A DNA stretch of 64,000 bases from Anaeromyxobacter sp. Fw109-5 (lineage in GTDB: Bacteria; Myxococcota; Myxococcia; Myxococcales; Anaeromyxobacteraceae). Location of the stretch: positions 4,778,501-4,842,500 of the forward strand of contig NC_009675.1 of NCBI RefSeq assembly GCF_000017505.1, read 5' to 3'. Numbering within the stretch: position 1 is the first letter of the stretch; every line of letters begins with the position of its first letter. Both the position numbers and the translations under genes were made by a program. The notes under the pieces were generated by a model. The model had not been told where the DNA came from. It saw only the letters and a list, made by a program, of their open reading frames with translations, and made no database searches. Below, piece by piece: positions 1 through 64,000 of this stretch.

Positions 1-214
1 ACCTCCGCCCCGCCGCGAGGCGTGTACGATCCATCCCGACCGCCTTCGGTGCAATGGAGCCGGGGTCGCCCGGATGCGGTCGCGCGAAGGTGTGCGACGA
101 AAAGTGTGCTCCCGGATCAGGGGAGTCGCCCGTGTCATGTTGCCCGGGAACCCACGTGGGAGCGCGGGCGCAACGCGCTCCTGATCAGGGGCCTGCCGCA
201 CGACCGAGCAGCGC

Positions 215-454
215 TCAGCCCGGCGGCAGCGCAGCCCCGTGGCGATGACCGGGCGCTGCCGCGCGGAGGTCGAGGCGCCGATCCCGGCTCGCGCAGCGAC
301 GGCTGCGCCCGACGACCCCCCGGCAGGGCGCGTTCAGGAGCTCGTCCGCCACGCGGAACGCCTCGCTCGCCGGGGCGACGAACCGATCGACCCGCCCGCA
401 CTGGCAGCAGCGGATCCGGAGGGTCACCGTGCCGTCGCTCGCGCTCTTCGCCAT
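215..454 (-). CDS. Small CxxC protein, function unknown
   Basis: Encodes 79 aa. The start is set by a GGAGG ribosome binding site six bases upstream of the ATG. The N-terminal half looks genuine: a CCQCGR segment near residues 16-21 (C-x-x-C, possibly half a zinc ribbon) followed by a predicted helix. The last 30 residues are Arg/Ala-rich and less convincing, so the gene may have decayed or shifted frame there. It is divergent from the PLP enzyme starting at 612. No family is recognised. The 214 bases to its left hold only an 8-bp hairpin (GGAGCGCG/CGCGCTCC, 159-181) without a T tract. Confidence 0.45.
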   Translation of the reverse strand: MAKSASDGTVTLRIRCCQCGRVDRFVAPASEAFRVADELLNAPCRGVVGRSRRCASRDRRLDLRAAAPGHRHGAALPPG

Positions 455-611
455 CTTCGGCCTCCGACGGCCACCTAAGCACGAGCCATGCCGCGCCCGA
501 CCCGTGCTCGCACGCCCGCTACGGCCTCCCGTGCCTCGCGCGGTTAGATCGCGCCGTCCCCGGCGCGCCGCGCAGGCCCCACTGCGCAGCGCCTTGACCC
601 GAGAGGTACGA

Positions 612-1805
612 ATGACCGAACGATCGAGCCTCCGCACGCGGGCCGTCGCGGGCGAGCCCGTGGACCCGACCTACCGCGCCATCGGGACCCCCGTCGTGCA
701 GGCCACGAGCTTCGTCGTGGAGCCCGGCGAGGTCGGGTTCTCCGCCGCCGACATGCAGGAGGAGCAGCCGTACTTCTACGGCCGGTGGGGGTCCCCCACG
801 GTCCGCGTGCTCGAGCAGCGCCTCGCCGACCTCGACGACGGCGAGGACGCGGTCTGCTTCGCGAGCGGGATGGCCGCGGCGTCGGGGCTGCTCCTGCACC
901 TGCTGCGCGCCGGCGATCACGCGATCGTGAGCGACGTCTGCTACGCGGGCGTGGCGGAGCTCTGCGCCGGCGCGCTCCGCCGGCTCGGCGTCGAGATCAC
1001 CTTCGCCGACCTCTCGGACCTCGAGGAGGTGCGCGGGGCGCTGCGCCCGGGCACGCGGCTCGTCTACGCCGAGACCCCGGTGAATCCGACGCTGCGCCTC
1101 GCCGACGTGGAGGCGCTCGCGGACCTCGCGCACCGCGCGGGCGCGGCGCTCGCCGTCGACTCGACCATCGCGACGCCGTTCGGGCTCCGGCCGCTCGCGC
1201 TCGGCGCCGACTACGTGCTCCACTCGCTCACCAAGTACGCGTGCGGGCACGGCGACGCCCTCGGCGGCGTGGTCGTCGGGCGGCGCGCGGCGATGGCGGC
1301 GCTCCGGCAGGACGCGCTCGTCCACCTGGGCGCGGCGATGAGCCCCTCCTCGGCGAGCCTCATCCTGCGCGGGCTGGTGACGCTCCCGCTGCGGATGCGC
1401 GCCCACGAGGAGGGGGCGCGCGCGGTGGCGGAGTTCCTGGAGCGGCACCCGCGCGTCCGGCGCGTGCTGTACCCCGGCCTCGCCTCTCACCCGCAGGCGG
1501 AGCTCGCGCGGCGGCAGCTCCAGAACGCCTCCGGCCTGCTCGCCTTCGTCGCGGACGGAGGCGACGCGCTCGCGCGCCGGCTCGCGGAGCGGCTTCGCCT
1601 GATCCTGTACGCCGTCTCCCTGGGCAAGCACCGCAGCCTCGTGTACTTCCTGCCGACCGAGGATCTCCTGCGGACCTCCTTCCCGCTCCAGGGCGACAAG
1701 GCGGCGCGCTTCCGTGCGGTCGCCGGGGAGGGGCTGTTCCGCCTCTCCGTCGGGCTCGAGGCGCCGGAGGAGATCGTGGCGGATCTCGAGCAGGCGCTCC
1801 GGTGA
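612..1805 (+). CDS. Cys/Met metabolism PLP-dependent enzyme
   Basis: Encodes 397 aa, the usual length of the trans-sulfuration family (cystathionine gamma-synthase, cystathionine gamma-lyase, methionine gamma-lyase, O-acetylhomoserine sulfhydrylase). Visible landmarks are the YFYGRWGSPT segment, the ETPVNPTLR loop, an AVDSTIATP stretch carrying the aspartate that pairs with the pyridine nitrogen, and the Schiff-base lysine K208 in SLTKY. It is cytosolic and acts on sulfur amino acids. The ATG at 612 has a GAGAGG site just upstream and begins where family homology begins; the frame stays open further upstream but without homology. No Met or Cys genes flank it, so the exact substrate cannot be assigned. 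Confidence 0.93.
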   Translation: MTERSSLRTRAVAGEPVDPTYRAIGTPVVQATSFVVEPGEVGFSAADMQEEQPYFYGRWGSPTVRVLEQRLADLDDGEDAVCFASGMAAASGLLLHLLRAGDHAIVSDVCYAGVAELCAGALRRLGVEITFADLSDLEEVRGALRPGTRLVYAETPVNPTLRLADVEALADLAHRAGAALAVDSTIATPFGLRPLALGADYVLHSLTKYACGHGDALGGVVVGRRAAMAALRQDALVHLGAAMSPSSASLILRGLVTLPLRMRAHEEGARAVAEFLERHPRVRRVLYPGLASHPQAELARRQLQNASGLLAFVADGGDALARRLAERLRLILYAVSLGKHRSLVYFLPTEDLLRTSFPLQGDKAARFRAVAGEGLFRLSVGLEAPEEIVADLEQALR

Positions 1806-1829
1806 CGATCCGGCGCGCCCGGCGGCGCC

Positions 1830-3293
1830 CTACGCCGGCGTCTCCGGCTGCTTCGCGTCGAGCACCTCCGCCTCCTCTGGGAGGGCGGGGCGGCCGTCGC
1901 GCTCGCCCGGCGGGGCGACGGGGCGCGTCTCGGGGGCGACGGCGGCGAGCTCCCGGAGCGTCGCGTTCAGCGGCGAGGCGCGCCGCTCGTCTTGGTCGGC
2001 GTGGATCAGCCGCTGGAGCTCCGGCCCGAGCCGGCGCTCCACCGCCGCGCGCACGTCCTCGGCCTGGGGCTCGCGGCGGAGCGCGTCGCGCAGGTCGCTC
2101 GCGCGGATGTCGTCGAGATCGCGACCCGGCACGTAGCCCACGTGCTGGGCGACGGCGGCGCGGACGAGCAGGCCCGCGCGCACCAGCGCCTCGAGGATCT
2201 CCTCGATCACGGGGGGCGGCACCTCCAGGAGCGCGGCCAGCTCGGGCGCCGAGCGCCGCGGCCCGCCGGCGAGGAAGTCGCGCGCGATCTGCGCGCCCGC
2301 GGCGACGGCGAGCGTCTCCTTCAGCGCCTGATCGGCGCGCTTCCCGCGCAGCCGCTGTCGCACGATCTGCTCGTTCTGGTGGCTCGCGGCGATCTCCGCT
2401 CCCACGAGCACGATGAGCCACGACACGTAGGACCACACGAGGAAGATCGGGAGCGCGCTGAGGACGGAGTAGAGGGCGTTGTACTTGGCGACGCCCATCT
2501 GGAGCTGCACGTGCAGCACCAGCGCGCCCTGCCAGCCCAGCGCCGCGACCGCGGCGCCGAGCAGCGCCGAGAACGGCCGGACGCGCACGTTCGGCAGGAT
2601 CGTGTACATCGCGAAGAGCGCGAGGCAGACGACCGCGACCGGCGTGAAGCCGAGCGCGAAGTCGATCGCGGGCCCGAGCCCGAGCCGCTCGCGCAGGAAC
2701 ACGATCACGCTCGAGCTCTGCGCCGCCGTGGAGATGGTCGCCGCCGCGAACACGAGGATGGGCGTGGTCACGAGCAGCGTGACGTAGTCGGTGATCTGGC
2801 GGAGGAACGGCCGCGTCGTCTTCGCCCCGAACACGTCGTTCAGCGCGACCTCGATGCTCGAGACGAGCGAGACGCTCGTGTACACCAGCACCACGAGCCC
2901 GAGCGCGCCGAGCCGCGACACGTCGGTCCGCTCCACGAACTCGAGGATCCGCTCGGTGGCCTGGTGCAGCGCCGGGTTCGCGCCGAAGGTGTCCGCGAGG
3001 TAGGGCCGGACGATCTCGCCGATGAAGGTGCGGTACGCGCCGAAGCCCTTCAGCACCGCGAAGGCGAAGGCGAGGAACGGCACGACGGAGAGGATGCTGT
3101 AGTAGGTGAGCGCGGCGGCGCGGACCGTCAGCCGGTTGTCGAGGAACCCCCGGACCGTGGAGTAGCCGAGCCGGCTCACGCGGAACAACGCGGCCTTCGC
3201 CCTCGGCAGCTCCGCCGGCCGGGCGTCCCAGATCCGCGCGGAGAAGAACGCGCGCAGGCGGTCGAGCGGGTGGTGCAGCGCGGTGGCGTTCAC
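1830..3293 (-). CDS. YihY/BrkB family inner membrane protein
   Basis: About 487 aa. The central part carries the YihY/UPF0761 hallmarks: an RAAALTYYSILSVVPF segment entering the first transmembrane helix, then roughly six membrane helices, and a conserved W-x-Y-V-S-W region near the sixth. The family was once called ribonuclease BN; its role is not established. A C-terminal cytosolic extension of about 180 residues includes a winged-helix-like stretch (ELAALLEVPPPVIEEILEAL) seen in many YihY proteins. The start is uncertain: I chose the GTG at 3293 because the frame further upstream runs into the divergent stress-protein gene and reads as low-complexity Arg/Ala. Confidence 0.88.
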   Translation of the reverse strand: MNATALHHPLDRLRAFFSARIWDARPAELPRAKAALFRVSRLGYSTVRGFLDNRLTVRAAALTYYSILSVVPFLAFAFAVLKGFGAYRTFIGEIVRPYLADTFGANPALHQATERILEFVERTDVSRLGALGLVVLVYTSVSLVSSIEVALNDVFGAKTTRPFLRQITDYVTLLVTTPILVFAAATISTAAQSSSVIVFLRERLGLGPAIDFALGFTPVAVVCLALFAMYTILPNVRVRPFSALLGAAVAALGWQGALVLHVQLQMGVAKYNALYSVLSALPIFLVWSYVSWLIVLVGAEIAASHQNEQIVRQRLRGKRADQALKETLAVAAGAQIARDFLAGGPRRSAPELAALLEVPPPVIEEILEALVRAGLLVRAAVAQHVGYVPGRDLDDIRASDLRDALRREPQAEDVRAAVERRLGPELQRLIHADQDERRASPLNATLRELAAVAPETRPVAPPGERDGRPALPEEAEVLDAKQPETPA

Positions 3294-3480
3294 GTCTTCG
3301 AAGATCCATCCCGTGGGGCGAAGCGGCGAGCGCGGCCCCCCGAGGGCGCGGCGTCCGTGCCGCGGGGCGCCCGGAGGACGGGCGCTCGGACGCCGCCGCC
3401 ATACCCTTCTTTCGCCGCCGGCCCGGCGTCCCGCCGCCGCCCGGCGGCGGGAAGATCGCCCGGGGGAAGCGAGGGAAGCC

Positions 3481-3918
3481 ATGGCCATCTTCAAGCACGT
3501 CCTCGCGGCGACGGACTTCAGCGAGACGTCGGGCCGCGCGCTCGAGACGGCGGTCGCGATCGCGCGCGAGGCCGGCGCCGAGCTGAGCGTCGTGCACGTC
3601 TGCGAGATCCCGCCGTACACCGACTTCGCCTCGCCGGTGGATCTGGTGACGCCGATCACCGACGTCGCAGAGACGAAGCTCGAGCAGCTGCTCTCCTCGA
3701 TCCGCGACGTCTGCCCGGCGGCGAAGGGCTACGTCAGGGTCGGCGCGCCCTGGGAACAGCTCCTCGCCACCGCCGCGGAGCGCGGCGCGGACCTCGTCGT
3801 GGTCGGCACCCACGGACGGCGCGGGTTCGCGCACGCCATGATGGGCAGCGTCGCCGAGCGCGTCGTGCGCCTTTCCCCGGTCCCGGTGCTGACGGTGCGG
3901 TCCCGGATCCCGGGGTGA
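3481..3918 (+). CDS. Universal stress protein (UspA family)
   Basis: Encodes 145 aa, one complete Usp domain. It starts MAIFKHVLAATDFSE, the canonical first beta strand and D-F-S motif, and ends with the ATP-binding signature G-x2-G-x9-G-S (GTHGRRGF...MGSVAERV) and a terminal PVPVLTVR strand. A GAGGGAAG ribosome binding site lies a few bases before the ATG. Usp proteins of this ATP-binding class are cytosolic dimers that help survival under starvation or respiratory stress. The gene stands alone, divergent from the YihY gene and tail to tail with the small gene ending at 3929. Confidence 0.93.
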   Translation: MAIFKHVLAATDFSETSGRALETAVAIAREAGAELSVVHVCEIPPYTDFASPVDLVTPITDVAETKLEQLLSSIRDVCPAAKGYVRVGAPWEQLLATAAERGADLVVVGTHGRRGFAHAMMGSVAERVVRLSPVPVLTVRSRIPG

Positions 3919-3928
3919 GGCGGATCGG

Positions 3929-4138
3929 CTAGAGCGCGTCGCTCGCGGCCGCGTCCGCGAGGGGTTTCGCCGGCGCGGCGGCGGGGCGACGCCGCTCGCG
4001 CAGGAGCGTGCTGCAGTCGGGGCAGTTCACCCGGCTGCGGATGGTCCAGTGCGCGGTCGGATCGTCCACTCCGCACAGGATCTGGCGAAGCTCGCGGTCG
4101 TAGTAGTGGATGGTCTTGTTTCGTTCCTGCTGCTCCAT
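3929..4138 (-). CDS. Small Cys-containing protein, unknown
   Basis: Encodes 69 aa, beginning MEQQERNKTIHYYDREL after a good AGGAG site (ATG at 4138). It has a C-x2-C pair (NCPDCST) and one earlier cysteine (ILCGV), suggesting partial metal binding, then a basic Arg-rich stretch and an Ala/Pro tail. The segment from HYYDRELRQILCGV to HWTIRSRVNCPDC looks conserved in style and has strongly G/C-biased third positions. No family is recognised. It converges on the stress-protein gene with a 10-base gap. Confidence 0.65.
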   Translation of the reverse strand: MEQQERNKTIHYYDRELRQILCGVDDPTAHWTIRSRVNCPDCSTLLRERRRPAAAPAKPLADAAASDAL

Positions 4139-4338
4139 TGAGTCTCCTGACGCCGGCCGGAGGAGGGGACGACCGCCCCACCATCGGGCCCGGCTACGAG
4201 GGGTTGTAATGCGCGGCGCCGTGCTCTGCAGGCGGCGTGCGGGTGCGTGCGCGCTCGCGGTCCGCTCGTCCCGGCCGGAGCGTCGAGGCGGGGCCCGGCG
4301 ACGTGGCATCGTGGGTCCCCCCTCACGGAGGAGATTCC

Positions 4339-5121
4339 ATGGACGCCCCCACGCTCACGAAGCACCTGGAGAAGCACCTCCGCGTCGCCACCTTCCCCGT
4401 CGGCGTGCGGACGCTCGCTCCGGGCGAGCCGTTGCCGGCGAAGGCGAAGCGGCCGTCGAGGGACCTCGGGGGGCCGGTGGCGATCTGCCAGGGCGTCGCG
4501 CTCGCGCGCCGTTACGGGTGGACGCTCGCCTTCACGGGCGAGGATCTCGCCTGCCCCATCGCCAAGGCGGCCTTCGGGTTCGAGGACCGCATCCCCTACT
4601 ACGAGCGGGGATCGCTCGCGGAGGGGATGTACGCGGCCTGCCAGGAGGCCGGCGCCGCGTTCGAGGCGGCGCTGCCGCGCCTGGAGCGCGGCGCGATCTC
4701 CGCGATCGCCGTCGGCCCGCTCGAGCGGGTGAGCTTCGAGCCGGAGACGGTGGTCGTCTACGGCAACTCGGCGCAGGTGCTCCGCCTCGTGAACGCCTCC
4801 CTCTACGCGAAGGGCGGCAGCTTCACGGCCCAGTTCACGGGGCGTGGCGACTGCGCCGACATCGTCATCCGCACGCGCCAGGCGCAGGCGCCGCAGCTCG
4901 TCCTGCCCTGCTACGGCGACCGCCTCTTCGGCCTCGCCGCGGACGACGAGCTCGCGTTCACGTTCCCCTTCGCGATGGCGGACGAGATCGTCGCGGGCCT
5001 GGAGGGGACGAGCAAGGGCGGGATCCGCTACCCCGTCCCGGTCTTCGCGTTGCGGACGCAGCCCGCCTTCCCGCCGAGCTACGTCGAGCTCGAGCGACGC
5101 TGGCGGGCCGGCGAGGAGTAG
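4339..5121 (+). CDS. DUF169 family protein
   Basis: Encodes 260 aa covering a full DUF169 domain. Recognisable parts are the opening LEKHLRVATFPVGV segment, the CQGVALARRYG block, the DLACPIAKAAFG block with its conserved cysteine, and the late YGDRLFG and GGIRYPVPVF segments. DUF169 proteins are cytosolic and common in anaerobes; their biochemical role is not established. The start is well set by GGAGGAG eight bases before the ATG. It converges with the acyltransferase gene, the stops being 20 bases apart. The 200-base leader has no recognised regulatory element. Confidence 0.9.
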   Translation: MDAPTLTKHLEKHLRVATFPVGVRTLAPGEPLPAKAKRPSRDLGGPVAICQGVALARRYGWTLAFTGEDLACPIAKAAFGFEDRIPYYERGSLAEGMYAACQEAGAAFEAALPRLERGAISAIAVGPLERVSFEPETVVVYGNSAQVLRLVNASLYAKGGSFTAQFTGRGDCADIVIRTRQAQAPQLVLPCYGDRLFGLAADDELAFTFPFAMADEIVAGLEGTSKGGIRYPVPVFALRTQPAFPPSYVELERRWRAGEE

Positions 5122-5124
5122 CGC

Positions 5125-5161
5125 GGCTCGAGCGCCGGGATCACCCTGCCTGGCGCGAGCC
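5125..5161. terminator. Possible bidirectional hairpin between convergent genes
   Basis: GGCTC-GA-GCGCC (5125-5136) can pair with GGCGC-GAGCC (5152-5161), giving two 5-bp stems with a two-base bulge, just after the DUF169 stop and over the last codons of the acyltransferase gene. There is no T tract, so it may only stabilise 3' ends. Confidence 0.3.
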
Positions 5162-6121
5162 CGTCGGGAGCTCCCGCCGCTCGTCCGGCGCCGCCGCCTG
5201 CGCGGGGTCGGGCCGCGTCTTCCAGCGCTGGTGCATCCAGACCCACTCGGCGGGGTGACGCCGGATCGCCTGCTCCTGCACGGCGGCGCACGCCGCGGTC
5301 ACCCGGAGGACCTCGGCCTCGCGGTCCGGCGCCGTGGCGTCGGCGGGGATCTCGACGACCTCGAGGCGGTGACCGTCCCGGGGGCCCGGCCCGCGGCGCG
5401 AGCAGGTCACGACGAGGAGCGTCGCGCCGAACCGCAGCGCGAGGTCGGCGGGCGCCCGCGGCGTCGCGGCGAGCCGGCCGAAGAACGGCACGAACACGCT
5501 CTGCACGTCGCGGATGTCCTGATCGATGAGGATGCCGAGCGCGCCGCCCTGGCGGAAGAGCTTCAGCATGTTGCGGCCGGTGGCCGGGTCGTCGCGCCAG
5601 AAGGTGCCGACGCCGCTGTCGGCGCGGAACCGCTCCGCCAGCGCGTCGAGGCTGGGGTGCCAGCTGCGCTTCGCGATCGCGGCGTTCGGCTGGACGTAGC
5701 GGGACAGCCGGGAGGTGAGCTCCCAGTTCCCGATGTGCCCGAGCACGAAGATGATCCCCTTCTTCCGCGCCCACGCCCGCTCGACCGTCGCGACGGCCTC
5801 CGCGGGCGCCTCGACGTACTCGTCCAGGCGATGGGCCCACTGGCGCATCGTGATCGCCTCGCCGGCCACGCGGCCCAGGTTGACGAGGCTCTCGCGCGCG
5901 ATCGCGTCCCGCTCGGCGTCGCTCTTCTCCGGGAACGCCACGGCGAGGCTCGCGCGCATGTCGCGGCGCAGCGCCGGCGAGAGGAACCACCCGAGCCGCC
6001 CGAGGAGCGCGCCGAGCGCGAACGCCAGGCCCGGCGGCAGCGCCATGAGCGCTCGCACCGCGGCCCGGATCACCGCCGCGCGCGCGGCGCGCCGCGTTCG
6101 CTTCCAGCTCGCTCCGCCCAT
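5141..6121 (-). CDS. Lipid A biosynthesis (LpxL/HtrB-type) acyltransferase
   Basis: Encodes 326 aa, typical of the HtrB/LpxL/LpxM family that adds secondary acyl chains to lipid A precursors at the inner membrane. The catalytic H-x4-E motif is visible as H129-IGNW-E134. An N-terminal hydrophobic segment (ALPPGLAFALGALLGRLG) fits the membrane anchor. A GILIDQDI block followed by VPFFG matches the acceptor-site region of the family. The start codon overlaps the stop of the upstream 79-aa gene as TGATG, indicating translational coupling. No other lipid A genes flank it, so the exact acyl step is undetermined. Confidence 0.93.
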   Translation of the reverse strand: MGGASWKRTRRAARAAVIRAAVRALMALPPGLAFALGALLGRLGWFLSPALRRDMRASLAVAFPEKSDAERDAIARESLVNLGRVAGEAITMRQWAHRLDEYVEAPAEAVATVERAWARKKGIIFVLGHIGNWELTSRLSRYVQPNAAIAKRSWHPSLDALAERFRADSGVGTFWRDDPATGRNMLKLFRQGGALGILIDQDIRDVQSVFVPFFGRLAATPRAPADLALRFGATLLVVTCSRRGPGPRDGHRLEVVEIPADATAPDREAEVLRVTAACAAVQEQAIRRHPAEWVWMHQRWKTRPDPAQAAAPDERRELPTGSRQAG

Positions 6122-6360
6122 CACCCCGCCCGGCGCGAGAGGTTCTCCGCCGCCTCGAGCAGGCCCCGCAGCTCGGGCGTCGGCTCGCGGGAGCGATCGC
6201 CGTGACGGATGGCGCGCCGCAGGCGGCTCACCGCCTGTGCGAACTCCACGTCGGCGTGCCCACGCGAGACGAGCAGCTCCTCCAGCTTGCGGATCCGGCC
6301 TTTGAGCTCCTTGAAGTTCTCGTTCACGCGGTCCTCCCTCGCCACCCGGTCCAAAGCCAT
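6121..6360 (-). CDS. Small coiled-coil protein coupled to the acyltransferase
   Basis: Encodes 79 aa. The ATG at 6360 begins a hydrophilic, almost entirely helical protein: heptad-like NENFKELKGRIRKLEELL, then AVSRLRRAIRH and LRGLLEAAENLSRRAG. It has no cysteine, signal peptide or membrane segment. The stop overlaps the acyltransferase start, so the two form an operon. No family is recognised; a cytosolic oligomerising or partner role is a guess from the coiled-coil pattern. The frame extends upstream to 6513 but that part is Arg/Pro-rich and not convincing. Confidence 0.68.
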   Translation of the reverse strand: MALDRVAREDRVNENFKELKGRIRKLEELLVSRGHADVEFAQAVSRLRRAIRHGDRSREPTPELRGLLEAAENLSRRAG

Positions 6361-6691
6361 CCGATAGCCCACCTCTGCCCCACTGCGGGGACCAGAGCTC
6401 GTCTTCAGCCGCGCGGGGCGCACGCCGGCGCCGCGCGGGGCGTCGCCCGCGCGAGCGGACAGGAGGCGTACGGAAGGCCGAGCGGGTGGGCGCTCGCTCG
6501 TCCCGGTCGCCACGCCCGGTCCCGGCGACGCCGGATCCTTTTACGCCCGGAGTGCTCCGCTGGGAAGCCCCCGCAGCGCGTCAGCCTGGCCCCGGGCCGG
6601 CCGGAATTCACGGTTCGTCATGACACCAGCGGCGCGGCCGACCGCCATGGGGCGAGCTTCGGGGCGCGTTCGCGGTTATGCTCGACATCTC
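6361..6691. other. Intergenic region between divergent small genes
   Basis: These 331 bases separate two divergent small genes. Open frames here are Arg/Pro/Gly-rich shadows. Only one A/T-rich patch stands out (ATCCTTTTA near 6535). I see no clear promoter hexamers, repeat or RNA gene. Confidence 0.5.
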
Positions 6692-6889
6692 ATGGCCGCC
6701 GCGCGCTTCACCCGGTCCGTTCGCGGGCACCTCGTCGCGATCGAGCGGGTCGACACTCGCCTGTGGCGCGTCACCGTCGACGGGCACCTGCTCGCGAGCT
6801 TCTGCTCCGAGAGCCGTGCCCGCGCGGCGGGGACCGCGGAGGCGCGGCGCCTCGAGCTGGTCGCGAACGAGGGGCGCCACCGGCGCTGA
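6692..6889 (+). CDS. Small basic protein, unknown
   Basis: Encodes 65 aa from the ATG at 6692; in-frame starts also exist upstream to 6620. The sequence GHLVAIERVDTRLWRVTVDGHLLASF reads as alternating beta strands followed by a helix rich in Arg and Ala, so it could be a compact beta-beta-alpha domain. There is no cysteine pair, signal peptide or membrane segment. It is followed 43 bases later by a strong hairpin. No family is recognised; third-position G/C bias is consistent with coding but its length limits certainty. Confidence 0.5.
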   Translation: MAAARFTRSVRGHLVAIERVDTRLWRVTVDGHLLASFCSESRARAAGTAEARRLELVANEGRHRR

Positions 6890-6932
6890 CGGCCGGGCCC
6901 CTCCCTCGCCGGATGGCTCCCCTCGACGCAGA

Positions 6933-6959
6933 GGAGCCCCGCCGGGCAGGCGGGGCTCC
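6933..6959. terminator. Strong hairpin between convergent genes
   Basis: A perfect 11-bp stem, GGAGCCCCGCC/GGCGGGGCTCC, closes a five-base loop between the 65-aa gene (stop 6889) and the end of the biotin carboxylase gene (6995). It is symmetric and could end transcripts from both sides, but neither side has a T tract. Confidence 0.5.
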
Positions 6960-6994
6960 CTCGGACGGCCTCGGGGGGCCCTCGTCGCCCGCCG

Positions 6995-9973
6995 CTAGAC
7001 GGCGAGCACGTAGTCGCCCGCGCGCACCAGGTCGACCTCCACCTGCTCGCGCGGCTCCACGTCGTACAGCTTCTCGTGCGGAGTCATGAGCACGGCCTGG
7101 ATCAGCTCGGCCGTGCGCGCCCGGCGCTCGCGCTGCACCTGCTTCGGATCGAGCTCGATGAACTTCTCGTCCGGGGTGATCTTGAAGAGCGGCTGTCCCT
7201 TCTGGACGACCGTCCCGTCCGGACCGGTCATGAGGACCCGGTCGATCGTGCCGGAGAACGGCGCGCGGACGGTGTTGAACATCTTCATGACCTCGATGAT
7301 GTAGAGCGCCTGCCCCTTGTCGAAGTGCACGCCCTCGCTGACGAAGGGCGGCCTCCCCGGCGCCTCCTGGCGGTAGAGCATGCCGCCGAACGGCGCCACC
7401 AGCTCGTCCGCCTTGGTCGCCGGCGGCGGCACGAGCACCTTCTTCATGCGCGCCTGGAGCTCCGGGTCGTTGAGGTGGGCGGGGATGGTGACGTCGAGGT
7501 TCTGCTCCACGCGGAAGTCGAAGAACTTCACCGCCTCGGCGACCATGAAGAGGAGCCCCAGCAGCTCGTTCCCGGCCTCGTAGCCGAGGTGCGCGGCGCG
7601 GATCTGCGTCCAGGTCTCCGCGTCGTAGCCGCCCTGCGGCGCCTCGCTCTTCAGGATGTCGTTCAGCTTGTAGAACTCCTCCTTCTTCAGGCCGAACGTC
7701 TCGCGGAGCGCCACGTAGAAGCGGATCGACTTCTGCAGGAGCTCGTGATCGTGCTGCCAGATCACCTCGGCCGCGGGCGCCTTCGGATCCCACGCCATGT
7801 TCAGGTACTCGTACGTGTCGTTGAGCACGCCGAGCGGGTTGCGGATCCACACCACCTTGCCGTTCTCGAGCCGGTAGTGCTTGCGGTTCAGGCTGAGCCA
7901 GCCGGCGAGCAGGTGCGGCTCCTCGAGCAGGCGATCCATGACGCGGGTGAGGAGCGTGAGCTTCCGGTCGATCACCTCGGCCATCGCCTTGACGACGGAC
8001 GGATCGCCCGGGCTCTCCTTCGCGATCTGCGCGGTGTAGTGCTTCTTCATCTCGGCGAAGGCGAACGCCGTGTCGAGCTTGTTCCCCTCCTCCGCGAGGA
8101 GGCCCACCAGCGTCAGGTACGGGACGACGAAGCGGGTCGTCGGCTTCGCCATGACGTTCTGGCCGAGGAACCAGTTCACGAGGCCATAGTGGAACTGCAG
8201 GTTCGTGGCGAGGTTCACGCCGCGCAGGCTGGTCTTGCGCAGCACCTTGGCGAGCTCGAGGTAGCTCTCGAGCCGGTCCCCGCCCTTGGTGAGCAGGAGC
8301 GCGATGTTGGAGTCGTACGCGCCGGCCACGTGGTAGCGCATGAACATGCCGGTGTCGGGGTTCGGCATGCTGATGCCCTGATCGTCGCGGATCTCGCCCT
8401 CGATGGGCTTCGACCAGAAGCGGATGAGCCCGCCGGCGTGCGGCGAGAGCGAGGCGTCGGTGGCGTTGAGGCGCGCCTCCGCCGCCGCGCTGAAGCGCGG
8501 GATGCGCGTGGGCTTGGGCAGCCGCTCCTTGTGCCGGGCGAGCAGCGCCATGGCCTCCACGAGCGACTCGACCACGAACGCGTCGCGCGGGTCGTCCGGG
8601 TTGGTGAACTTCAGGGAGTAGCAGAGCTCCGTGACCCGGTGCTCCACCTGGATGCGGGTGTTCACCTCCATGAAGTAGTAGCGGTCCCGGTCGACGATGC
8701 ACTCGAAGGTGGAGGCCGAGTCGAGCCCGACCGCCGCGCCGAAGCGGGCCGCGTCGTCCTCCATCCGCTTCAGGATCTCGAGGTCGGTCGCGAGGGCGCG
8801 GGCCTCGTCCTTCTTGCCGGCCTTCTCCGCCCTGGCGATGGCGGCGGCGAGCCCCTCCTGCGTGACGGAGATCTCGAGCAGCTTCTGCTCGTGCATCTGC
8901 AGCGAGCAGTCGCGGCCGCCCAGCGAGACGCACCAGGCGCCGTTGCCGAGGAGCTGGATCTCGTTGTGGCGGGTCTGCTCGATGTTGAGCTCGATGAGGA
9001 CGTTCTTGTTGTCGCCGACGCCGGTCGCCTTGACCTCGTTCAGCACCTCGCGCACGAGCGTGGGCGCCTCCGCGGCGGCCTCCTCGATGAGCTTCGCGTC
9101 GGGCGACGTCGCGGTGAGCAGCGCGCCCCCGAGGATGCGCTGGCCCTTGCCGCCGCCGCCGCCGATGGCCTTGAGGCGCACGCGGGTGCCGGGGTGCTTC
9201 TTGAACAGCTCCGTCACCTCGCGCTGCACCTGCCAGCCGAGCTCGTCGATGGTGTAGAGGTCGATCCCCTTCGCGTAAGAGGCCATCAGGACGTGATCGG
9301 CGAGCCCCACGAGCGGGAGCTTCTCGTCCTTCAGGACCTTGGGATCGCAGGCGAGGTCCTCGGCCTCCACCAGCGCGAGCAGCGCCTTGCGGGTCTTGTG
9401 CTTGTGGAGGAGGGTGCGCGCCGCGACGTCGTTCACGCCCGGGGTCACGCTGACGCCCACCTCGAGCGCGGTCCGCTTCGCCTCGTCCTTCTTGCCGGCG
9501 CGGGCCTGCGTCACCGAGTTGGGGCCGATGAACTTGAGCCCGGCCCGCTCGACCGTGGCGACGAACTCCTCGTCCTCCGCCATGAAGCCGTAGCCGGCGA
9601 ACACCGAGTCGTAGCCGTTGTCCTTCGCGATCTGGACGATCTGGTTCATCCGCTCGACGCGCTCCTCCTTCGTCGCGCCGGTGTAGTCGGGCACGCGGTG
9701 CACCCGGCTCGTGTCGGTGAGCTGGCGCAGCTCGGGCGCGAGCGCGTTCGCGTAGACGATGGAGTCCTTCTCGGAGAGGAGGATGCCGTAGTGGCCGATC
9801 CCCATCTCCTCGAACACGTCCATCGCCTCCTTGCGGATCGGGCCGCGGCAGACGATGAGCGGCTTCAGGTCCTCGCAGGCGAAGGAGCGCGCCCACGCGG
9901 AGGGCGACGCGCCGAGCCGGCGGTCGCGGTGAACGAGCGGGTTGGTCTTGTAGTAGTCAGCGGTCGCAGCCAT
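6995..9973 (-). CDS. Biotin carboxylase with C-terminal biotinyl domain (acyl-CoA carboxylase)
   Basis: Encodes 992 aa and carboxylates its own biotin using ATP and bicarbonate. Domains in order: biotin carboxylase N-terminal domain (about 35-160, with FAGYGFMAEDEEF), ATP-grasp (glycine-rich loop GGGGGKGQR at 271-279; EVNTRIQVEHRVTE near 450), biotin carboxylase C-terminal domain, a linker of roughly 300 residues, and a biotinyl domain with K897 in the EVMKMFN motif. The ATP-grasp domain carries an insertion at about 195-255. It is longer than standard AccC (about 450 aa) or PccA (about 670 aa). The partner carboxyltransferase lies 49 bases upstream on the same strand, so the pair forms an acyl-CoA carboxylase; acetyl- versus propionyl-CoA cannot be told from the sequence. 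Confidence 0.94.
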   Translation of the reverse strand: MAATADYYKTNPLVHRDRRLGASPSAWARSFACEDLKPLIVCRGPIRKEAMDVFEEMGIGHYGILLSEKDSIVYANALAPELRQLTDTSRVHRVPDYTGATKEERVERMNQIVQIAKDNGYDSVFAGYGFMAEDEEFVATVERAGLKFIGPNSVTQARAGKKDEAKRTALEVGVSVTPGVNDVAARTLLHKHKTRKALLALVEAEDLACDPKVLKDEKLPLVGLADHVLMASYAKGIDLYTIDELGWQVQREVTELFKKHPGTRVRLKAIGGGGGKGQRILGGALLTATSPDAKLIEEAAAEAPTLVREVLNEVKATGVGDNKNVLIELNIEQTRHNEIQLLGNGAWCVSLGGRDCSLQMHEQKLLEISVTQEGLAAAIARAEKAGKKDEARALATDLEILKRMEDDAARFGAAVGLDSASTFECIVDRDRYYFMEVNTRIQVEHRVTELCYSLKFTNPDDPRDAFVVESLVEAMALLARHKERLPKPTRIPRFSAAAEARLNATDASLSPHAGGLIRFWSKPIEGEIRDDQGISMPNPDTGMFMRYHVAGAYDSNIALLLTKGGDRLESYLELAKVLRKTSLRGVNLATNLQFHYGLVNWFLGQNVMAKPTTRFVVPYLTLVGLLAEEGNKLDTAFAFAEMKKHYTAQIAKESPGDPSVVKAMAEVIDRKLTLLTRVMDRLLEEPHLLAGWLSLNRKHYRLENGKVVWIRNPLGVLNDTYEYLNMAWDPKAPAAEVIWQHDHELLQKSIRFYVALRETFGLKKEEFYKLNDILKSEAPQGGYDAETWTQIRAAHLGYEAGNELLGLLFMVAEAVKFFDFRVEQNLDVTIPAHLNDPELQARMKKVLVPPPATKADELVAPFGGMLYRQEAPGRPPFVSEGVHFDKGQALYIIEVMKMFNTVRAPFSGTIDRVLMTGPDGTVVQKGQPLFKITPDEKFIELDPKQVQRERRARTAELIQAVLMTPHEKLYDVEPREQVEVDLVRAGDYVLAV

Positions 9974-10022
9974 CGGTCTCAGTCTCCAGTCTGGATTCCA
10001 GATCTCGTCGATCCGCTGGGGC

Positions 10023-11747
10023 CTAGTGGAACTCGCGCTGCGGGCCCGACATCGGGGACGGCTTGTAGTGCCGCAGCAGGAAGCTCATGTTCTCGCCGAG
10101 CGCCTTGCGCAGGTCGGTGGGCATCACGAGCGAGGAGATGGAGCCGAGCGCGAGCCCTTCCTTCGGGTTCATGAGCTCCTTCTCGTAGCGCCGGTTGAGC
10201 GCGGCCTCCTGCTGCTTCAGCCACTCGCCCGCCTCCTTCTCCGCGTCCTTCTTGGCGGCGGGGCCCTCCATCCCGGCGGCGGTGCGCTGCTCGATCCCCT
10301 TCTTCACCATGTCCGCCGCCGCGCCGCGCACCTTGCGCAGCTCGTCCTTGTAGACGAACTCCTTGCCGGCGGGCCCCATCACCGCGAGGCGCGTGGTGGG
10401 CAGCGCGAGCACGAGGTCCGCGCCGGTCGGGTAGTTGTTGTAGGACGCGTAGGCGCCGCCGAACGCGTTGCGCAGGATGAGCAGGATGCGCGGCGTGCGC
10501 ACGTCGACGATCGCGTCGAGCATGGAGCGGCCGGCCTGCACGATGCCGCGCGCCTCCTGCTCGCGGCCCGGGAGGAAGCCGGTCGTGTCCTCCATGAAGA
10601 TGATGGGGATGTTGTAGATGTTGCAGAAGCGCACGAACCTCGCGATCTTCACCGCCGAGTCGCAGTCGATCTGGCCCGAGGCGACCGCGCTGTTGTTCGC
10701 GACGAAGCCCACCACGTTGCCGTCGAGCCGACCGAACGCGGTGATCACCTCCCGCGCGCGCTCCGGCTGGATCTCGAAGTAGTCGCCGTAGTCGCAGACC
10801 TGCTGGATGATGATCGACACGTCGAACGGGGTGTTGAAGCCCGTCGGCGAGTTGAACGCCTTCTTGAGCAGCGTGTTGATCTCCCAGGTCTTGCGATCGA
10901 GGGGATCGCTCGTCCGCTGGACCGGCGCCGCCACGCCGTTGTTGTCCGGGAGGTAGCCGAGGAGCCGCACCGCCTGGCGCAGCGCGGCGAGCTCGTCCGC
11001 GACGGTCAGATCCGCCACGCCGGAGGCGCCGTGGACCTTCGGCCCGCCGAGGTCCTCGGGCGAGATGTCCTCCCCGAGCACCGACTTCACCACGCCCGGG
11101 CCGGTGAGGCCGAAGAAGGTGTCGGCCGGCTGGATCACGAAGCTGCCCTGGCGCGGCAGGTAGGAGCCGCCCCCGGCGTTGAAGCCGAACATGCACATGA
11201 TCGAGGGGACGACGCCGCTGATCTTGCGGAGCGCCGTGAACGCCTCGGCGTAGCCGTCGAGGCCGCCGACCCCGGCCGGCACGTAGGCGCCGGCGCTGTC
11301 GTTCATGCCGATGAGGGGGATGCCCTTCTCGCCGGCGAGGCGGAACAGGCGCGCGAGCTTCGAGCCGTTGGTGGCGTCGATCGAGCCCGCGCGGACCGTG
11401 AAGTCGTGGCCGTAGACCGCCACGTCGCGCCCGTTGATGTTCAGCACCGCCGTGACGAGGGAGGCGCCGTCGAGGTTCTTGCCCCAGTTCTGGTAGAGGA
11501 CCATCGGCTCCCTGTCCGAGAGGACCCGGATCCGCTCCCACACCGTCATGCGCCTCTTCGCGTGCTGCTTCTCGATCTGCTCGATGCTGACCGAGCGGAT
11601 GGGGCGCTGGATGAGGTCGTGCCCCTCCTTCATCGCCTCCTCGTAGCCGCCGGTCTCGCGGGCGATCTCGCCCGGGATGTTGAACTCCACCTTCTCGACG
11701 GGATCGAGCGGGTTGGTCAGGATCGGTTTGATCGCCTTCGTTGCCAT
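10023..11747 (-). CDS. Acyl-CoA carboxylase carboxyltransferase subunit
   Basis: Encodes 574 aa with both halves of a crotonase-fold carboxyltransferase (N- and C-lobes as in PccB/AccD5). Landmarks are [30 protein letters not shown]-type strands in the N-lobe, the [18 protein letters not shown] glycine-rich oxyanion region, the LTGPGVV and ISPEDLGG segments, and in the C-lobe [15 protein letters not shown] and the [13 protein letters not shown] oxyanion segment. It transfers carboxyl from biotin to an acyl-CoA. The ATG at 11747 follows an AGAGGA site. It is the first gene of the operon with the biotin carboxylase downstream. Confidence 0.95.
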
Positions 11748-12049
11748 GGGCTCGGTCCTCTGAACGACGGGGATGAAGTCCGTTGTAAAGCGTGCTGATC
11801 GATCCGGTCGCCCGCGGGCGAGCCGCACTCGAGGCAGCGTCGGGAAGTGCGGGATTGTCACAAAGGCGCGCAGGCGCGGGCAAGGGGTCTCGCAGGTTTT
11901 GCGTCCCGATTTGCGTGCCCGTCGTGGACCGGTGCGGGCGGATTGCCGCAGCGCGGCATCGGCGGCGCGGCGTGGCCGCAGGTCCGGCACGGCGAGGCCC
12001 TGGCCGCTCGCCTACCGCCGTTCCGGCGCGCGCCGCTGCGCGGCTCCGA
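11748..12049. other. Leader region of the acyl-CoA carboxylase operon
   Basis: These 302 bases lie between the end of the RND pump gene and the carboxyltransferase start, both on the minus strand, so they should hold the carboxylase promoter. On the minus strand TTGTGACAAT (near 11855-11865) and CTTTACAAC (near 11785) are the only A/T-rich patches, but they are too far apart to form one sigma-70 promoter. No repeat or terminator is evident. Confidence 0.4.
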
Positions 12050-15187
<3,138 letters not shown>

Positions 15188-15198
15188 CGTGCGGCCTC

Positions 15199-16776
15199 TC
15201 AGTGCACGTGCCCGTGCTGCGGGATGGCGCCGGAGGACGCGGCCAGCCGGACCTGGTAGGCGCCGCGCGAGACGACGCGCTCGCCGGGCTGCACGCCGGC
15301 GAGCACCTGCACGCGCTCGCCGTCCCGCAGCCCGAGGCGGACCGGGCGGCGCTCGAACCGCTCGCCCGAGACCTCCACGAAGACGACCTGCTCGCTGCCG
15401 TCGTCCACGACGGCGCTCGCGGGGACGGCGACCGCCTTCACGGGGGGACCGGTGAGGACGTGGACGCGCGCGAACATCCCGACGCGCAGGTCGCGTCCCG
15501 CGTTCGGCAGCTCGAGCACGAGCGGCGCCGTCCTGGTCTGCGGGTCGATCACGCCGCCGAAGCCGATCACGCGCCCGCCGCGCTCCGGCGCCACCTCGAA
15601 CGGCGCCGCGAACCCCTCGACCTCGAACCACGCGCCGGTCGGCTTCCCGATCCTCCCCACGTCGGCCTCGGGGATCTGCACCTCCAGCCAGAGACGATCG
15701 AGATCCACGACGTGGATGACCTCGCGGCCCTCCTCGACGAGCGTGCCGGGCGAGGCGCCGATCAGGGCGACCGTCCCCGCGATCGTGGAGCGGAGCATGA
15801 TCCGGCCCGCGCCGCCGCCGGCGGAGCCCTCGAAGCGCGCCTTGCGCGCCTGCCCTGCCGCGAGCCGGGCCTCGCCCTCCGCGACGGCGCGCCGCGCGTC
15901 CTGGACGCGCCGCTCGGGCACCGCCTCGGCGGAGGCGAGCTCCTCGAGCCGCGCCAGGTCCTTCCGGGCGAGCTCGAGGTCGAGCCGCGCCTGCGTGACC
16001 GCCAGCTCGAGCGAGGCGGGATCGGCGTCCCCGCCGACCCTGGGAGCGAGCGCGGCCAGCACCTCTCCCGCGCGCACCTGGCGCCCCACGAACGGGAAGC
16101 CCCCGCCCGCGGCGACGAGCCGCCCGGCGACGGGCGCGGCGATCCGAGACTCGCCGTCCGGGCGCGCGCGGAGCGTGCCGTTGGCGAGGACGGACGGACG
16201 CAGCTCCGCCTCGGCCGCGGGCGCCGTGGCGAACTCCGTGCGCCACTGCTGCTCCTTCAGGTACGGGACGAGGCCGGGGGCCTCCTCCTCCTCTCCGGCC
16301 CCGGCCGCCTCGGCGACGGTGACGAACACCTGGACCTCGCCGAGGTCGTGCCGGTCGGTGACCCCCGCGCCCTCGACCGTGAGGGCGAGGCGCCTCTTCG
16401 CGGCGTGGGCGGGCTTCACCACGGGCCGGAAGATCCCCGCCGGGCTGGGATCCGTCGCCGCGAAGCGCTCGTCGGGCGCGCCGCCGCCGGAGAGGACCAC
16501 CTCGACGCGTCCCTTCTCGAGCGGCCTGAAGCGCTCGAGATCGTTCAGGTGCGCCGCGAAGCGCGACTCCTCGCCGCGCACCAGCACGGGGAACTCGACG
16601 AACAGCTCCGTGCGCTCGCCGAAGTGCGTGATCGACCTGCCGGGCCGCTCCGCCGGCGCGTGGTCCCCGTGGCCGGCGGCTCGGGGGGCGTGATCGTGGT
16701 CGTCGCCGCCGCCCGGGCGCTCGCGGCAGGAGGCGAGGGCGCCGAGCAGGGCGAGCGCGAGCAGGGTGCGCGTCAT
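15199..16776 (-). CDS. RND efflux periplasmic adaptor (CzcB/CusB family), lipoprotein
   Basis: Encodes 525 aa. The N-terminus is a lipoprotein signal with lipobox LASC (Cys17), then a histidine-rich stretch DDHDHAPRAAGHGDHA that could bind metal. It continues with beta-sandwich sequence, a lipoyl-like half (RIAAPVAGRLVAAGGGFPFVGRQVRAGEVL), a long alpha hairpin (residues about 265-335, rich in Ala/Arg/Glu), the second lipoyl half (LRSTIAGTVALIGASPGTLVEEG) and the membrane-proximal domain ending HGHVH. It is anchored in the inner membrane and bridges pump and outer-membrane channel. It starts inside the end of the TolC-type gene (four-base overlap), indicating coupled translation. Confidence 0.95.
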   Translation of the reverse strand: MTRTLLALALLGALASCRERPGGGDDHDHAPRAAGHGDHAPAERPGRSITHFGERTELFVEFPVLVRGEESRFAAHLNDLERFRPLEKGRVEVVLSGGGAPDERFAATDPSPAGIFRPVVKPAHAAKRRLALTVEGAGVTDRHDLGEVQVFVTVAEAAGAGEEEEAPGLVPYLKEQQWRTEFATAPAAEAELRPSVLANGTLRARPDGESRIAAPVAGRLVAAGGGFPFVGRQVRAGEVLAALAPRVGGDADPASLELAVTQARLDLELARKDLARLEELASAEAVPERRVQDARRAVAEGEARLAAGQARKARFEGSAGGGAGRIMLRSTIAGTVALIGASPGTLVEEGREVIHVVDLDRLWLEVQIPEADVGRIGKPTGAWFEVEGFAAPFEVAPERGGRVIGFGGVIDPQTRTAPLVLELPNAGRDLRVGMFARVHVLTGPPVKAVAVPASAVVDDGSEQVVFVEVSGERFERRPVRLGLRDGERVQVLAGVQPGERVVSRGAYQVRLAASSGAIPQHGHVH

Positions 16777-18017
16777 CGGGGAGCTCCTCCGGAGGTGCGG
16801 TCGAGATCGATGCGGGCGCGGCGAGCGGCCCACTCCAGCTCCACGAGCGAGAGGTCGGCGTCGAGCGCGGCGCGGTAGCCGTCGATGAGCTCGAGCACGC
16901 CGACCTCCCCGCCGCGATACGCGGCCTCGGCGATGCGCAGCAGCGCCGCGGAATCGGCGGCGCCGCTCTCGCGGTAGCGGCCGGCCGCCCCGGCGAGCCG
17001 GGTCGCCTCGGCGTGGAGCCCGGCGACGTCCGCGCGGGCGGCGTCGAGGGCGAGGGAGAGCCGCCCGCGCGCCGCGCGGGCACGGGCGTCGCCGCGCAGC
17101 CGCTCGTCCTGCCCCCGCGCGAACAGCGGGATGGGAACGGTGATCGCGGCGGCGAACCCCGAGTCGCGCCCGGCGCCGGCCTCGACGGTCTTCACCCCGC
17201 CGCCGAGCTCCACCTCCGGGATGAGCCATCGCCCCGCGGCGCGGGCCTCGAGCTCGCCCGCTCGCGCCTCGAGCGCGAGGGCCCTCAGATCCGGGCGCGA
17301 GGGGAGCCGCTCGGCGAGCGTCGCGAGCGGGGGCGGCGAGGTCGGCGCGAGGTCGCCGGTCAAGGCGAGCGCCGACGGATCGGTCGCCCCGATCAGCGCC
17401 GCGAGCCGGGCGCGGGCGCGGGCGAGCGCGCCCTCCTCGACGTCGAGCCGCCCGAGCGCGGTCAGCCGCTCGCGCTCGACGCGGCGGCGGTCGTAGCCGG
17501 CCACGTCGCCGCTCGCCGCCCTGCGCCCCACGGCGGCCGCGACCCCCTCGAGCCGCTCCACGGCCGCCCTCAGGATGCCCACCCGTCGCTCGGACGCGAG
17601 CGCGTGCGCGAACGCCCGCCGCGCCTCGGCCTCCACGTCGAGCCGGAGGAGCGCCGCCTCGGCGCCCGCGGCCTCCACGCGGCGCGCCGCCGCGTCGCCG
17701 CGGAGCCCGCGGCGGCCGGAGAGGTCGAAGCGCTGAGACAGCACCGCCACGTCCTCCCGCGCGGCCGGGCCGTCGGGGCGAACCTCCTCGTGGGACCACG
17801 TCGCTTCTGGGTTCGGCCAGCGGCGCGCGGCGATCTCGTCGGCGCGGGCCAGGTCGACGCGGGCGCCGAGCTCCTCCACGAGAGCCGGGCGCGAGAGGGC
17901 GCGGCGCACGGCGTCCTGCTCGTCCAGCGGGGACGGAGCCCCGTCGGCGGCCGCCCGGGAGGCGAGCGCGATCACGGCGACGAGGAAGAACCGAGCGACG
18001 GTCGGCTTTTCGGGCAC
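16773..18017 (-). CDS. TolC-family outer membrane efflux protein (CzcC/CusC type)
   Basis: Encodes 414 aa: a signal peptide (VARFFLVAVIALASRAAADG), then two internally similar halves rich in long amphipathic helices, as in outer-membrane efflux proteins. Markers are RRWPNPEATWSHEEV after the first helix, VPIPLFARGQDERLRGDARARAA in the second half, and YRGGEVGVLELIDGYRAALDA near the end, all typical of CzcC-like proteins. It forms the outer-membrane exit duct. It starts 35 bases after the M56 gene and overlaps the adaptor gene by four bases. Confidence 0.94.
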   Translation of the reverse strand: MPEKPTVARFFLVAVIALASRAAADGAPSPLDEQDAVRRALSRPALVEELGARVDLARADEIAARRWPNPEATWSHEEVRPDGPAAREDVAVLSQRFDLSGRRGLRGDAAARRVEAAGAEAALLRLDVEAEARRAFAHALASERRVGILRAAVERLEGVAAAVGRRAASGDVAGYDRRRVERERLTALGRLDVEEGALARARARLAALIGATDPSALALTGDLAPTSPPPLATLAERLPSRPDLRALALEARAGELEARAAGRWLIPEVELGGGVKTVEAGAGRDSGFAAAITVPIPLFARGQDERLRGDARARAARGRLSLALDAARADVAGLHAEATRLAGAAGRYRESGAADSAALLRIAEAAYRGGEVGVLELIDGYRAALDADLSLVELEWAARRARIDLDRTSGGAPR

Positions 18018-18052
18018 GGGAGATCACCTCGGGCGCGAGCGCGCTCCGCCGT

Positions 18053-19027
18053 TCAGTGGGGAAGATGGTCGAGGAGCGTCTCCGTCCAGTGATGGACGTG
18101 AGGCGCGGCGCCGGCGAGCGCGGCGGCCGCGGCGAGCAGGATCCACGGTAGGTAACGCGGCGCCGCGCCGTCCACGGGCGCCCCGAGCAACGACTCCACC
18201 CGGCTCCCCACCTCGGCGCCGCCGAAGGCGAGCCCCGGCGCGGCGAGCGGGTGGGAGGACCCGGCCGCGCGCTCCGCCGCCAGGATCGTCTCTGCCACGA
18301 GGACGCGATCCCCGCACGCGCGTGCGGCGGCCTCGTCGCACGCCTGCTCGCAGGCGAGGGCGAGGTCGAAGAGGACCTGGCGGCGCACGGACGGAAGGTG
18401 CGCGAGCGAGAGGACCCGGGCGATCGTGACCGCCAGCGCGTCGCGCCGCTCGGCGTGCGCCCGCTCATGGGCGACCACGATCTCGACCTGCGCCGGGCTC
18501 AGCCGCTCGAGGAGGGCCGTCGACACGAGGACGCGCGGGCGGAACCAGCCCGCGGTGAGCGCGAAGGCGCGCCGGGACTCGACGACGCCGGCGCCAGAAG
18601 GGAGCTCGAGCGAGGCCGCGCCGGCGAGGCGGGCGGCGAGCGCGGCCGTGCGGAGCGCGCGCACGAGCGCCGCGCCCGCGACCGCGGCGAAGCCGCCGAG
18701 GCCCAAGGCCCCGGCGAGCCAGGGCCCGCGCGCCGGCAGGTGGTGGAGGCAGAGGTGGACGTGCCCGGCGTGCGCAGGGCAGTGATCGACGGCCAGCCCG
18801 AGCACCGCGCCGAGCGACGGCCACAGCGCGAGCGCGAGGAGCGCCGTCGCCGCGGTCGCGGGGGCGGCGGCCCACGCGAGGAGCACGCGCGACCGGAAGG
18901 GGGGCGGGAGCGCACGGGTCCGGGTGGCGACGATGCGCTGCGCGAGCGCGGCCGCGGCCGCGACGAGGACGCCGAACCCGAGGAGCGCGACGCCGTTCAG
19001 GGCCGCGAGCCGCAGCAGGCCCGTCAT
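18053..19027 (-). CDS. M56 (BlaR1-type) membrane metalloprotease with His/Cys-rich extracytoplasmic loop
   Basis: Encodes 324 aa. Topology fits the membrane half of BlaR1/MecR1: TM1 about 5-30, TM2 about 48-80, TM3 about 103-123, a cytosolic zinc-protease domain with H187-E-R-A-H191, and TM4 near 300-312. It lacks the C-terminal penicillin-binding sensor of BlaR1 (about 600 aa). Instead, the loop between TM2 and TM3, extracytoplasmic in BlaR1, is packed with ligands: H82, C83, H86, H89, H91, C93, H95, H96; the C-terminus (HVHHW...DHLPH) adds more. Together with the BlaI gene it overlaps by four bases, and the metal efflux genes downstream, this suggests a metal-sensing protease that inactivates BlaI. 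The sensing role is inference. Confidence 0.92.
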   Translation of the reverse strand: MTGLLRLAALNGVALLGFGVLVAAAAALAQRIVATRTRALPPPFRSRVLLAWAAAPATAATALLALALWPSLGAVLGLAVDHCPAHAGHVHLCLHHLPARGPWLAGALGLGGFAAVAGAALVRALRTAALAARLAGAASLELPSGAGVVESRRAFALTAGWFRPRVLVSTALLERLSPAQVEIVVAHERAHAERRDALAVTIARVLSLAHLPSVRRQVLFDLALACEQACDEAAARACGDRVLVAETILAAERAAGSSHPLAAPGLAFGGAEVGSRVESLLGAPVDGAAPRYLPWILLAAAAALAGAAPHVHHWTETLLDHLPH

Positions 19028-19416
19028 CGCCGAGCCTTCTTCCTGTCGGCGATGAGCCGCTCGAGCCGATCGAGGTTCGCCGCGTCCGTCCGCTCGGCGA
19101 GGTCGACGAACGCCTCGAGCACCGGCACCGCCTCGCCCTGCAGGAGCCGGGAGACGACCTCCTCCACCACGCGCGCGCCCAGCTCCTCGCGGCTGTGGCA
19201 CGGCGAGTAGACGTAGGCGTGGCTCACCTTCTCGCGCGCGAGCAGCCCCTTGCGGAACAGCCGCTCCATGGTGGACTGGACGGTGTTGAGCGTGATCCCG
19301 CGGCGGGACCCGAGCGTCCGGTGGACGGCCTTCACGTCGCACGACCCGGCCGCCCAGACGTGCTCCAGGACGGCGGTCTCGAGCTCACCGAGCCTTGGGA
19401 GGGGAGGCCTCGTCAT
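19024..19416 (-). CDS. BlaI/MecI/CopY family repressor
   Basis: Encodes 130 aa: a winged-helix DNA-binding domain (LPRLGELETAVLEHVWAAG, then TVQSTMERLFRKGLL as recognition helix and wing) followed by a C-terminal helical dimerisation domain with the protease-target-like VVEEVVSRLLQG region. BlaI proteins repress until cleaved by an M56 protease; CopY relatives respond directly to copper through C-terminal cysteines, which this protein lacks. It starts 57 bases after the sigma-factor gene and overlaps the M56 gene (ATGA). The start is the ATG giving MTRPPLPRLGELE. No clear BlaI-type palindrome is visible in the short gap upstream. Confidence 0.94.
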   Translation of the reverse strand: MTRPPLPRLGELETAVLEHVWAAGSCDVKAVHRTLGSRRGITLNTVQSTMERLFRKGLLAREKVSHAYVYSPCHSREELGARVVEEVVSRLLQGEAVPVLEAFVDLAERTDAANLDRLERLIADRKKARR

Positions 19417-19473
19417 GCGTGCCGCCGATCTGTCCCACGGCCGAATACCGGTCGTCAATCGGTGTTTCCCGCC

Positions 19474-20088
19474 TCAGGCCCGCGGCGCGAGCGCGACGCG
19501 GGGCCGCGCGCCGTGGCAGCCGCAGTCGAGGCAGCCGTGCTCGGCGCAGGCACCGCAGGAGCGCACGAGCTGACGCCGCAGCGCCCGGCGGGCGCGGTGC
19601 AGCCGGACGCCGGCGTTGTTGGGCGTGATCCCGGACGCACGGGCGACGTCGGCGACCGAGCGCCCGTCCAGGTCGACCGCCCGGAGGATCTCGCCGTACT
19701 CGGGCCTGAGCGTCGAGACGAGCTCACCCACGCAGGCGCAGATCGCGTCCTCGAGCTCGACGTCGAGCGCGTCGCCCGACTCGCGCCCGTGCCGCTCGAG
19801 GGCCCGTCGCTCGGCGCCGCGCCGCCGCACCTCGTCGATCCAGGCGTTGCGCAGCACCCCATGGAACCAGGCCACGATCCCCTCGTCCTCGTCGTCCGGG
19901 ACGCCCTTCTCGATCGCGCGGGCGTAGGCGGCCTGCAGGACGTCCTCCGCCTGCTCGCGATCGCCGGCGCGGCGCGCGAGCGAGGCGAGGAAGCGGGGGC
20001 GGTGGGCGAGGAGGACGCGCTCGGCGCGCTCCGCCAGGGCGCGGTCCTCCACCTCGTCGAGCCGGGGCTCGGTCTCCTTCGGCTGCAC
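19474..20088 (-). CDS. CorE-like ECF sigma factor with Cys-rich C-terminal domain
   Basis: Encodes 204 aa from a GTG at 20088 set by a perfect AGGAGG six bases upstream. Sigma2 spans about 20-92 (QAEDVLQAAYARAI; VAWFHGVLRNAWIDEVRRR) and sigma4 about 122-175. Two features match Myxococcus CorE: a C-x-C pair in the linker (C117, C119) and a cysteine-rich tail (C178, C181, C186, C189, C191 with H184 and H192). In CorE these make the sigma factor itself the copper sensor, with no anti-sigma factor. The copper ATPase gene is divergent, and BlaI, M56 and efflux genes follow on the same strand. Copper response is inferred from the family and context; the related CorE2 responds to cadmium and zinc. 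Confidence 0.92.
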   Translation of the reverse strand: MQPKETEPRLDEVEDRALAERAERVLLAHRPRFLASLARRAGDREQAEDVLQAAYARAIEKGVPDDEDEGIVAWFHGVLRNAWIDEVRRRGAERRALERHGRESGDALDVELEDAICACVGELVSTLRPEYGEILRAVDLDGRSVADVARASGITPNNAGVRLHRARRALRRQLVRSCGACAEHGCLDCGCHGARPRVALAPRA

Positions 20089-20192
20089 CGCGGGCCTCCT
20101 CGTCCGGCCAGGGCCGCCGGAGTCCCGATCTGGTAATGGCCGTCGCGCGCTCCCGCAAACCGCCCGCCCGGCGAGGCGTGCCGCGCCGAGGT

Positions 20193-20219
20193 GTAAGGGT
20201 TCGCTCGCTGCTTCGTTAG
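20193..20219 (+). promoter_or_regulatory. Possible ECF-type promoter of the copper ATPase gene
   Basis: In the 150-base divergent gap, GTAAGG (20193-20198) and CGTTAG (20214-20219) are separated by 15 bases and lie 20 bases before the ATPase start. The CGT core is common in -10 elements of ECF sigma promoters. The match is loose and no consensus was computed. Confidence 0.25.
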
Positions 20220-20238
20220 CGTCGCGAAAGGAGCAGGA

Positions 20239-22596
<2,358 letters not shown>

Positions 22597-22629
22597 CTCC
22601 GCCGGGGCGCGCGTCGCGCGGCGGCCGGT

Positions 22630-23199
22630 TCAGCGCCTCACCAGCACCGCCGAGCGGCTGCGCCACACCTCCGGCCGGGCGGCCAGGACGAGCCCGGCGC
22701 CGGCCGCCACCTCGAGCTCGCCCTCGAAGTCGCTCCCGGAGACGTGGCCGCTGGGCTCGGCGAGGAGGAGCCTGCCTCCAGGCTTCAGCGCGGCGGCGGC
22801 CTCCGCGAAGAAGCGCGCCGGGCTCGGCAGCTCGTGCACCACCGCGAAGGCGACGACCACGTCGACCTTGCCGGCGAGATCCGTCGCGCCGAGCGACTCC
22901 CGCTCGGCGAGCCGCACCTCGATGCGCTCGGCGACCCCGGCCCGGCGCGCGCGGCGGCGGAGCGCCTCCGCCATCCTGGGCTGGAGCTCGACGGCGACGA
23001 CCCGGCCGCCAGGGCCGACGAGCCGCGCGAGGTCCAGCGTGAAGAAGCCCATGCCCGGGCCGGGCTCGAGCACGGTCATGCCCTCGGCCACGTGAGGCCC
23101 GAGCAGCGTCGTCGGGTTCTGGACGAGCCGCCGCAGCGGGCTCACCAGCAGATAACCGAGCCACCAGGGGCAGACGCGATGGGCCATGCCGCTGCGCAT
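22630..23199 (-). CDS. Class I SAM-dependent methyltransferase
   Basis: About 189 aa from the ATG at 23199; a second in-frame ATG at 23187 is equally possible. The Rossmann fold is clear: motif I VLEPGPGMGFFTLDLA, acidic end of strand 2 in VVAVELQPRM, motif IV KVDVVVAFAVVHELP, and LKPGGRLLLAEP after strand 5. The N-terminal CPWWLGYLLVSPLRRLVQNP segment resembles small UbiE/Menaquinone-type methyltransferases of Myxococcota and Deltaproteobacteria. The substrate is unknown. It lies tail to tail with the copper ATPase, 33 bases away, with no evidence of a functional link. Confidence 0.87.
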   Translation of the reverse strand: MRSGMAHRVCPWWLGYLLVSPLRRLVQNPTTLLGPHVAEGMTVLEPGPGMGFFTLDLARLVGPGGRVVAVELQPRMAEALRRRARRAGVAERIEVRLAERESLGATDLAGKVDVVVAFAVVHELPSPARFFAEAAAALKPGGRLLLAEPSGHVSGSDFEGELEVAAGAGLVLAARPEVWRSRSAVLVRR

Positions 23200-23491
23200 C
23201 TCCCGGCGCCACGGACCAGGGAAGCGAGATCCTGGGGGTGCCCCAGGTGTCGCTGGGTGCGACCCCGCAACGGCTGCGGCGCGTGCGGCTCGTGGAGGCG
23301 CGCTGGTCCGAGACCCCGTCGCAGCGCTGGCGCCGATCACGGACGGTGATCCGGCGACCCGCTCGGATCGGCTGCGGCACGGCGCCGCGCCGCGAGGGGA
23401 GCGGGGGCGGCGGCAGGACCTCCCGACTTGCGCCTCTTCCAGCGCTTTTATTGATCTCGCGCACGAACACTGGGCGACGGGCCGTCCCGTC

Positions 23492-23532
23492 TTGACCGCG
23501 ATCAAGCAGAACGCACTCTCGGTCCGTGGAAT
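23492..23532 (+). promoter_or_regulatory. FNR-type box and -10 element upstream of the feo operon
   Basis: TTGAC-CGCG-ATCAA (23492-23505) matches the FNR/DNR box TTGAT-N4-ATCAA at nine of ten half-site positions. A -10-like TGGAAT lies at 23527-23532. A start site at about 23540 would put the box centre at -41.5, the class II activator geometry. The promoter would transcribe the outer-membrane protein and feo genes (first start codon 23639). E. coli feoABC is known to be activated by FNR under anaerobiosis. The rest of the 439-base divergent gap (23200-23638) shows nothing else I can name. Confidence 0.52.
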
Positions 23533-23638
23533 GCTCGCGTTGAGACCGAGTATCGTCCGGTTCGAAGTTGAGAACGACTCGCAAGTTCGCCGCTCGTAGA
23601 AGTTTGCCGCCCCCACCAGTCCCGCAGGAGCAGTGCAC

Positions 23639-24490
23639 ATGAGCAATCGCCTTCGCGCCCTGGCGTTCGCCGCCGTAGTCCTCCTCTCCCCCGCCGCGCG
23701 CGCCTCCGAGCTGGACGACGGCCCGATCGTCCCTCCCGCAGGCCCCGACCACGGCAAGATGGCCACCGAGGAGGCGACGCCCGTCGGCGCCGGCGCGGTC
23801 GAGGTCGAGACCGCCTACAGCCCGAAGTTCGCCAACCGGGGATCCGGCGGCTTCGACCGCTCCGCCGACGGCCACACCCACGCGTCCTCGCTGGCCTTCT
23901 TCTACGGCGTGAACGAGCACCTCGACGTGAAGGTGGGCAGCGGGTTCGCGAACACCGTCGACCGCTCCGACCCGACCGGCCCCGCGCGCGGCGCCGGCGC
24001 CACCGACCTCGTGCTCGGGACGCGCTGGCGCTTCCTCGCCGACGTCGAGCGCGCCCTCGACCTGACCCTCGCGACCACCGTCGTCGCCCCCACGGGGCTC
24101 GAGGAGGCGGAGGACGCCCTCGGCCTGACGCAGGGCTACTGGAGCCTGCGCAACGCCCTCGTCGCCTCCAAGGACTGGGGCCGCAAGACCGCCAACGCGG
24201 AGCTCGCCGTCACGGTGCCCATGGGCGGAGGCGCCGGCGACCTCGTGGGCGGCGCCAGCGCGAACGTCGCGTTCGGCTACGCCGTCGTCCCCTGGTTCCA
24301 GCCCATCGCCGAGGTGAACTACGAGGCGGCGCGCGACGTCACCACCCAGCAGCGGCTCGCGCTCACCGCGGGCCTGAACATGACCGCGCGGAGCGGCACC
24401 CGGCTGCTGGTCGGGGTCCAGCAGGCGGTCTGGGGACGCGACGTCGGGCAGGACACCACCGCGCTCGCCGCGTTCAAGGTCGCCTTCTAG
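23639..24490 (+). CDS. Outer-membrane beta-barrel protein of the feo operon
   Basis: Encodes 283 aa with a Sec signal peptide (LRALAFAAVVLLSPAARAS) and then alternating strands: AGAVEVETAYSPKF, LAFFYGVNEHLDVKVGSGF, LVLGTRWRFL, LDLTLATTVVAPTG, ANAELAVTVPM, ASANVAFGYAVVPWFQPIAEVNYE, RLLVGVQQAVWG, ending in a C-terminal aromatic residue (AFKVAF) as outer-membrane proteins do. This is the pattern of the small transporter-like barrel family. An AGGAG site sits nine bases before the ATG; a GTG two codons earlier is too close to that site. It starts the feo cluster, 17 bases before the first feoA, so a role in metal passage across the outer membrane is plausible but unproven. Confidence 0.85.
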   Translation: MSNRLRALAFAAVVLLSPAARASELDDGPIVPPAGPDHGKMATEEATPVGAGAVEVETAYSPKFANRGSGGFDRSADGHTHASSLAFFYGVNEHLDVKVGSGFANTVDRSDPTGPARGAGATDLVLGTRWRFLADVERALDLTLATTVVAPTGLEEAEDALGLTQGYWSLRNALVASKDWGRKTANAELAVTVPMGGGAGDLVGGASANVAFGYAVVPWFQPIAEVNYEAARDVTTQQRLALTAGLNMTARSGTRLLVGVQQAVWGRDVGQDTTALAAFKVAF

Positions 24491-24507
24491 GCAGGGAGCG
24501 CGCCGCC

Positions 24508-24735
24508 ATGATGCCGCTCGGACTGCTGGGCGAGGGAGAGGCCGGAGAGATCGTGGGGGTGGCCGCGGCCGCCCCGGGGAGCTGCGCGTCGCGGGCGGAG
24601 GACATGGGCCTCCGCGTCGGCAAGCGCGTGCAGATGCTGTCCAACGGCGCCGGCCCGGTGCTGGTGAAGGTCGACGAGTCGCGCATCGCGATCGATCGCG
24701 GCGTCGCCATGAAGATCAAGGTCACGAGGTCATGA
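24508..24735 (+). CDS. feoA: FeoA domain protein (first copy)
   Basis: Encodes 75 aa, one SH3-like FeoA domain: LGEGEAGEIVGV, SRAEDMGLRVGKRVQML, VLVKVDESRIAIDRGVAMKIKV. FeoA is a small cytosolic partner of the FeoB iron(II) transporter. Compared with the second copy it lacks the basic MKRRL segment before the D-M-G-L turn (CASRAEDMGL here), so the two have probably diverged in role. Its stop overlaps the next feoA start by four bases. Confidence 0.9.
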   Translation: MMPLGLLGEGEAGEIVGVAAAAPGSCASRAEDMGLRVGKRVQMLSNGAGPVLVKVDESRIAIDRGVAMKIKVTRS

Positions 24736-24965
24736 GCACGAACCTGGCGAAGCTCGCCCCCGGCGAGACGGGGCGCATCACGGCGATCGGGGCCATCGGG
24801 CCCATGAAGCGGCGGCTCATGGACATGGGCCTGCTGCCCGGCGCGGAGGTGCGGGTGGAGAAGGTGGCGCCGCTCGGCGATCCCATCGAGGTGCGGATCC
24901 GCAGCTATCACCTCTCGCTTCGCAAGAACGAGGCGGAGGGGATCGCGGTGGAGGTGACGCCGTGA
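24732..24965 (+). CDS. feoA: FeoA domain protein (second copy)
   Basis: Encodes 77 aa and is the more canonical copy: LAPGETGRITAI, the MKRRLMDMGLLPGAEV core, and IEVRIRSYHLSLRKNEAEGIAVEV with the last two strands. It overlaps both neighbours by four bases (ATGA, GTGA), so feoA-feoA-feoB should be translated in a coupled way. FeoA is thought to bind FeoB and influence GTP-dependent Fe(II) uptake. Confidence 0.92.
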   Translation: MSTNLAKLAPGETGRITAIGAIGPMKRRLMDMGLLPGAEVRVEKVAPLGDPIEVRIRSYHLSLRKNEAEGIAVEVTP

Positions 24966-27178
24966 CCGCCGCGCCCAAGCTCACCGCGGCGCCCTCGGCG
25001 CCCCCCGACGCGGCGCGGCCCCTCACCGTGGCGGTGGCGGGCAACCCGAACTCCGGCAAGTCCACGCTCATCAACGCCATCGCCGGCAGCCGCCTGCACG
25101 TCGGCAACTGGCCGGGGGTGACCGTCGAGAAGAAGGAGGCCTCGCTGGAGCACGGCGGGCGCCGCATCCGGCTCGTCGACCTGCCCGGCACCTACTCCCT
25201 CTCCCCCTACTCGCAGGAGGAGATCGTCGCGCGCGACTACCTCGCGCACGAGCGCCCCGACGTGATCGTCAACGTGGTGGACGCCACCAACCTGGAGCGG
25301 AACCTGTACCTCACGGTGCAGCTCCTGGAGCTCGGCATCCCGGTGGTGATGGCGCTCAACATCTACGACGAGGCGGAGGCGAAGGGCTACCGCATCGACG
25401 TGCGCGGGCTGGAGGCGCGCCTCGGCCTGCGCGTCGTCCCGACCTCGGCGACGAAGAAGACGGGGCTCGCGGAGCTGCTCGGGACGGTGGTGTCCACCGC
25501 GGATCGCCGCCAGGTGCGCACCCTCGTCCCCCTCTCGTACGGCCCCGACCTCGACGGCGCCGCCGCCGCGGTCGCCCGCGCGCTCGCGGAGCGCCACCCG
25601 GCGCTCGCGGAGCGCTTCCCGGCGCGCTGGCTCGCGCTGAAGCTCATCGAGGGCGACGCGCGGGTGCTGGAGGAGACGGGCCTCGACCGGCCCGCGCTCG
25701 TGACGGCGCCGCTCGAGCACCTCGTCACCGCGCACGGCGACGACGTCGAGGCGATCCTCGCCGAGGCGCGCTACGGGCTCGCCGCCGGGCTCACCCGCGA
25801 GGTGCTGGAGAAGCCGCGGCTGCAGCGCACCGAGCTCACCGAGCGGATCGACAGGATCGTCCTGAACCGCTTCCTCGGCATCCCCATCTTCCTCGCCGCG
25901 ATGTGGCTCGTCTTCAAGCTCACCTTCGATCTCTCCGCGCCCTTCGGCGACTGGATCGACGCGATGGCGAACGGCCCGTTCAAGCGCTGGGCGGCCGCGC
26001 TCCTCGGCACGGTGGGCGCGCCCGACTGGACGGTGTCGCTCGTCAACGACGGCATCATCGCCGGGGTCGGCTTCGTCCTCGTCTTCGTCCCCGTCATCTT
26101 CGCGATGATGTTCTTCATCACCTTCCTGGAGGGGTCGGGCTACATGGCCCGCGCCGCCTTCGTGATGGACAAGGCGATGCACGCCATGGGGCTGCACGGC
26201 AAGTCGTTCATCCCCATGGTGCTCGGCTTCGGCTGCAACGTCCCGGGCGTCTACGCCACCCGCACCCTGGAGAGCGGGCGCGACCGGATCCTCACGGCGC
26301 TCCTCATCCCGCTCATGTCCTGCGGCGCGCGCCTCCCGGTGTACGTGCTCTTCGTCGGCGTGTTCTTCCCGGATCGGCCGGGCACGGTGATCTGGTCGCT
26401 CTACGTCATCGGCATCGTGCTCGCCATCGCCATGGGCGTGGTCTTCAAGAGGACGCTGTTCCGCGGCGAGGCGCCCGCCTTCATCATGGAGCTGCCGCCC
26501 TACCGCATGCCGTCGATGCGCAGCGTGTGCCTGCACACCTGGGAGAAGGGGAAGCACTTCCTCTACAAGGCCGGCACCTACATCCTCGCGGTCTCGGTCA
26601 TCGTCTGGTTCATGCTGAACCTGCCCTGGGGCGTGGCGGACAAGAAGGACTCGTACCTCGGCAAGGCCGGCCAGGTGATGGCGCCCGCGCTCGCGCCGCT
26701 CGGGTTCGGGACCTGGGAGGCGGCCTCCTCCCTCATCACCGGCGTCATCGCGAAGGAGATCGTCGTGGGGACCATGGCCGAGATCTACGCGCCGGAGCCC
26801 GCCGCCGCGGAGGAGGCGCAGCCCACGCTCGGCGAGGACGTGCGCGAGATCGGCGTCTCGTTCTTCGAGGCGGCGCGCCAGTCGCTCGGCAACGTGGTGT
26901 CGACGCTCGGCGTGACGGCGATCTCGATCGAGGACGCCGACGAGGCGCCCTCCCCGCTCAAGGCCGCGGTCCGCACCGGGTTCACGCCGCTCACCGCCCT
27001 CGGCTTCATGGTGTTCGTGCTGCTCTACATGCCGTGCGTGGTGGTCGCCATCGCCATGCGGCAGGAGTTCGGCGGCTGGAAGTGGTTCGGGGTGGCGTTC
27101 GCCTACCAGACCGCGCTCGCCTGGGGCATGGCGCTGCTCATCTACCAGGGCGGCCGGCTGCTCGGCCTGGGGGCCTGA
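24962..27178 (+). CDS. feoB: Ferrous iron transporter FeoB
   Basis: Encodes 738 aa starting at a GTG overlapping the feoA stop. The N-terminal G domain has G1 AGNPNSGKST (26-35), the switch segment GNWPGVTVEKKEA, G3 DLPGTYSL and NVVDATNLERN, followed by the helical GDI-like region. The membrane domain contains two Gate regions: GSGYMARAAFVMDKAMHAMGLHGKSFIP and later YMPCVVVAIAMRQE, with GFGCNVPGVYATR carrying the conserved cysteine. It imports Fe(II) across the inner membrane and would matter most without oxygen, consistent with the upstream FNR-like promoter. Confidence 0.97.
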   Translation: MTAAPKLTAAPSAPPDAARPLTVAVAGNPNSGKSTLINAIAGSRLHVGNWPGVTVEKKEASLEHGGRRIRLVDLPGTYSLSPYSQEEIVARDYLAHERPDVIVNVVDATNLERNLYLTVQLLELGIPVVMALNIYDEAEAKGYRIDVRGLEARLGLRVVPTSATKKTGLAELLGTVVSTADRRQVRTLVPLSYGPDLDGAAAAVARALAERHPALAERFPARWLALKLIEGDARVLEETGLDRPALVTAPLEHLVTAHGDDVEAILAEARYGLAAGLTREVLEKPRLQRTELTERIDRIVLNRFLGIPIFLAAMWLVFKLTFDLSAPFGDWIDAMANGPFKRWAAALLGTVGAPDWTVSLVNDGIIAGVGFVLVFVPVIFAMMFFITFLEGSGYMARAAFVMDKAMHAMGLHGKSFIPMVLGFGCNVPGVYATRTLESGRDRILTALLIPLMSCGARLPVYVLFVGVFFPDRPGTVIWSLYVIGIVLAIAMGVVFKRTLFRGEAPAFIMELPPYRMPSMRSVCLHTWEKGKHFLYKAGTYILAVSVIVWFMLNLPWGVADKKDSYLGKAGQVMAPALAPLGFGTWEAASSLITGVIAKEIVVGTMAEIYAPEPAAAEEAQPTLGEDVREIGVSFFEAARQSLGNVVSTLGVTAISIEDADEAPSPLKAAVRTGFTPLTALGFMVFVLLYMPCVVVAIAMRQEFGGWKWFGVAFAYQTALAWGMALLIYQGGRLLGLGA

Positions 27179-27180
27179 CG

Positions 27181-27399
27181 GTGGGGCTCGCCGACGCCGT
27201 CATCGCCGCGCTCGTGCTCGCGGGCGCAGCCTTCCTGCTGTACCGCTCGCTCTTCAAGGGGAAGGGCCCCTGCCACGGCTGCAGCTCCGGTGGCTGCGGC
27301 GCGCGCGCGCCTGCCCCCGCCCCGCTCGTGCGGCTCGGCTCGCAACCGCGGGCCGGCGGCGAGCAGGGGAACCCGCCGCCGGCCTGTCACCGACCGTGA
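27181..27399 (+). CDS. FeoB-associated Cys-rich membrane protein
   Basis: Encodes 72 aa from a GTG two bases after the feoB stop. One transmembrane helix (AVIAALVLAGAAFLLYRSLF) is followed by the cysteine cluster G-P-C-H-G-C-S-S-G-G-C-G, the signature of the small Cys-rich proteins found downstream of feoB. A Pro/Gly-rich tail of about 30 residues with one more cysteine is less conserved, so the natural stop may differ. It probably sits in the inner membrane beside FeoB; its function is not established. Confidence 0.8.
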   Translation: MGLADAVIAALVLAGAAFLLYRSLFKGKGPCHGCSSGGCGARAPAPAPLVRLGSQPRAGGEQGNPPPACHRP

Positions 27400-27536
27400 T
27401 CCGCGCCAACGAGAGCGCTGTACGGGACGGCGCGTGAGCCCCGAGCAACGCGAGGGGCGCAGCCCCCCGTCAGATCATGCCTGAACCCTGGCGCGATTCG
27501 AGACAGCGAAGCTGATCTCGGATCGCGAACCATGGC

Positions 27537-28472
27537 TCAGGCCTGGCCAGCGGCGACCAGGATCCAGCGCAGCGCCAGCCCGCCCGCGAGCACCAGCGCG
27601 GGCGCGACCCGGGTGGCGCCGAGGTGCAGCCGCGCCTCGAGCGTCTCGAGCAGGAGCGGCACGGCGAGCCCGGCGATGACGACGAGGCTCCAGAACTCGG
27701 CCGTGAAGGCCCCGCCGAGCACGAGCCCGGCGGCGGCCTGCCCGGTCGCACCGCTCGTCGAGAGCCCGACGAGGAAGAGGACGAGCAGCGCCGCCTCGAC
27801 CGCGATGGCCGCCCGATCCCAGCGGGTCACGAGCTCGCGCTCCTCGGCGTCGAGGCCGAAGAGGAGCAGGAAGGCCGCGCCGGTGGAGAGGCCGGACACG
27901 AGGAACAGCGGCCCGAGGAGCGAGGAGCTCCAGAGGGCGCGCGCACCGAGGGTGGAGAGCAGGATGCCGGTGTACACGCCGAGCGCGACGCCCATCCACA
28001 GGTTGGCCTGGAGCAGCGCCGGGGCGTGGCGCCGCCCGACGGCGCCCGCGGCGCGGACCAGGCCGCCGAGGCGAACCCGGCCGGCGAGCGCCACGACGCG
28101 CTCCGCCTGCGCCTCGCCGAGCCCGGCGAGCGCGACGAGCAGGCTCACCGGGTAGACGAGCACGAGGATCCAGGCGCCCCACGACATGGGCGAGGTCCAG
28201 CGGAACGCGAGGTAGAAGCGCCACACGTGCGCCTTGTGGGCGAGGTCGAGGAAGAGCGCCCCCATCCCGATCGACACGAGCACCGGCGCGGCGAAGGCGA
28301 GCCAGCGCGCGGCGCCGGAGCGCTCCTCCCGCCTGAGCGCGAGGAGCGAGGTGACGATCATGAGCCCCGCGGCCATGCCGCCGAGGAACAGGTAGACGGG
28401 GATCTCCCAGCCCCAGACGTGAAGCTGCGGATCGATGAGCCGGCTGTGCCGCGCGAGATCGAGCTCGGTCAT
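27537..28472 (-). CDS. NrfD/PsrC-type membrane anchor of the sulfur reductase
   Basis: Encodes 311 aa with eight or nine hydrophobic helices, beginning LHVWGWEIPVYLFLGGMAAGLMI, the NrfD/PsrC hallmark, followed by FLDLAHKAHVWRFYLAFRWTSPMSWGAW, which holds the quinol-site region of PsrC. These proteins exchange electrons with the quinone pool without heme. It is the last gene of the sulfur operon, 19 bases after the YeeE-rhodanese gene. It would hold the periplasmic molybdopterin and ferredoxin subunits (30206-32976) on the membrane, although two transporter genes separate it from them. Confidence 0.93.
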   Translation of the reverse strand: MTELDLARHSRLIDPQLHVWGWEIPVYLFLGGMAAGLMIVTSLLALRREERSGAARWLAFAAPVLVSIGMGALFLDLAHKAHVWRFYLAFRWTSPMSWGAWILVLVYPVSLLVALAGLGEAQAERVVALAGRVRLGGLVRAAGAVGRRHAPALLQANLWMGVALGVYTGILLSTLGARALWSSSLLGPLFLVSGLSTGAAFLLLFGLDAEERELVTRWDRAAIAVEAALLVLFLVGLSTSGATGQAAAGLVLGGAFTAEFWSLVVIAGLAVPLLLETLEARLHLGATRVAPALVLAGGLALRWILVAAGQA

Positions 28473-28491
28473 GGTGGTCTCCCGTTCGTGG

Positions 28492-29697
28492 CTACCCGCT
28501 GCAGCCGCCGCCGCCGGCCTTGCGCCCGCCCGGCGCGGCGACGGTGGGCGTGGGGGGCGGAGGCGCGGACTTCATGCCGGTCATCGCCGCGTGGATCCCG
28601 GCGCGGAGGCGGTACGCCTCGAGCTCCGCCGCCGGCGCCCCGGGGGCGGGCGGGGCCGTGGGAACGAGCGCGAGCTGCTGCCACGCCGCCCACCCGCCCT
28701 CGAGCACGTACACGCGGCCGGCGTACGCCGCCGCGGCCGGCGGCGTCGCGGCGAGGGGGGCGTCGGCGACGAGCACGAGATCGCGCGCGGCCGGGGCCTC
28801 GGCGAGGCCGAGCTCGCCGAGCTTCTCGGCGGGCACGCACTCGGCGCCGGGGATCCGCTTCGCCGAGCAGGCCTCGAGCGAGCGCAGATCGAGGATGCGG
28901 AGCTTCCACGGCTCGTCGAACACGCGGCGCGCGAGGGCGAGCGGCGCGACGGCCGTCGCCTCGCGGCCCACCTCTCGCGCCCCCGTGGGCGTCGCGAGGC
29001 CGACGAGGCCCACGGCCGCCGCGGCGGCGAGGCCCGCGAAGACGAAGCGGCCGGCCCGCCCGGCCGGCGTCGGCACCGCGTGCGGATCGGTGCGGCCGGA
29101 CAGGACGCGCTCGAGCTTCTCCGCGCCCACGAAGCAGCCGACGGCCATGGCGGTGACGCCGAGCGCGACCACGTACGGGCCGGAGCTCGCCGGCAGGTGG
29201 AACAGCTCCCAGAGGTAGAAGTTGCCGAGGGCGCCGGCGTTGTGGAAGGCCGCGAAGCCGGGCCGCCACTCCAGCTCGGCCCAGATCACCTGCCCGACGA
29301 TGACGCCGAGCACGGTCATGAGCCCGTCCACCTTGCCGGAGGCCATCGCCACGAACGACGTGCCGGGGCAGTAGCCCGAGACGATGAAGCCGGCGCCGAG
29401 CAGGAAGCCGCCCGCGATCATCGGCACGAGGAAGGTGCCGCTCGTCGCGTGATCGGCGAGCGCGCGGAAGTCGGCGAGCCCGAGCGCGGAGGCGAGCACG
29501 ACCCCGAGCATCGCCGTCACGATCGCGCTGAACATGACCTTGAAGACGGTCATGTCGTGCCCGTAGAACTGGGCGGCGAGCTTGTTGGCCCGCCCGAAGC
29601 CGGCGCGCTCGAGCACGAACCCGAACCCGAAGCCGATGAGGACGGCGAGCACGAGCCCGAGCTCGTGCGCCGGGAGGACGGGGAAGGTCATCGCCAC
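28492..29697 (-). CDS. YeeE/YedE sulfur transporter fused to a rhodanese-like domain
   Basis: Encodes 401 aa. Residues 1 to about 235 are a YeeE/YedE (TsuA-like) membrane domain with GFGFGFVLERAGFG and the conserved cysteine in GYCPGTSFVAMASGKVDG, which in thiosulfate transporters lines the substrate path. After a membrane helix near 215-235 comes a rhodanese-like fold (residues about 260-350: LRILDLRSLEACSAKRIPGAECVP...VYVLEGGWAAWQQL). The usual rhodanese cysteine loop is not obvious, the equivalent position reading LVADAPLAAT, so the domain may be non-catalytic. The tail ends in GGGGCSG. It overlaps the shorter YeeE gene by ten bases. Confidence 0.91.
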   Translation of the reverse strand: MAMTFPVLPAHELGLVLAVLIGFGFGFVLERAGFGRANKLAAQFYGHDMTVFKVMFSAIVTAMLGVVLASALGLADFRALADHATSGTFLVPMIAGGFLLGAGFIVSGYCPGTSFVAMASGKVDGLMTVLGVIVGQVIWAELEWRPGFAAFHNAGALGNFYLWELFHLPASSGPYVVALGVTAMAVGCFVGAEKLERVLSGRTDPHAVPTPAGRAGRFVFAGLAAAAAVGLVGLATPTGAREVGREATAVAPLALARRVFDEPWKLRILDLRSLEACSAKRIPGAECVPAEKLGELGLAEAPAARDLVLVADAPLAATPPAAAAYAGRVYVLEGGWAAWQQLALVPTAPPAPGAPAAELEAYRLRAGIHAAMTGMKSAPPPPTPTVAAPGGRKAGGGGCSG

Positions 29698-30197
29698 TGC
29701 CTCCTCAGGAACCAGGCGAGCGCGTAGCCGCCGCCGAACACCGAGAACATGAAGGCCCAGGCGCCCACCGAGAGGAGCGCGCCGCCCGAGAGCGCCTGGC
29801 CCGAGGTGCAGCCGCGCGTCATCTTGGCCGCGGCGCCCATGAGCACCCCGCCCGCGAGGGCGAGCGCGAGGCGCGCCCCCTTGCCGATGCGCGGGCCGCG
29901 CAGCACCTCGGCGCCGAGCCGGCCGGAGGTGTACGCGGCGACCACCCCGCCGAGCAGCGCGCCGAGGATCTCGAAGACGAGCCAGGTGACGTGGCCGCTC
30001 GCCGCGGCGCGCGCGAGCGGCGGCGTGCTCGCGACGTGGTCCGGCGCGAAGAGGCCGATCGCCGCGATGCCGGCGCGGAGCGACGCGCCCGAGGCGCCGA
30101 GCCCGCTGCCCATCACCAGGAACGAGGTGAAGAGCACGAGCCCGAGCGCGACGCCGGCGAGGTACGGGTTCCAGAACTTGTCGGGGTTCCGTTCCAT
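29688..30197 (-). CDS. YeeE/YedE family sulfur transporter, half-size
   Basis: Encodes 169 aa, the shorter of two adjacent YeeE/YedE genes. It carries the second conserved cysteine motif (MTRGCTSGQALSGGALLSVGAWAF) and four to five membrane helices. Pairs of half-size YeeE/YedE proteins occur widely and are thought to assemble one sulfur-species channel; this copy with the larger downstream copy fits that. It lies between the ferredoxin gene (eight-base gap) and the YeeE-rhodanese gene (ten-base overlap), firmly inside the operon. Confidence 0.92.
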   Translation of the reverse strand: MERNPDKFWNPYLAGVALGLVLFTSFLVMGSGLGASGASLRAGIAAIGLFAPDHVASTPPLARAAASGHVTWLVFEILGALLGGVVAAYTSGRLGAEVLRGPRIGKGARLALALAGGVLMGAAAKMTRGCTSGQALSGGALLSVGAWAFMFSVFGGGYALAWFLRRQWR

Positions 30198-30205
30198 GCA
30201 GGCTC

Positions 30206-30745
30206 CTACACGAGGAAGAAGACGTTCGGCTCGTTGCCCGACCCGGGCTGGAGCACCTTCACGCGCCGGGAGCGCGTGAGCTGCGCCACGCGGCTCGCGG
30301 GATCGGAGAGGTCGCCGAAGGTGAGCGCGCGCGTGGGGCAGGTCTCGACGCACGCGGGCGGCTTCCCCTCGCGGACGCGGTGCAGGCAGAAGGTGCACTT
30401 GTCCACGTGGCCCTCGGGGTGGACGTAGCGCGCGCCGTACGGGCAGGAGGCGATGCACGCCTTGCAGCCGGTGCACTTCGCCCGCGCCACCCCCACCACC
30501 CCGCCGTCGGCGACGTGGCTCGCGCCGGTCGGGCAGGCGCTGACGCAGGAGGGGTGGCTGCACTGGTTGCAGCGCTCCGAGCGGATCTCCAGCGTGAGCG
30601 CGGGGAACGTGCCGCGCGTCTCCTGCGCGATCCAGTCGCGGAACCCTCCGCTCGGCAGCGCGTTCTCCGTCTTGCAGGCGATGACGCAGGCGTTGCAGCC
30701 GACGCAGCGCGCGGTGTCGACCGCCATGGCGTAGCGCTTCCTCAT
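30206..30745 (-). CDS. Four-cluster ferredoxin subunit (PsrB/PhsB/NrfC type)
   Basis: Encodes 179 aa with 16 cysteines in four ferredoxin motifs: C14-x2-C17-x2-C20-x3-C24, CNQCSHPSCVSACP, CTGCKACIASCP, and CTFCLHRVREGKPPACVETCP. It has no signal peptide, so export would be by piggy-back on the Tat-targeted catalytic subunit. It wires electrons between the NrfD anchor and the molybdopterin subunit. Its start codon overlaps the stop of the catalytic gene (four bases). Confidence 0.95.
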   Translation of the reverse strand: MRKRYAMAVDTARCVGCNACVIACKTENALPSGGFRDWIAQETRGTFPALTLEIRSERCNQCSHPSCVSACPTGASHVADGGVVGVARAKCTGCKACIASCPYGARYVHPEGHVDKCTFCLHRVREGKPPACVETCPTRALTFGDLSDPASRVAQLTRSRRVKVLQPGSGNEPNVFFLV

Positions 30746-32976
30746 GCCGCCCTCTCGGCGCGCTCGATGCGCACGAAGTTCACGCTCATGCCCGTGCCGC
30801 CCATGATCGGATCCACCGCGTAGCGGGTGACGAGCTCGGTGTCGGAGGCGCCGCGGCCGTACGCGTAGCGGAGCCGGCGCGCCGTCTGCCCCCAGCCGTG
30901 GACGAGGTACACGCAGTCCCCGCGGATCCGCTGGGTCACCTTCGCCCGCACCGGCCCCGCGCGCGCGCCGTCCTGGTTCACCAGGAACACGCGCGCGCCG
31001 TCCTCGAGCGGTCCGTCGAGCCCGGGCAGCGCCCGCGCCGCGTCCGCGTTCACCCACACCTCGTTCTCCGGGTACGGCTCGGCGAGGAGCCGGTTGTTCA
31101 CCGTGCGGCCGAAGGTGTGCGTGGGGGCGCGTCCCATGAGCAGCCGGAACTGGCCGGGCGGCGGCTCCTCGTGCGGGTAGTACTGCGGGAGCGGGTCGAA
31201 GCCCAGCTTCGCGAGCTCCTCGCTGCGGAGGTGGATCTTCCCCGAGTCGGTGTCCACCGTGACCGCCAGCCCCTCCTCCTCGCAGGTGGCGACCTCCCGG
31301 CCGAGGATGACGCCGGTCTCCCGGGCGCGCGCGACGTCGTGGCCGCCCGCCCGCAGGCGCGCGTCCACGTACTCGCGCGCGTCCTTCCACGGGAAGTGCT
31401 CGGCGAGCCCGACGCGGCCGGCGAGCTCCTTCGCGATCCACCACCCGGGCTTCGAGTCGTGGAGCGGCGGCACCGCCTCCTGGCGCAGCGCCAGGAACGG
31501 CCGCTTGTAGGCGGGCGCGGCGACGTCGTCGTCGCGCTCCAGGTAGGTCGCCTCGGGGAGCACCACGTCGCTCCAGCCGCAGATCTCCGCGGGCAGCACG
31601 TCGATGGAGACGACGAAGTCCAGCCCCTCGAGCGCCTTCACCGTCTGGCGCCGGTCCGGCAGCGCCTGGAGCAGGTTGCAGCCGTAGACGATCCACGCCT
31701 TGAGGTCGTAGAGCGCCTGGCCCGACACGCTCGCGTCGCAGAGCCCCGAGGCGATGACCTCGGTCGCGACGGGGAAGCCGCCCTTCTTCGGCCGGTCGGC
31801 GGCCCCCTTCCCGCCGTGCGGGGGCTCCGCCGCGGTCGGGTACGGCGGGAGCGACAGCTTCGCGTGGCTCACGTAGCCGCCGCGCCGGCCCCAGCTGCCG
31901 AGCAGGGCCGCCAGGATCGCCATGGCCCGCGCGCGCTGCGTGTCGTCGCCGTACCACGTGGTGTGGCGGCCCGGGTGGACGAGCGACGCCGGGCGCGCCG
32001 AGGCGATGAGCCGCGCGCTGTCGCGGATGAGCTCCGGGCGGATGCCGGTGATGGGGTACGCCCACTCCGGCGTCTTGTCGGCGACGTGCGCGCGGAGCTC
32101 CTCGAGCCCGACGGCGTGCTTCGCCAGGTACTCGGCGTCGTACGTCTTCTCCTCCAGCATCACGTTCATCCAGGCGAGGAGCAGCGCGATGTCCGTGCCC
32201 GGCTTGATGGGCAGCCAGTAGCGCGCCTTGCTCGCCGCCACCGAGAAGCGCGGATCGACCACCACGAGCTGGGCGCCGCGCCCGATGGCCTCGGCCAGCT
32301 CCTGCACCTGGGTGTTGTGCATGTTCTCGCCCAGGTGGCTGCCGATGAGCGTGATCACCCGGGCGTTGGCGAGGTCGATGGGCTCGGGCGAGCCGAGCGG
32401 CGTGCCGAAGGTGAGGAGGTACCCCGCCTCGCGCGGCCCGCGGCACTGCGCGTACGAGGGCGCGCCGACGTTGGGCGAGCCCCACGCCTTCATGAACTGC
32501 TTGAACCAGCTGCCTCCCGACCCGTGCGTGAAGAGCGCCACCGCCTCCGGGCCGTGACGGCGCTTCACCTCGAGGAGCCCCTCGCCGACGCGGTTCAGCG
32601 CCGCGTCCCAGCTCACCTCCTCGAACACGTCCTCGCCGCGCTTCTGCGTGCGGACGAGCGGCCTCCTCAGGCGATCGGGATCGTAGAGGAGGCCGGTCGC
32701 GCCGGCGCCGCGCGGGCAGAGCATGCCGCGCGAGAGGGGGTGGTCGGGGTTGCCGACCACCTTGGTGACCCGCCCGTCCTTCACGTGGGCCTGCACCCCG
32801 CAGCCCCAGAAGCAGAGCTCGCAGTACGAGGCGACGACGCGGTCGCCCTCCGTGCCGGGATCCTCGACGCGGTCGGCGTCGAGGCCCCACCAGCGCGTGG
32901 TGAGCCCGGAGGCGAGCGCCGCTCCGCCCGCGGCGGCGCCGCCGATCTGGATGAACTTCCTGCGGGTGAGGGTCAT
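30742..32976 (-). CDS. Molybdopterin oxidoreductase, PsrA/PhsA-like (polysulfide or thiosulfate reductase)
   Basis: Encodes 744 aa. A twin-arginine signal (TRRKFIQIGG) targets it to the periplasm. The [4Fe-4S] site is C52-x2-C55-x3-C59-x27-C87, and C178 in SYAQCRGPREAG sits where the Mo-cysteine ligand of PsrA/PhsA/nitrate-reductase relatives lies. The C-terminal cofactor-binding domain includes LMGRAPTHTFGRTVNN. Length fits PsrA/PhsA better than TtrA (about 1000 aa). With sulfur transporters in the operon, a sulfur-compound substrate (polysulfide, thiosulfate) is likely; the direction of catalysis is inference. Confidence 0.95.
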   Translation of the reverse strand: MTLTRRKFIQIGGAAAGGAALASGLTTRWWGLDADRVEDPGTEGDRVVASYCELCFWGCGVQAHVKDGRVTKVVGNPDHPLSRGMLCPRGAGATGLLYDPDRLRRPLVRTQKRGEDVFEEVSWDAALNRVGEGLLEVKRRHGPEAVALFTHGSGGSWFKQFMKAWGSPNVGAPSYAQCRGPREAGYLLTFGTPLGSPEPIDLANARVITLIGSHLGENMHNTQVQELAEAIGRGAQLVVVDPRFSVAASKARYWLPIKPGTDIALLLAWMNVMLEEKTYDAEYLAKHAVGLEELRAHVADKTPEWAYPITGIRPELIRDSARLIASARPASLVHPGRHTTWYGDDTQRARAMAILAALLGSWGRRGGYVSHAKLSLPPYPTAAEPPHGGKGAADRPKKGGFPVATEVIASGLCDASVSGQALYDLKAWIVYGCNLLQALPDRRQTVKALEGLDFVVSIDVLPAEICGWSDVVLPEATYLERDDDVAAPAYKRPFLALRQEAVPPLHDSKPGWWIAKELAGRVGLAEHFPWKDAREYVDARLRAGGHDVARARETGVILGREVATCEEEGLAVTVDTDSGKIHLRSEELAKLGFDPLPQYYPHEEPPPGQFRLLMGRAPTHTFGRTVNNRLLAEPYPENEVWVNADAARALPGLDGPLEDGARVFLVNQDGARAGPVRAKVTQRIRGDCVYLVHGWGQTARRLRYAYGRGASDTELVTRYAVDPIMGGTGMSVNFVRIERAERAA

Positions 32977-33022
32977 CGCTCGCTCCTTCGGTGAGGTCCG
33001 GCGGCGCTGGGGCGGCGCGCGG

Positions 33023-34279
33023 CTAGAAGCGGTAGCAGAGGGCGACGTCGACCGCGAGCTGCGACATCTCCGTCGAGTAGGAGGAGATGCCCTGCTCCGC
33101 GGGGTTCGCGCCCTCGATGCTGGCGTTCAGCGCGTAGACCCCGGCGACGTTCGCGCTGAGGCGATCGCTGAAGACGTAGCCGGCGCCGGCGGTCACGTGG
33201 TGCTCGGAGACGGCCGGGAACGCCATGTTCTCGAACGCCCGGTCGGGATCGAGCGGCATCTTGCCGTAGTTGTAGCCGGCGCGGAGCGCGAGCTTCGGGG
33301 TCGCCATCACCTGCGTGCCGACCTTCACGACCCACTGGTCGCTCCAGCCCATGTCGAACGGCATCGCCCCGGTGGCCATCGGGTCGCTGGAGTACTGGGG
33401 GAGCCCGTCGCCCATCGTGCTCGACCAGTCGATCCACTGCACGTCGACGGCGAGGAGCAGCGCGTCCACCGGCGTCACGGCCACGCCGAGGGTGGCGCTC
33501 TGCGGCTGGTCGAAGGCGAGCTCGTCGGTGCCGGCAGGGTTGGTGCCGCCCGTCATCGGGTTCGGGCGCTCGGGCACCGTGAAGGAGAAGTCCTGGAACC
33601 AGCTGCGCGTCTCGTACGCCGCGCCGAAGGAGACGCGCTTCACCGGAGAGTACTTCACGCCGAAGGTCGCGCCGGCTCCGAACGAGGTGGCGGTGTCATG
33701 CGCGGCCTGGCCGGCGCCGGAGGCCACGTCGTACTCCATCTGCGCGACCATGAGGTTCGCGGTCACGCCGAGGCTGAGCCGGTCGCTCACGCGATACGCC
33801 GCGGCGGGCGTGAAGCGGCCCTGCATGTACGACGTCAGCGTCGGCCCGTTGTAGAGGTTCATCCCGTAGTCGACGCCCATGCCGGCGACGCCGAACACGC
33901 CGATGCCGGTGGTGAGCCGGTCCGTCACCGGCTGGACGTAGGCGAGGAGCGGGATCGGCGAGGCGCCGCGGTCCGAGTCCAGCGACGCGCCGTCGTTCGC
34001 GACGAACATCTGGGGCATGGGCCCGCTCCCGCTGGCGCTGTAGCTCACCGACGGCTTGAAGTAGGAGCCGCCGAGCTCGAGGCGGCGGCCCAGGTCGGCC
34101 ATGCCGGCGGGGTTCGTGAGCAGCGAGGCCGCGTCGAGCGTCGCGCCGACGCCCACGCCGCCCATGGCGTCCTGCACCGGGCTGAAGCCGATCATCCGCA
34201 TGCCGTTCGTGGCGTGCGCCGCCGCCGGCGCGAGGAGCGACAGCGCGGCGAGGAGCGAGGCGATCCTGTTCGTCGTCAT
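33023..34279 (-). CDS. FadL/OMPP1-type outer membrane channel
   Basis: Encodes 418 aa with a signal peptide (IASLLAALSLLAPAAAHA) and the mature N-terminus TNGMRMIGFSPVQDAMGGVGVG, followed by LLTNPAGMADLGRRLELG: the N-P-A-G hatch motif and strand of the FadL/TodX family. About 14 beta strands follow, ending in VDVALCYRF. FadL proteins pass hydrophobic molecules by lateral diffusion. It is the first gene upstream of the sulfur reductase genes on the same strand (46-base gap), so it may admit a poorly soluble sulfur compound; that substrate is a guess. The start is the ATG before the signal peptide. Confidence 0.93.
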   Translation of the reverse strand: MTTNRIASLLAALSLLAPAAAHATNGMRMIGFSPVQDAMGGVGVGATLDAASLLTNPAGMADLGRRLELGGSYFKPSVSYSASGSGPMPQMFVANDGASLDSDRGASPIPLLAYVQPVTDRLTTGIGVFGVAGMGVDYGMNLYNGPTLTSYMQGRFTPAAAYRVSDRLSLGVTANLMVAQMEYDVASGAGQAAHDTATSFGAGATFGVKYSPVKRVSFGAAYETRSWFQDFSFTVPERPNPMTGGTNPAGTDELAFDQPQSATLGVAVTPVDALLLAVDVQWIDWSSTMGDGLPQYSSDPMATGAMPFDMGWSDQWVVKVGTQVMATPKLALRAGYNYGKMPLDPDRAFENMAFPAVSEHHVTAGAGYVFSDRLSANVAGVYALNASIEGANPAEQGISSYSTEMSQLAVDVALCYRF

Positions 34280-34372
34280 TGGCCCTTCCCTTCGTTCGGC
34301 GCGCCGGACGTGCCGGGGCGCGGTCGGTCGCCAGGCGGCATCGCCGTGGCATGTCTCGTCCCAGACGGCGAT

Positions 34373-34388
34373 TGCGCGCCGCGTGCCC
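34373..34388 (-). promoter_or_regulatory. Possible sigma-54 promoter for the FadL/sulfur operon
   Basis: On the minus strand GGGCACG-CGGC-GCGCA has GG and GC dinucleotides ten bases apart, the invariant spacing of -24/-12 elements, about 95 bases before the FadL start. The -12 region lacks the usual TTGC, so the match is weak. It is considered because a sigma-54 activator is divergent. Confidence 0.22.
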
Positions 34389-34453
34389 ACGCGGGGTGGG
34401 CAGCAAATTCGAAGGGTTGGCTCGGATGAGCGACGACGCGTTTCAGCTGCGAC

Positions 34454-34488
34454 GACACGCCACGTTTCATCGTGAAACGTGCTGTGTC
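34454..34488. promoter_or_regulatory. 35-bp palindrome in front of the sigma-54 activator
   Basis: Arms CACGTTTCA (34461-34469) and TGAAACGTG (34473-34481) are perfectly inverted around TCG, and flanking GACAC/GTGTC extend the symmetry (14 of 16 pairs). It lies between the divergent FadL gene and the regulator start at 34561, where an operator would be expected. If the upstream ATG at 34426 were used, it would fall inside the coding region. The remaining bases of 34280-34560 show nothing else recognisable. Confidence 0.6.
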
Positions 34489-34560
34489 ATGGAGGGAGCC
34501 TGCACCCGGGCCGCTCACCCCGAGGCCGTGGAAGGGTGGACGGCGGGTCCGGAGGTTCCG

Positions 34561-35988
34561 ATGCAAGCCGCTCCCGAGAGCACCCGTGACGTCGCCTTCG
34601 CCGCCGTGAACGCCGCGTTCGGCTCGCTCGGCCGCATCTGCATGGCGCTCGACTCCCAGTTCCGGATCCGCCACGCCTCGGAGCGCATGGAGTCGCTGCT
34701 CGGCGCGGGGGCCGCGGGGCGCATCGCGGGCGCGCCCGTCGAGACGGTGCTCGGGACGGAGCTGTTCGGGACGGACGGGCCGCTCCGCCAGGCGCTCCTC
34801 GCGGGAGAGCGGCGGGAGGGCTGGCGCGCCTACCTCCAGTGCGAGCGCGGCCCGCGCCTGCTCTCGGTCACGGCCGCCCCCCTCGAGCACGATCCTCACG
34901 GCGTCTGCGATCCCTCCGCCGCCTACCTGGTCGTCCTCCGCCCCGCGGACGACGAGTCCCCGGACGTCTGCGCGCCCGTCGCCGGGTTCGGCGTCATGTG
35001 CCGCTCGCAGGCGATGACGCGGGTGTTCCGGCTCATCGAGACCCTGCAGCACAGCGAGTCGACCGTGCTCGTCACCGGCGAGAGCGGGACCGGCAAGGAG
35101 GTGATGGCGCGCATCATCCACGCGCACTCGCCGCGCCGGAACGGCCCGTTCGTCGCCGTGAACGCGGCGGCGCTGCCCGCCGAGCTGCTCGAGAGCGAGC
35201 TCTTCGGCCACGTGCGCGGCGCGTTCACGGGCGCCATCCGCGACCGCCTCGGCCGCTTCGAGGCGGCCGAGGGCGGGACGCTCTTCCTCGACGAGGTGGG
35301 CGACCTGCCCTTGCCGGTGCAGGTGAAGCTGCTGCGCGTCCTCCAGGAGCACACCTACGAGCGCGTCGGCGACGACGCCGAGCGGCGCACCAGCGCGCGC
35401 ATCATCGCCGCCACGCACCGCGATCTGCGCCGGGCCGTCGCGGCCGGGACCTTCCGCGAGGACCTCTACTACCGCCTGCGCGTCTTCCCGGTGGAGCTCC
35501 CGCCGCTGCGGGCGCGGCGCGAGGACATCGAGCCCATCGCGCGGGTCCTCCTCGGGCGCGTGGGCGCGCGAACGGCGCGCGCGCTCCGCTTCTCGCCCGA
35601 CGCGCTCCGCGTCCTCCTGTCCTACGACTGGCCCGGCAACGTGCGCGAGCTCGAGAACGCCCTCGAGTACGCCGCCACGGTGTGCCAGGGGCAGACGCTC
35701 CAGCCCGAGGACCTCCCGCCGGAGATCGTCGCCGGCGCGCCGCACCGCGAGCCCCTCGCGGCGCCCCTCGCGGCGGGCTCCTCCACCCCCGCCCAGCTCG
35801 CGGCCGCCGCCGCCCGCCGCGCGAGCCCGCACGACGAGCGCGCGTCGCTGCAGGCGGCGCTCGACGCGCACCGCTGGAACCGGGCGGACACCGCCAAGGC
35901 GCTGGGCCTGTCGCGCAGCACGCTCTGGCGGCGGATGCGGGCGCTCGGGCTGCTCGAGCCGGCGGAGGGCGCGCAGGCGGCGGGCTGA
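34561..35988 (+). CDS. Sigma-54-dependent transcriptional activator (PAS-AAA+-Fis)
   Basis: Encodes 475 aa from the ATG at 34561, which has GGAGG five bases upstream; a longer form from 34426 would add 45 residues but has no such site and would read through the palindrome. An N-terminal PAS-like sensor (about 12-120: [23 protein letters not shown]) precedes the AAA+ domain with Walker A GESGTGKE (about 173-180), the sigma-54 contact loop GAFTGA (about 220), Walker [10 protein letters not shown] and the R-finger region. The C-terminal Fis helix-turn-helix is [19 protein letters not shown]. It is divergent from the FadL/sulfur operon and probably controls it; the signal is unknown. Confidence 0.92.
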
Positions 35989-36069
35989 CGGTCTCGCCCC
36001 GGCGGCGAGGCCTCGCGGCGCCCCGGCCGCGGGGCGGGCCCCCTCACCGGCGGCGGCAGGATGGTGCCG

Positions 36070-37509
36070 TCAGCGCCGCGCCATCCCCCACCCCCGCTCC
36101 ACCGCCCGCATCCCGCGCTCGAACGCCTCGGCGTTCACGGCGGCGAGCGCGGCGCGCTTCTGGAGCGCCTGGCGGATGACGGCGAGGAACGTCTCGGGGG
36201 GGAAGAGCCCGGTCGCGCCCTGAAGGGCGCCCAGCGCCACGACGTTCTTCACGAGCGGGTGACCCAGCGCGGCGGCGATCTCGGAGAGCGGTACGCCCAG
36301 CGCGCGGACGCCCGCGGGCAGCGCGGGGGACTCGCGGATGACGGAGCGGTCGTAGAGCGCGATGCCGGCCGGCGCGACGGCGGGGCCGAACTTCGCGAGG
36401 CTGGGCGCGTTGAAGGCGACGAGCGCGTGCGGCGCCGGGACGTCGGGGGAGAGCACCTGCGTGCCGGCGATCTTCACGTCGGCGTAGGAGGTGCCGCCGC
36501 GGGACTCCGGCCCGTAGCTCGGGATGTGCGTCGCGTCGAGCCCCTCGTTCACCGCCGCGTGGACCATCACCATGGCGGCCGTCTGGGCGCCGTCGCCCCC
36601 CGCGCCCGCGAACTTGAGCCCGAGCTCGTCGCCGCCGAACGGCGTGGCGGGGAAGCCGGACGCGAAGCGGGGGACGGCGGCCCCGCGCGCGTCGATGGCG
36701 TCGAGGAGCGCGTCGGCATCGTACGTGGGCGAGCGCCAGGCACCCCAGCTCGCCGTCGCGGCGACGTCCTTCTTCACCCCGAGCGGGAACACCGGGACCA
36801 TCTGCTCCCTCACCCACCTCTCCGCCTCCGCCGGCGAGAGGCGCAGGTGCGTCGGGCACTCGGCGAGCACCTCCACGAAGGAGAAGCCCTTGTTCTCCGC
36901 CTGGAGCTGGAGCGCCTTCTTCACCGCCTTCGCGGCGCGGACCCGCTGCTTCGCGTCGAAGAGGGCGACGCGCTCCACGTACACCGGGCCGTCCAGCTGG
37001 GCGATGAGCTCCGCCATCTTGAGCGGCTTGCCCATGCTGGCGTCGCGCCCCTCGGGCGAGGTGGTGGTCTTCTGGCCGAGGAGCGTGGTGGGCGCGATCT
37101 GCCCGCCGGTCATGCCGTAGATGGCGTTGTTCACGAAGACGACGGAGAGCGGCAGGCCGAGCTGCGCGGCGTGGACGATCTCGGCGAGCCCGATGGAGGC
37201 GAGGTCGCCGTCGCCCTGGTAGCTCACCACCACGCTGTTCGGGTTCGCGAGCTTGTGGCCGATGGCGACGGCGGGCGCGCGGCCGTGCGGCGCCTGCGTG
37301 TTCCCCACGTCGAGGTAGTAATAGAGGAAGACGCTGCAGCCGACCGGGGAGATCGCGATGGTCCGGTCCTGGATGCCGAGCTCGTCGATGGCGTCGGCGA
37401 GGTAGCGGTGCACGAGCCCGTGGCCGCAGCCCGGGCAGTAGTGCGTGCTGCGGCCCTTCAGCCCCTCTCCGTGGTCGTGCCGCTCGAACCGCTCGTAGAA
37501 CACGCTCAC
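36070..37509 (-). CDS. 2-oxoacid:ferredoxin oxidoreductase, fused beta-gamma subunit
   Basis: Encodes 479 aa. Residues 1 to about 285 are the TPP-binding beta subunit: CPGCGHGLVHRYLADAI at the N-terminus, SYQGDGDLASIG (TPP/Mg GDG motif) and VNNAIYGMTGGQ. Residues about 290-479 are the gamma subunit (LKFAGAGGDGAQTAAMVMVHA, SYGPESRGGTSYADVKI). The GTG start overlaps the alpha-gene stop (GTGA). With the delta-alpha gene it makes a complete VOR/KOR-type enzyme that reversibly converts a 2-oxoacid plus CoA to acyl-CoA, CO2 and reduced ferredoxin. The substrate (branched-chain 2-oxoacids, 2-oxoglutarate or other) cannot be read from the sequence. Confidence 0.93.
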   Translation of the reverse strand: MSVFYERFERHDHGEGLKGRSTHYCPGCGHGLVHRYLADAIDELGIQDRTIAISPVGCSVFLYYYLDVGNTQAPHGRAPAVAIGHKLANPNSVVVSYQGDGDLASIGLAEIVHAAQLGLPLSVVFVNNAIYGMTGGQIAPTTLLGQKTTTSPEGRDASMGKPLKMAELIAQLDGPVYVERVALFDAKQRVRAAKAVKKALQLQAENKGFSFVEVLAECPTHLRLSPAEAERWVREQMVPVFPLGVKKDVAATASWGAWRSPTYDADALLDAIDARGAAVPRFASGFPATPFGGDELGLKFAGAGGDGAQTAAMVMVHAAVNEGLDATHIPSYGPESRGGTSYADVKIAGTQVLSPDVPAPHALVAFNAPSLAKFGPAVAPAGIALYDRSVIRESPALPAGVRALGVPLSEIAAALGHPLVKNVVALGALQGATGLFPPETFLAVIRQALQKRAALAAVNAEAFERGMRAVERGWGMARR

Positions 37510-38888
37510 GCCGTCACCTGCCTTGCCGCGGCCCGTACCGCCTCGGCGATCTCGCGCTGGGAGGGGAGCACGCCGCCGTGCCGTCGCACGTGCGCGATGG
37601 CGACGCCGGCCCCGGCGCCGGCGTGCGCGAGCGCGAGGCGCAGCTCGTCCTCGAGCTGTCCCTCGCTCGCCTCCACCACCACGATCCGGCGGGCCCGCTC
37701 GAGGAGCGGGAGGAGCGGCTTCAGCGGGAAGGGCCAGACCGTCTGCGGTCGGAAGAGGCCCACCGCCACCCCCTCGGCGCGGAGCGCGCTCACCGCGCCC
37801 GCCGCCATGCGCGCGGGCGTGCCGCAGGCGACGACCAGGGTCTCGGCGTCCTCGCAGCGGAGCAGCTCCGCGCGCTGCTCGGCCTCGGTCATGCGGGCGT
37901 ACTTGTCGAGCAGGTGAAGGACGTGCGCCTCCTGGTCGTGCTCGCACAGGCAGATCGACGCATGGACGTTCGCGCGGTGCGCGGCGTCGCCGCAGACCGC
38001 CCAGCCAGGCAGCCCGGGCTTCACGAGCGCGGCGGGGAGGTCGACCCTGCCGGTCATCTGGCCGAGGTGCGCGTCGGCGGCCACGATCACCGGGTTGCGG
38101 TAGCTGAAGGCGAGCTCGAACGCGAGCATCGTGAAGTCGAGCATCTCCTGCGGCGTCGCGGGCGCGAGGACGATGGCGTGGGTGGTGCCGTGGCCGAGGC
38201 CGCGGCAGGCGAGCTTCAGGTCCGACTGCTCCGGCGCGATGTTCCCGAGGCCGGGGCCCGCGCGCATCACGTTCACGAACACGGCGGGGAGCTCGGCGCC
38301 GACGAGGTACGAGACGCCCTCGAGCATCAGGCTGAAGCCGGGCGACGACGTGTACGTCATCGTGCGCCGGCCGGCCCCGCCCGCGCCGTACATCATGTTC
38401 ACCGTCGCGACCTCGCTCGGCGCCTGCAGGAAGCTCCCGCCCAGGGCGGGGAGCAGCTTCGCCATGAGCTCCGCCCCCTCCGTGGACGGCGTGATCGGGT
38501 AGCCGTAGAAGTGGCGGCAGCCCGCGAGGAGCGCGCCGATGGCGGAGGCGTGGGTGCCCTTCACCACCAGCGGACGTCCGCGCGGCAGCGGAAACCGCTC
38601 GTCGGGGACGTCCCTCGCCCGTTCGGGCGGGGGTGAACGCCGGCCCGGAGCCGCCGGGCCCCCGGCTGGCGCCATCTCCAGCCCGTACGGCTCGGGGCAC
38701 GCCTCGACGCACAGCCCGCAGCCGTTGCAGGCGTCGAGGCTCAGCACCACCGGGACGAGGCCGCTCAGCGGGTGGATCTCGTCGCCGGGCGCGAGACAGC
38801 CGTGCGCACAGGCCTCCAGGCAGCGCCGGCAGCCCTTGCAGCACTCGTCGTGGAGGACCGGCCTCTCGGCGACGTCGACGTGGGCCAC
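37506..38888 (-). CDS. 2-oxoacid:ferredoxin oxidoreductase, fused delta-alpha subunit
   Basis: Encodes 460 aa. The N-terminal 80 residues are a two-cluster ferredoxin domain (the delta subunit): CCKGCRRCLEACAHGC and CNGCGLCVEACPEPYG. After a Pro-rich linker the alpha subunit begins (VVKGTHASAIGALLAGCRHFYGYPITPSTEGAE) and ends with a transketolase C-terminal-like domain (VGLFRPQTVWPFP...RIVVVEASEGQLEDEL). Usual VOR/KOR enzymes encode delta and alpha separately. It is the first gene of the two-gene operon and overlaps the next by four bases. Confidence 0.93.
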   Translation of the reverse strand: MAHVDVAERPVLHDECCKGCRRCLEACAHGCLAPGDEIHPLSGLVPVVLSLDACNGCGLCVEACPEPYGLEMAPAGGPAAPGRRSPPPERARDVPDERFPLPRGRPLVVKGTHASAIGALLAGCRHFYGYPITPSTEGAELMAKLLPALGGSFLQAPSEVATVNMMYGAGGAGRRTMTYTSSPGFSLMLEGVSYLVGAELPAVFVNVMRAGPGLGNIAPEQSDLKLACRGLGHGTTHAIVLAPATPQEMLDFTMLAFELAFSYRNPVIVAADAHLGQMTGRVDLPAALVKPGLPGWAVCGDAAHRANVHASICLCEHDQEAHVLHLLDKYARMTEAEQRAELLRCEDAETLVVACGTPARMAAGAVSALRAEGVAVGLFRPQTVWPFPLKPLLPLLERARRIVVVEASEGQLEDELRLALAHAGAGAGVAIAHVRRHGGVLPSQREIAEAVRAAARQVTA

Positions 38889-38936
38889 GGGACTCCTCCG
38901 CCGCCGGACCGCGCGGCCTTCGCGAAAAGGCGACGG

Positions 38937-39255
38937 TCAAGGTACTCGGGATGAGGGACAAGTCCAAGCCGCTCGGGGCGGAAGTCCCCCTCCCGAGGGG
39001 CCGCCGGCGCCGCGCCGCGGGCGAGCCGTTGGACGCGCAACGAGATCGGGGCGGGCGAGGGCGCGCGTGCGATCGCACCACCCTCGCGCAGCACCGCTCG
39101 TCGCCCCGAAGCGCCCCATGTCGCCCGCGGACCGCACCGCCTCCTCCGGCGCCTCCACCACGCCGAGCGGGTGGTGGCCGGCGCCGCCGGCGTTCTCACG
39201 GTCGAGGCAGGCGACGCACCTCGGTCGGCGGCGGGTACTTCGCGGTGGGTGACAT
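38937..39255 (-). pseudogene. Possible frameshifted small gene
   Basis: An ATG at 39255 with GGGAGG four bases upstream opens a frame (MSPTAKYPPPTEV) that stops after 19 codons. In the next frame, beginning about codon 14, reads R-C-V-A-C-L-D-R-E-N followed by HHPLGVVEAPEEAVRSAGDMGRFG, with almost every third base G or C for about 40 codons, running to a stop at 38937. A one-base shift would join them into one protein of about 105 residues with a C-x2-C pair. It may be a decayed gene, a sequencing error or coincidence. The surrounding gap 38889-39478 holds nothing else I recognise. Confidence 0.3.
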
Positions 39256-39478
39256 CTCGCCTCCCGCCGTCGGGTCGCCTCGCCCCGGTGGGTGCGGCCG
39301 ACCGCGGGCGCGCGCGGTGGCCCGACAGCGTGACGTGCTCCGCGGCCAGGCCCCCGCACGCCCTCCGTGGATCTTCGGATCGCGCGCGCCGCGATCGGCC
39401 CCGGTCGGCCCGCCCGGTCGGCCCGCGGGTTCGTGCTCGCGGGCGGAGGGCGCCGCAGGTTTGGTCCGGAGGCGAGCG

Positions 39479-40060
39479 ATGGCGACGGAGGAGGCTGGGA
39501 AGCTCGGCGCGCCGGGACGCGGGGGCACCGACGAGGCGCGCCACGACCGTGCCGGGGGCCGCGCTGGGCGCGCGGACGGCGGATCCGGACCGGAACACGA
39601 CGACCTCCTCGAGGTGGCGCTCACGCCCGCGGAGGTGCTCGCGGCGCTCGCGAGGCTCGACGTGGAGGCGGCGCTGGCCTACGAGGCCGCCGCCGGGCTG
39701 GCAGACGACGACGAGACCGTCCGGCAGCTGCGCAGGTTCGGACGGGACCACCGCCGCCACGCGGAGGTGCTCGCCCGCCTGATCGGCGAGCGGGAGGCCG
39801 AGCGCGAGCCGGCGCAGCCGGTGCTCCCCGGGCTCGCGCGCGTGGCGGCGGGGCTCGGGCCGGGGTCCCTGACCCTCGCGCTGCTCGCGAACGAGCAGCT
39901 CACGAACCTCGCCTACGAGGACGTGCTCGCGTACGCGTGGGACGAGGCCGTGGAGCGCCTGCTCATGGAGCTCCGCGCCGACGAGGAGCGCCACCTGCGC
40001 TGGCTGTCCGAGCGGCACGGTCTCTCGGCGACGCCCGCGCCCGCCGATCAGGGGACCTGA
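39479..40060 (+). CDS. Ferritin-like domain protein
   Basis: Encodes 193 aa. The first 45 residues are low-complexity (Gly/Arg/Ala); the rest is a helical bundle with regularly placed acidic and histidine residues: AALARLDVEAALAYEAAAG, LRRFGRDHRRHAEVLARL, ALLANEQLTNLAYEDVLAYAW, LMELRADEERHLRWLSERH. The E-x..D-x2-R-H and D-E-E-R-H patterns match the di-iron ligands of the ferritin-like/rubrerythrin superfamily. A GGAGG site six bases before the ATG fixes the start. It is a lone gene; an iron or stress role is inferred from the fold only. Confidence 0.84.
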   Translation: MATEEAGKLGAPGRGGTDEARHDRAGGRAGRADGGSGPEHDDLLEVALTPAEVLAALARLDVEAALAYEAAAGLADDDETVRQLRRFGRDHRRHAEVLARLIGEREAEREPAQPVLPGLARVAAGLGPGSLTLALLANEQLTNLAYEDVLAYAWDEAVERLLMELRADEERHLRWLSERHGLSATPAPADQGT

Positions 40061-40131
40061 GCGTCACCCCGCGCAAGCGCTCCGCCGAGCGGCGGCGCGG
40101 CTGCGGCTCCAACCCACCGTGAACGCCCGGA

Positions 40132-40175
40132 GACACGAAAGCCCGGCCCCTCTCGCGAGGAACCGGGCTCGTGTC
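40132..40175 (-). terminator. Intrinsic terminator of the cold shock gene
   Basis: GACACG-AA-AGCCCGG pairs with CCGGGCT-CGTGTC around a 16-base loop, giving a 13-bp stem with a two-base bulge, 19-62 bases past the cold-shock stop on the minus strand. The short TTTCGTGT run on that strand is a weak U tract. Confidence 0.62.
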
Positions 40176-40193
40176 GTTCAGACGTGAAGCGGC

Positions 40194-40397
40194 TTACAGC
40201 GGGCGGACGTTCGCCGCCTGGAGGCCCTTCGGGCCGCGCTGAACGTCGAACTCCACCTTCTGGCCCTCGGCCAGGGTGCGGAAGCCCTGCGTCTGGATGG
40301 CGGTGTGGTGGCAGAACACGTCCTCGCCACCGCCGTCCTGCGTGATGAACCCGAAACCCTTCGCGTCGTTGAACCACTTCACGGTACCAGTCGCCAT
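40194..40397 (-). CDS. Cold shock protein (CspA family)
   Basis: Encodes 67 aa, a single OB-fold cold shock domain: [17 protein letters not shown] (RNP1 KGFGFI) and DVFCHHTAI (RNP2, with Cys where Val is usual), then [26 protein letters not shown]. It binds single-stranded RNA/DNA in the cytosol. The ATG is preceded by an A/G-rich leader (AAGAGTAAGAGTA). About 130 bases upstream on the same strand lies a strong intrinsic-terminator-like hairpin (40526-40546), which may mean its own promoter sits between 40400 and 40525. Confidence 0.97.
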
Positions 40398-40525
40398 TAC
40401 TCTTACTCTTTTCTCTTCTCAATCGGCGGCAGAGAGTTGCCGCGTCGATGCGCCTCGACACGAGGCCGCCTGGGTGTAACTCGTCGCGCGGCCGGCGTCG
40501 AGAGGACCTCGCGGAGATCTTCGCG

Positions 40526-40546
40526 AAAAAGGGAGGGGGGCCTCCC
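40526..40546 (-). terminator. Terminator-like hairpin upstream of the cold shock gene
   Basis: Read on the minus strand: GGGAGG-CCCC-CCTCCC followed at once by TTTTT, a 6-bp G/C stem with a U5 tract. No protein gene on this strand precedes it (the next gene, 40732, is on the plus strand), so it either ends an unannotated RNA from 40547-40731 or attenuates a long cold-shock leader. Confidence 0.5.
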
Positions 40547-40731
40547 ATCGGGGGCCGGCGCAGGCCCGCTGCCGGAGCGGCGGTCCCGGTCCCTCGTCGG
40601 CGCCGGTGTGGGCGAAGGTAGCCGTCCCGAGCGCAGGCATCCGCTCGCGGCGCACGCGTCCCCCTGCTTGAATCCCCGCCACGCGCTCCCCGTCCAAGCC
40701 GGTGGAAGCGAACCCACGAACAGGAGCCGAC

Positions 40732-41313
40732 ATGATCCGGACCGCCCTCGCCGCCGCCGCCCTCCTCGCCCTGCCCGCCGCGGGCCACGCGCAGGTCGGG
40801 CGCGCCCCCGCCGAGCGCGCCCAGGATCGGGCCGAGCTGCGGCAGGACCGCCGCGAGCTCGCCCGCGACCGGCGCGATCTCCGCTGGATGCGGGAGCTCC
40901 TCACCAGGTTCGACGCGGCCCGTGCCCGCCGCGATCGCCGCGCCCTCGCCGCCGTCGAGCAGGACGTGTCACGCACCCTCGCGTACGAGGAGCGGGAGGC
41001 GCGGCTCGAGGTGAGGAACGCGCGGGGCGAGCTCGCCCGCGAGCGGGCCGAGGCCGCCCACGATCGGCGCGACGACCCGCACGATCGCCGCGACGACCGC
41101 CGCGACCTGCGCGACGATCGCCGGGACGCGCGCCGCGTCGCCGCCCTCCGCGAGAACTTCGCGCGGCTCGAGGGGCGGATGAACCGCCGCGCCCTGGACC
41201 GCAAGCGCGACATGCTCGTGGAGCTGATCCGCATGGCGCGCGCCGAGCTCCGCGAGGACCGCCGCGAGCTGCGCGAGGATCGCCGCGAGCTCCACGAGGC
41301 CCCGCACCGCTGA
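40732..41313 (+). CDS. Exported Asp/Arg/Glu-rich helical repeat protein
   Basis: Encodes 193 aa. The ATG follows AGGAG and starts a clear Sec signal peptide (MIRTALAAAALLALPAAGHAQ). The mature protein is almost wholly charged: repeated D-R-R-E/D-L units (QDRRELARDRRDLRWM, HDRRDDPHDRRDDRRD, REDRRELREDRREL) predicted as one or more long helices. Such periplasmic charged-repeat proteins are common in Myxococcota and of unknown function. There is no cysteine or lipobox. Low complexity means database matches may reflect composition only. Confidence 0.8.
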   Translation: MIRTALAAAALLALPAAGHAQVGRAPAERAQDRAELRQDRRELARDRRDLRWMRELLTRFDAARARRDRRALAAVEQDVSRTLAYEEREARLEVRNARGELARERAEAAHDRRDDPHDRRDDRRDLRDDRRDARRVAALRENFARLEGRMNRRALDRKRDMLVELIRMARAELREDRRELREDRRELHEAPHR

Positions 41314-41353
41314 GCGGGCCCCCGCCGGGCCGCCCGCGCGCGGCCCGGCGCGC

Positions 41354-41367
41354 CTGATCGCGCTCAA
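41354..41367 (+). promoter_or_regulatory. Weak FNR-like site upstream of the hemerythrin gene
   Basis: CTGAT-CGCG-CTCAA matches eight of ten half-site positions of TTGAT-N4-ATCAA. A poor -10 (TGACAT, 41389-41394) lies at the spacing expected for class II activation. Suggestive only. Confidence 0.28.
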
Positions 41368-41455
41368 GGCCCTACCCCCCCTCCGTCGTGACATCCTCCC
41401 GCCGCGCCCGATCGTTCGATCCGCAACGATCGCGAGCGGCGGCGCGGAGGACACC

Positions 41456-41857
41456 ATGCTGAAGTGGACGCCGGCCCTGGCCGTCGGCATCGAAGAGATC
41501 GACGAGCAGCACCAGGAGCTGTTCCGGCGCGCCGAGCGATTCGTGGCGAGCCTCGAGACGGCGGACCGTCAGGAGATCGGGATCCTGCTCTCCTACCTGC
41601 GCATGTACTGCGTCACGCACTTCGGCGCCGAGGAGGCCTGGATGCGCGACGTCCGCTACGACGGCTACGCCGCGCACAAGGCCGAGCACGACCGCTTCGT
41701 GAAGGACGTCCTCCGGCTCTCCGACGAGCACGAGCGGCGAGGCGGCCCGGGCCTCGAGGCGATGAAGGTCGGCTCCTATCTCTCGCGCTGGCTGCGGGAG
41801 CACGTGACGAGCACCGACACCGCCTTCGCGCGCTTCCTGCTGTCCCAGAGCGCCTGA
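41456..41857 (+). CDS. Bacteriohemerythrin
   Basis: Encodes 133 aa. The di-iron ligands of the hemerythrin fold are visible: H in EEIDEQHQELF (about 19), H and E in THFGAEEAWM (about 55-59), H-x3-H in HKAEHDRF (about 74-78) and H-x4-D in WLREHVTSTDTAF. The GGAGG site seven bases before the ATG fixes the start. These small cytosolic proteins bind oxygen and are thought to deliver or detoxify it in microaerophiles and anaerobes. It is a single gene. Confidence 0.95.
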   Translation: MLKWTPALAVGIEEIDEQHQELFRRAERFVASLETADRQEIGILLSYLRMYCVTHFGAEEAWMRDVRYDGYAAHKAEHDRFVKDVLRLSDEHERRGGPGLEAMKVGSYLSRWLREHVTSTDTAFARFLLSQSA

Positions 41858-42038
41858 TCCGCCGCCGGCGGGCGAGCGCCTCCCCCGCCTCCTGCTCACC
41901 CCGGCGGCCGCGCCCGGGCACCCCCGCCTACCGCTGGAGCCCGCCCTGCGGCGGGTGGTCTACTCGTGGGGGGCGCGATGCGCCGCGGTCGCGCCGTCGA
42001 TCGGCGACGCGGCGGAGCGGGTGCCGGGGGGCAGTGCG

Positions 42039-43157
42039 ATGACGGCGCTGCACGAGGCGAGATTCTACGAGCGGCTTCCCGGGAACGAGGTCCACTGCGC
42101 GCTCTGCCCGCACGACTGCCACGTGCGCGCGGGCGGGCGCGGCGCGTGCGGCGTCCGCTTCGACGTGCGGGGGACCCTCTACACGCTGGTCTACGACCGC
42201 GTGGTGTCGCGCGGGGTCGATCCCATCGAGAAGAAGCCGCTCTTCCACTTCCTGCCGGGCTCGCGCGCGTACTCGATCGCGACCGTGGGCTGCAACCTGC
42301 GCTGCTCGTTCTGCCAGAACTGGACGGTGTCGCAGTGGCCGAAGGATCACCTCCCCCGCACGATCGACGCCGGCGGAGGGCGCGAGCCGACCGAGCTCGT
42401 GTGCCCCCAGCTCGCCGCCGCGGCCGACGCGGTCGTGGGCGAGGAGGTCACCCCCGACGAGCTCGTGGAGCGCGCGTTGGCGAGCGGCTGCCGCTCCATC
42501 GCGTACACCTACACCGAGCCGACCGTCTTCTACGAGCTGGCGCACGACACGGCGGTGCTCGCACGCGCGCGGGGCCTCAAGAACGTGTTCGTGACGAACG
42601 GCTTCACGTCGGAGGCGCCGCTGCGCGAGATCGCGAAGGTGCTCGACGCCGCCAACGTCGACCTCAAGTTCTTCGACCCCGAGAGCTACCGGCGCATCAG
42701 CCGCGCGCGCCTCGAGCCGATCCTCGACGCCATCCGGCTGTACCGCGCGCTCGGCGTGTGGGTCGAGATCACCACGCTCGTCATCCCCGGCGTGAACGAC
42801 TCGGACGCCGAGCTGCGGCGCATCGCGGAGTTCGTCCGCTCCGTCGGCCCCGAGGTGCCCTGGCACGTGTCGCAGTTCTACCCCGCGTACAAGATGCTCG
42901 ACCGACCCTTCACGCCGCTCGAGACCCTGGAGCGGGCCGCCCGCATCGGCCGCGCCGCCGGCATCCGCCACGTGTACGAGGGGAACGTGCCGGGCGCGGA
43001 CGGCGAGTCCACGCGCTGCCACCTGTGCAACACCCTGCTCGTCGAGCGCTACGGGTTCCACGTGCTCGAAAACCGCATCGCGGCCGGCCGGTGCCCGGCC
43101 TGCGGCACGGCGGTGGACGGCGTCGAGATGTCGGCGGTGCCGGCGCCGCGTGCCTGA
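42039..43157 (+). CDS. amrS: AmrS-type radical SAM enzyme (AmmeMemoRadiSam family)
   Basis: Encodes 372 aa. The radical SAM cluster is C85-x3-C89-x2-C92 (GCNLRCSFCQNW). An N-terminal C-x2-C-P-x2-C set (C20, C23, C27, C37) and a C-terminal rubredoxin-like pair of knuckles (CHLCNTLL and CPACG) are the extra features of the AmrS family, related to pyruvate formate-lyase activases. The usual partners Memo and AMMECR1 are not in this window. The substrate is unknown. The ATG at 42039 was chosen because homology starts there; the frame is open from 41955. The 43179 gene follows 21 bases later. Confidence 0.92.
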   Translation: MTALHEARFYERLPGNEVHCALCPHDCHVRAGGRGACGVRFDVRGTLYTLVYDRVVSRGVDPIEKKPLFHFLPGSRAYSIATVGCNLRCSFCQNWTVSQWPKDHLPRTIDAGGGREPTELVCPQLAAAADAVVGEEVTPDELVERALASGCRSIAYTYTEPTVFYELAHDTAVLARARGLKNVFVTNGFTSEAPLREIAKVLDAANVDLKFFDPESYRRISRARLEPILDAIRLYRALGVWVEITTLVIPGVNDSDAELRRIAEFVRSVGPEVPWHVSQFYPAYKMLDRPFTPLETLERAARIGRAAGIRHVYEGNVPGADGESTRCHLCNTLLVERYGFHVLENRIAAGRCPACGTAVDGVEMSAVPAPRA

Positions 43158-43178
43158 CGTCCTGGGAGGCGAGGCGCC

Positions 43179-43520
43179 ATGCAGCGCGTCGCGCGCGTCG
43201 TCGTGGTGGCCGCGGCGCTCGCCCTCGTCGCGGGTGAGTGCGGCGGCGGGGACGAGACGGAGCTCGCCTGCCTCGAGGCCGTCGCGCACCTCGACGCCTG
43301 CTGCCCGGCCCTCGACGCGAGCCTGTTCGCGTGCGGCGGTGGGGGCGACGGCGCGCGCTGCGTGGTCGTGGTCCGCTCTGCCCGCCTCGGGCTCGAGGAG
43401 AGCCGCTGCATCTGCGCGCGCTCGTGCGCGGAGCTCGTGGACGGCGGCGTCTGCGCGCGGGCGGCGGAGGCGGCCGGCCCGGCGCCGGATGCGCCCTCCG
43501 GCCCGCCGCTCTGCCCTTGA
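43179..43520 (+). CDS. Exported Cys-rich small protein, unknown
   Basis: Encodes 113 aa with an N-terminal hydrophobic signal (VARVVVVAAALALVAGECGGG); the VAGEC sequence resembles a lipobox but has Glu before Cys, so lipidation is uncertain. The mature part contains about ten cysteines (LACLEAVAHLDACCPAL, LFACGG, SRCICARSCAELV, GVCARA, PLCP), suggesting several disulfides in the periplasm or outside. It lies 21 bases after amrS and converges on the methyltransferase gene. No family is recognised. Confidence 0.7.
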   Translation: MQRVARVVVVAAALALVAGECGGGDETELACLEAVAHLDACCPALDASLFACGGGGDGARCVVVVRSARLGLEESRCICARSCAELVDGGVCARAAEAAGPAPDAPSGPPLCP

Positions 43521-43528
43521 GGTGCGGC

Positions 43529-44260
43529 TCACCCGCCGCGCCGCATCGGGACGAACCGCACCGGCGCGAGGTGCTCCTCGCGCGGCCCGCGCGCCGTCTT
43601 CGTCACGACCACGAGCAGCTGCACCTCGCCCTCCGGTCCCTTGGGGTAGACGATCCTGCCGCCCTGGACGAGCTGCTCCCAGAGCGGCGCGGGGATCTCC
43701 TCCATCGCGCAGCTCACGACGATCGCCCGGAACGGCGCGCGCTCGGGCCAGCCGAGGAACCCGTCGCCGCGCCGGAGGTGCACGTTCCCGTAGCCGAGCT
43801 CCGCGAGCGTCTCGACGCTGCGCGCGTGCAGCTCCGGCTCGAGCTCGATGCCGTAGACCGCGCCGGCGAGGTGCGCCAGCACCGCCGCCGCGTAGCCGGA
43901 GCCCGATCCCACCTCCAGGACGCGTTCGCCCCCGCGCAGCGCGAGCGCCTGCGCCATGAACGCGACCACGTAGGGCTGGCTGATGGTCTGGCCGCGGCCG
44001 ATGGGGAGCGGCTCGTCGAGGTAGGCGAGCGACCGCCACTGCTCCGGGACGAAGCGCTCCCGGGGCACCTTCCCCATCGCCTCCAGCACCCGGCGATCCC
44101 GGATCCCGCGGGCGGCGAGCTGCTCCTCGACCATGCGCCGCCGCTCGGTCTCGGGGGTGGATCGCTCCGCCGAAGGGTGCCCGCGGTCCGCGCACGCGTC
44201 GCCCCCCGCGGTTGCGGCGAGCAGCAGCGCGAGTGCCGGCAGGAGCGAACGGGCGAGCAC
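43529..44260 (-). CDS. pcm: Protein-L-isoaspartate O-methyltransferase, apparently exported
   Basis: Encodes 243 aa. PIMT landmarks: RRMVEEQLAARGIRDRRVLEAM, VPRERFVPE, PLPIGRGQTISQPYVVAFM, and the SAM motif VLEVGSGSGYAAAVLAHLAG. The enzyme repairs isoaspartyl residues in aged proteins. Unusually, the frame from a GTG at 44260 adds a good signal peptide (LARSLLPALALLLAATAGG...ACA) before the catalytic core, predicting a periplasmic location. Cytosolic Pcm normally begins near the MVEEQL segment. A start at that inner ATG (MVEEQ, about 44133) would give a cytosolic form and cannot be excluded. Confidence 0.91.
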   Translation of the reverse strand: MLARSLLPALALLLAATAGGDACADRGHPSAERSTPETERRRMVEEQLAARGIRDRRVLEAMGKVPRERFVPEQWRSLAYLDEPLPIGRGQTISQPYVVAFMAQALALRGGERVLEVGSGSGYAAAVLAHLAGAVYGIELEPELHARSVETLAELGYGNVHLRRGDGFLGWPERAPFRAIVVSCAMEEIPAPLWEQLVQGGRIVYPKGPEGEVQLLVVVTKTARGPREEHLAPVRFVPMRRGG

Positions 44261-44456
44261 GCGAGCCCTTTCCGCGGCGAGGTCCGGGACGGCGCGCGGC
44301 CAGGACCCGCGCGTCGTGCTCGGCGTCGCCCAGCAGATCACGCCGCGCCGTGGCCGGTCGCTGGAATCGCGGGGTCCCCACTCCGTGGGCGTCGAGCGTG
44401 CGGGACGCCCCGCTCGTGCAGCCGCGCCGGAGGCGGCGGAGCGCGACATTGAGGGC

Positions 44457-44675
44457 GTGAGCCCCTCCTTCGTCACGCGCCTGCTCGCGCTCGCGGTGGT
44501 GGTGTTCGTGGGCGTCGCCTCCGCGATCCTGCTCTGGGACGGCCTCGCGGCGATCGGCCCGGGCGACTCCGCGGCCCACGCCTCGTGGCGGACGCGCGCC
44601 CGCATCGCGGTCGGGGTCATCGGGTTCGCGATCGCCGTCTGGATCGTGCTCGGGATGCTGACCCACGCCCACTGA
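44457..44675 (+). CDS. Small two-helix membrane protein, unknown
   Basis: Encodes 72 aa from a GTG at 44457 with GAGG very close upstream. Two transmembrane helices (FVTRLLALAVVVFVGVASAILLW and RIAVGVIGFAIAVWIVLGML) are joined by a short loop containing WDGLAAIGPGDSAAHA. Hydrophobic periodicity and third-position G/C bias support coding, though the start is uncertain. It is divergent from the isoaspartate methyltransferase gene. No family is recognised. Confidence 0.6.
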   Translation: MSPSFVTRLLALAVVVFVGVASAILLWDGLAAIGPGDSAAHASWRTRARIAVGVIGFAIAVWIVLGMLTHAH

Positions 44676-45137
44676 CGGCGCTCGTCCCGGGCAGGCCCGC
44701 GCGGCGGGCCGGCGGTAGAGGGCGTCGCGCGGCAGGGACCCGACCCTTCGGCATCGCGAGCGGACGAGCGCGCGCGGACCTCGGGCACGCACGCGCGCCG
44801 GAGCCCTCGTCTTGGCGGGCTCCGGAGCCGGTCGAACGGTCCATCATGCGCCGACACTGCGCGTCACGGGCGGTCGCCCCCGGACGGGCGGGCCCTCCGG
44901 ACGCGGCTCGGGCGCGCGCCGAAGGCGTATCGTGGAGTTGCCCAGGGGACGCGCGACCTGCGACGGCTCTCTCGTGGAGTCGAAGGTGCCGCGGGGCGTA
45001 CCCGCTCCTGACCGTCGGCCCGGGCGCGCGCCCGGCTCGCGGTCACGGCTCGCGCGCACGAGGCCATGCCCCTGGGCCCGGGGGGCCGCCTCCACGGCGG
45101 CCCTCGGCGTGCGCGGCGCCCCGCGCCGAGGTGGGAG
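44676..45137. other. Intergenic region upstream of the PRPP synthetase
   Basis: These 462 bases contain only Arg-rich shadow frames and no repeat, palindrome or A/T-rich promoter box that I can name. The prs promoter should be here. Confidence 0.4.
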
Positions 45138-46073
45138 ATGACCTCGATCGTGCTGAGCGGGAGCGCCCACCCCGAGCTCACCCGCGAGGTCGCGGAGCGG
45201 CTCGGCCTCACGTCCGCCGAGCGCGTCGTCGAGCGCTTCCCGGACGGAGAGCTGCGCGTCGTCGTGAAGGAGCCGGTGCGCGGCGCCGAGGTCTACCTCG
45301 TGCAGCCGCTGTCGCCGCCCGCGGACGCCCACCTCCTCGAGCTCGTCTTCCTCGCCGACGCGTGCCGGCGCGCGGGAGCACGGAGCGTGACGGCCGTGGT
45401 GCCGTACCTCGCCTGGGCGCGGCAGGACCGGCGGCGCGTCGAGGGCGAGCCGCACGGCGCGCGGCTCGCGGCCGACCTGATCTCGGCGCGCGCCGACCGG
45501 GTGGTCTCGGTGGACGTGCACGGGCCGGCGGCGGAGGGCTTCTTCTCGGTGCCGCTCGATCACCTCACCGCGGCGCCGGCGCTCGCCGCGGCGATCGCGC
45601 GCTCGGTGCCGCGGGACGCGGTGGTGGTGGGCCCCGATCTCGGGGCGGCGCGGCGCGCCGCGCTCTTCGGCCGGCTCCTCGGCCTCCCCTCCGCGATCGT
45701 GCACAAGGCCCGGCTCTCCGCCCGCGAGGTCGAGGTCCGCGGCGTCGCGGGCGAGGTCGCCGGGCGCGCGCCCATCCTGGTGGACGACATGATCAGCACG
45801 GGCGCGACGATCGAGGCCGCGGTGCGGACCCTGCTCGCGGCGGGGTGCCGCCCGGAGATCGTGGTCGCCGCGACGCACCCGCTCTTCACGGAGAGCGCAC
45901 CGGAGCGGCTCGCGCGGCTCCCCATCGCCCGCATCGTGGTCACCGACGCGCTCCCCGTCCCTCGCGCCCCAGGGCTCGAGCTCGAGGTGGTCCCGCTCGC
46001 GACCCTCCTCGCGGAGGCGATCGCGCGGCTCCGCGAGCAGCGGCCGCTCGGGGAGCTGCTTTCGACTACCTGA
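45138..46073 (+). CDS. prs: Ribose-phosphate pyrophosphokinase
   Basis: Encodes 311 aa, the usual length. Two phosphoribosyltransferase-like domains are visible: ERFPDGELRV near 35, YLAWARQDRR (ATP/ribose-5-phosphate region), VSVDVHGP (about 120-126), KARLS (catalytic lysine flexible loop) and the PRPP loop VDDMISTGAT (about 215-224). It makes PRPP from ribose-5-phosphate and ATP. The flexible loop (KARLSAREVEVR) and the RRVEGEPHGARL segment differ from the bacterial class I form (KRRP, R-S-GEP) and look closer to archaeal-type Prs, so it may be a second, specialised copy. GGTGGGAG precedes the ATG. Confidence 0.91.
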   Translation: MTSIVLSGSAHPELTREVAERLGLTSAERVVERFPDGELRVVVKEPVRGAEVYLVQPLSPPADAHLLELVFLADACRRAGARSVTAVVPYLAWARQDRRRVEGEPHGARLAADLISARADRVVSVDVHGPAAEGFFSVPLDHLTAAPALAAAIARSVPRDAVVVGPDLGAARRAALFGRLLGLPSAIVHKARLSAREVEVRGVAGEVAGRAPILVDDMISTGATIEAAVRTLLAAGCRPEIVVAATHPLFTESAPERLARLPIARIVVTDALPVPRAPGLELEVVPLATLLAEAIARLREQRPLGELLSTT

Positions 46074-46183
46074 CGACGACCTGCGGGCGCGTCGAACTCC
46101 TTCCCGCGCGCCGGAAGAAGAGCGTACGCTGGGTGCCGCGGGACCTGGCCCCGGCCTCGAACCTGCGCGATCGACGCCAGCCG

Positions 46184-46203
46184 TAACCCGGTTGGGTTAT
46201 ACT
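46184..46203 (+). promoter_or_regulatory. Inverted repeat overlapping a TATACT -10 box
   Basis: TAACCC-GGTT-GGGTTA (46184-46199) is a perfect inverted repeat whose right end runs into TATACT (46198-46203), the best -10 hexamer in this gap. It lies about 195 bases before the LuxR-type gene, leaving a long leader (46210-46397) with a GTCGGC/GCCGAC hairpin near 46230-46255 and an AAAAAA run. An operator on the regulator's own promoter is one reading; no good -35 is visible. Confidence 0.45.
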
Positions 46204-46397
46204 TTTGGGACCCTTCCGGGGCATCCCGGTGTCGGCCGCCCGCCCGGGGCGCCGACGGCCGAAAAAAGATCACGGAGGGGGTGGCAACCGGGAGGGGCGT
46301 TACTAACGTGGCGAGGGGTTGGGGAACGAACAGCCGGGCAGCCCGCGGCGGGCGGAAGCGGCGACCCAATCACACGAACGCAGAGAGGAGCGCGAAC

Positions 46398-46733
46398 ATG
46401 CCTCACATCGAGATCGACACTCTCACCCCGATCGCGGCCAAGTACATGGACGGCAAGAGCCTGACGCCGGCGGAGCGCGCCGAGGTGCTCCGGATCGCCC
46501 AGGGGTTCGCGTGCAAGGACTCGGCGGCCGCCGCCAACGTCTCCCCGGAGACGATCCGGGCGCGCCGCAAGCGCATCTACCGGAAGGTGCACGTCGCGGG
46601 CGCCGCCGAGATCATCTCCGGCCTGCTCTCGATCTCCCTGCAGATGCTCGCGTCCGGCGAGAAGGTGGAGCAGCGCACGGTCGCTCCGTCGCAGTCCGAG
46701 ACGGACGCGGCGCCGATGGTCGCGGCGCTGTAG
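46398..46733 (+). CDS. Small LuxR-type helix-turn-helix regulator
   Basis: Encodes 111 aa starting MPHIEIDTLTPIAAKYMDGK after GAGAGGAG. The LuxR/GerE DNA-binding domain covers about 20-80: LTPAERAEVLRIAQGFACKDSAAAANVSPETIRARRKRIYRKVHV. There is no receiver or ligand-binding domain, so it is a stand-alone HTH protein, as are GerE and several Myxococcota regulators. The tail (VEQRTVAPSQSETD) is disordered. The target genes are unknown; a palindrome overlapping its putative promoter suggests autoregulation. Confidence 0.88.
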   Translation: MPHIEIDTLTPIAAKYMDGKSLTPAERAEVLRIAQGFACKDSAAAANVSPETIRARRKRIYRKVHVAGAAEIISGLLSISLQMLASGEKVEQRTVAPSQSETDAAPMVAAL

Positions 46734-46757
46734 GAGACTGCTCGTCCGGAGCACCCT

Positions 46758-46777
46758 CCAGCGGAGCTTCCCGCTGG
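46758..46777 (+). terminator. Hairpin after the LuxR-type gene
   Basis: CCAGCGG and CCGCTGG form a 7-bp stem with a six-base loop, 25 bases past the stop codon. No T tract follows. Confidence 0.35.
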
Positions 46778-46855
46778 TCGGGCCGGCTGGCGTAACGTCC
46801 GCGGCGGGTCGCGGCGCGACGCAGGCCAACGCGATCCCGGATCACGGAGGTCGCG

Positions 46856-47707
46856 ATGGCAAGCATCGCCGCCGCGCTCGCGGCGCTCTCGCTCGCAGGC
46901 GTGGCGAGCCCGGAGTCGTTCGCCCCCGGCGAGGAGGCGCTGTTCGAGGTCCGCTACCTGAACGTCGTCGCGGGCGAGGCGCGCATCGCGGTGGGTCGGC
47001 CGGAGGGGAGCATCTGGCCGGTCTTCTTCCAGGCGCGCACCCGCGGCGTCGCCGGGCTCGTCGACGTCCGCGAGCACCTGGTCTCGTACTGGGACGTGAA
47101 GTCCCGCCTCCCCCGCGGCTCGGAGCTGCGTGCGTTCGAGGCGGGCGACCTGCACGTGGACCGGTCGCGGTTCGATCGACAGCGCGGCAAGGCGACGTGG
47201 GTCCGCGAGCGGAAGGGACGGCGCTCGGAGCGGACGTTCGACGTGCCGGAGGGCGCGCACGAGCTGACGAGCGCGTTTCTGTGGCTGCGGCTGCAGCCGC
47301 TCGCCCCGGGTGACCGCCACGAGCTCCCCATCCTGTCGGGCCGCCGCCAGTTCTCCCTCGTCGCGGAGGTCCGCGGCCGCGAGGAGGTCGAGACGCCGGC
47401 GGGGAGGTTCCCCTGCGTGCGCGTGGACGTGCAGCTGCCCATCGCCGGCCGCATGTCCACGCGGGGGGCCGTCGCGCTGTGGCTCACCGACGATCCCCGC
47501 CACGTGCTCGTCCGCCTCGAGGCGCCGTTCTCCGTGGGCGAGGTCGTCGGCGTGCTGACGCGCTACTCCCCCGGGACCGTCATCCACGGTGCCCGGCGGA
47601 GCGGCGGTCAGCCGCCGCGCGCCGTCGCGGGGCGCTCGAGCGAGCGCGCATCGCAGAGGCGGCCGGTGGCGAGCTGGAGCGCACCGGCGAGCGCCTCCAC
47701 CGACTGA
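46856..47707 (+). CDS. DUF3108 domain protein
   Basis: Encodes 283 aa. The start has a weak hydrophobic segment (IAAALAALSLAGVASPESF) that reads as a short signal peptide. The DUF3108 domain follows: PGEEALFEVRYLNVVAGEARIAVG, ARTRGVAGLVDVREHLVSYWD, GDLHVDRSRFDRQRGKATWVRERK, LPILSGRRQFSLVAEVRGREEVETPAGRFPCVRVDVQLP and ALWLTDDPRHVLVRLEAPFSVGEV. Family members are periplasmic lipid-handling-like beta proteins of unknown role. Its last 100 bases overlap the 3' end of the convergent CcdA gene, and the Arg/Ser-rich tail there probably reflects that overlap. Confidence 0.85.
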   Translation: MASIAAALAALSLAGVASPESFAPGEEALFEVRYLNVVAGEARIAVGRPEGSIWPVFFQARTRGVAGLVDVREHLVSYWDVKSRLPRGSELRAFEAGDLHVDRSRFDRQRGKATWVRERKGRRSERTFDVPEGAHELTSAFLWLRLQPLAPGDRHELPILSGRRQFSLVAEVRGREEVETPAGRFPCVRVDVQLPIAGRMSTRGAVALWLTDDPRHVLVRLEAPFSVGEVVGVLTRYSPGTVIHGARRSGGQPPRAVAGRSSERASQRRPVASWSAPASASTD

Positions 47708-48807
47708 GCCCCGACGAGCCGGCGCACCTCGCGCCCGGAGCCGTCGAGCACGAGGAACGTGGGGACGCCGCGGACGCCGTGGCGTCGCGCCAGCTCGGCC
47801 CCCTCCGGCTCCTCCACGAGCCGCCTCTGCACGTGCGCGCCGGGGCAGCCGCGCTCCGCCTCCGCGACGACGGGCTCCATGCTCCGGCACACGGGGCAGC
47901 TCCGGCTCATGACCTCGACCACCCGCGGACCGGCGGAGGCCGCGAGCTGCGCCGCGAGCGCGCCCGCGGGCTCCGCGGGCGCGGCGTCGATGGGCGGCAG
48001 CGCGCACTCCCTCGAGGATGGCGCGCTCGCGTCGCACGGGGCGGCGTCCCCGTCGATCGGCACGGCTGGGGGCGGCGGCGCGCCGGGGGCGAGGGCGAGC
48101 GGGGCGTCGCCGCCCATCGAGGGCATGAGGACCATCAGCCGGTCGGTCGCGAGGAGCGCGCCGACCGCCACGAGGAGCGCGCCGGTCGCGAGCTCCACCT
48201 TCCGCAGGTGCGGCTTCACGCGATCGAGGAGCCGCAGCGCGCGCGGCGCGAACGCGGCCGCCACGAGGAGCGGCGCGACGAGGCCGGCCGCGTAGGTGGC
48301 GAGGTAGAGCGCCCCGCGCGCCGCGCTCGCGCCAGAGCTGACGGTGTAGGTGAGCACCGATCCGAGCACCGGCCCGATGCAGGGCGTCCAGCCGAGCGCG
48401 AAGGCGCCGCCGAAGGCGAAGGACGCGAGCAGCGACCCTCCCGGCGCGGCGCGCGCGAGCAGGGGGCGCCGCTCGCGATCCAGCCCCGGCAGCCGCAGGA
48501 GGCCGAGGAACTTCAGACCGAACGCGACGACCACCACGCCCGCCACCCGCAGGAGCGTCTCGCGGTGCGCCTCGAGCAGGGCGCCTGCGGCGCTCGCCCC
48601 CAGGCCGAGCGCGACGAACACGCTCGCGAGGCCGAGGGAGAACGCGCCCGCGGTGGCGACGAGCCGCCCGCGCGCGCTGCCCGCGCGGACGTCGCTCGCC
48701 GACGCGCCGCCGAGGAGCCCGAGGTAGATCGGGACCAGCGGCAGGACGCAGGGCGACAGGAAGGTGAGGAGGCCTGCGGCGAACAGGCCGGGGATGTCGA
48801 CGCTCAT
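47608..48807 (-). CDS. CcdA-type thiol transporter fused to a thioredoxin domain
   Basis: Encodes 399 aa. The first 240 residues are a CcdA/DsbD-beta membrane domain with six helices and the redox cysteines in FLSPCVLPLVPIYLG and GWTPCIGPVLGSVL. After a Pro/Ala-rich linker the C-terminal domain is thioredoxin-like with the active site S-C-P-V-C-R-S and cis-Pro loop VRGVPTFLVLDG. It should carry reducing power from the cytosol to periplasmic thiols, like DsbD without its alpha domain. The cytochrome c maturation genes that often accompany CcdA are absent here. Its 3' end overlaps the DUF3108 gene tail to tail by 100 bases. Confidence 0.93.
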   Translation of the reverse strand: MSVDIPGLFAAGLLTFLSPCVLPLVPIYLGLLGGASASDVRAGSARGRLVATAGAFSLGLASVFVALGLGASAAGALLEAHRETLLRVAGVVVVAFGLKFLGLLRLPGLDRERRPLLARAAPGGSLLASFAFGGAFALGWTPCIGPVLGSVLTYTVSSGASAARGALYLATYAAGLVAPLLVAAAFAPRALRLLDRVKPHLRKVELATGALLVAVGALLATDRLMVLMPSMGGDAPLALAPGAPPPPAVPIDGDAAPCDASAPSSRECALPPIDAAPAEPAGALAAQLAASAGPRVVEVMSRSCPVCRSMEPVVAEAERGCPGAHVQRRLVEEPEGAELARRHGVRGVPTFLVLDGSGREVRRLVGAQSVEALAGALQLATGRLCDARSLERPATARGG

Positions 48808-48952
48808 GAAGTCCTGGGCTCCTCGTGCGAGTCGGAGCCAGGGACACGGCGAGCGGTTCCGTGGGCCCCCGCCGTGGGGATGCCGGCCACGCCGAGCGTG
48901 GCGACGCGGCGTCAGGCGCGGCGCGAAGTCGAGGGGATCCGACCGCGCCCGC

Positions 48953-50887
48953 CTAGAACCCCGCGATCCCCTCGCGGACCGCGACGCCCTCGAACAGGAC
49001 GGCCTCCACCTGCTCGAGCCAGCCGCCGTTGTGTCCGGCCACGTCCGCCGCCGTGGTCGCGTACGGCACGTGCGGCTGCACGGGCCGGTTCTCGAAGGCG
49101 AGCGCGGTGAAGAACTCCTCGGCGGAGCGCTCGGCCTGCGCCGCGAGGGGCGCATCCGCCTCGAGGGGCTGCACGCCCATCGCCGCGTTCGGGATCGACA
49201 CGGACAGGAGCCCGTCGGGATCCGACCAGCGCGCGCCCAGGTTCTTCGCCTCCTGCTGGCTGCCGCCCGCGCCCTCCGTCGGCCCGCCGACGAGCACGGC
49301 GCGCCGCGCGCTGCGCAGCAGGCCAGCGAGCCGGTCGCAGGCGCTCATGCAGCTCGGGCTGGTGAGCACCACCACCCGCCCCGCGAAGCCGCCCACCGCG
49401 TCGCTCGGGTGCACCGGACCTTCCAGGAAGGCGGGCGTGTAGTCTCGGCGGTCGCGCCGCGCGCGCCCGATCGCCTCGACGATCTTGCGGGGCGCGAGGG
49501 CGTCCTCCGCGTCGCCGGCGGGCGCGGCGCTCGCGGTGGGCATGCGCTGCTCGTAGACGAGCTGGTTCTGCGTGGTCGCGCGCAGCAGGAGGGCGCCGCC
49601 GGGGTAGGCCTCCCCGGGGCGGGAGAGCATCGCGAACAGCGAGCTCGAGTGGGCGATGTAGCCGCCCTGGTTCTGGCGCAGGTCCACCACGAGGTCGAGG
49701 CCCTTCCCCTTGCACTCGCTGACGAAGCGCTCGAGCACCGAGGTGAACGCGCGCGGCTCCCCGCCGTCCGAGTGCAGCTGCTCGGTGTGGAACGACAGCA
49801 CCTGCGCGTAGCAGAAGGCGCGATCGCGGCGGCGCACCACCTCGCCGAGCCGCATCGCGACGCGGTCGCCCTCGTCCAGGTACTCGGCGAGCGCCGCGGC
49901 GTCTCGCGCCGGCAGGATGGTGTCCGTCCGCAGGTACCCCTCGGCGGCGCCCGGATCGCGCGCCCAGGTGTCGGCGCCCTTGTCGTACCGCCAGGCGAGC
50001 CGCTCGTTCGTGGCGATCCCGGTGCGGCGGACGTAGCGCTCCGTCATCGGGTGCCGGGCGGCGTCGGGAGAGATCCACCAGGGCAGCTCCACCACCCGGC
50101 GGACGCCGCGCACCGACACCGCGATCGTCGTGGTGCGCCGCCGCGGGTAGGCGAAGTCGCGGCGCGTCATCGCGTCGACCGCCCGCTCCAGGCGGGCGGC
50201 ACGCGAGCTCCCCTGCACGTAGCGGGCGAGCTCCTCGACCCGCTCCGCCGCGGGCGCCCCGTCGATCTCCAGCACCTCGTTGCCCACCGCGAGGACCTCG
50301 TCGATCCCGCGGAGCCCCGGCATCTTCGCGAGGTGGCCGAGGAGCCTCTTCTCGCGGTTCGCGATGAGGACCTCGCCCCCCGCGGTGAGCCGCAGGCCGA
50401 ACCCGAGCGCGACCTGCGGGAGCCGCACCGGCGCGCCGAAGAGCAGGTGCCCGTCCTCGAAGGCGGCGGTGCAGCGGCGCATCCGGTCGTAGAAGCGGAA
50501 CGGCTCGTCCTCCCGCGGGATGGCGCGCTCCTCGGCCACGCACGCGTCGAGGTGCGCGCGCGAGTCGAAGCTCGGCTTGCCGTCGCGCGCGAGGAGGCGC
50601 CCCTTCACCGGGAAGAAGACGTATCGCTTCTCCATCGCGTCGCGCAGGTCGCACGCGAGCTTCACCCGCTGGCGCGCGGAGCACAGCGGGGCGTCGCCGC
50701 AGGCCAGGTCCTCCGGCAGGGAGGCGGTCCCGTCGCACACGTCGGCGGCGGGGGCCGCCGGCGACGCCGCGGGCTCGACGGGTGCGGCGCCGCCGAGGGC
50801 GGGCGGAGGCGGGACGGCCGACGCGTGGGCCGCCGCGGGCGTCGCGGCGACGGCGAAGAGGAGCGAGAGCAGTGCGGGCAGCGCCAT
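48953..50887 (-). CDS. S41 family peptidase, exported
   Basis: Encodes 644 aa with a signal peptide (MALPALLSLLFAVAATPAAAHA). The C-terminal half carries the S41 (C-terminal processing/tricorn-type) core: LDLVVDLRQNQGGYIAHSSSLFAML before the active site, then VVVLTSPSCMSACDRLAGLLRSA with the candidate Ser nucleophile and LVGGPTEGAGGS. A PDZ-like region may lie in the middle (GLRGIDEVLAVGNEVLEIDG). Cysteines in the first 130 residues suggest disulfides. The catalytic lysine is not certain by eye. It starts 304 bases after the end of aceF on the same strand and probably has its own promoter. Confidence 0.89.
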   Translation of the reverse strand: MALPALLSLLFAVAATPAAAHASAVPPPPALGGAAPVEPAASPAAPAADVCDGTASLPEDLACGDAPLCSARQRVKLACDLRDAMEKRYVFFPVKGRLLARDGKPSFDSRAHLDACVAEERAIPREDEPFRFYDRMRRCTAAFEDGHLLFGAPVRLPQVALGFGLRLTAGGEVLIANREKRLLGHLAKMPGLRGIDEVLAVGNEVLEIDGAPAAERVEELARYVQGSSRAARLERAVDAMTRRDFAYPRRRTTTIAVSVRGVRRVVELPWWISPDAARHPMTERYVRRTGIATNERLAWRYDKGADTWARDPGAAEGYLRTDTILPARDAAALAEYLDEGDRVAMRLGEVVRRRDRAFCYAQVLSFHTEQLHSDGGEPRAFTSVLERFVSECKGKGLDLVVDLRQNQGGYIAHSSSLFAMLSRPGEAYPGGALLLRATTQNQLVYEQRMPTASAAPAGDAEDALAPRKIVEAIGRARRDRRDYTPAFLEGPVHPSDAVGGFAGRVVVLTSPSCMSACDRLAGLLRSARRAVLVGGPTEGAGGSQQEAKNLGARWSDPDGLLSVSIPNAAMGVQPLEADAPLAAQAERSAEEFFTALAFENRPVQPHVPYATTAADVAGHNGGWLEQVEAVLFEGVAVREGIAGF

Positions 50888-51191
50888 CGGTGGTCGGAGG
50901 TGCGAGCGGGCCCCACCAGCCTCGGCGGCCCTCGCGCGACTCCACCAACACCCCTCCGAAGCCGGGCATGCCCGCTCGCGCGTGGACGGCGCGGCCGACT
51001 GTGCGTCGAGCTGGGCGCGTGTCGCCCGATGTGCGGCGCCGGCCACCATCGGTGGGCGGACCGCCCCGAAGGCGCGAAGCGACAGGACAAAGCGGGGCGG
51101 CTCGGCCACCCCGCCTCATCCGGCGCTTGCTGACGAGGAATGCTACGAGGCTCGCGCCGCGCGGCGAGGCCTGCGGCGGGCGAGCCCTCGG
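50888..51191. other. Region between aceF and the S41 peptidase gene
   Basis: These 304 bases follow aceF and precede the peptidase start on the minus strand. No T-tailed hairpin or convincing promoter hexamers are visible; frames through it are compositional shadows. Confidence 0.4.
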
Positions 51192-52916
51192 CTACAGCAT
51201 GGCGCGCCGCATGTCCGCGAGGAGCTGCGCGAGGTGGCTCGTGAACCGTGCGGCGGCCGCCCCGTCGACCACCCGGTGGTCGTAGGAGAGCGACAGGGGC
51301 AGCATCAGCCGTGGCGCGAACCGCTCCCCGTCCCACACCGGCTTCGTCGCGCTGCGCGACACGCCGAGGATGGCGACCTCGGGGGCGTTGATGATGGGCG
51401 TGAAGGCCGTCCCGCCGATGCCGCCCAGGCTCGACACCGAGAACGTCCCGCCCTGCATGTCCGCGAGCTGCAGCTTGCCGTCGCGCGCCTTCTGCGCGAG
51501 CTCGGCGAGCTCCCGCGCGATCTCGAGGACGCCCTTGCGATCCGCGTCCTTCACCACCGGCACGACGAGCCCACCGGGCGTGTCCGCCGCGAACCCGATG
51601 TGGAAGTAGCGCTTCAGGACGAGCTGATCGCCCTCGAGGGAGGAGTTGAACTCCGGGAACCGCCGGAGGGCTGCCACGCACGCCTTCAGCACGAAGGCGA
51701 GCAGCGTCACCTTCACCCCCTCCTTCGCGCGCTCCTGGTTCAGCTCGACGCGGAACCGCTCGAGCTCGGTGATGTCCGCCTCGTCGTGCTGCGTGACGTG
51801 CGGGATCATCACCCAGTTCCGCGCCAGGTTCGTGCGCGAGATCCGCTTGATGCGCGAGAGCGGCTGCACCTCGACCGGGCCGTACTTCGCGAAGTCCACC
51901 TTCGGCCACGGGGCGAGGTCGAGCCCGGCGCCCGCGCCGCCGCCCGCCGCGGCCGCGCTCACGACGCCCTTCACGAACCGCTGCACGTCCTCGTGCAGGA
52001 TCCGGCCCCGCGGACCGGAGGGCTGCACGCGCGCCAGGTCCACGCCCAGCTCCCGCGCGAGCTTCCGCACCGAAGGCGAGGCGTGCGGCACCGCCACCCT
52101 CCCCTCCTCCTCGGCCGCCGGCGCGGGAGCGCGCGGGGGCGCCGGGGCCGGCCGGGCCTCGACCTCGGGCGGGGGCGGCGCCGCGGGCGCCGGGGCGGCG
52201 GGAGCCGCGGGAGCGGCGGCCGCCTCCGGACGGCCGCCGGCGGGCGCGCCGGCGGCGTCGAGGACGAGGATGACGCTCCCCTCGCTGACGCGATCGCCGA
52301 CCTTCACCTTGAGCTCGCGGACGGTGCCGGCCGCCGGCGCCGGCACGTCCATCGTCGCCTTCTCCGACTCCAGCGTGACGAGCGGAGCGTCCCGCTCGAC
52401 CCCGTCGCCGGCCTTCACCAGCACCTCGATCACCGGCACGTCCTCGAAGTCGCCGATGGCGGGCACCTTCACCTCGAGCGGTCCTCCGCCCGCCGGCGTG
52501 GCCGACCGCCCCGGCGGCGGAGGAGCGGGCTCGGCGCGGGCCGGAGCGGGCGCGGCGGGCCCGTCGCGTGGGGGAGCGGCCGCGGCGGAGGGCCCGTCGC
52601 GCCGCCCTGCCGCGGGCGCCTTCGCGGCGGCGGGCGCGGGCGGCGGAGCCTGCTGGGCCGCCTTCGCCCCCGCGGCCTCGCCGGCCTCGAGGGTGAGCAC
52701 CACGCTCCCCTCGCTGACGCGGTCGCCGACCTTCACCTTGAGATCGCGGATGGTGCCGGACGCGGGCGCCGGCACGTCCATCGTGGCCTTCTCGGACTCG
52801 AGCGTGACGAGCGGATCGTCCTTGCTCACCGCCTCGCCCGGCTTCACGAGGACGTCGATGACCGGCACGTCCTTGAAGTCGCCGAGGGCCGGGACCTTCA
52901 CCTCGATGGTGCTCAT
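51192..52916 (-). CDS. aceF: Pyruvate dehydrogenase E2 (dihydrolipoyl acetyltransferase)
   Basis: Encodes 574 aa. Two lipoyl domains (about 1-78 and 147-222) each carry the lipoyl-lysine motif ESEKATMDVP (K43 and K186), with long Ala/Pro linkers. A peripheral subunit-binding domain follows (about 275-315: ASPSVRKLARELGVDLARVQPSGPRGRI), then the acetyltransferase domain with SYDHRVVDGAAAARF containing catalytic His and the D-G pair. It moves acetyl groups from E1 to CoA. The arrangement matches the E. coli-type complex, which goes with the homodimeric E1 encoded just upstream. E3 (lpd) is not in the window. Confidence 0.96.
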   Translation of the reverse strand: MSTIEVKVPALGDFKDVPVIDVLVKPGEAVSKDDPLVTLESEKATMDVPAPASGTIRDLKVKVGDRVSEGSVVLTLEAGEAAGAKAAQQAPPPAPAAAKAPAAGRRDGPSAAAAPPRDGPAAPAPARAEPAPPPPGRSATPAGGGPLEVKVPAIGDFEDVPVIEVLVKAGDGVERDAPLVTLESEKATMDVPAPAAGTVRELKVKVGDRVSEGSVILVLDAAGAPAGGRPEAAAAPAAPAAPAPAAPPPPEVEARPAPAPPRAPAPAAEEEGRVAVPHASPSVRKLARELGVDLARVQPSGPRGRILHEDVQRFVKGVVSAAAAGGGAGAGLDLAPWPKVDFAKYGPVEVQPLSRIKRISRTNLARNWVMIPHVTQHDEADITELERFRVELNQERAKEGVKVTLLAFVLKACVAALRRFPEFNSSLEGDQLVLKRYFHIGFAADTPGGLVVPVVKDADRKGVLEIARELAELAQKARDGKLQLADMQGGTFSVSSLGGIGGTAFTPIINAPEVAILGVSRSATKPVWDGERFAPRLMLPLSLSYDHRVVDGAAAARFTSHLAQLLADMRRAML

Positions 52917-52937
52917 GGGGCGTTCGCTCTCCGGGCG

Positions 52938-55604
<2,667 letters not shown>

Positions 55605-55657
55605 TCGGGGCGCCTCGGGCTGTTTGCGATCGCGGCTGGAGCTCGGGGGAAACTCCT

Positions 55658-55680
55658 AACGCCAGGCGCCTGGCGATCAA
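55658..55680 (-). promoter_or_regulatory. Palindrome between -35- and -10-like boxes of aceE
   Basis: CGCCAGGCGCCTGGCG (55660-55675) is a perfect 16-bp palindrome. On the minus strand it lies between TTGATC (55675-55680, -35-like) and TAGGAG (about 55653-55658, -10-like) with 16-base spacing, so a protein bound there would sit in the promoter spacer. The -10 match is poor. Confidence 0.38.
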
Positions 55681-55845
55681 CGCCTGCCGCGCGGATCCGC
55701 ACCTCGGGTGCGACGCGGCGAGCGCCTCCGGCGAGTTTCACCGCCCTGGCGGTGCCCTGCGGGGGGCCGACCGGCCGGCCTGCGGGTGTGGGAGGGATTC
55801 GCGCGCCTCGTCCGGCCTCCGGCGGAAGGCGGTACGCTCCACGCC

Positions 55846-56832
55846 ATGCGCGCCATGGTCGTCGAGCACCCCGGTCGCCCGCTCGCCGCCCGCGAGCTCC
55901 CCGCTCCCGAGCCCGGTCCGGACGAGATCCTCGTGCGCGTCCTCGCCTGCGGGGTGTGCCGGACCGACCTGCACCTCGCGGACGGCGAGCTCGCCCTGCC
56001 CGGCCGGCCGGTCGTGCCCGGGCACGAGATCGTCGGGGAGGTGGTCCGCGCCGGGCCAGGCGTGACGCGCCTCGCGCCCGGCCAGCTCGCCGGCATCGCC
56101 TGGCTCGGCTGGGCCTGCGGCACCTGCCGCTTCTGCGCCTCCGGCCGCGAGAACCTCTGCGAGCGGGCGCGCTTCACCGGCTGGCAGCGCGACGGGGGCT
56201 ACGCCGAGTACGCCGTGGCGGACGCGCGCTTCGCGTTCCCCCTCCCGCCCGGGACCGATCCGGTCGCGACCGCGCCGCTCCTCTGCGCCGGCCTCATCGG
56301 GCATCGCGCCTGGCGGATGGCCGGCGAGGCGCGCCGGCTCGGGATCTTCGGCTTCGGCGCGGCCGGTCACATCCTGGCGCAGGTCGCCCGCCACGCCGGC
56401 CAGGAGGTGCTCGCGTTCACGCGGCCCGGGGACGAGGGTGCGCAGCGGCTCGCCCGCGACCTCGGCGCCGCCTGGGCGGGCGGCTCCGACGCGCCTCCGC
56501 CCGCGCTTCTCGACGCCGCGGTGATCTTCGCGCCGGTCGGCGCGCTCGTCCCCGCCGCGCTCTCGGCCGTGGCGCCCGGGGGGACGGTCGTCTGCGCGGG
56601 CATCCACATGAGCGACATCCCCGCCTTCCCGTACGCGCTCCTCTGGGGCGAGCGCGTCCTCCGCTCGGTCGCGAACCTCACCCGCGCCGACGGCGAGGCG
56701 TTCCTCGCGCTCGCCCCGCAGGTGCCGGTCCGCTGCGCGGTCACGCCGTTCCCGCTCGCCGCGGCGAACGAGGCGCTGGAGCTGCTCCGCGCAGGGCGGA
56801 TCGAGGGCGCCGCGGTCCTCGTGCCGGAGTGA
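55846..56832 (+). CDS. Zinc-dependent alcohol dehydrogenase (MDR family)
   Basis: Encodes 328 aa. Catalytic zinc ligands are in CGVCRTDLHLADGE (C37-type) and GHEIVGEV; the structural-zinc lobe reads CGTCRFCASGRENLC, four cysteines in normal spacing. The Rossmann loop is GIFGFGAAGHILAQVARH, slightly altered from G-x-G-x2-G. It oxidises alcohols or reduces aldehydes with NAD(P). The start is the ATG at 55846; a second ATG three codons later is possible. It is divergent from aceE and has no obvious partner genes. Confidence 0.93.
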   Translation: MRAMVVEHPGRPLAARELPAPEPGPDEILVRVLACGVCRTDLHLADGELALPGRPVVPGHEIVGEVVRAGPGVTRLAPGQLAGIAWLGWACGTCRFCASGRENLCERARFTGWQRDGGYAEYAVADARFAFPLPPGTDPVATAPLLCAGLIGHRAWRMAGEARRLGIFGFGAAGHILAQVARHAGQEVLAFTRPGDEGAQRLARDLGAAWAGGSDAPPPALLDAAVIFAPVGALVPAALSAVAPGGTVVCAGIHMSDIPAFPYALLWGERVLRSVANLTRADGEAFLALAPQVPVRCAVTPFPLAAANEALELLRAGRIEGAAVLVPE

Positions 56833-56894
56833 CGCGGAGCCCGCGCGCCCGGTCGCCTGCTCTTCCCCTCGACCCGGCCCGCCCGATCCGCCCT

Positions 56895-56936
56895 CTTGCA
56901 AATGAAAGCCATCCGCCTTAGGCTTTCCATTGCAAG
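56895..56936. promoter_or_regulatory. Operator-promoter of the Xre/RES toxin-antitoxin pair
   Basis: CTTGCAAATGAAAGCC (56895-56910) and GGCTTTCCATTGCAAG (56921-56936) form an inverted repeat with 14 of 16 pairs matched around ten bases. It overlaps a likely promoter, TTGCAA (56896-56901) and TAGGCT (56919-56924) with 17-base spacing, about 30 bases before the antitoxin start. Autorepression by the antitoxin is the usual arrangement for such pairs. Confidence 0.65.
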
Positions 56937-56964
56937 GCGCCCGTCCCGGCCGCCCAGGAGGTCC

Positions 56965-57339
56965 ATGCGCGCATCCGCCCACGCGAGGGCGCCCGAGCCG
57001 GGCGCGGTGCTGACCAAGGCGACGCTCCGCGCGGCCGAGCTGCTCGGGCTCACCGACGCGCAGCTCGCGAGGATCATCGGCGTCAGCGGCGCCTCGGTCT
57101 CGCGGCTCCGCGCCGCCTCGCGCTCGATCGACCCCGCGGCCAAGGAGGGCGAGCTCGCGCTCACTTTCCTGCGCATGTACCGCAGCCTCAATGCTTTACT
57201 GGGAGACGCAGCGAGCTGCCGCGCGTGGTTCCACGCCGAGAACGCTCACCTCGGCGGCGCTCCCGCGCTCCTGGTGCGGGGCGTCGAAGGGCTGGTGAAT
57301 GTCACGCAGTATCTGGACGCGATGCGGGGGAAGGTCTAG
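56965..57339 (+). CDS. Antitoxin Xre/MbcA/ParS
   Basis: Encodes 124 aa with AGGAGG just before the ATG. An N-terminal Xre-like helix-turn-helix (AAELLGLTDAQLARIIGVSGASVSRLR) is followed by the MbcA/ParS toxin-binding domain (LTFLRMYRSLNALLGDAASCRAWFHAENAHLGGAPALLVRGVEGLVNVTQYLDAMRG), whose last residues normally plug the RES toxin active site. It should neutralise the RES protein encoded downstream and repress the operon through the palindrome at 56895-56936. Confidence 0.92.
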   Translation: MRASAHARAPEPGAVLTKATLRAAELLGLTDAQLARIIGVSGASVSRLRAASRSIDPAAKEGELALTFLRMYRSLNALLGDAASCRAWFHAENAHLGGAPALLVRGVEGLVNVTQYLDAMRGKV

Positions 57340-58069
57340 CGCGCGGCCGCTGGCGTGCCGGCCGTGGCGCGTCGCCGAGAGCCAGCGGATGATCTCCACG
57401 CGGCCCCTCGTGGACACCGACGCCGAGCACGACCTGCTCGAGCGCATGATCGACGCGCAGAAGCCGCCGCTGCCGCCGGACCCCGCGTTCGCGGGGCTGC
57501 ACTACCTCCTCTACTCGCCGTTCCGGTACCCGCCGCTCCGCTACGGCTCGCGCTTCGGCGGACGCCACGAGCCGAGCCTCTGGTACGGGTCCGAGGAGCT
57601 GCCCACCGCGCTCGCCGAGACGGCGTATTACCGGATCGTGTTCTTCGAGGGCACGGAGGCGAAGCTCGCGCCCCACGCCATGCCGTTCTCGGCGTTCCAG
57701 GTGAAGGTCGCCACCCGCGCGGGCGTGGACCTCTCGTCGCCCGCCTTCAAGGGCGCGGCCCGCCGGATCTGCTCGCCCTCCGACTACACCGCCAGCCAGC
57801 GGCTCGGCGCCGAGATGCGGGCGGACGGGATCGAGGTCGTCCGCTACCCCTCGGCGCGCGACCCGCGCCGGGGCCCGAACGTGGGGCTCTTCTCGCCGGC
57901 CGCGTTCGCGGCGCCGGCTCCCCTCGCGACGCCCGAGACCTGGTACTGCACGGTCACCGGGGCGCACGACGTCGAGTTTCGCCACGAGCGGGCGCTGGGC
58001 ATCGACACCGAGCTCTTCCCGCGCAGCACGTTCCTCGTCGACGGCGCGCTGCCGGCGCCCGCTGCCTGA
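57299..58069 (+). CDS. RES-domain toxin (NAD+ phosphorylase family)
   Basis: Encodes 256 aa if the ATG at 57299 is used, overlapping the antitoxin by 41 bases; homology clearly starts at the WRVAESQRMISTRPLVD segment (about residue 23). RES residues are visible: Arg in LRYGSRFGG, Glu in ALAETAYYR, and a late Ser/Asn in PNVGLFSP. Family members degrade NAD+ and arrest growth unless held by the Xre/MbcA antitoxin. Length is normal for the family. No other start codon in frame precedes the WRV segment, which favours the overlap. Confidence 0.91.
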   Translation: MSRSIWTRCGGRSSARPLACRPWRVAESQRMISTRPLVDTDAEHDLLERMIDAQKPPLPPDPAFAGLHYLLYSPFRYPPLRYGSRFGGRHEPSLWYGSEELPTALAETAYYRIVFFEGTEAKLAPHAMPFSAFQVKVATRAGVDLSSPAFKGAARRICSPSDYTASQRLGAEMRADGIEVVRYPSARDPRRGPNVGLFSPAAFAAPAPLATPETWYCTVTGAHDVEFRHERALGIDTELFPRSTFLVDGALPAPAA

Positions 58070-58136
58070 TCGTGAGCCGGTCAGCCGCGCCGAGCGGGGC
58101 GCGGCGCGTGCGAGCCCCGCGCGATAGGCTAGGCGT

Positions 58137-58979
58137 ATGCCGACGCGCCTCGATCGCCCGGACGCCCTCGCCCTCGAGCAGGCCAAGCGCGCCCTCGAGA
58201 GCCCCGACCTCGCCATCCAGCTCGCGAGCCGCGTGGGGCGGCCGATCGAGCGGCTCGTCGAGAAGCTCCCGGCGCGCTCCCGGGAGCTCGTGAGCGGCGC
58301 CACGCGCGCAGCGCTCGAGCGGGGGCTCGATCTCGCCGTGCGCACCCTCGACTTCCGGGAGCCGGGCCCCGGCGGCGCCTCGGGGACGGTGCTCGCCACC
58401 CCCGCCGGCGCCTCGGACCTCGCGCACCGCGCGGCCGTGATCGCCTCGGGAGCGCTCGGCGGGGCGCTCGGCGCCGCGGCGCTCCCGCTCGAGCTGCCCG
58501 TCTCGACCACCCTCATGCTCCGCTCGATCGCCGATCACGCCCGCGCGCAGGGAGAGGACCTCTCGGAGCTGCGGGTGCGGCTCGAGTGCCTCGGCGTCTT
58601 CGCCATGGGCGGCCGTTCCCCGACGGACGACGCGGGCGAGACGGGCTACTTCGCGGTGCGCGTGGCCCTCTCGCAGGCGGTCGCGCGCGCCGCCGAGCAG
58701 CTCGGGGCGCGCGCCCTCGGCGACGTCGCCGCCGAGCGCGGCGCCCCGGCGGTGGTGCGGCTCGTCGGGCTCATCGCGCAGCGCTTCGGCACGACGGTCG
58801 CGCAGAAGGCGGTCGCGCAGGTGGTGCCGATCGTGGGCGCGCTCGCGGGCGCCGGCATCAACTCGGTGTTCATCCAGCACTACCAGAAGACGGCGTGGGG
58901 GCACTTCACGGTCCGGCGATTGGAGCGAAGGTACGGGGAGGAGGAGGTGAGGAGCGCATACGACGAGGCCGCGATCTGA
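58137..58979 (+). CDS. EcsC family protein
   Basis: Encodes 280 aa. The EcsC signature is clear: LAHRAAVIASGALGGALGAAALPLELPVSTTLMLRSIADHARAQGEDL, then VRLECLGVFAMGG and a C-terminal VAQVVPIVGALAGAGINSVFIQHYQKTAWGHFTVRRLERRYG. It has two hydrophobic stretches that may associate with membrane. The family is named after B. subtilis EcsC, whose role is undefined. It follows the TA pair by 67 bases and borders the repeat-rich region. Confidence 0.9.
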   Translation: MPTRLDRPDALALEQAKRALESPDLAIQLASRVGRPIERLVEKLPARSRELVSGATRAALERGLDLAVRTLDFREPGPGGASGTVLATPAGASDLAHRAAVIASGALGGALGAAALPLELPVSTTLMLRSIADHARAQGEDLSELRVRLECLGVFAMGGRSPTDDAGETGYFAVRVALSQAVARAAEQLGARALGDVAAERGAPAVVRLVGLIAQRFGTTVAQKAVAQVVPIVGALAGAGINSVFIQHYQKTAWGHFTVRRLERRYGEEEVRSAYDEAAI

Positions 58980-58995
58980 GGGCCTCGAGCTGACT

Positions 58996-59097
58996 CCGAC
59001 CTCGACCGCGACCTCGACCGCGACCTCGACCTCGACCTCGACCGCGACCTCGACCGCGACCGCGACCTCGACCGCGACCGCGACCGCGACCGCGACC
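58996..59097. repeat. GACCTC/GACCGC hexamer tract
   Basis: About 17 tandem hexamers alternate between CGACCT and CGACCG types right after the EcsC stop. The 12-bp array at 61633 uses the related unit ACCCCGACCGCG, and a short copy lies at 60568. No protein frame across it makes sense. Confidence 0.9.
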
Positions 59098-59122
59098 ATC
59101 AGAAAGTCCCGCTCGTCCCGAG

Positions 59123-59151
59123 CGCCGTCCTGAGCCTGGCGAAGGACGGCG
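59123..59151. repeat. REP-like hairpin 1
   Basis: CGCCGTCCT and AGGACGGCG form a 9-bp stem around GAGCCTGGCGA. The core TGAGCCTGGCGAAG is nearly the same as in hairpin 3 at 61589, and GGAGTCGAGGG follows it, as it also follows the hairpin at 60674. The element lies directly after the hexamer tract. Confidence 0.75.
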
Positions 59152-59270
59152 CGGAGTCGAGGGGCGAACGCGAGGACGTGAACCGCTCGATCAGCCGCCG
59201 CGCCGGGCTTTGCCCGTCACGGCGGCCTGCAGCGCGTGGTCCTCGTGAATGGGGGACGGGTTCGAGCTTG

Positions 59271-59325
59271 GGCGTTTGGCATCGCGCCTCCTGTCCGGGG
59301 TGAAGGAGGCGCGATGCCAAACACC
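59271..59325. repeat. 22-bp inverted repeat over the start of an IVP gene
   Basis: Arms 59271-59292 and 59304-59325 match at 21 of 22 positions around an 11-base loop. The right arm holds AGGAGG and the ATG (59314) of the downstream gene, so a transcript starting to the left would hide both in a hairpin. The left arm, read on the other strand, offers the same AGGAGG-GCGCG-ATG arrangement. Confidence 0.85.
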
Positions 59326-59715
59326 GTTCTCGTCCAGCTGAAGCCCGGTTCCGTTTCCACTCCCTCCCCCACACCCTTCCCCTTCCAGACCCTCGACGTC
59401 TACCGCTGCGCCCGAGAGCTCGCGGTGCGCGTTCATCGCGCCCAGCTCTCCGACGCGGAGCTCCGCGATCACGCCACCCGCGCGGCCAAGAGCGCGTTCC
59501 TGAACCTCAGCGAGGGACTCCCCGACGATCGCGTCGCCATGCGGCGCAAGTACTTCCTCGCCTCCGACGGCTCGCTCCACGAGGTCGTCGCGGCGGTGGA
59601 CCTCGCAGCCGGCATCGGGGCGGTCCAGGAGACCGACGCCGCCGAGATCCTCGCCCTCGCCGACCGGCTCCGGGCCATGCTGCGAGGGCTGCTCCGCAGG
59701 GCCGCCACGCGCTGA
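59314..59715 (+). CDS. Four-helix-bundle (23S rRNA IVP family) protein, copy 1
   Basis: Encodes 133 aa. After a Ser/Thr/Pro-rich leader of about 28 residues the four-helix-bundle fold begins: FQTLDVYRCARELAVRVH, LRDHATRAAKSAFLNLSEGLPDDRVAMRRKYFLAS, LHEVVAAVDLAAGIGAV and ALADRLRAMLRGLLRRA. The family includes proteins encoded in 23S rRNA intervening sequences and the Avd helper of diversity-generating retroelements; no rRNA or reverse transcriptase is present here. Its ribosome binding site and start lie in an inverted-repeat arm (59304-59325). It converges on a second copy 270 bases away. Confidence 0.88.
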   Translation: MPNTVLVQLKPGSVSTPSPTPFPFQTLDVYRCARELAVRVHRAQLSDAELRDHATRAAKSAFLNLSEGLPDDRVAMRRKYFLASDGSLHEVVAAVDLAAGIGAVQETDAAEILALADRLRAMLRGLLRRAATR

Positions 59716-59766
59716 ACGCAGCACGAGGCGCGGTGACCCGAGCGAGGTCACCGCGCCGCTCCGGTC

Positions 59767-59824
59767 TAAACCATGGTTCGTGATTCGCGATCACCTTCGG
59801 TGTCGCGAATCACGCCATGGTTTA
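59767..59824. repeat. 58-bp palindrome between convergent IVP genes
   Basis: TAAACCATGG...CGTGATTCGCGA on the left is mirrored by TCGCGAATCACG...CCATGGTTTA on the right, with CACC-TTC-GGTG at the centre; only a two-base bulge (one side TT, other a single C) and isolated bases break it. It can fold into a single long hairpin on either strand, 50 bases after copy 1 and 160 bases after copy 2. Confidence 0.85.
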
Positions 59825-59984
59825 GCCATGTTCTGACGGGGGCTGCGCCCCCGCCCCGCCGAGCGAAGCTCGTCGGGGCCCCACCCCTGCTACGCGGGGC
59901 CCGGGCGCGCTTCGCCCCTCGGGGCTCGCGCGCCGTCCCGCGGGCGCGGCTTCGCCGCGCTGTTTCCGAATCGCGCACGGTCGT
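59825..59984. repeat. Cluster of short G/C-rich hairpins
   Basis: In 160 bases several small hairpins follow each other: GGGGCTGCGCCCC, CGAGCGAAGCTCG, a GGGGCC/GGCCCC type pair, GGGCG-CGCTT-CGCCC and GCGCGGC-TT-CGCCGCGC. Several share a CTTCG or GAAGC turn. No coding frame is credible. This could be a field of decayed REP-type units or a structured RNA. Confidence 0.6.
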
Positions 59985-60395
59985 TTAGCGCACCAGCCCC
60001 GTCAGCATCGCCACGAGGCGGTCCGCGATCCGGGCGACCTCCTCCGCGTGGGCGGCGGAGGTGTCCCCGCACAGCGCCGCGATCTCGACCGCCGCGGCGG
60101 CCTCGACGGTCTCCGCGCGGGCGATGGCGAACGCGCGGGCTTTGTCGCCCCTCGTCACTCGCCCGGCGCCCTCCGCGGTGTTGAGGCAGGCCGACTTGGC
60201 CGAGCGGACGGCCTCGTCGCGGAGCTTCGCGTCGCGGATGGGCGAGCCGACGACGGCGAGGAGCAGGTCACGCGCGACGGCGAACGCGTGGAGCTTGTGG
60301 TGAGGGAGGACGGGGACGGGGGAAGAATTGCGGGAGCGGGAGGAGGGGACGGTGGAGCGGGCTGCGTCTGCAAGGGAAGCGAGGTTGTTGGCCAT
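59985..60395 (-). CDS. Four-helix-bundle (23S rRNA IVP family) protein, copy 2
   Basis: Encodes 136 aa, the same fold and leader style as copy 1: a Ser-rich N-terminus, then LPHHKLHAFAVARDLLLAVVG, LRDEAVRSAKSACLNTAEGAGRVTRGDKARAFAIAR, VEAAAAVEIAALCG and ARIADRLVAMLTGLV. The two copies are clearly related but not recent duplicates. The AAGGAG site and ATG (60395) lie in one arm of a 22-bp inverted repeat (60387-60443), the same layout as copy 1. Function unknown. Confidence 0.88.
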   Translation of the reverse strand: MANNLASLADAARSTVPSSRSRNSSPVPVLPHHKLHAFAVARDLLLAVVGSPIRDAKLRDEAVRSAKSACLNTAEGAGRVTRGDKARAFAIARAETVEAAAAVEIAALCGDTSAAHAEEVARIADRLVAMLTGLVR

Positions 60396-60443
60396 GGGGC
60401 GGCTCCTTTCACCCCCGGGAGAAGGAGCCGCCCCATGACCAAC
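60387..60443. repeat. 22-bp inverted repeat over the start of the second IVP gene
   Basis: Arms 60387-60408 and 60422-60443 match at 21 of 22 positions around a 13-base loop. The left arm (minus strand) holds AAGGAG and the ATG of copy 2; the right arm carries the same signals for a short plus-strand frame. The arm sequence is unrelated to that at 59271 although length, mismatch number and placement are the same. Confidence 0.85.
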
Positions 60444-60566
60444 GACTGTGAGCCCCCGGACGAAGACCGTCCGCCCGAACGACGCGTGGCCCCGAGAGCC
60501 GCAGGCGCAGTGCCACCCACCGGTGGCACGAGCCTGCCCGACGATGAGAGCGCCGTTCACGCGTAG
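60435..60566 (+). CDS. Short frame from the mirrored start signals
   Basis: Encodes 43 aa beginning MTNDCEPPDEDRPP, with AAGGAG seven bases upstream because of the inverted repeat. Third-position composition is mixed, so it is probably not a conserved protein; it may be a remnant of a gene that once shared the mirrored start. Confidence 0.2.
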   Translation: MTNDCEPPDEDRPPERRVAPRAAGAVPPTGGTSLPDDESAVHA

Positions 60567-60567
60567 T

Positions 60568-60600
60568 GACCGCGACCTCGACCTCGACCGCGGCGTCGAC
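60568..60600. repeat. Short GACCGC/GACCTC tract
   Basis: Five hexamers of the same type as the tract at 58996, ending GGCGTCGAC, directly before another REP-like region. Confidence 0.75.
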
Positions 60601-60673
60601 GGGATCACTCGAGGCCACTCATCCCGAGCCCTCCGACTCCGCGGCCCCGGCCGCTACGCTCAGGACAGGCTGC

Positions 60674-60697
60674 GCTCCGTCGCGTCAGCGACGGAGC
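60674..60697. repeat. REP-like hairpin 2
   Basis: GCTCCGTCGC and GCGACGGAGC pair perfectly (10 bp) around GTCA, followed by GGAGTCGAGGGATC, the same flank as hairpin 1. It lies 30 bases past the end of the phosphoesterase gene (minus strand), where it could also end or protect that transcript. Confidence 0.72.
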
Positions 60698-60726
60698 GGA
60701 GTCGAGGGATCCCGACCGCGCGCGGA

Positions 60727-61473
60727 TCACGCCCGCCCGGTCTGCAGCCAGCGCGCCCAGTCCTCCCGGCCGTTCCTTCGTGCGGCCGCGACGGCGGCGG
60801 CGTGGTCGTACTCGACGCTGCGAAGCGCGACGCTCCAGCCGCTCCGGGTCCGCTCGCAGATGGCGTAGCGAGCGTGGGGACTCCCGTTCTCGACCACGTG
60901 GAAGGACGGATGATCGTCGTCGTAGGCCTGCAACCCCACGCTGCCCGGATTCACGACGAGCCGCCCGTCCGAGAGCCAGTGGATGCCCGGCTGGTGCGAG
61001 TGGCCGCACACGATGAGGCGCTGCCCGGCTCCCGCGGCGCGTGCCTCGACCACTGCCGCCGGAGCGCGGACCACGCGGCCCCGCTCCACCTCCTCGAGGA
61101 GGTACGCGCGATCGTCCGACGGCGTGCCATGACAGAGCAGGATCGCGCCGTCGACCTCCAGCGTCGAGGGCAGCTGCCGCAGCCAGTCGCGGTGGCGGAG
61201 GCTGACGTGCTCGAACGCGTACTGGTCCGAGGGGCCCCCCGCGGCGTGCTCGCACGCGAGGAGCTGGCGCTCGTGGTTGCCGGCGACCGTGGGCAGGTCG
61301 AGCGACATGAGCAGGTCGGCCGTGGCAGCGGGGTCGAGCGGCCCGGAGAGCAGATCCCCCGCGTTGACGAAGCCGTCCGCTCCCTGTCCCTTCGCGTCCT
61401 TCAGCACAGCCTCGAGCGCCCACACGTTCCCGTGGATGTCCGCAAGCGCGGCGAGCCGGATCATGCTGGCCAT
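60727..61473 (-). CDS. Metallophosphoesterase (calcineurin-like)
   Basis: Encodes 248 aa. Metal-binding motifs run in order: LADIHGN (D-x-H), VNAGDLLSG (G-D), VAGNHERQL (G-N-H-E), ILLCHGTP and LIVCGHSHQPGIHW (G-H-x-H). This is the YfcE/MJ0936-like class of small cytosolic phosphodiesterases; the substrate is unknown. The start is the first ATG of MASMIRLAALADIHG (61473); a start three codons later is possible. The gene is flanked on both sides by REP-like hairpins and tandem repeats. Confidence 0.91.
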   Translation of the reverse strand: MASMIRLAALADIHGNVWALEAVLKDAKGQGADGFVNAGDLLSGPLDPAATADLLMSLDLPTVAGNHERQLLACEHAAGGPSDQYAFEHVSLRHRDWLRQLPSTLEVDGAILLCHGTPSDDRAYLLEEVERGRVVRAPAAVVEARAAGAGQRLIVCGHSHQPGIHWLSDGRLVVNPGSVGLQAYDDDHPSFHVVENGSPHARYAICERTRSGWSVALRSVEYDHAAAVAAARRNGREDWARWLQTGRA

Positions 61474-61588
61474 GATGCCCCGGCGCCCGGGAGCACGCGA
61501 CCTCGCCCTCGCGCGACGACTGCTGCACCGCATTCCGAACCCGACCCGCCCCGCCCACAGCGCGCCGCCCCAGAGTACGTGACTCGAG

Positions 61589-61619
61589 CGCTCGTGCTTG
61601 GACAGGCTCAGCACGAGCG
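61589..61619. repeat. REP-like hairpin 3
   Basis: CGCTCGTGCT and AGCACGAGCG form a 10-bp stem around an 11-base loop. On the minus strand the core TGAGCCTGTCCAAG is nearly the same as TGAGCCTGGCGAAG in hairpin 1. It abuts the 12-bp tandem array. Confidence 0.75.
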
Positions 61620-61632
61620 GTAGAGAGGAACA

Positions 61633-61845
61633 ACCCCGACCGCGACCCCGACCGCGACCCCGACCGCGACCCCGACCCCGACCGCGACCCCGACCGCGAC
61701 CCCGACCGCGACCCCGACCGCGACCCCGACCGCGACCCCGACCGCGACCCCGACCGCGACCCCGACCGCGACCCCGACCGCGACCCCGACCGCGACCCCG
61801 ACCGCGACCCCGACCGCGACCCCGACCGCGACCCCGACCGCGACC
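61633..61845. repeat. 12-bp tandem array
   Basis: About 17-18 copies of ACCCCGACCGCG, nearly perfect, with one altered unit near 61671-61682. Read on the minus strand one frame spells a Ser-Gly-Ser-Arg repeat, but it has no start region, so I treat it as non-coding. The whole gap 61474-61954 holds this array, a REP-like hairpin and the direct repeats after it. Confidence 0.95.
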
Positions 61846-61861
61846 TCCCGGCCGTAGGCGT

Positions 61862-61907
61862 GTTACCCGAGCTCCCGGTCTGACCTGTCACCCAAGTACC
61901 CGGTTTG
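61862..61907. repeat. Pair of 21-bp direct repeats
   Basis: GTTACCCGAGCTCCCGGTCTG (61862-61882) in its first 20 bases resembles the segment at 61887-61907 (GTCACCCAAGTACCCGGT), matching at 16 of 21 positions with a 25-base period. No transposase is present; such repeats may be the end of a lost insertion sequence or a regulator site. Confidence 0.5.
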
Positions 61908-61954
61908 TACCGGCCCCGACCCCAACCCCAACCCCGGCCTCGACCCGCTCCCAT

Positions 61955-64000
61955 TCACGTCCCCGGCTCGACCTCCTCTACGTTCCCGGGCTCCCGCTCC
62001 GCCCCGCACGCGATCCGCAGCACCGCGCCCTGCGCCGTGCCCGCCAGCAGCTCTCCCCCGCTCGCAGACAGGGCCGACACCGCGAGCCGCTCGAGCCCCA
62101 GCGGCCGCCCGGCCCCGAGCCCGGTCTCCGTCGGCCGCGCGAACACGAGGCCGCCGCCCTGCGTGCCCACCACCACCGCCTCGCCCGCGACCGCCGCGGC
62201 GCCCGGGTTCACCTCGTTCGCGCGCGCGTCGGCGAGCCTCAGCGCCGACACGGCGCCGTCCGCCCCCAGCCGCACGAGCCCGCCGTCGTCGGTGCCGGCC
62301 AGCGCTCCGGCGCCCAGCGGCGCGAGGGCGGTGACCACGTTCGTCGCCGCGCCGGGGGCTCCGAAGACGAGGGGGTGCCAGGTCGCGATCCGCGACAGGA
62401 GCGGCGCCTCCAGGCTCGCGCGCGAGAGCGCGTACGCGCCCGAGGCCGTCCCGATCCAGAGCTCCGTCTCGCTCGCGGCGAGCGCGCTCGCGCGGATGGG
62501 CTCGCCATCGGGGCCGGTGACGGACATCGGCTCGGCCCCGCGCCCCGCCGAGACGCGGAAGACGCCCCGCGCGGTCCCGGCGTAGAGCCGCTGCCCCGCG
62601 CGCGCGAGCGAGGTCACCCCCTCGCCCGCGAGCAAGGTGAGCGCGCGGCGCTCGCCGTCGAGGGCGACGAGCCCGCCCTGCGTCGCCGCCCACACGAGCC
62701 CGTCGTGCTCGGCGAGCGCGTTCACGAACCGTTCGCGGCCCTCGAGCCCCGCGATCTCCTGGGCCGCCCCGTCGGTTCCGAGGCGCACGATCCCCCCGTC
62801 GAACGTGCCGACGAGGGTCGCGCCGTCCGAGGCCGCCAGCACGGCGGTGACGCGCCGGCCCACCCGCGCGAGCTCGGCGCTGGCGCAGGGCGGCAGCGCG
62901 GCGAGCGCGGCGAGAGGCTCCGGCGCGAGCGACGGATCGCTCACCGCGGGGAGCGCCAGGTGGCGGAGACGGGCGCGCTCCTTCCAGGCGAGGGCGGCCG
63001 TGGCCGCTGCGAGGAGCGTCGCGCCGCCGAGGACGGCGACGAGCATCGCGCGGGCGAGCGCGACCCGGCCCCGGCGTCCCGGGCGCGGGGGGGACACCGC
63101 GAGGGAGGCGGGGCGGGCGTGGCCGACTGCCGGCGCGAGCGCCAGCGCGAGCAGCGTCGCGCGACGGCGGCCACGCCGCTCCGCCCCGAGCCGGAGGAAG
63201 GCGGCGGCGAGCGCCGCGCCGGCGAGGGCGAGGACGACCAGCCTCGCGCCGACGTCGGCCCGGAGGGCTCCCGCCGTACCAGGAGCGCGCGCGGGCACGA
63301 CGGCGAGCGTCAGCCTGCGCCGGCTCACGTTGCCCGCCGCGTCGGAGGCGACCACCTCGAGTCCGGCCGCACCGGCGCGCGCGGCCACGGGGACGTGGAG
63401 CTCCGCCACCCAGGCGCCGAGCGGCCCCTCCATCCGCGCCCGCGCGCGCTCGCCCCACGGCGCGCGCACGAGCACCTCCTTCACCTCCATCGCCCCCTTC
63501 ACCGCGTTGCCGAGGCCGCCCGGCCGCCGAGCCAGCTCGGGGAGCCACGCGACCGGCAGCGCCGGCTTGAGCGCGAGGCGCACGGTCTCGCCGGGCGCCG
63601 CCGTCGCGGGAGCGGCGAGCACGGCGACGGCGGCGGGCGTGGTGTCCACGCGGATCGGGGCGACCCGCTCCTCGCGCCTGCCGTCCTCGTGCCGGATGGT
63701 GACCCGCGCGTCGTAGCTCCCGTCCGGCCAGGCGGGCGGGACGAGGAAGCGGAGCACGAAGTCGCCGCGAGCGGGGTCGCGGATCGCCTCGCGCGCGCTC
63801 CGCTCGAAGGGGAGCGCGACGGAGACCGACACCGCGCCCGGCGGCGCCACCACGCGCAGCTCAGGATCGCCGGGCTTCACGCGGGCGGGGGCGACGTCCA
63901 CCAGGGAGGCGGGTCCGAAGATGCCCTCGTACGAGACCCCCTCCGGCAGCTCGTTCGGGACCAGCGCCTGCGCGAGCGGCAGCGCCGGATCGACGCGGAG
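61955..64000 (-). CDS. Membrane-anchored beta-propeller-like protein (5' end outside window)
   Basis: At least 681 aa; the frame stays open to the window edge, so the N-terminus is missing. The first 240 visible residues are beta-rich (FVLRFLVPPAWPDGSYDARVTIRHEDGR, an Ig-like or VIT-like domain), then two hydrophobic segments (LVVLALAGAALAAAFLRLG; AMLVAVLGGATLLAAATAALAW) separated by a basic stretch. The C-terminal 330 residues hold repeated blades such as DGLVWAATQGGLVALDGE, LYAGTARGVFRV, LWIGTASGAYAL and VVVGTQGGGLVFA, the two-component-regulator-propeller type. It probably senses or binds something in the envelope; no partner gene is visible. Confidence 0.85.
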   Translation of the reverse strand, partial: LRVDPALPLAQALVPNELPEGVSYEGIFGPASLVDVAPARVKPGDPELRVVAPPGAVSVSVALPFERSAREAIRDPARGDFVLRFLVPPAWPDGSYDARVTIRHEDGRREERVAPIRVDTTPAAVAVLAAPATAAPGETVRLALKPALPVAWLPELARRPGGLGNAVKGAMEVKEVLVRAPWGERARARMEGPLGAWVAELHVPVAARAGAAGLEVVASDAAGNVSRRRLTLAVVPARAPGTAGALRADVGARLVVLALAGAALAAAFLRLGAERRGRRRATLLALALAPAVGHARPASLAVSPPRPGRRGRVALARAMLVAVLGGATLLAAATAALAWKERARLRHLALPAVSDPSLAPEPLAALAALPPCASAELARVGRRVTAVLAASDGATLVGTFDGGIVRLGTDGAAQEIAGLEGRERFVNALAEHDGLVWAATQGGLVALDGERRALTLLAGEGVTSLARAGQRLYAGTARGVFRVSAGRGAEPMSVTGPDGEPIRASALAASETELWIGTASGAYALSRASLEAPLLSRIATWHPLVFGAPGAATNVVTALAPLGAGALAGTDDGGLVRLGADGAVSALRLADARANEVNPGAAAVAGEAVVVGTQGGGLVFARPTETGLGAGRPLGLERLAVSALSASGGELLAGTAQGAVLRIACGAEREPGNVEEVEPGT

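Follow-up and report, generated by a model that had tools for sequence, protein, structure and literature searches.

A blaI-M56 pair at the head of a heavy-metal efflux operon

The window (the whole stretch of 64,000 nucleotides that was analysed, from Anaeromyxobacter sp. Fw109-5) carries on its minus strand, in this order, genes for an ECF sigma factor, a BlaI-type repressor, an M56 membrane protease, an outer-membrane efflux protein, a periplasmic adaptor and an RND pump (Table 1). Gene families were assigned from Pfam and NCBIfam profile matches judged against curated cut-offs. The blaI and M56 reading frames overlap by 4 bp (ATGA) and the efflux protein gene starts 35 bases after the M56 stop codon; the three genes that follow M56 match OEP, HlyD/CusB and ACR_tran in Pfam, in that order, and the last also exceeds the TIGR00914 cut-off. 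The overlap and the TolC/adaptor/RND pump proposed in an earlier note made from the sequence alone are thus both borne out. That note covered only positions 18053-19416, which leaves out the putative operator and the upstream sigma factor gene.

Table 1. Features of the efflux operon and its divergent neighbor (window coordinates).
Feature	Position	Strand	Support
ECF sigma factor gene, CorE-like	19474-20088	-	Sigma70 r2/r4 matches (Pfam)
Putative BlaI operator, AACACCGATTGACGACCGGTATT	19444-19466	-	Register matches perfect palindromes of related operons
blaI, BlaI/MecI-type repressor, 130 aa	19024-19416	-	Penicillinase_R 89.3 bits, cut-off 22.6 (PF03965)
M56 membrane zinc protease, 324 aa	18053-19027	-	Peptidase_M56 39.3 bits, cut-off 31 (PF05569)
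Proposed sensor loop DHCPAHAGHVHLCLHH, residues 81-96	18740-18787	-	Conserved in pump-adjacent homologues; predicted periplasmic
Catalytic HERAH, residues 187-191	18455-18469	-	M56 active site
M56 active-site residues E227, D231	18335-18349	-	Conservation
M56 active-site residue R276	18200-18202	-	Conservation
C-terminal HHWTE, residues 312-316, second proposed ligand set	18080-18094	-	Conservation; predicted periplasmic
Outer-membrane efflux protein, TolC/CzcC-like	16773-18017	-	OEP 87.8 bits (Pfam)
Periplasmic adaptor, CzcB/CusB-like, His-rich N-terminus	15199-16776	-	HlyD_D23; RND_mfp over cut-off
Heavy-metal efflux RND pump, TM4 signature AVGALVDDAIIDVEN	12050-15187	-	TIGR00914 808.9 bits, cut-off 701.45
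Copper-type P1B ATPase, divergent neighbor	20239-22596	+	TIGR01511 567.8 bits, cut-off 397; YHS, HMBD

In the divergent copper-type ATPase, N-terminal YHS and HMBD domains replace the classical HMA domain. Between these metal genes and feoB (24962-27178) lies a gene (23633-24490, plus strand) whose 285-aa product may carry a signal peptide; no Pfam or NCBIfam match was found for it.

A protease of the BlaR1 type with conserved putative ligands in place of a drug sensor

The M56 protein contains a gluzincin active site, HExxH...E, with the conserved Asp and Arg. In a residue count over 44 sequences, namely the window protein, the pump-adjacent M56 proteins described below and a copy from a Pseudomonas aeruginosa plasmid, H187, E188, H191, D231 and R276 were invariant (44/44, and likewise in alignment A2) and E227 was present in 43. 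The protein ends soon after TM4, 8 residues past the HHxxE motif, and both its length and the Pfam searches show that a penicillin-binding sensor domain is absent from the C-terminus, as the earlier note had maintained when it described an HExxH protease without a beta-lactam sensor. A possible autocleavage site, A267-F268, corresponding to S283|F284 of BlaR1, was also considered; we do not claim it because F268 occurs in only 17 of 50 relatives.

An AF2 model of the protein (mean pLDDT 91.7, pTM 0.89) has as its closest solved fold Staphylococcus aureus BlaR1 (8exs), with a VIA-align Z of 13.2 over 226 aligned residues; Foldseek by itself gave E 0.055 against the same structure. BlaR1 has an Nout/Cout topology, and its extracellular loop EL1 belongs to the signalling path (PMC9834060). 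Lys plus Arg residues average 4.08 in the linker between TM1 and TM2 and 3.46 in the segment after TM3, against 0.74 in the TM2-TM3 loop and 0.14 in the C-terminal tail. Given this positive-inside bias together with the BlaR1-like fold, the loop and tail are very likely periplasmic and the protease domain cytosolic, a prediction that agrees with the outward-facing loop assumed in the earlier note.

The segment DHCPAHAGHVHLCLHH sits between TM2 and TM3. All eight His and Cys residues that had been put forward there as ligands (H82, C83, H86, H89, H91, C93, H95 and H96) are present, but H95 is not conserved, while D81 and the tail residues H312-H313-x-x-E316, which had not been listed, are conserved to the same degree as the loop. 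Among Myxococcota homologues found in a search for relatives, D81, C83, H89, H91, C93 and H96 were invariant, even though their identity to the window protein is only 28-38%, except for a single close relative at 74%. Since the loop ligands other than H95 recur in diverged homologues beside pumps, the cluster is beyond what chance would produce. In the 44-sequence count C83, C93 and H96 were each found in 40 sequences and H91 in 42, and H312 and E316 were invariant in all 44, a set sampled with a profile that excluded the tail.

Ligands and pump linkage in relatives

A DNA pattern encoding only the motif D.C..H..H.HLC..H was scanned across 84,980 genomes and returned 76 stretches, 64 of which were M56 open reading frames. 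BlaI adjoins M56 in every one of these 64 loci, and most have OEP, adaptor and RND genes on the other side within the stretch examined. By record titles they come from Myxococcota, Acidobacteriota (Holophagaceae and others) and Proteobacteria (Massilia, Mariprofundus, Thiotrichales and others). Because this motif selects on the loop itself, we built a second profile, A3, from the protease region only, excluding both loop and tail, and searched it in 195 Myxococcota, 247 Acidobacteriota and 398 Proteobacteria genomes. Its matches, together with a PF05569 sample, gave 116 distinct M56 proteins, 44 with a downstream pump gene and 72 without. At least four His or Cys residues per 22 aa of loop were found in 42/44 pump-adjacent proteins versus 5/72 of the others (Fisher p 1.7e-23), and a C-terminal H[HRST]xxE in 43/44 versus 4/72 (p 6e-26). 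Since related sequences are not independent, these p-values are descriptive only. The alignment of M56 homologues adjacent to RND genes, which the earlier note had suggested as a check, therefore finds the ligands conserved beside RND pumps and mostly absent elsewhere.

The exceptions are of several kinds. The five proteins with a cluster and no detected pump are L163, which is cut by a contig end; L215 and L217, which have the full motif; L223, a BlaI-M56 pair with a different Cys/His loop (EHCHDGVCSSH); and L219. This last locus (L219/L233, 5317-6719, minus strand) holds a BlaI-M56 pair with loop EHCH...CGQH, tail HHWIE and a blaI operator of the same type; no pump lies nearby and the adjoining divergent gene reads like a TonB-dependent receptor, so that the pair possibly places another function under metal control. 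Conversely, L169 has no cluster yet is followed by an OEP match. Two pump-adjacent loop types are Cys-free His clusters, HHTEPHTLHLL in L194/L195 and HWHH...SWH in L220/L221. Finally, the BlaI-M56 pair of L190/L238 (1284-2653, plus strand) is nested within the family in a tree of the protease region (support 100/91), but has lost its ligands in both loop and tail; no pump lies beside it in the 5.6 kb of sequence available, and an unrelated large ORF follows it. Taking these variants together, M56 ligands and pump linkage tend to go together.

Myxococcota also contain numerous long BlaI-linked M56 proteins, of 500-930 aa (L110-L139), that have neither loop ligands nor pumps.

The same five genes, blaI, M56, tolC, adaptor and cusA/czcA, occur on a conjugative plasmid of P. 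aeruginosa (CP109756.1, 400204-407362; L243), where they are flanked by transfer genes (trb cluster). This copy has the loop CSAHADALLHLCVWH, the tail HSVTE and a perfect operator, AAACCGATTGACGGTCGGTTT. A search with P0001 gave no plasmid relatives at E 1e-5 and one P. aeruginosa plasmid at a looser limit, and no viral relatives were found in the search for them. A link between Cys-free His loops and pumps bearing the DFG-DGA-VEN signature was entertained and dropped because the P. aeruginosa plasmid joins a Cys loop to a DFG-DGA-VEN pump.

A putative operator and a cleavage position in BlaI

Upstream of blaI, the operator core ACCGATTGACGACCGGT at 19447-19463 is centered on a -35-like box, TTGAC, lies 30 nt ahead of the start codon, and has a single exact match in the 5.28-Mb genome (5,277,990 bases, one contig). 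It is an imperfect palindrome, with four of five half-site pairs, and the -10 box is weak. Related operons have perfect palindromes upstream of blaI, such as AAACCGATTGACnnTCGGTTT and TACTATTGACnnTAGTA, in one register and likewise centered on TTGAC; the palindrome is common to several phyla, with related forms in Acidobacteria. A perfect 5+5 palindrome was found in 25 of 63 blaI-upstream regions, compared with 0.04 expected from shuffling, and the same search gave 30 in a second sample and none at 49 control BlaI-M56 loci. A repressor would be expected to bind over the -35 box, and from its sequence we regard the element as a putative operator.

In BlaI, the bond that BlaR1 cleaves joins N101 to F102, and a Phe at P1' is nearly invariant (PMC9834060). 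In a profile alignment A102-F103 of the window BlaI falls on the NF of S. aureus MecI and BlaI, and Phe occupies the P1' position in 85% of 65 partner BlaI proteins.

A proposed protease-repressor relay with a metal input

The explanation we favor, with a probability of roughly 0.83, is that we have here a self-contained efflux system, inducible by metal, in which control lies with a protease-repressor relay of the BlaR1 type that responds to a periplasmic metal, as yet unresolved. When metal is low, BlaI would be bound to the palindrome over the -35 box and would repress blaI, M56, tolC, adaptor and RND genes. A transition metal reaching the periplasm would be captured by the TM2-TM3 loop through a core of C83, H91, C93 and H96, to which D81, H82, H86 and H89 would usually add, and the C-terminal H312, H313 and E316 would probably share in the binding. 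Binding would shift the transmembrane helices and activate the cytosolic zinc-protease domain, which would then cut BlaI before Phe103, leading to derepression and synthesis of the pump.

The relay is supported by gene order, ligand conservation, predicted topology and fold, the putative operator and the cleavage position, all of them read from sequence or models, with the caveat that the survey counts are not phylogenetically independent. Conserved residues of a metal-binding type stand in parts of the protein predicted to face outward, in place of a penicillin sensor, so it is very probable, in the absence of any experiment, that M56 turns on the pump in response to metal arriving at the cell envelope. 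The metal-triggered switch inferred in the earlier note withstood those refutation tests that could be computed; metal binding, the identity of the metal, the union of loop and tail in one site, binding-triggered cleavage of BlaI and induction of the operon all remain inferences.

Of the competing sources of the signal, the one that survives best is the sigma factor encoded directly upstream, in the same direction as the operon and divergent from the copper-type ATPase, which could be the main metal sensor of the operon in this genome and leave BlaI-M56 secondary or vestigial. Its product has CAC in the sigma2-sigma4 linker and a C-terminal C-x2-C-x4-C-x2-C-x-C, matching the Cys spacing and CXC described for CorE (PMC3107203). 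It is the only CorE-like sigma factor gene found in the genome. That none was seen in the other operons examined speaks against a main role, as do the completeness of the BlaI-M56 pair, with its own putative operator between the sigma factor and blaI genes, and the integrity of every catalytic and ligand residue of M56. The CorE paper lists a protein of Anaeromyxobacter Fw109-5 that is probably, we assume, the product of this sigma factor gene. We therefore doubt that the pair is subordinate; the sigma factor might provide added control of the operon in this genome and possibly controls the divergent P1B ATPase.

Somewhat harder to sustain is the view that M56 senses another envelope signal, be it redox state through the loop Cys residues or a mismetallated or misfolded protein, with the His residues tuning the response or holding a structural zinc and the pump serving as part of a general envelope-stress response. 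C83 and C93 do share the predicted periplasmic loop and might form a disulfide instead of binding metal. However, the pump-adjacent L194, L195, L220 and L221 proteins have lost both Cys residues and keep the His cluster and tail, the linkage is to heavy-metal RND operons, and the nested copy without a pump has lost the ligands; we consider such a signal unlikely. Least tenable of all is cytosolic sensing by BlaI itself, as in CopY, with the M56 loop merely scavenging metal or being structural: BlaI does score 45.9 bits against the CopY/TcrY model TIGR02698, and CopY is itself of the BlaI type, but this is far under the cut-off of 121.95, the CxCxxxxCxC motif is absent, and BlaI, unlike CopY, is unlikely to be a metal sensor judging from its sequence because no Cys/His column exceeds 45% among the 65 partner proteins.

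With regard to which metal would act through the proposed relay, the pump exceeds the cut-off of the CusA/CzcA family model but bears neither of two known signatures. At the positions of CusA M573, M623 and M672 the window RND protein has S, S and H in the alignment and so lacks the Met triad of CusA-type Cu/Ag pumps (HME4). The TM4 signature DFG-DGA-VEN marks HME1/HME2 (CzcA-type) pumps (PMC3637150); it is missing from the window protein, in which TM4 reads AVGALVDDAIIDVEN. Metal-related upstream neighbors among 65 ORFs comprised two DmeF-type Co/Ni transporters, in two Holophaga-group loci, one ZntA-like protein, in L101, and one copper-type ATPase, and they are not decisive; the neighbor in the window is a copper-type ATPase.

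Relation to known systems

In staphylococci a BlaR1-type membrane protease detects penicillin. The system described here resembles BlaR1-BlaI and MecR1-MecI of Staphylococcus and Bacillus licheniformis in its M56 gluzincin HExxH...E site, its BlaR1-like arrangement of transmembrane helices, the BlaI repressor encoded next to it, a putative operator that lies at the promoter, and Phe at the BlaI cleavage position. It differs in lacking the C-terminal penicillin-binding domain, in the Cys/His cluster of its TM2-TM3 loop, and in having a metal efflux operon as its target in Gram-negative hosts. As proposed, the system works like the BlaR1-BlaI relay, but without that domain its M56 protein does not count as a BlaR1 receptor. 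CopY is a copper repressor of the BlaI type, and like CopY and TcrY the window BlaI is a winged helix-turn-helix repressor of the BlaI type that would control genes for metal efflux; unlike them it is paired with a membrane protease and has no C-terminal CxCxxxxCxC. The two-component systems CusRS and CzcRS and the ECF/anti-sigma system CnrYXH also place tripartite HME-RND pumps under the control of a periplasmic metal signal. The proposed signal and the HME-RND target are shared with these systems, whereas here there is no kinase, response regulator or anti-sigma factor and the signal is proposed to pass by repressor proteolysis. As in CorE and CorE2 of Myxococcus xanthus, the adjacent sigma factor has a CXC and a Cys-rich C-terminus, but that type senses metal in the cytosol and stands apart from the BlaI-M56 pair.

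No paper describing a metal-responsive BlaI-M56 system was found in the open-access literature, to which our search was limited. We think it probable, with somewhat less confidence than we have in the relay itself, that these loci represent a class of periplasmic metal signalling as yet undescribed, found in Gram-negative bacteria of several phyla and on a conjugative plasmid, in which metal bound by loop and tail leads a minimal BlaR1-like protease to cleave BlaI and release efflux. BlaR1-BlaI is known for beta-lactams, and metal ligands replacing the drug sensor would show that the relay takes other inputs; if true, BlaR1-type signalling would be a general chassis that accepts different sensors. 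The operator and the cleavage site that follow from the proposal are open to direct testing, and a protein of about 324 aa would offer a small model for how an outer loop is coupled to a cytosolic protease without a large sensor domain. Many HME-RND operons in Myxococcota, Acidobacteriota and Proteobacteria would also gain a regulator, and metal efflux a mode of control other than two-component and anti-sigma systems.
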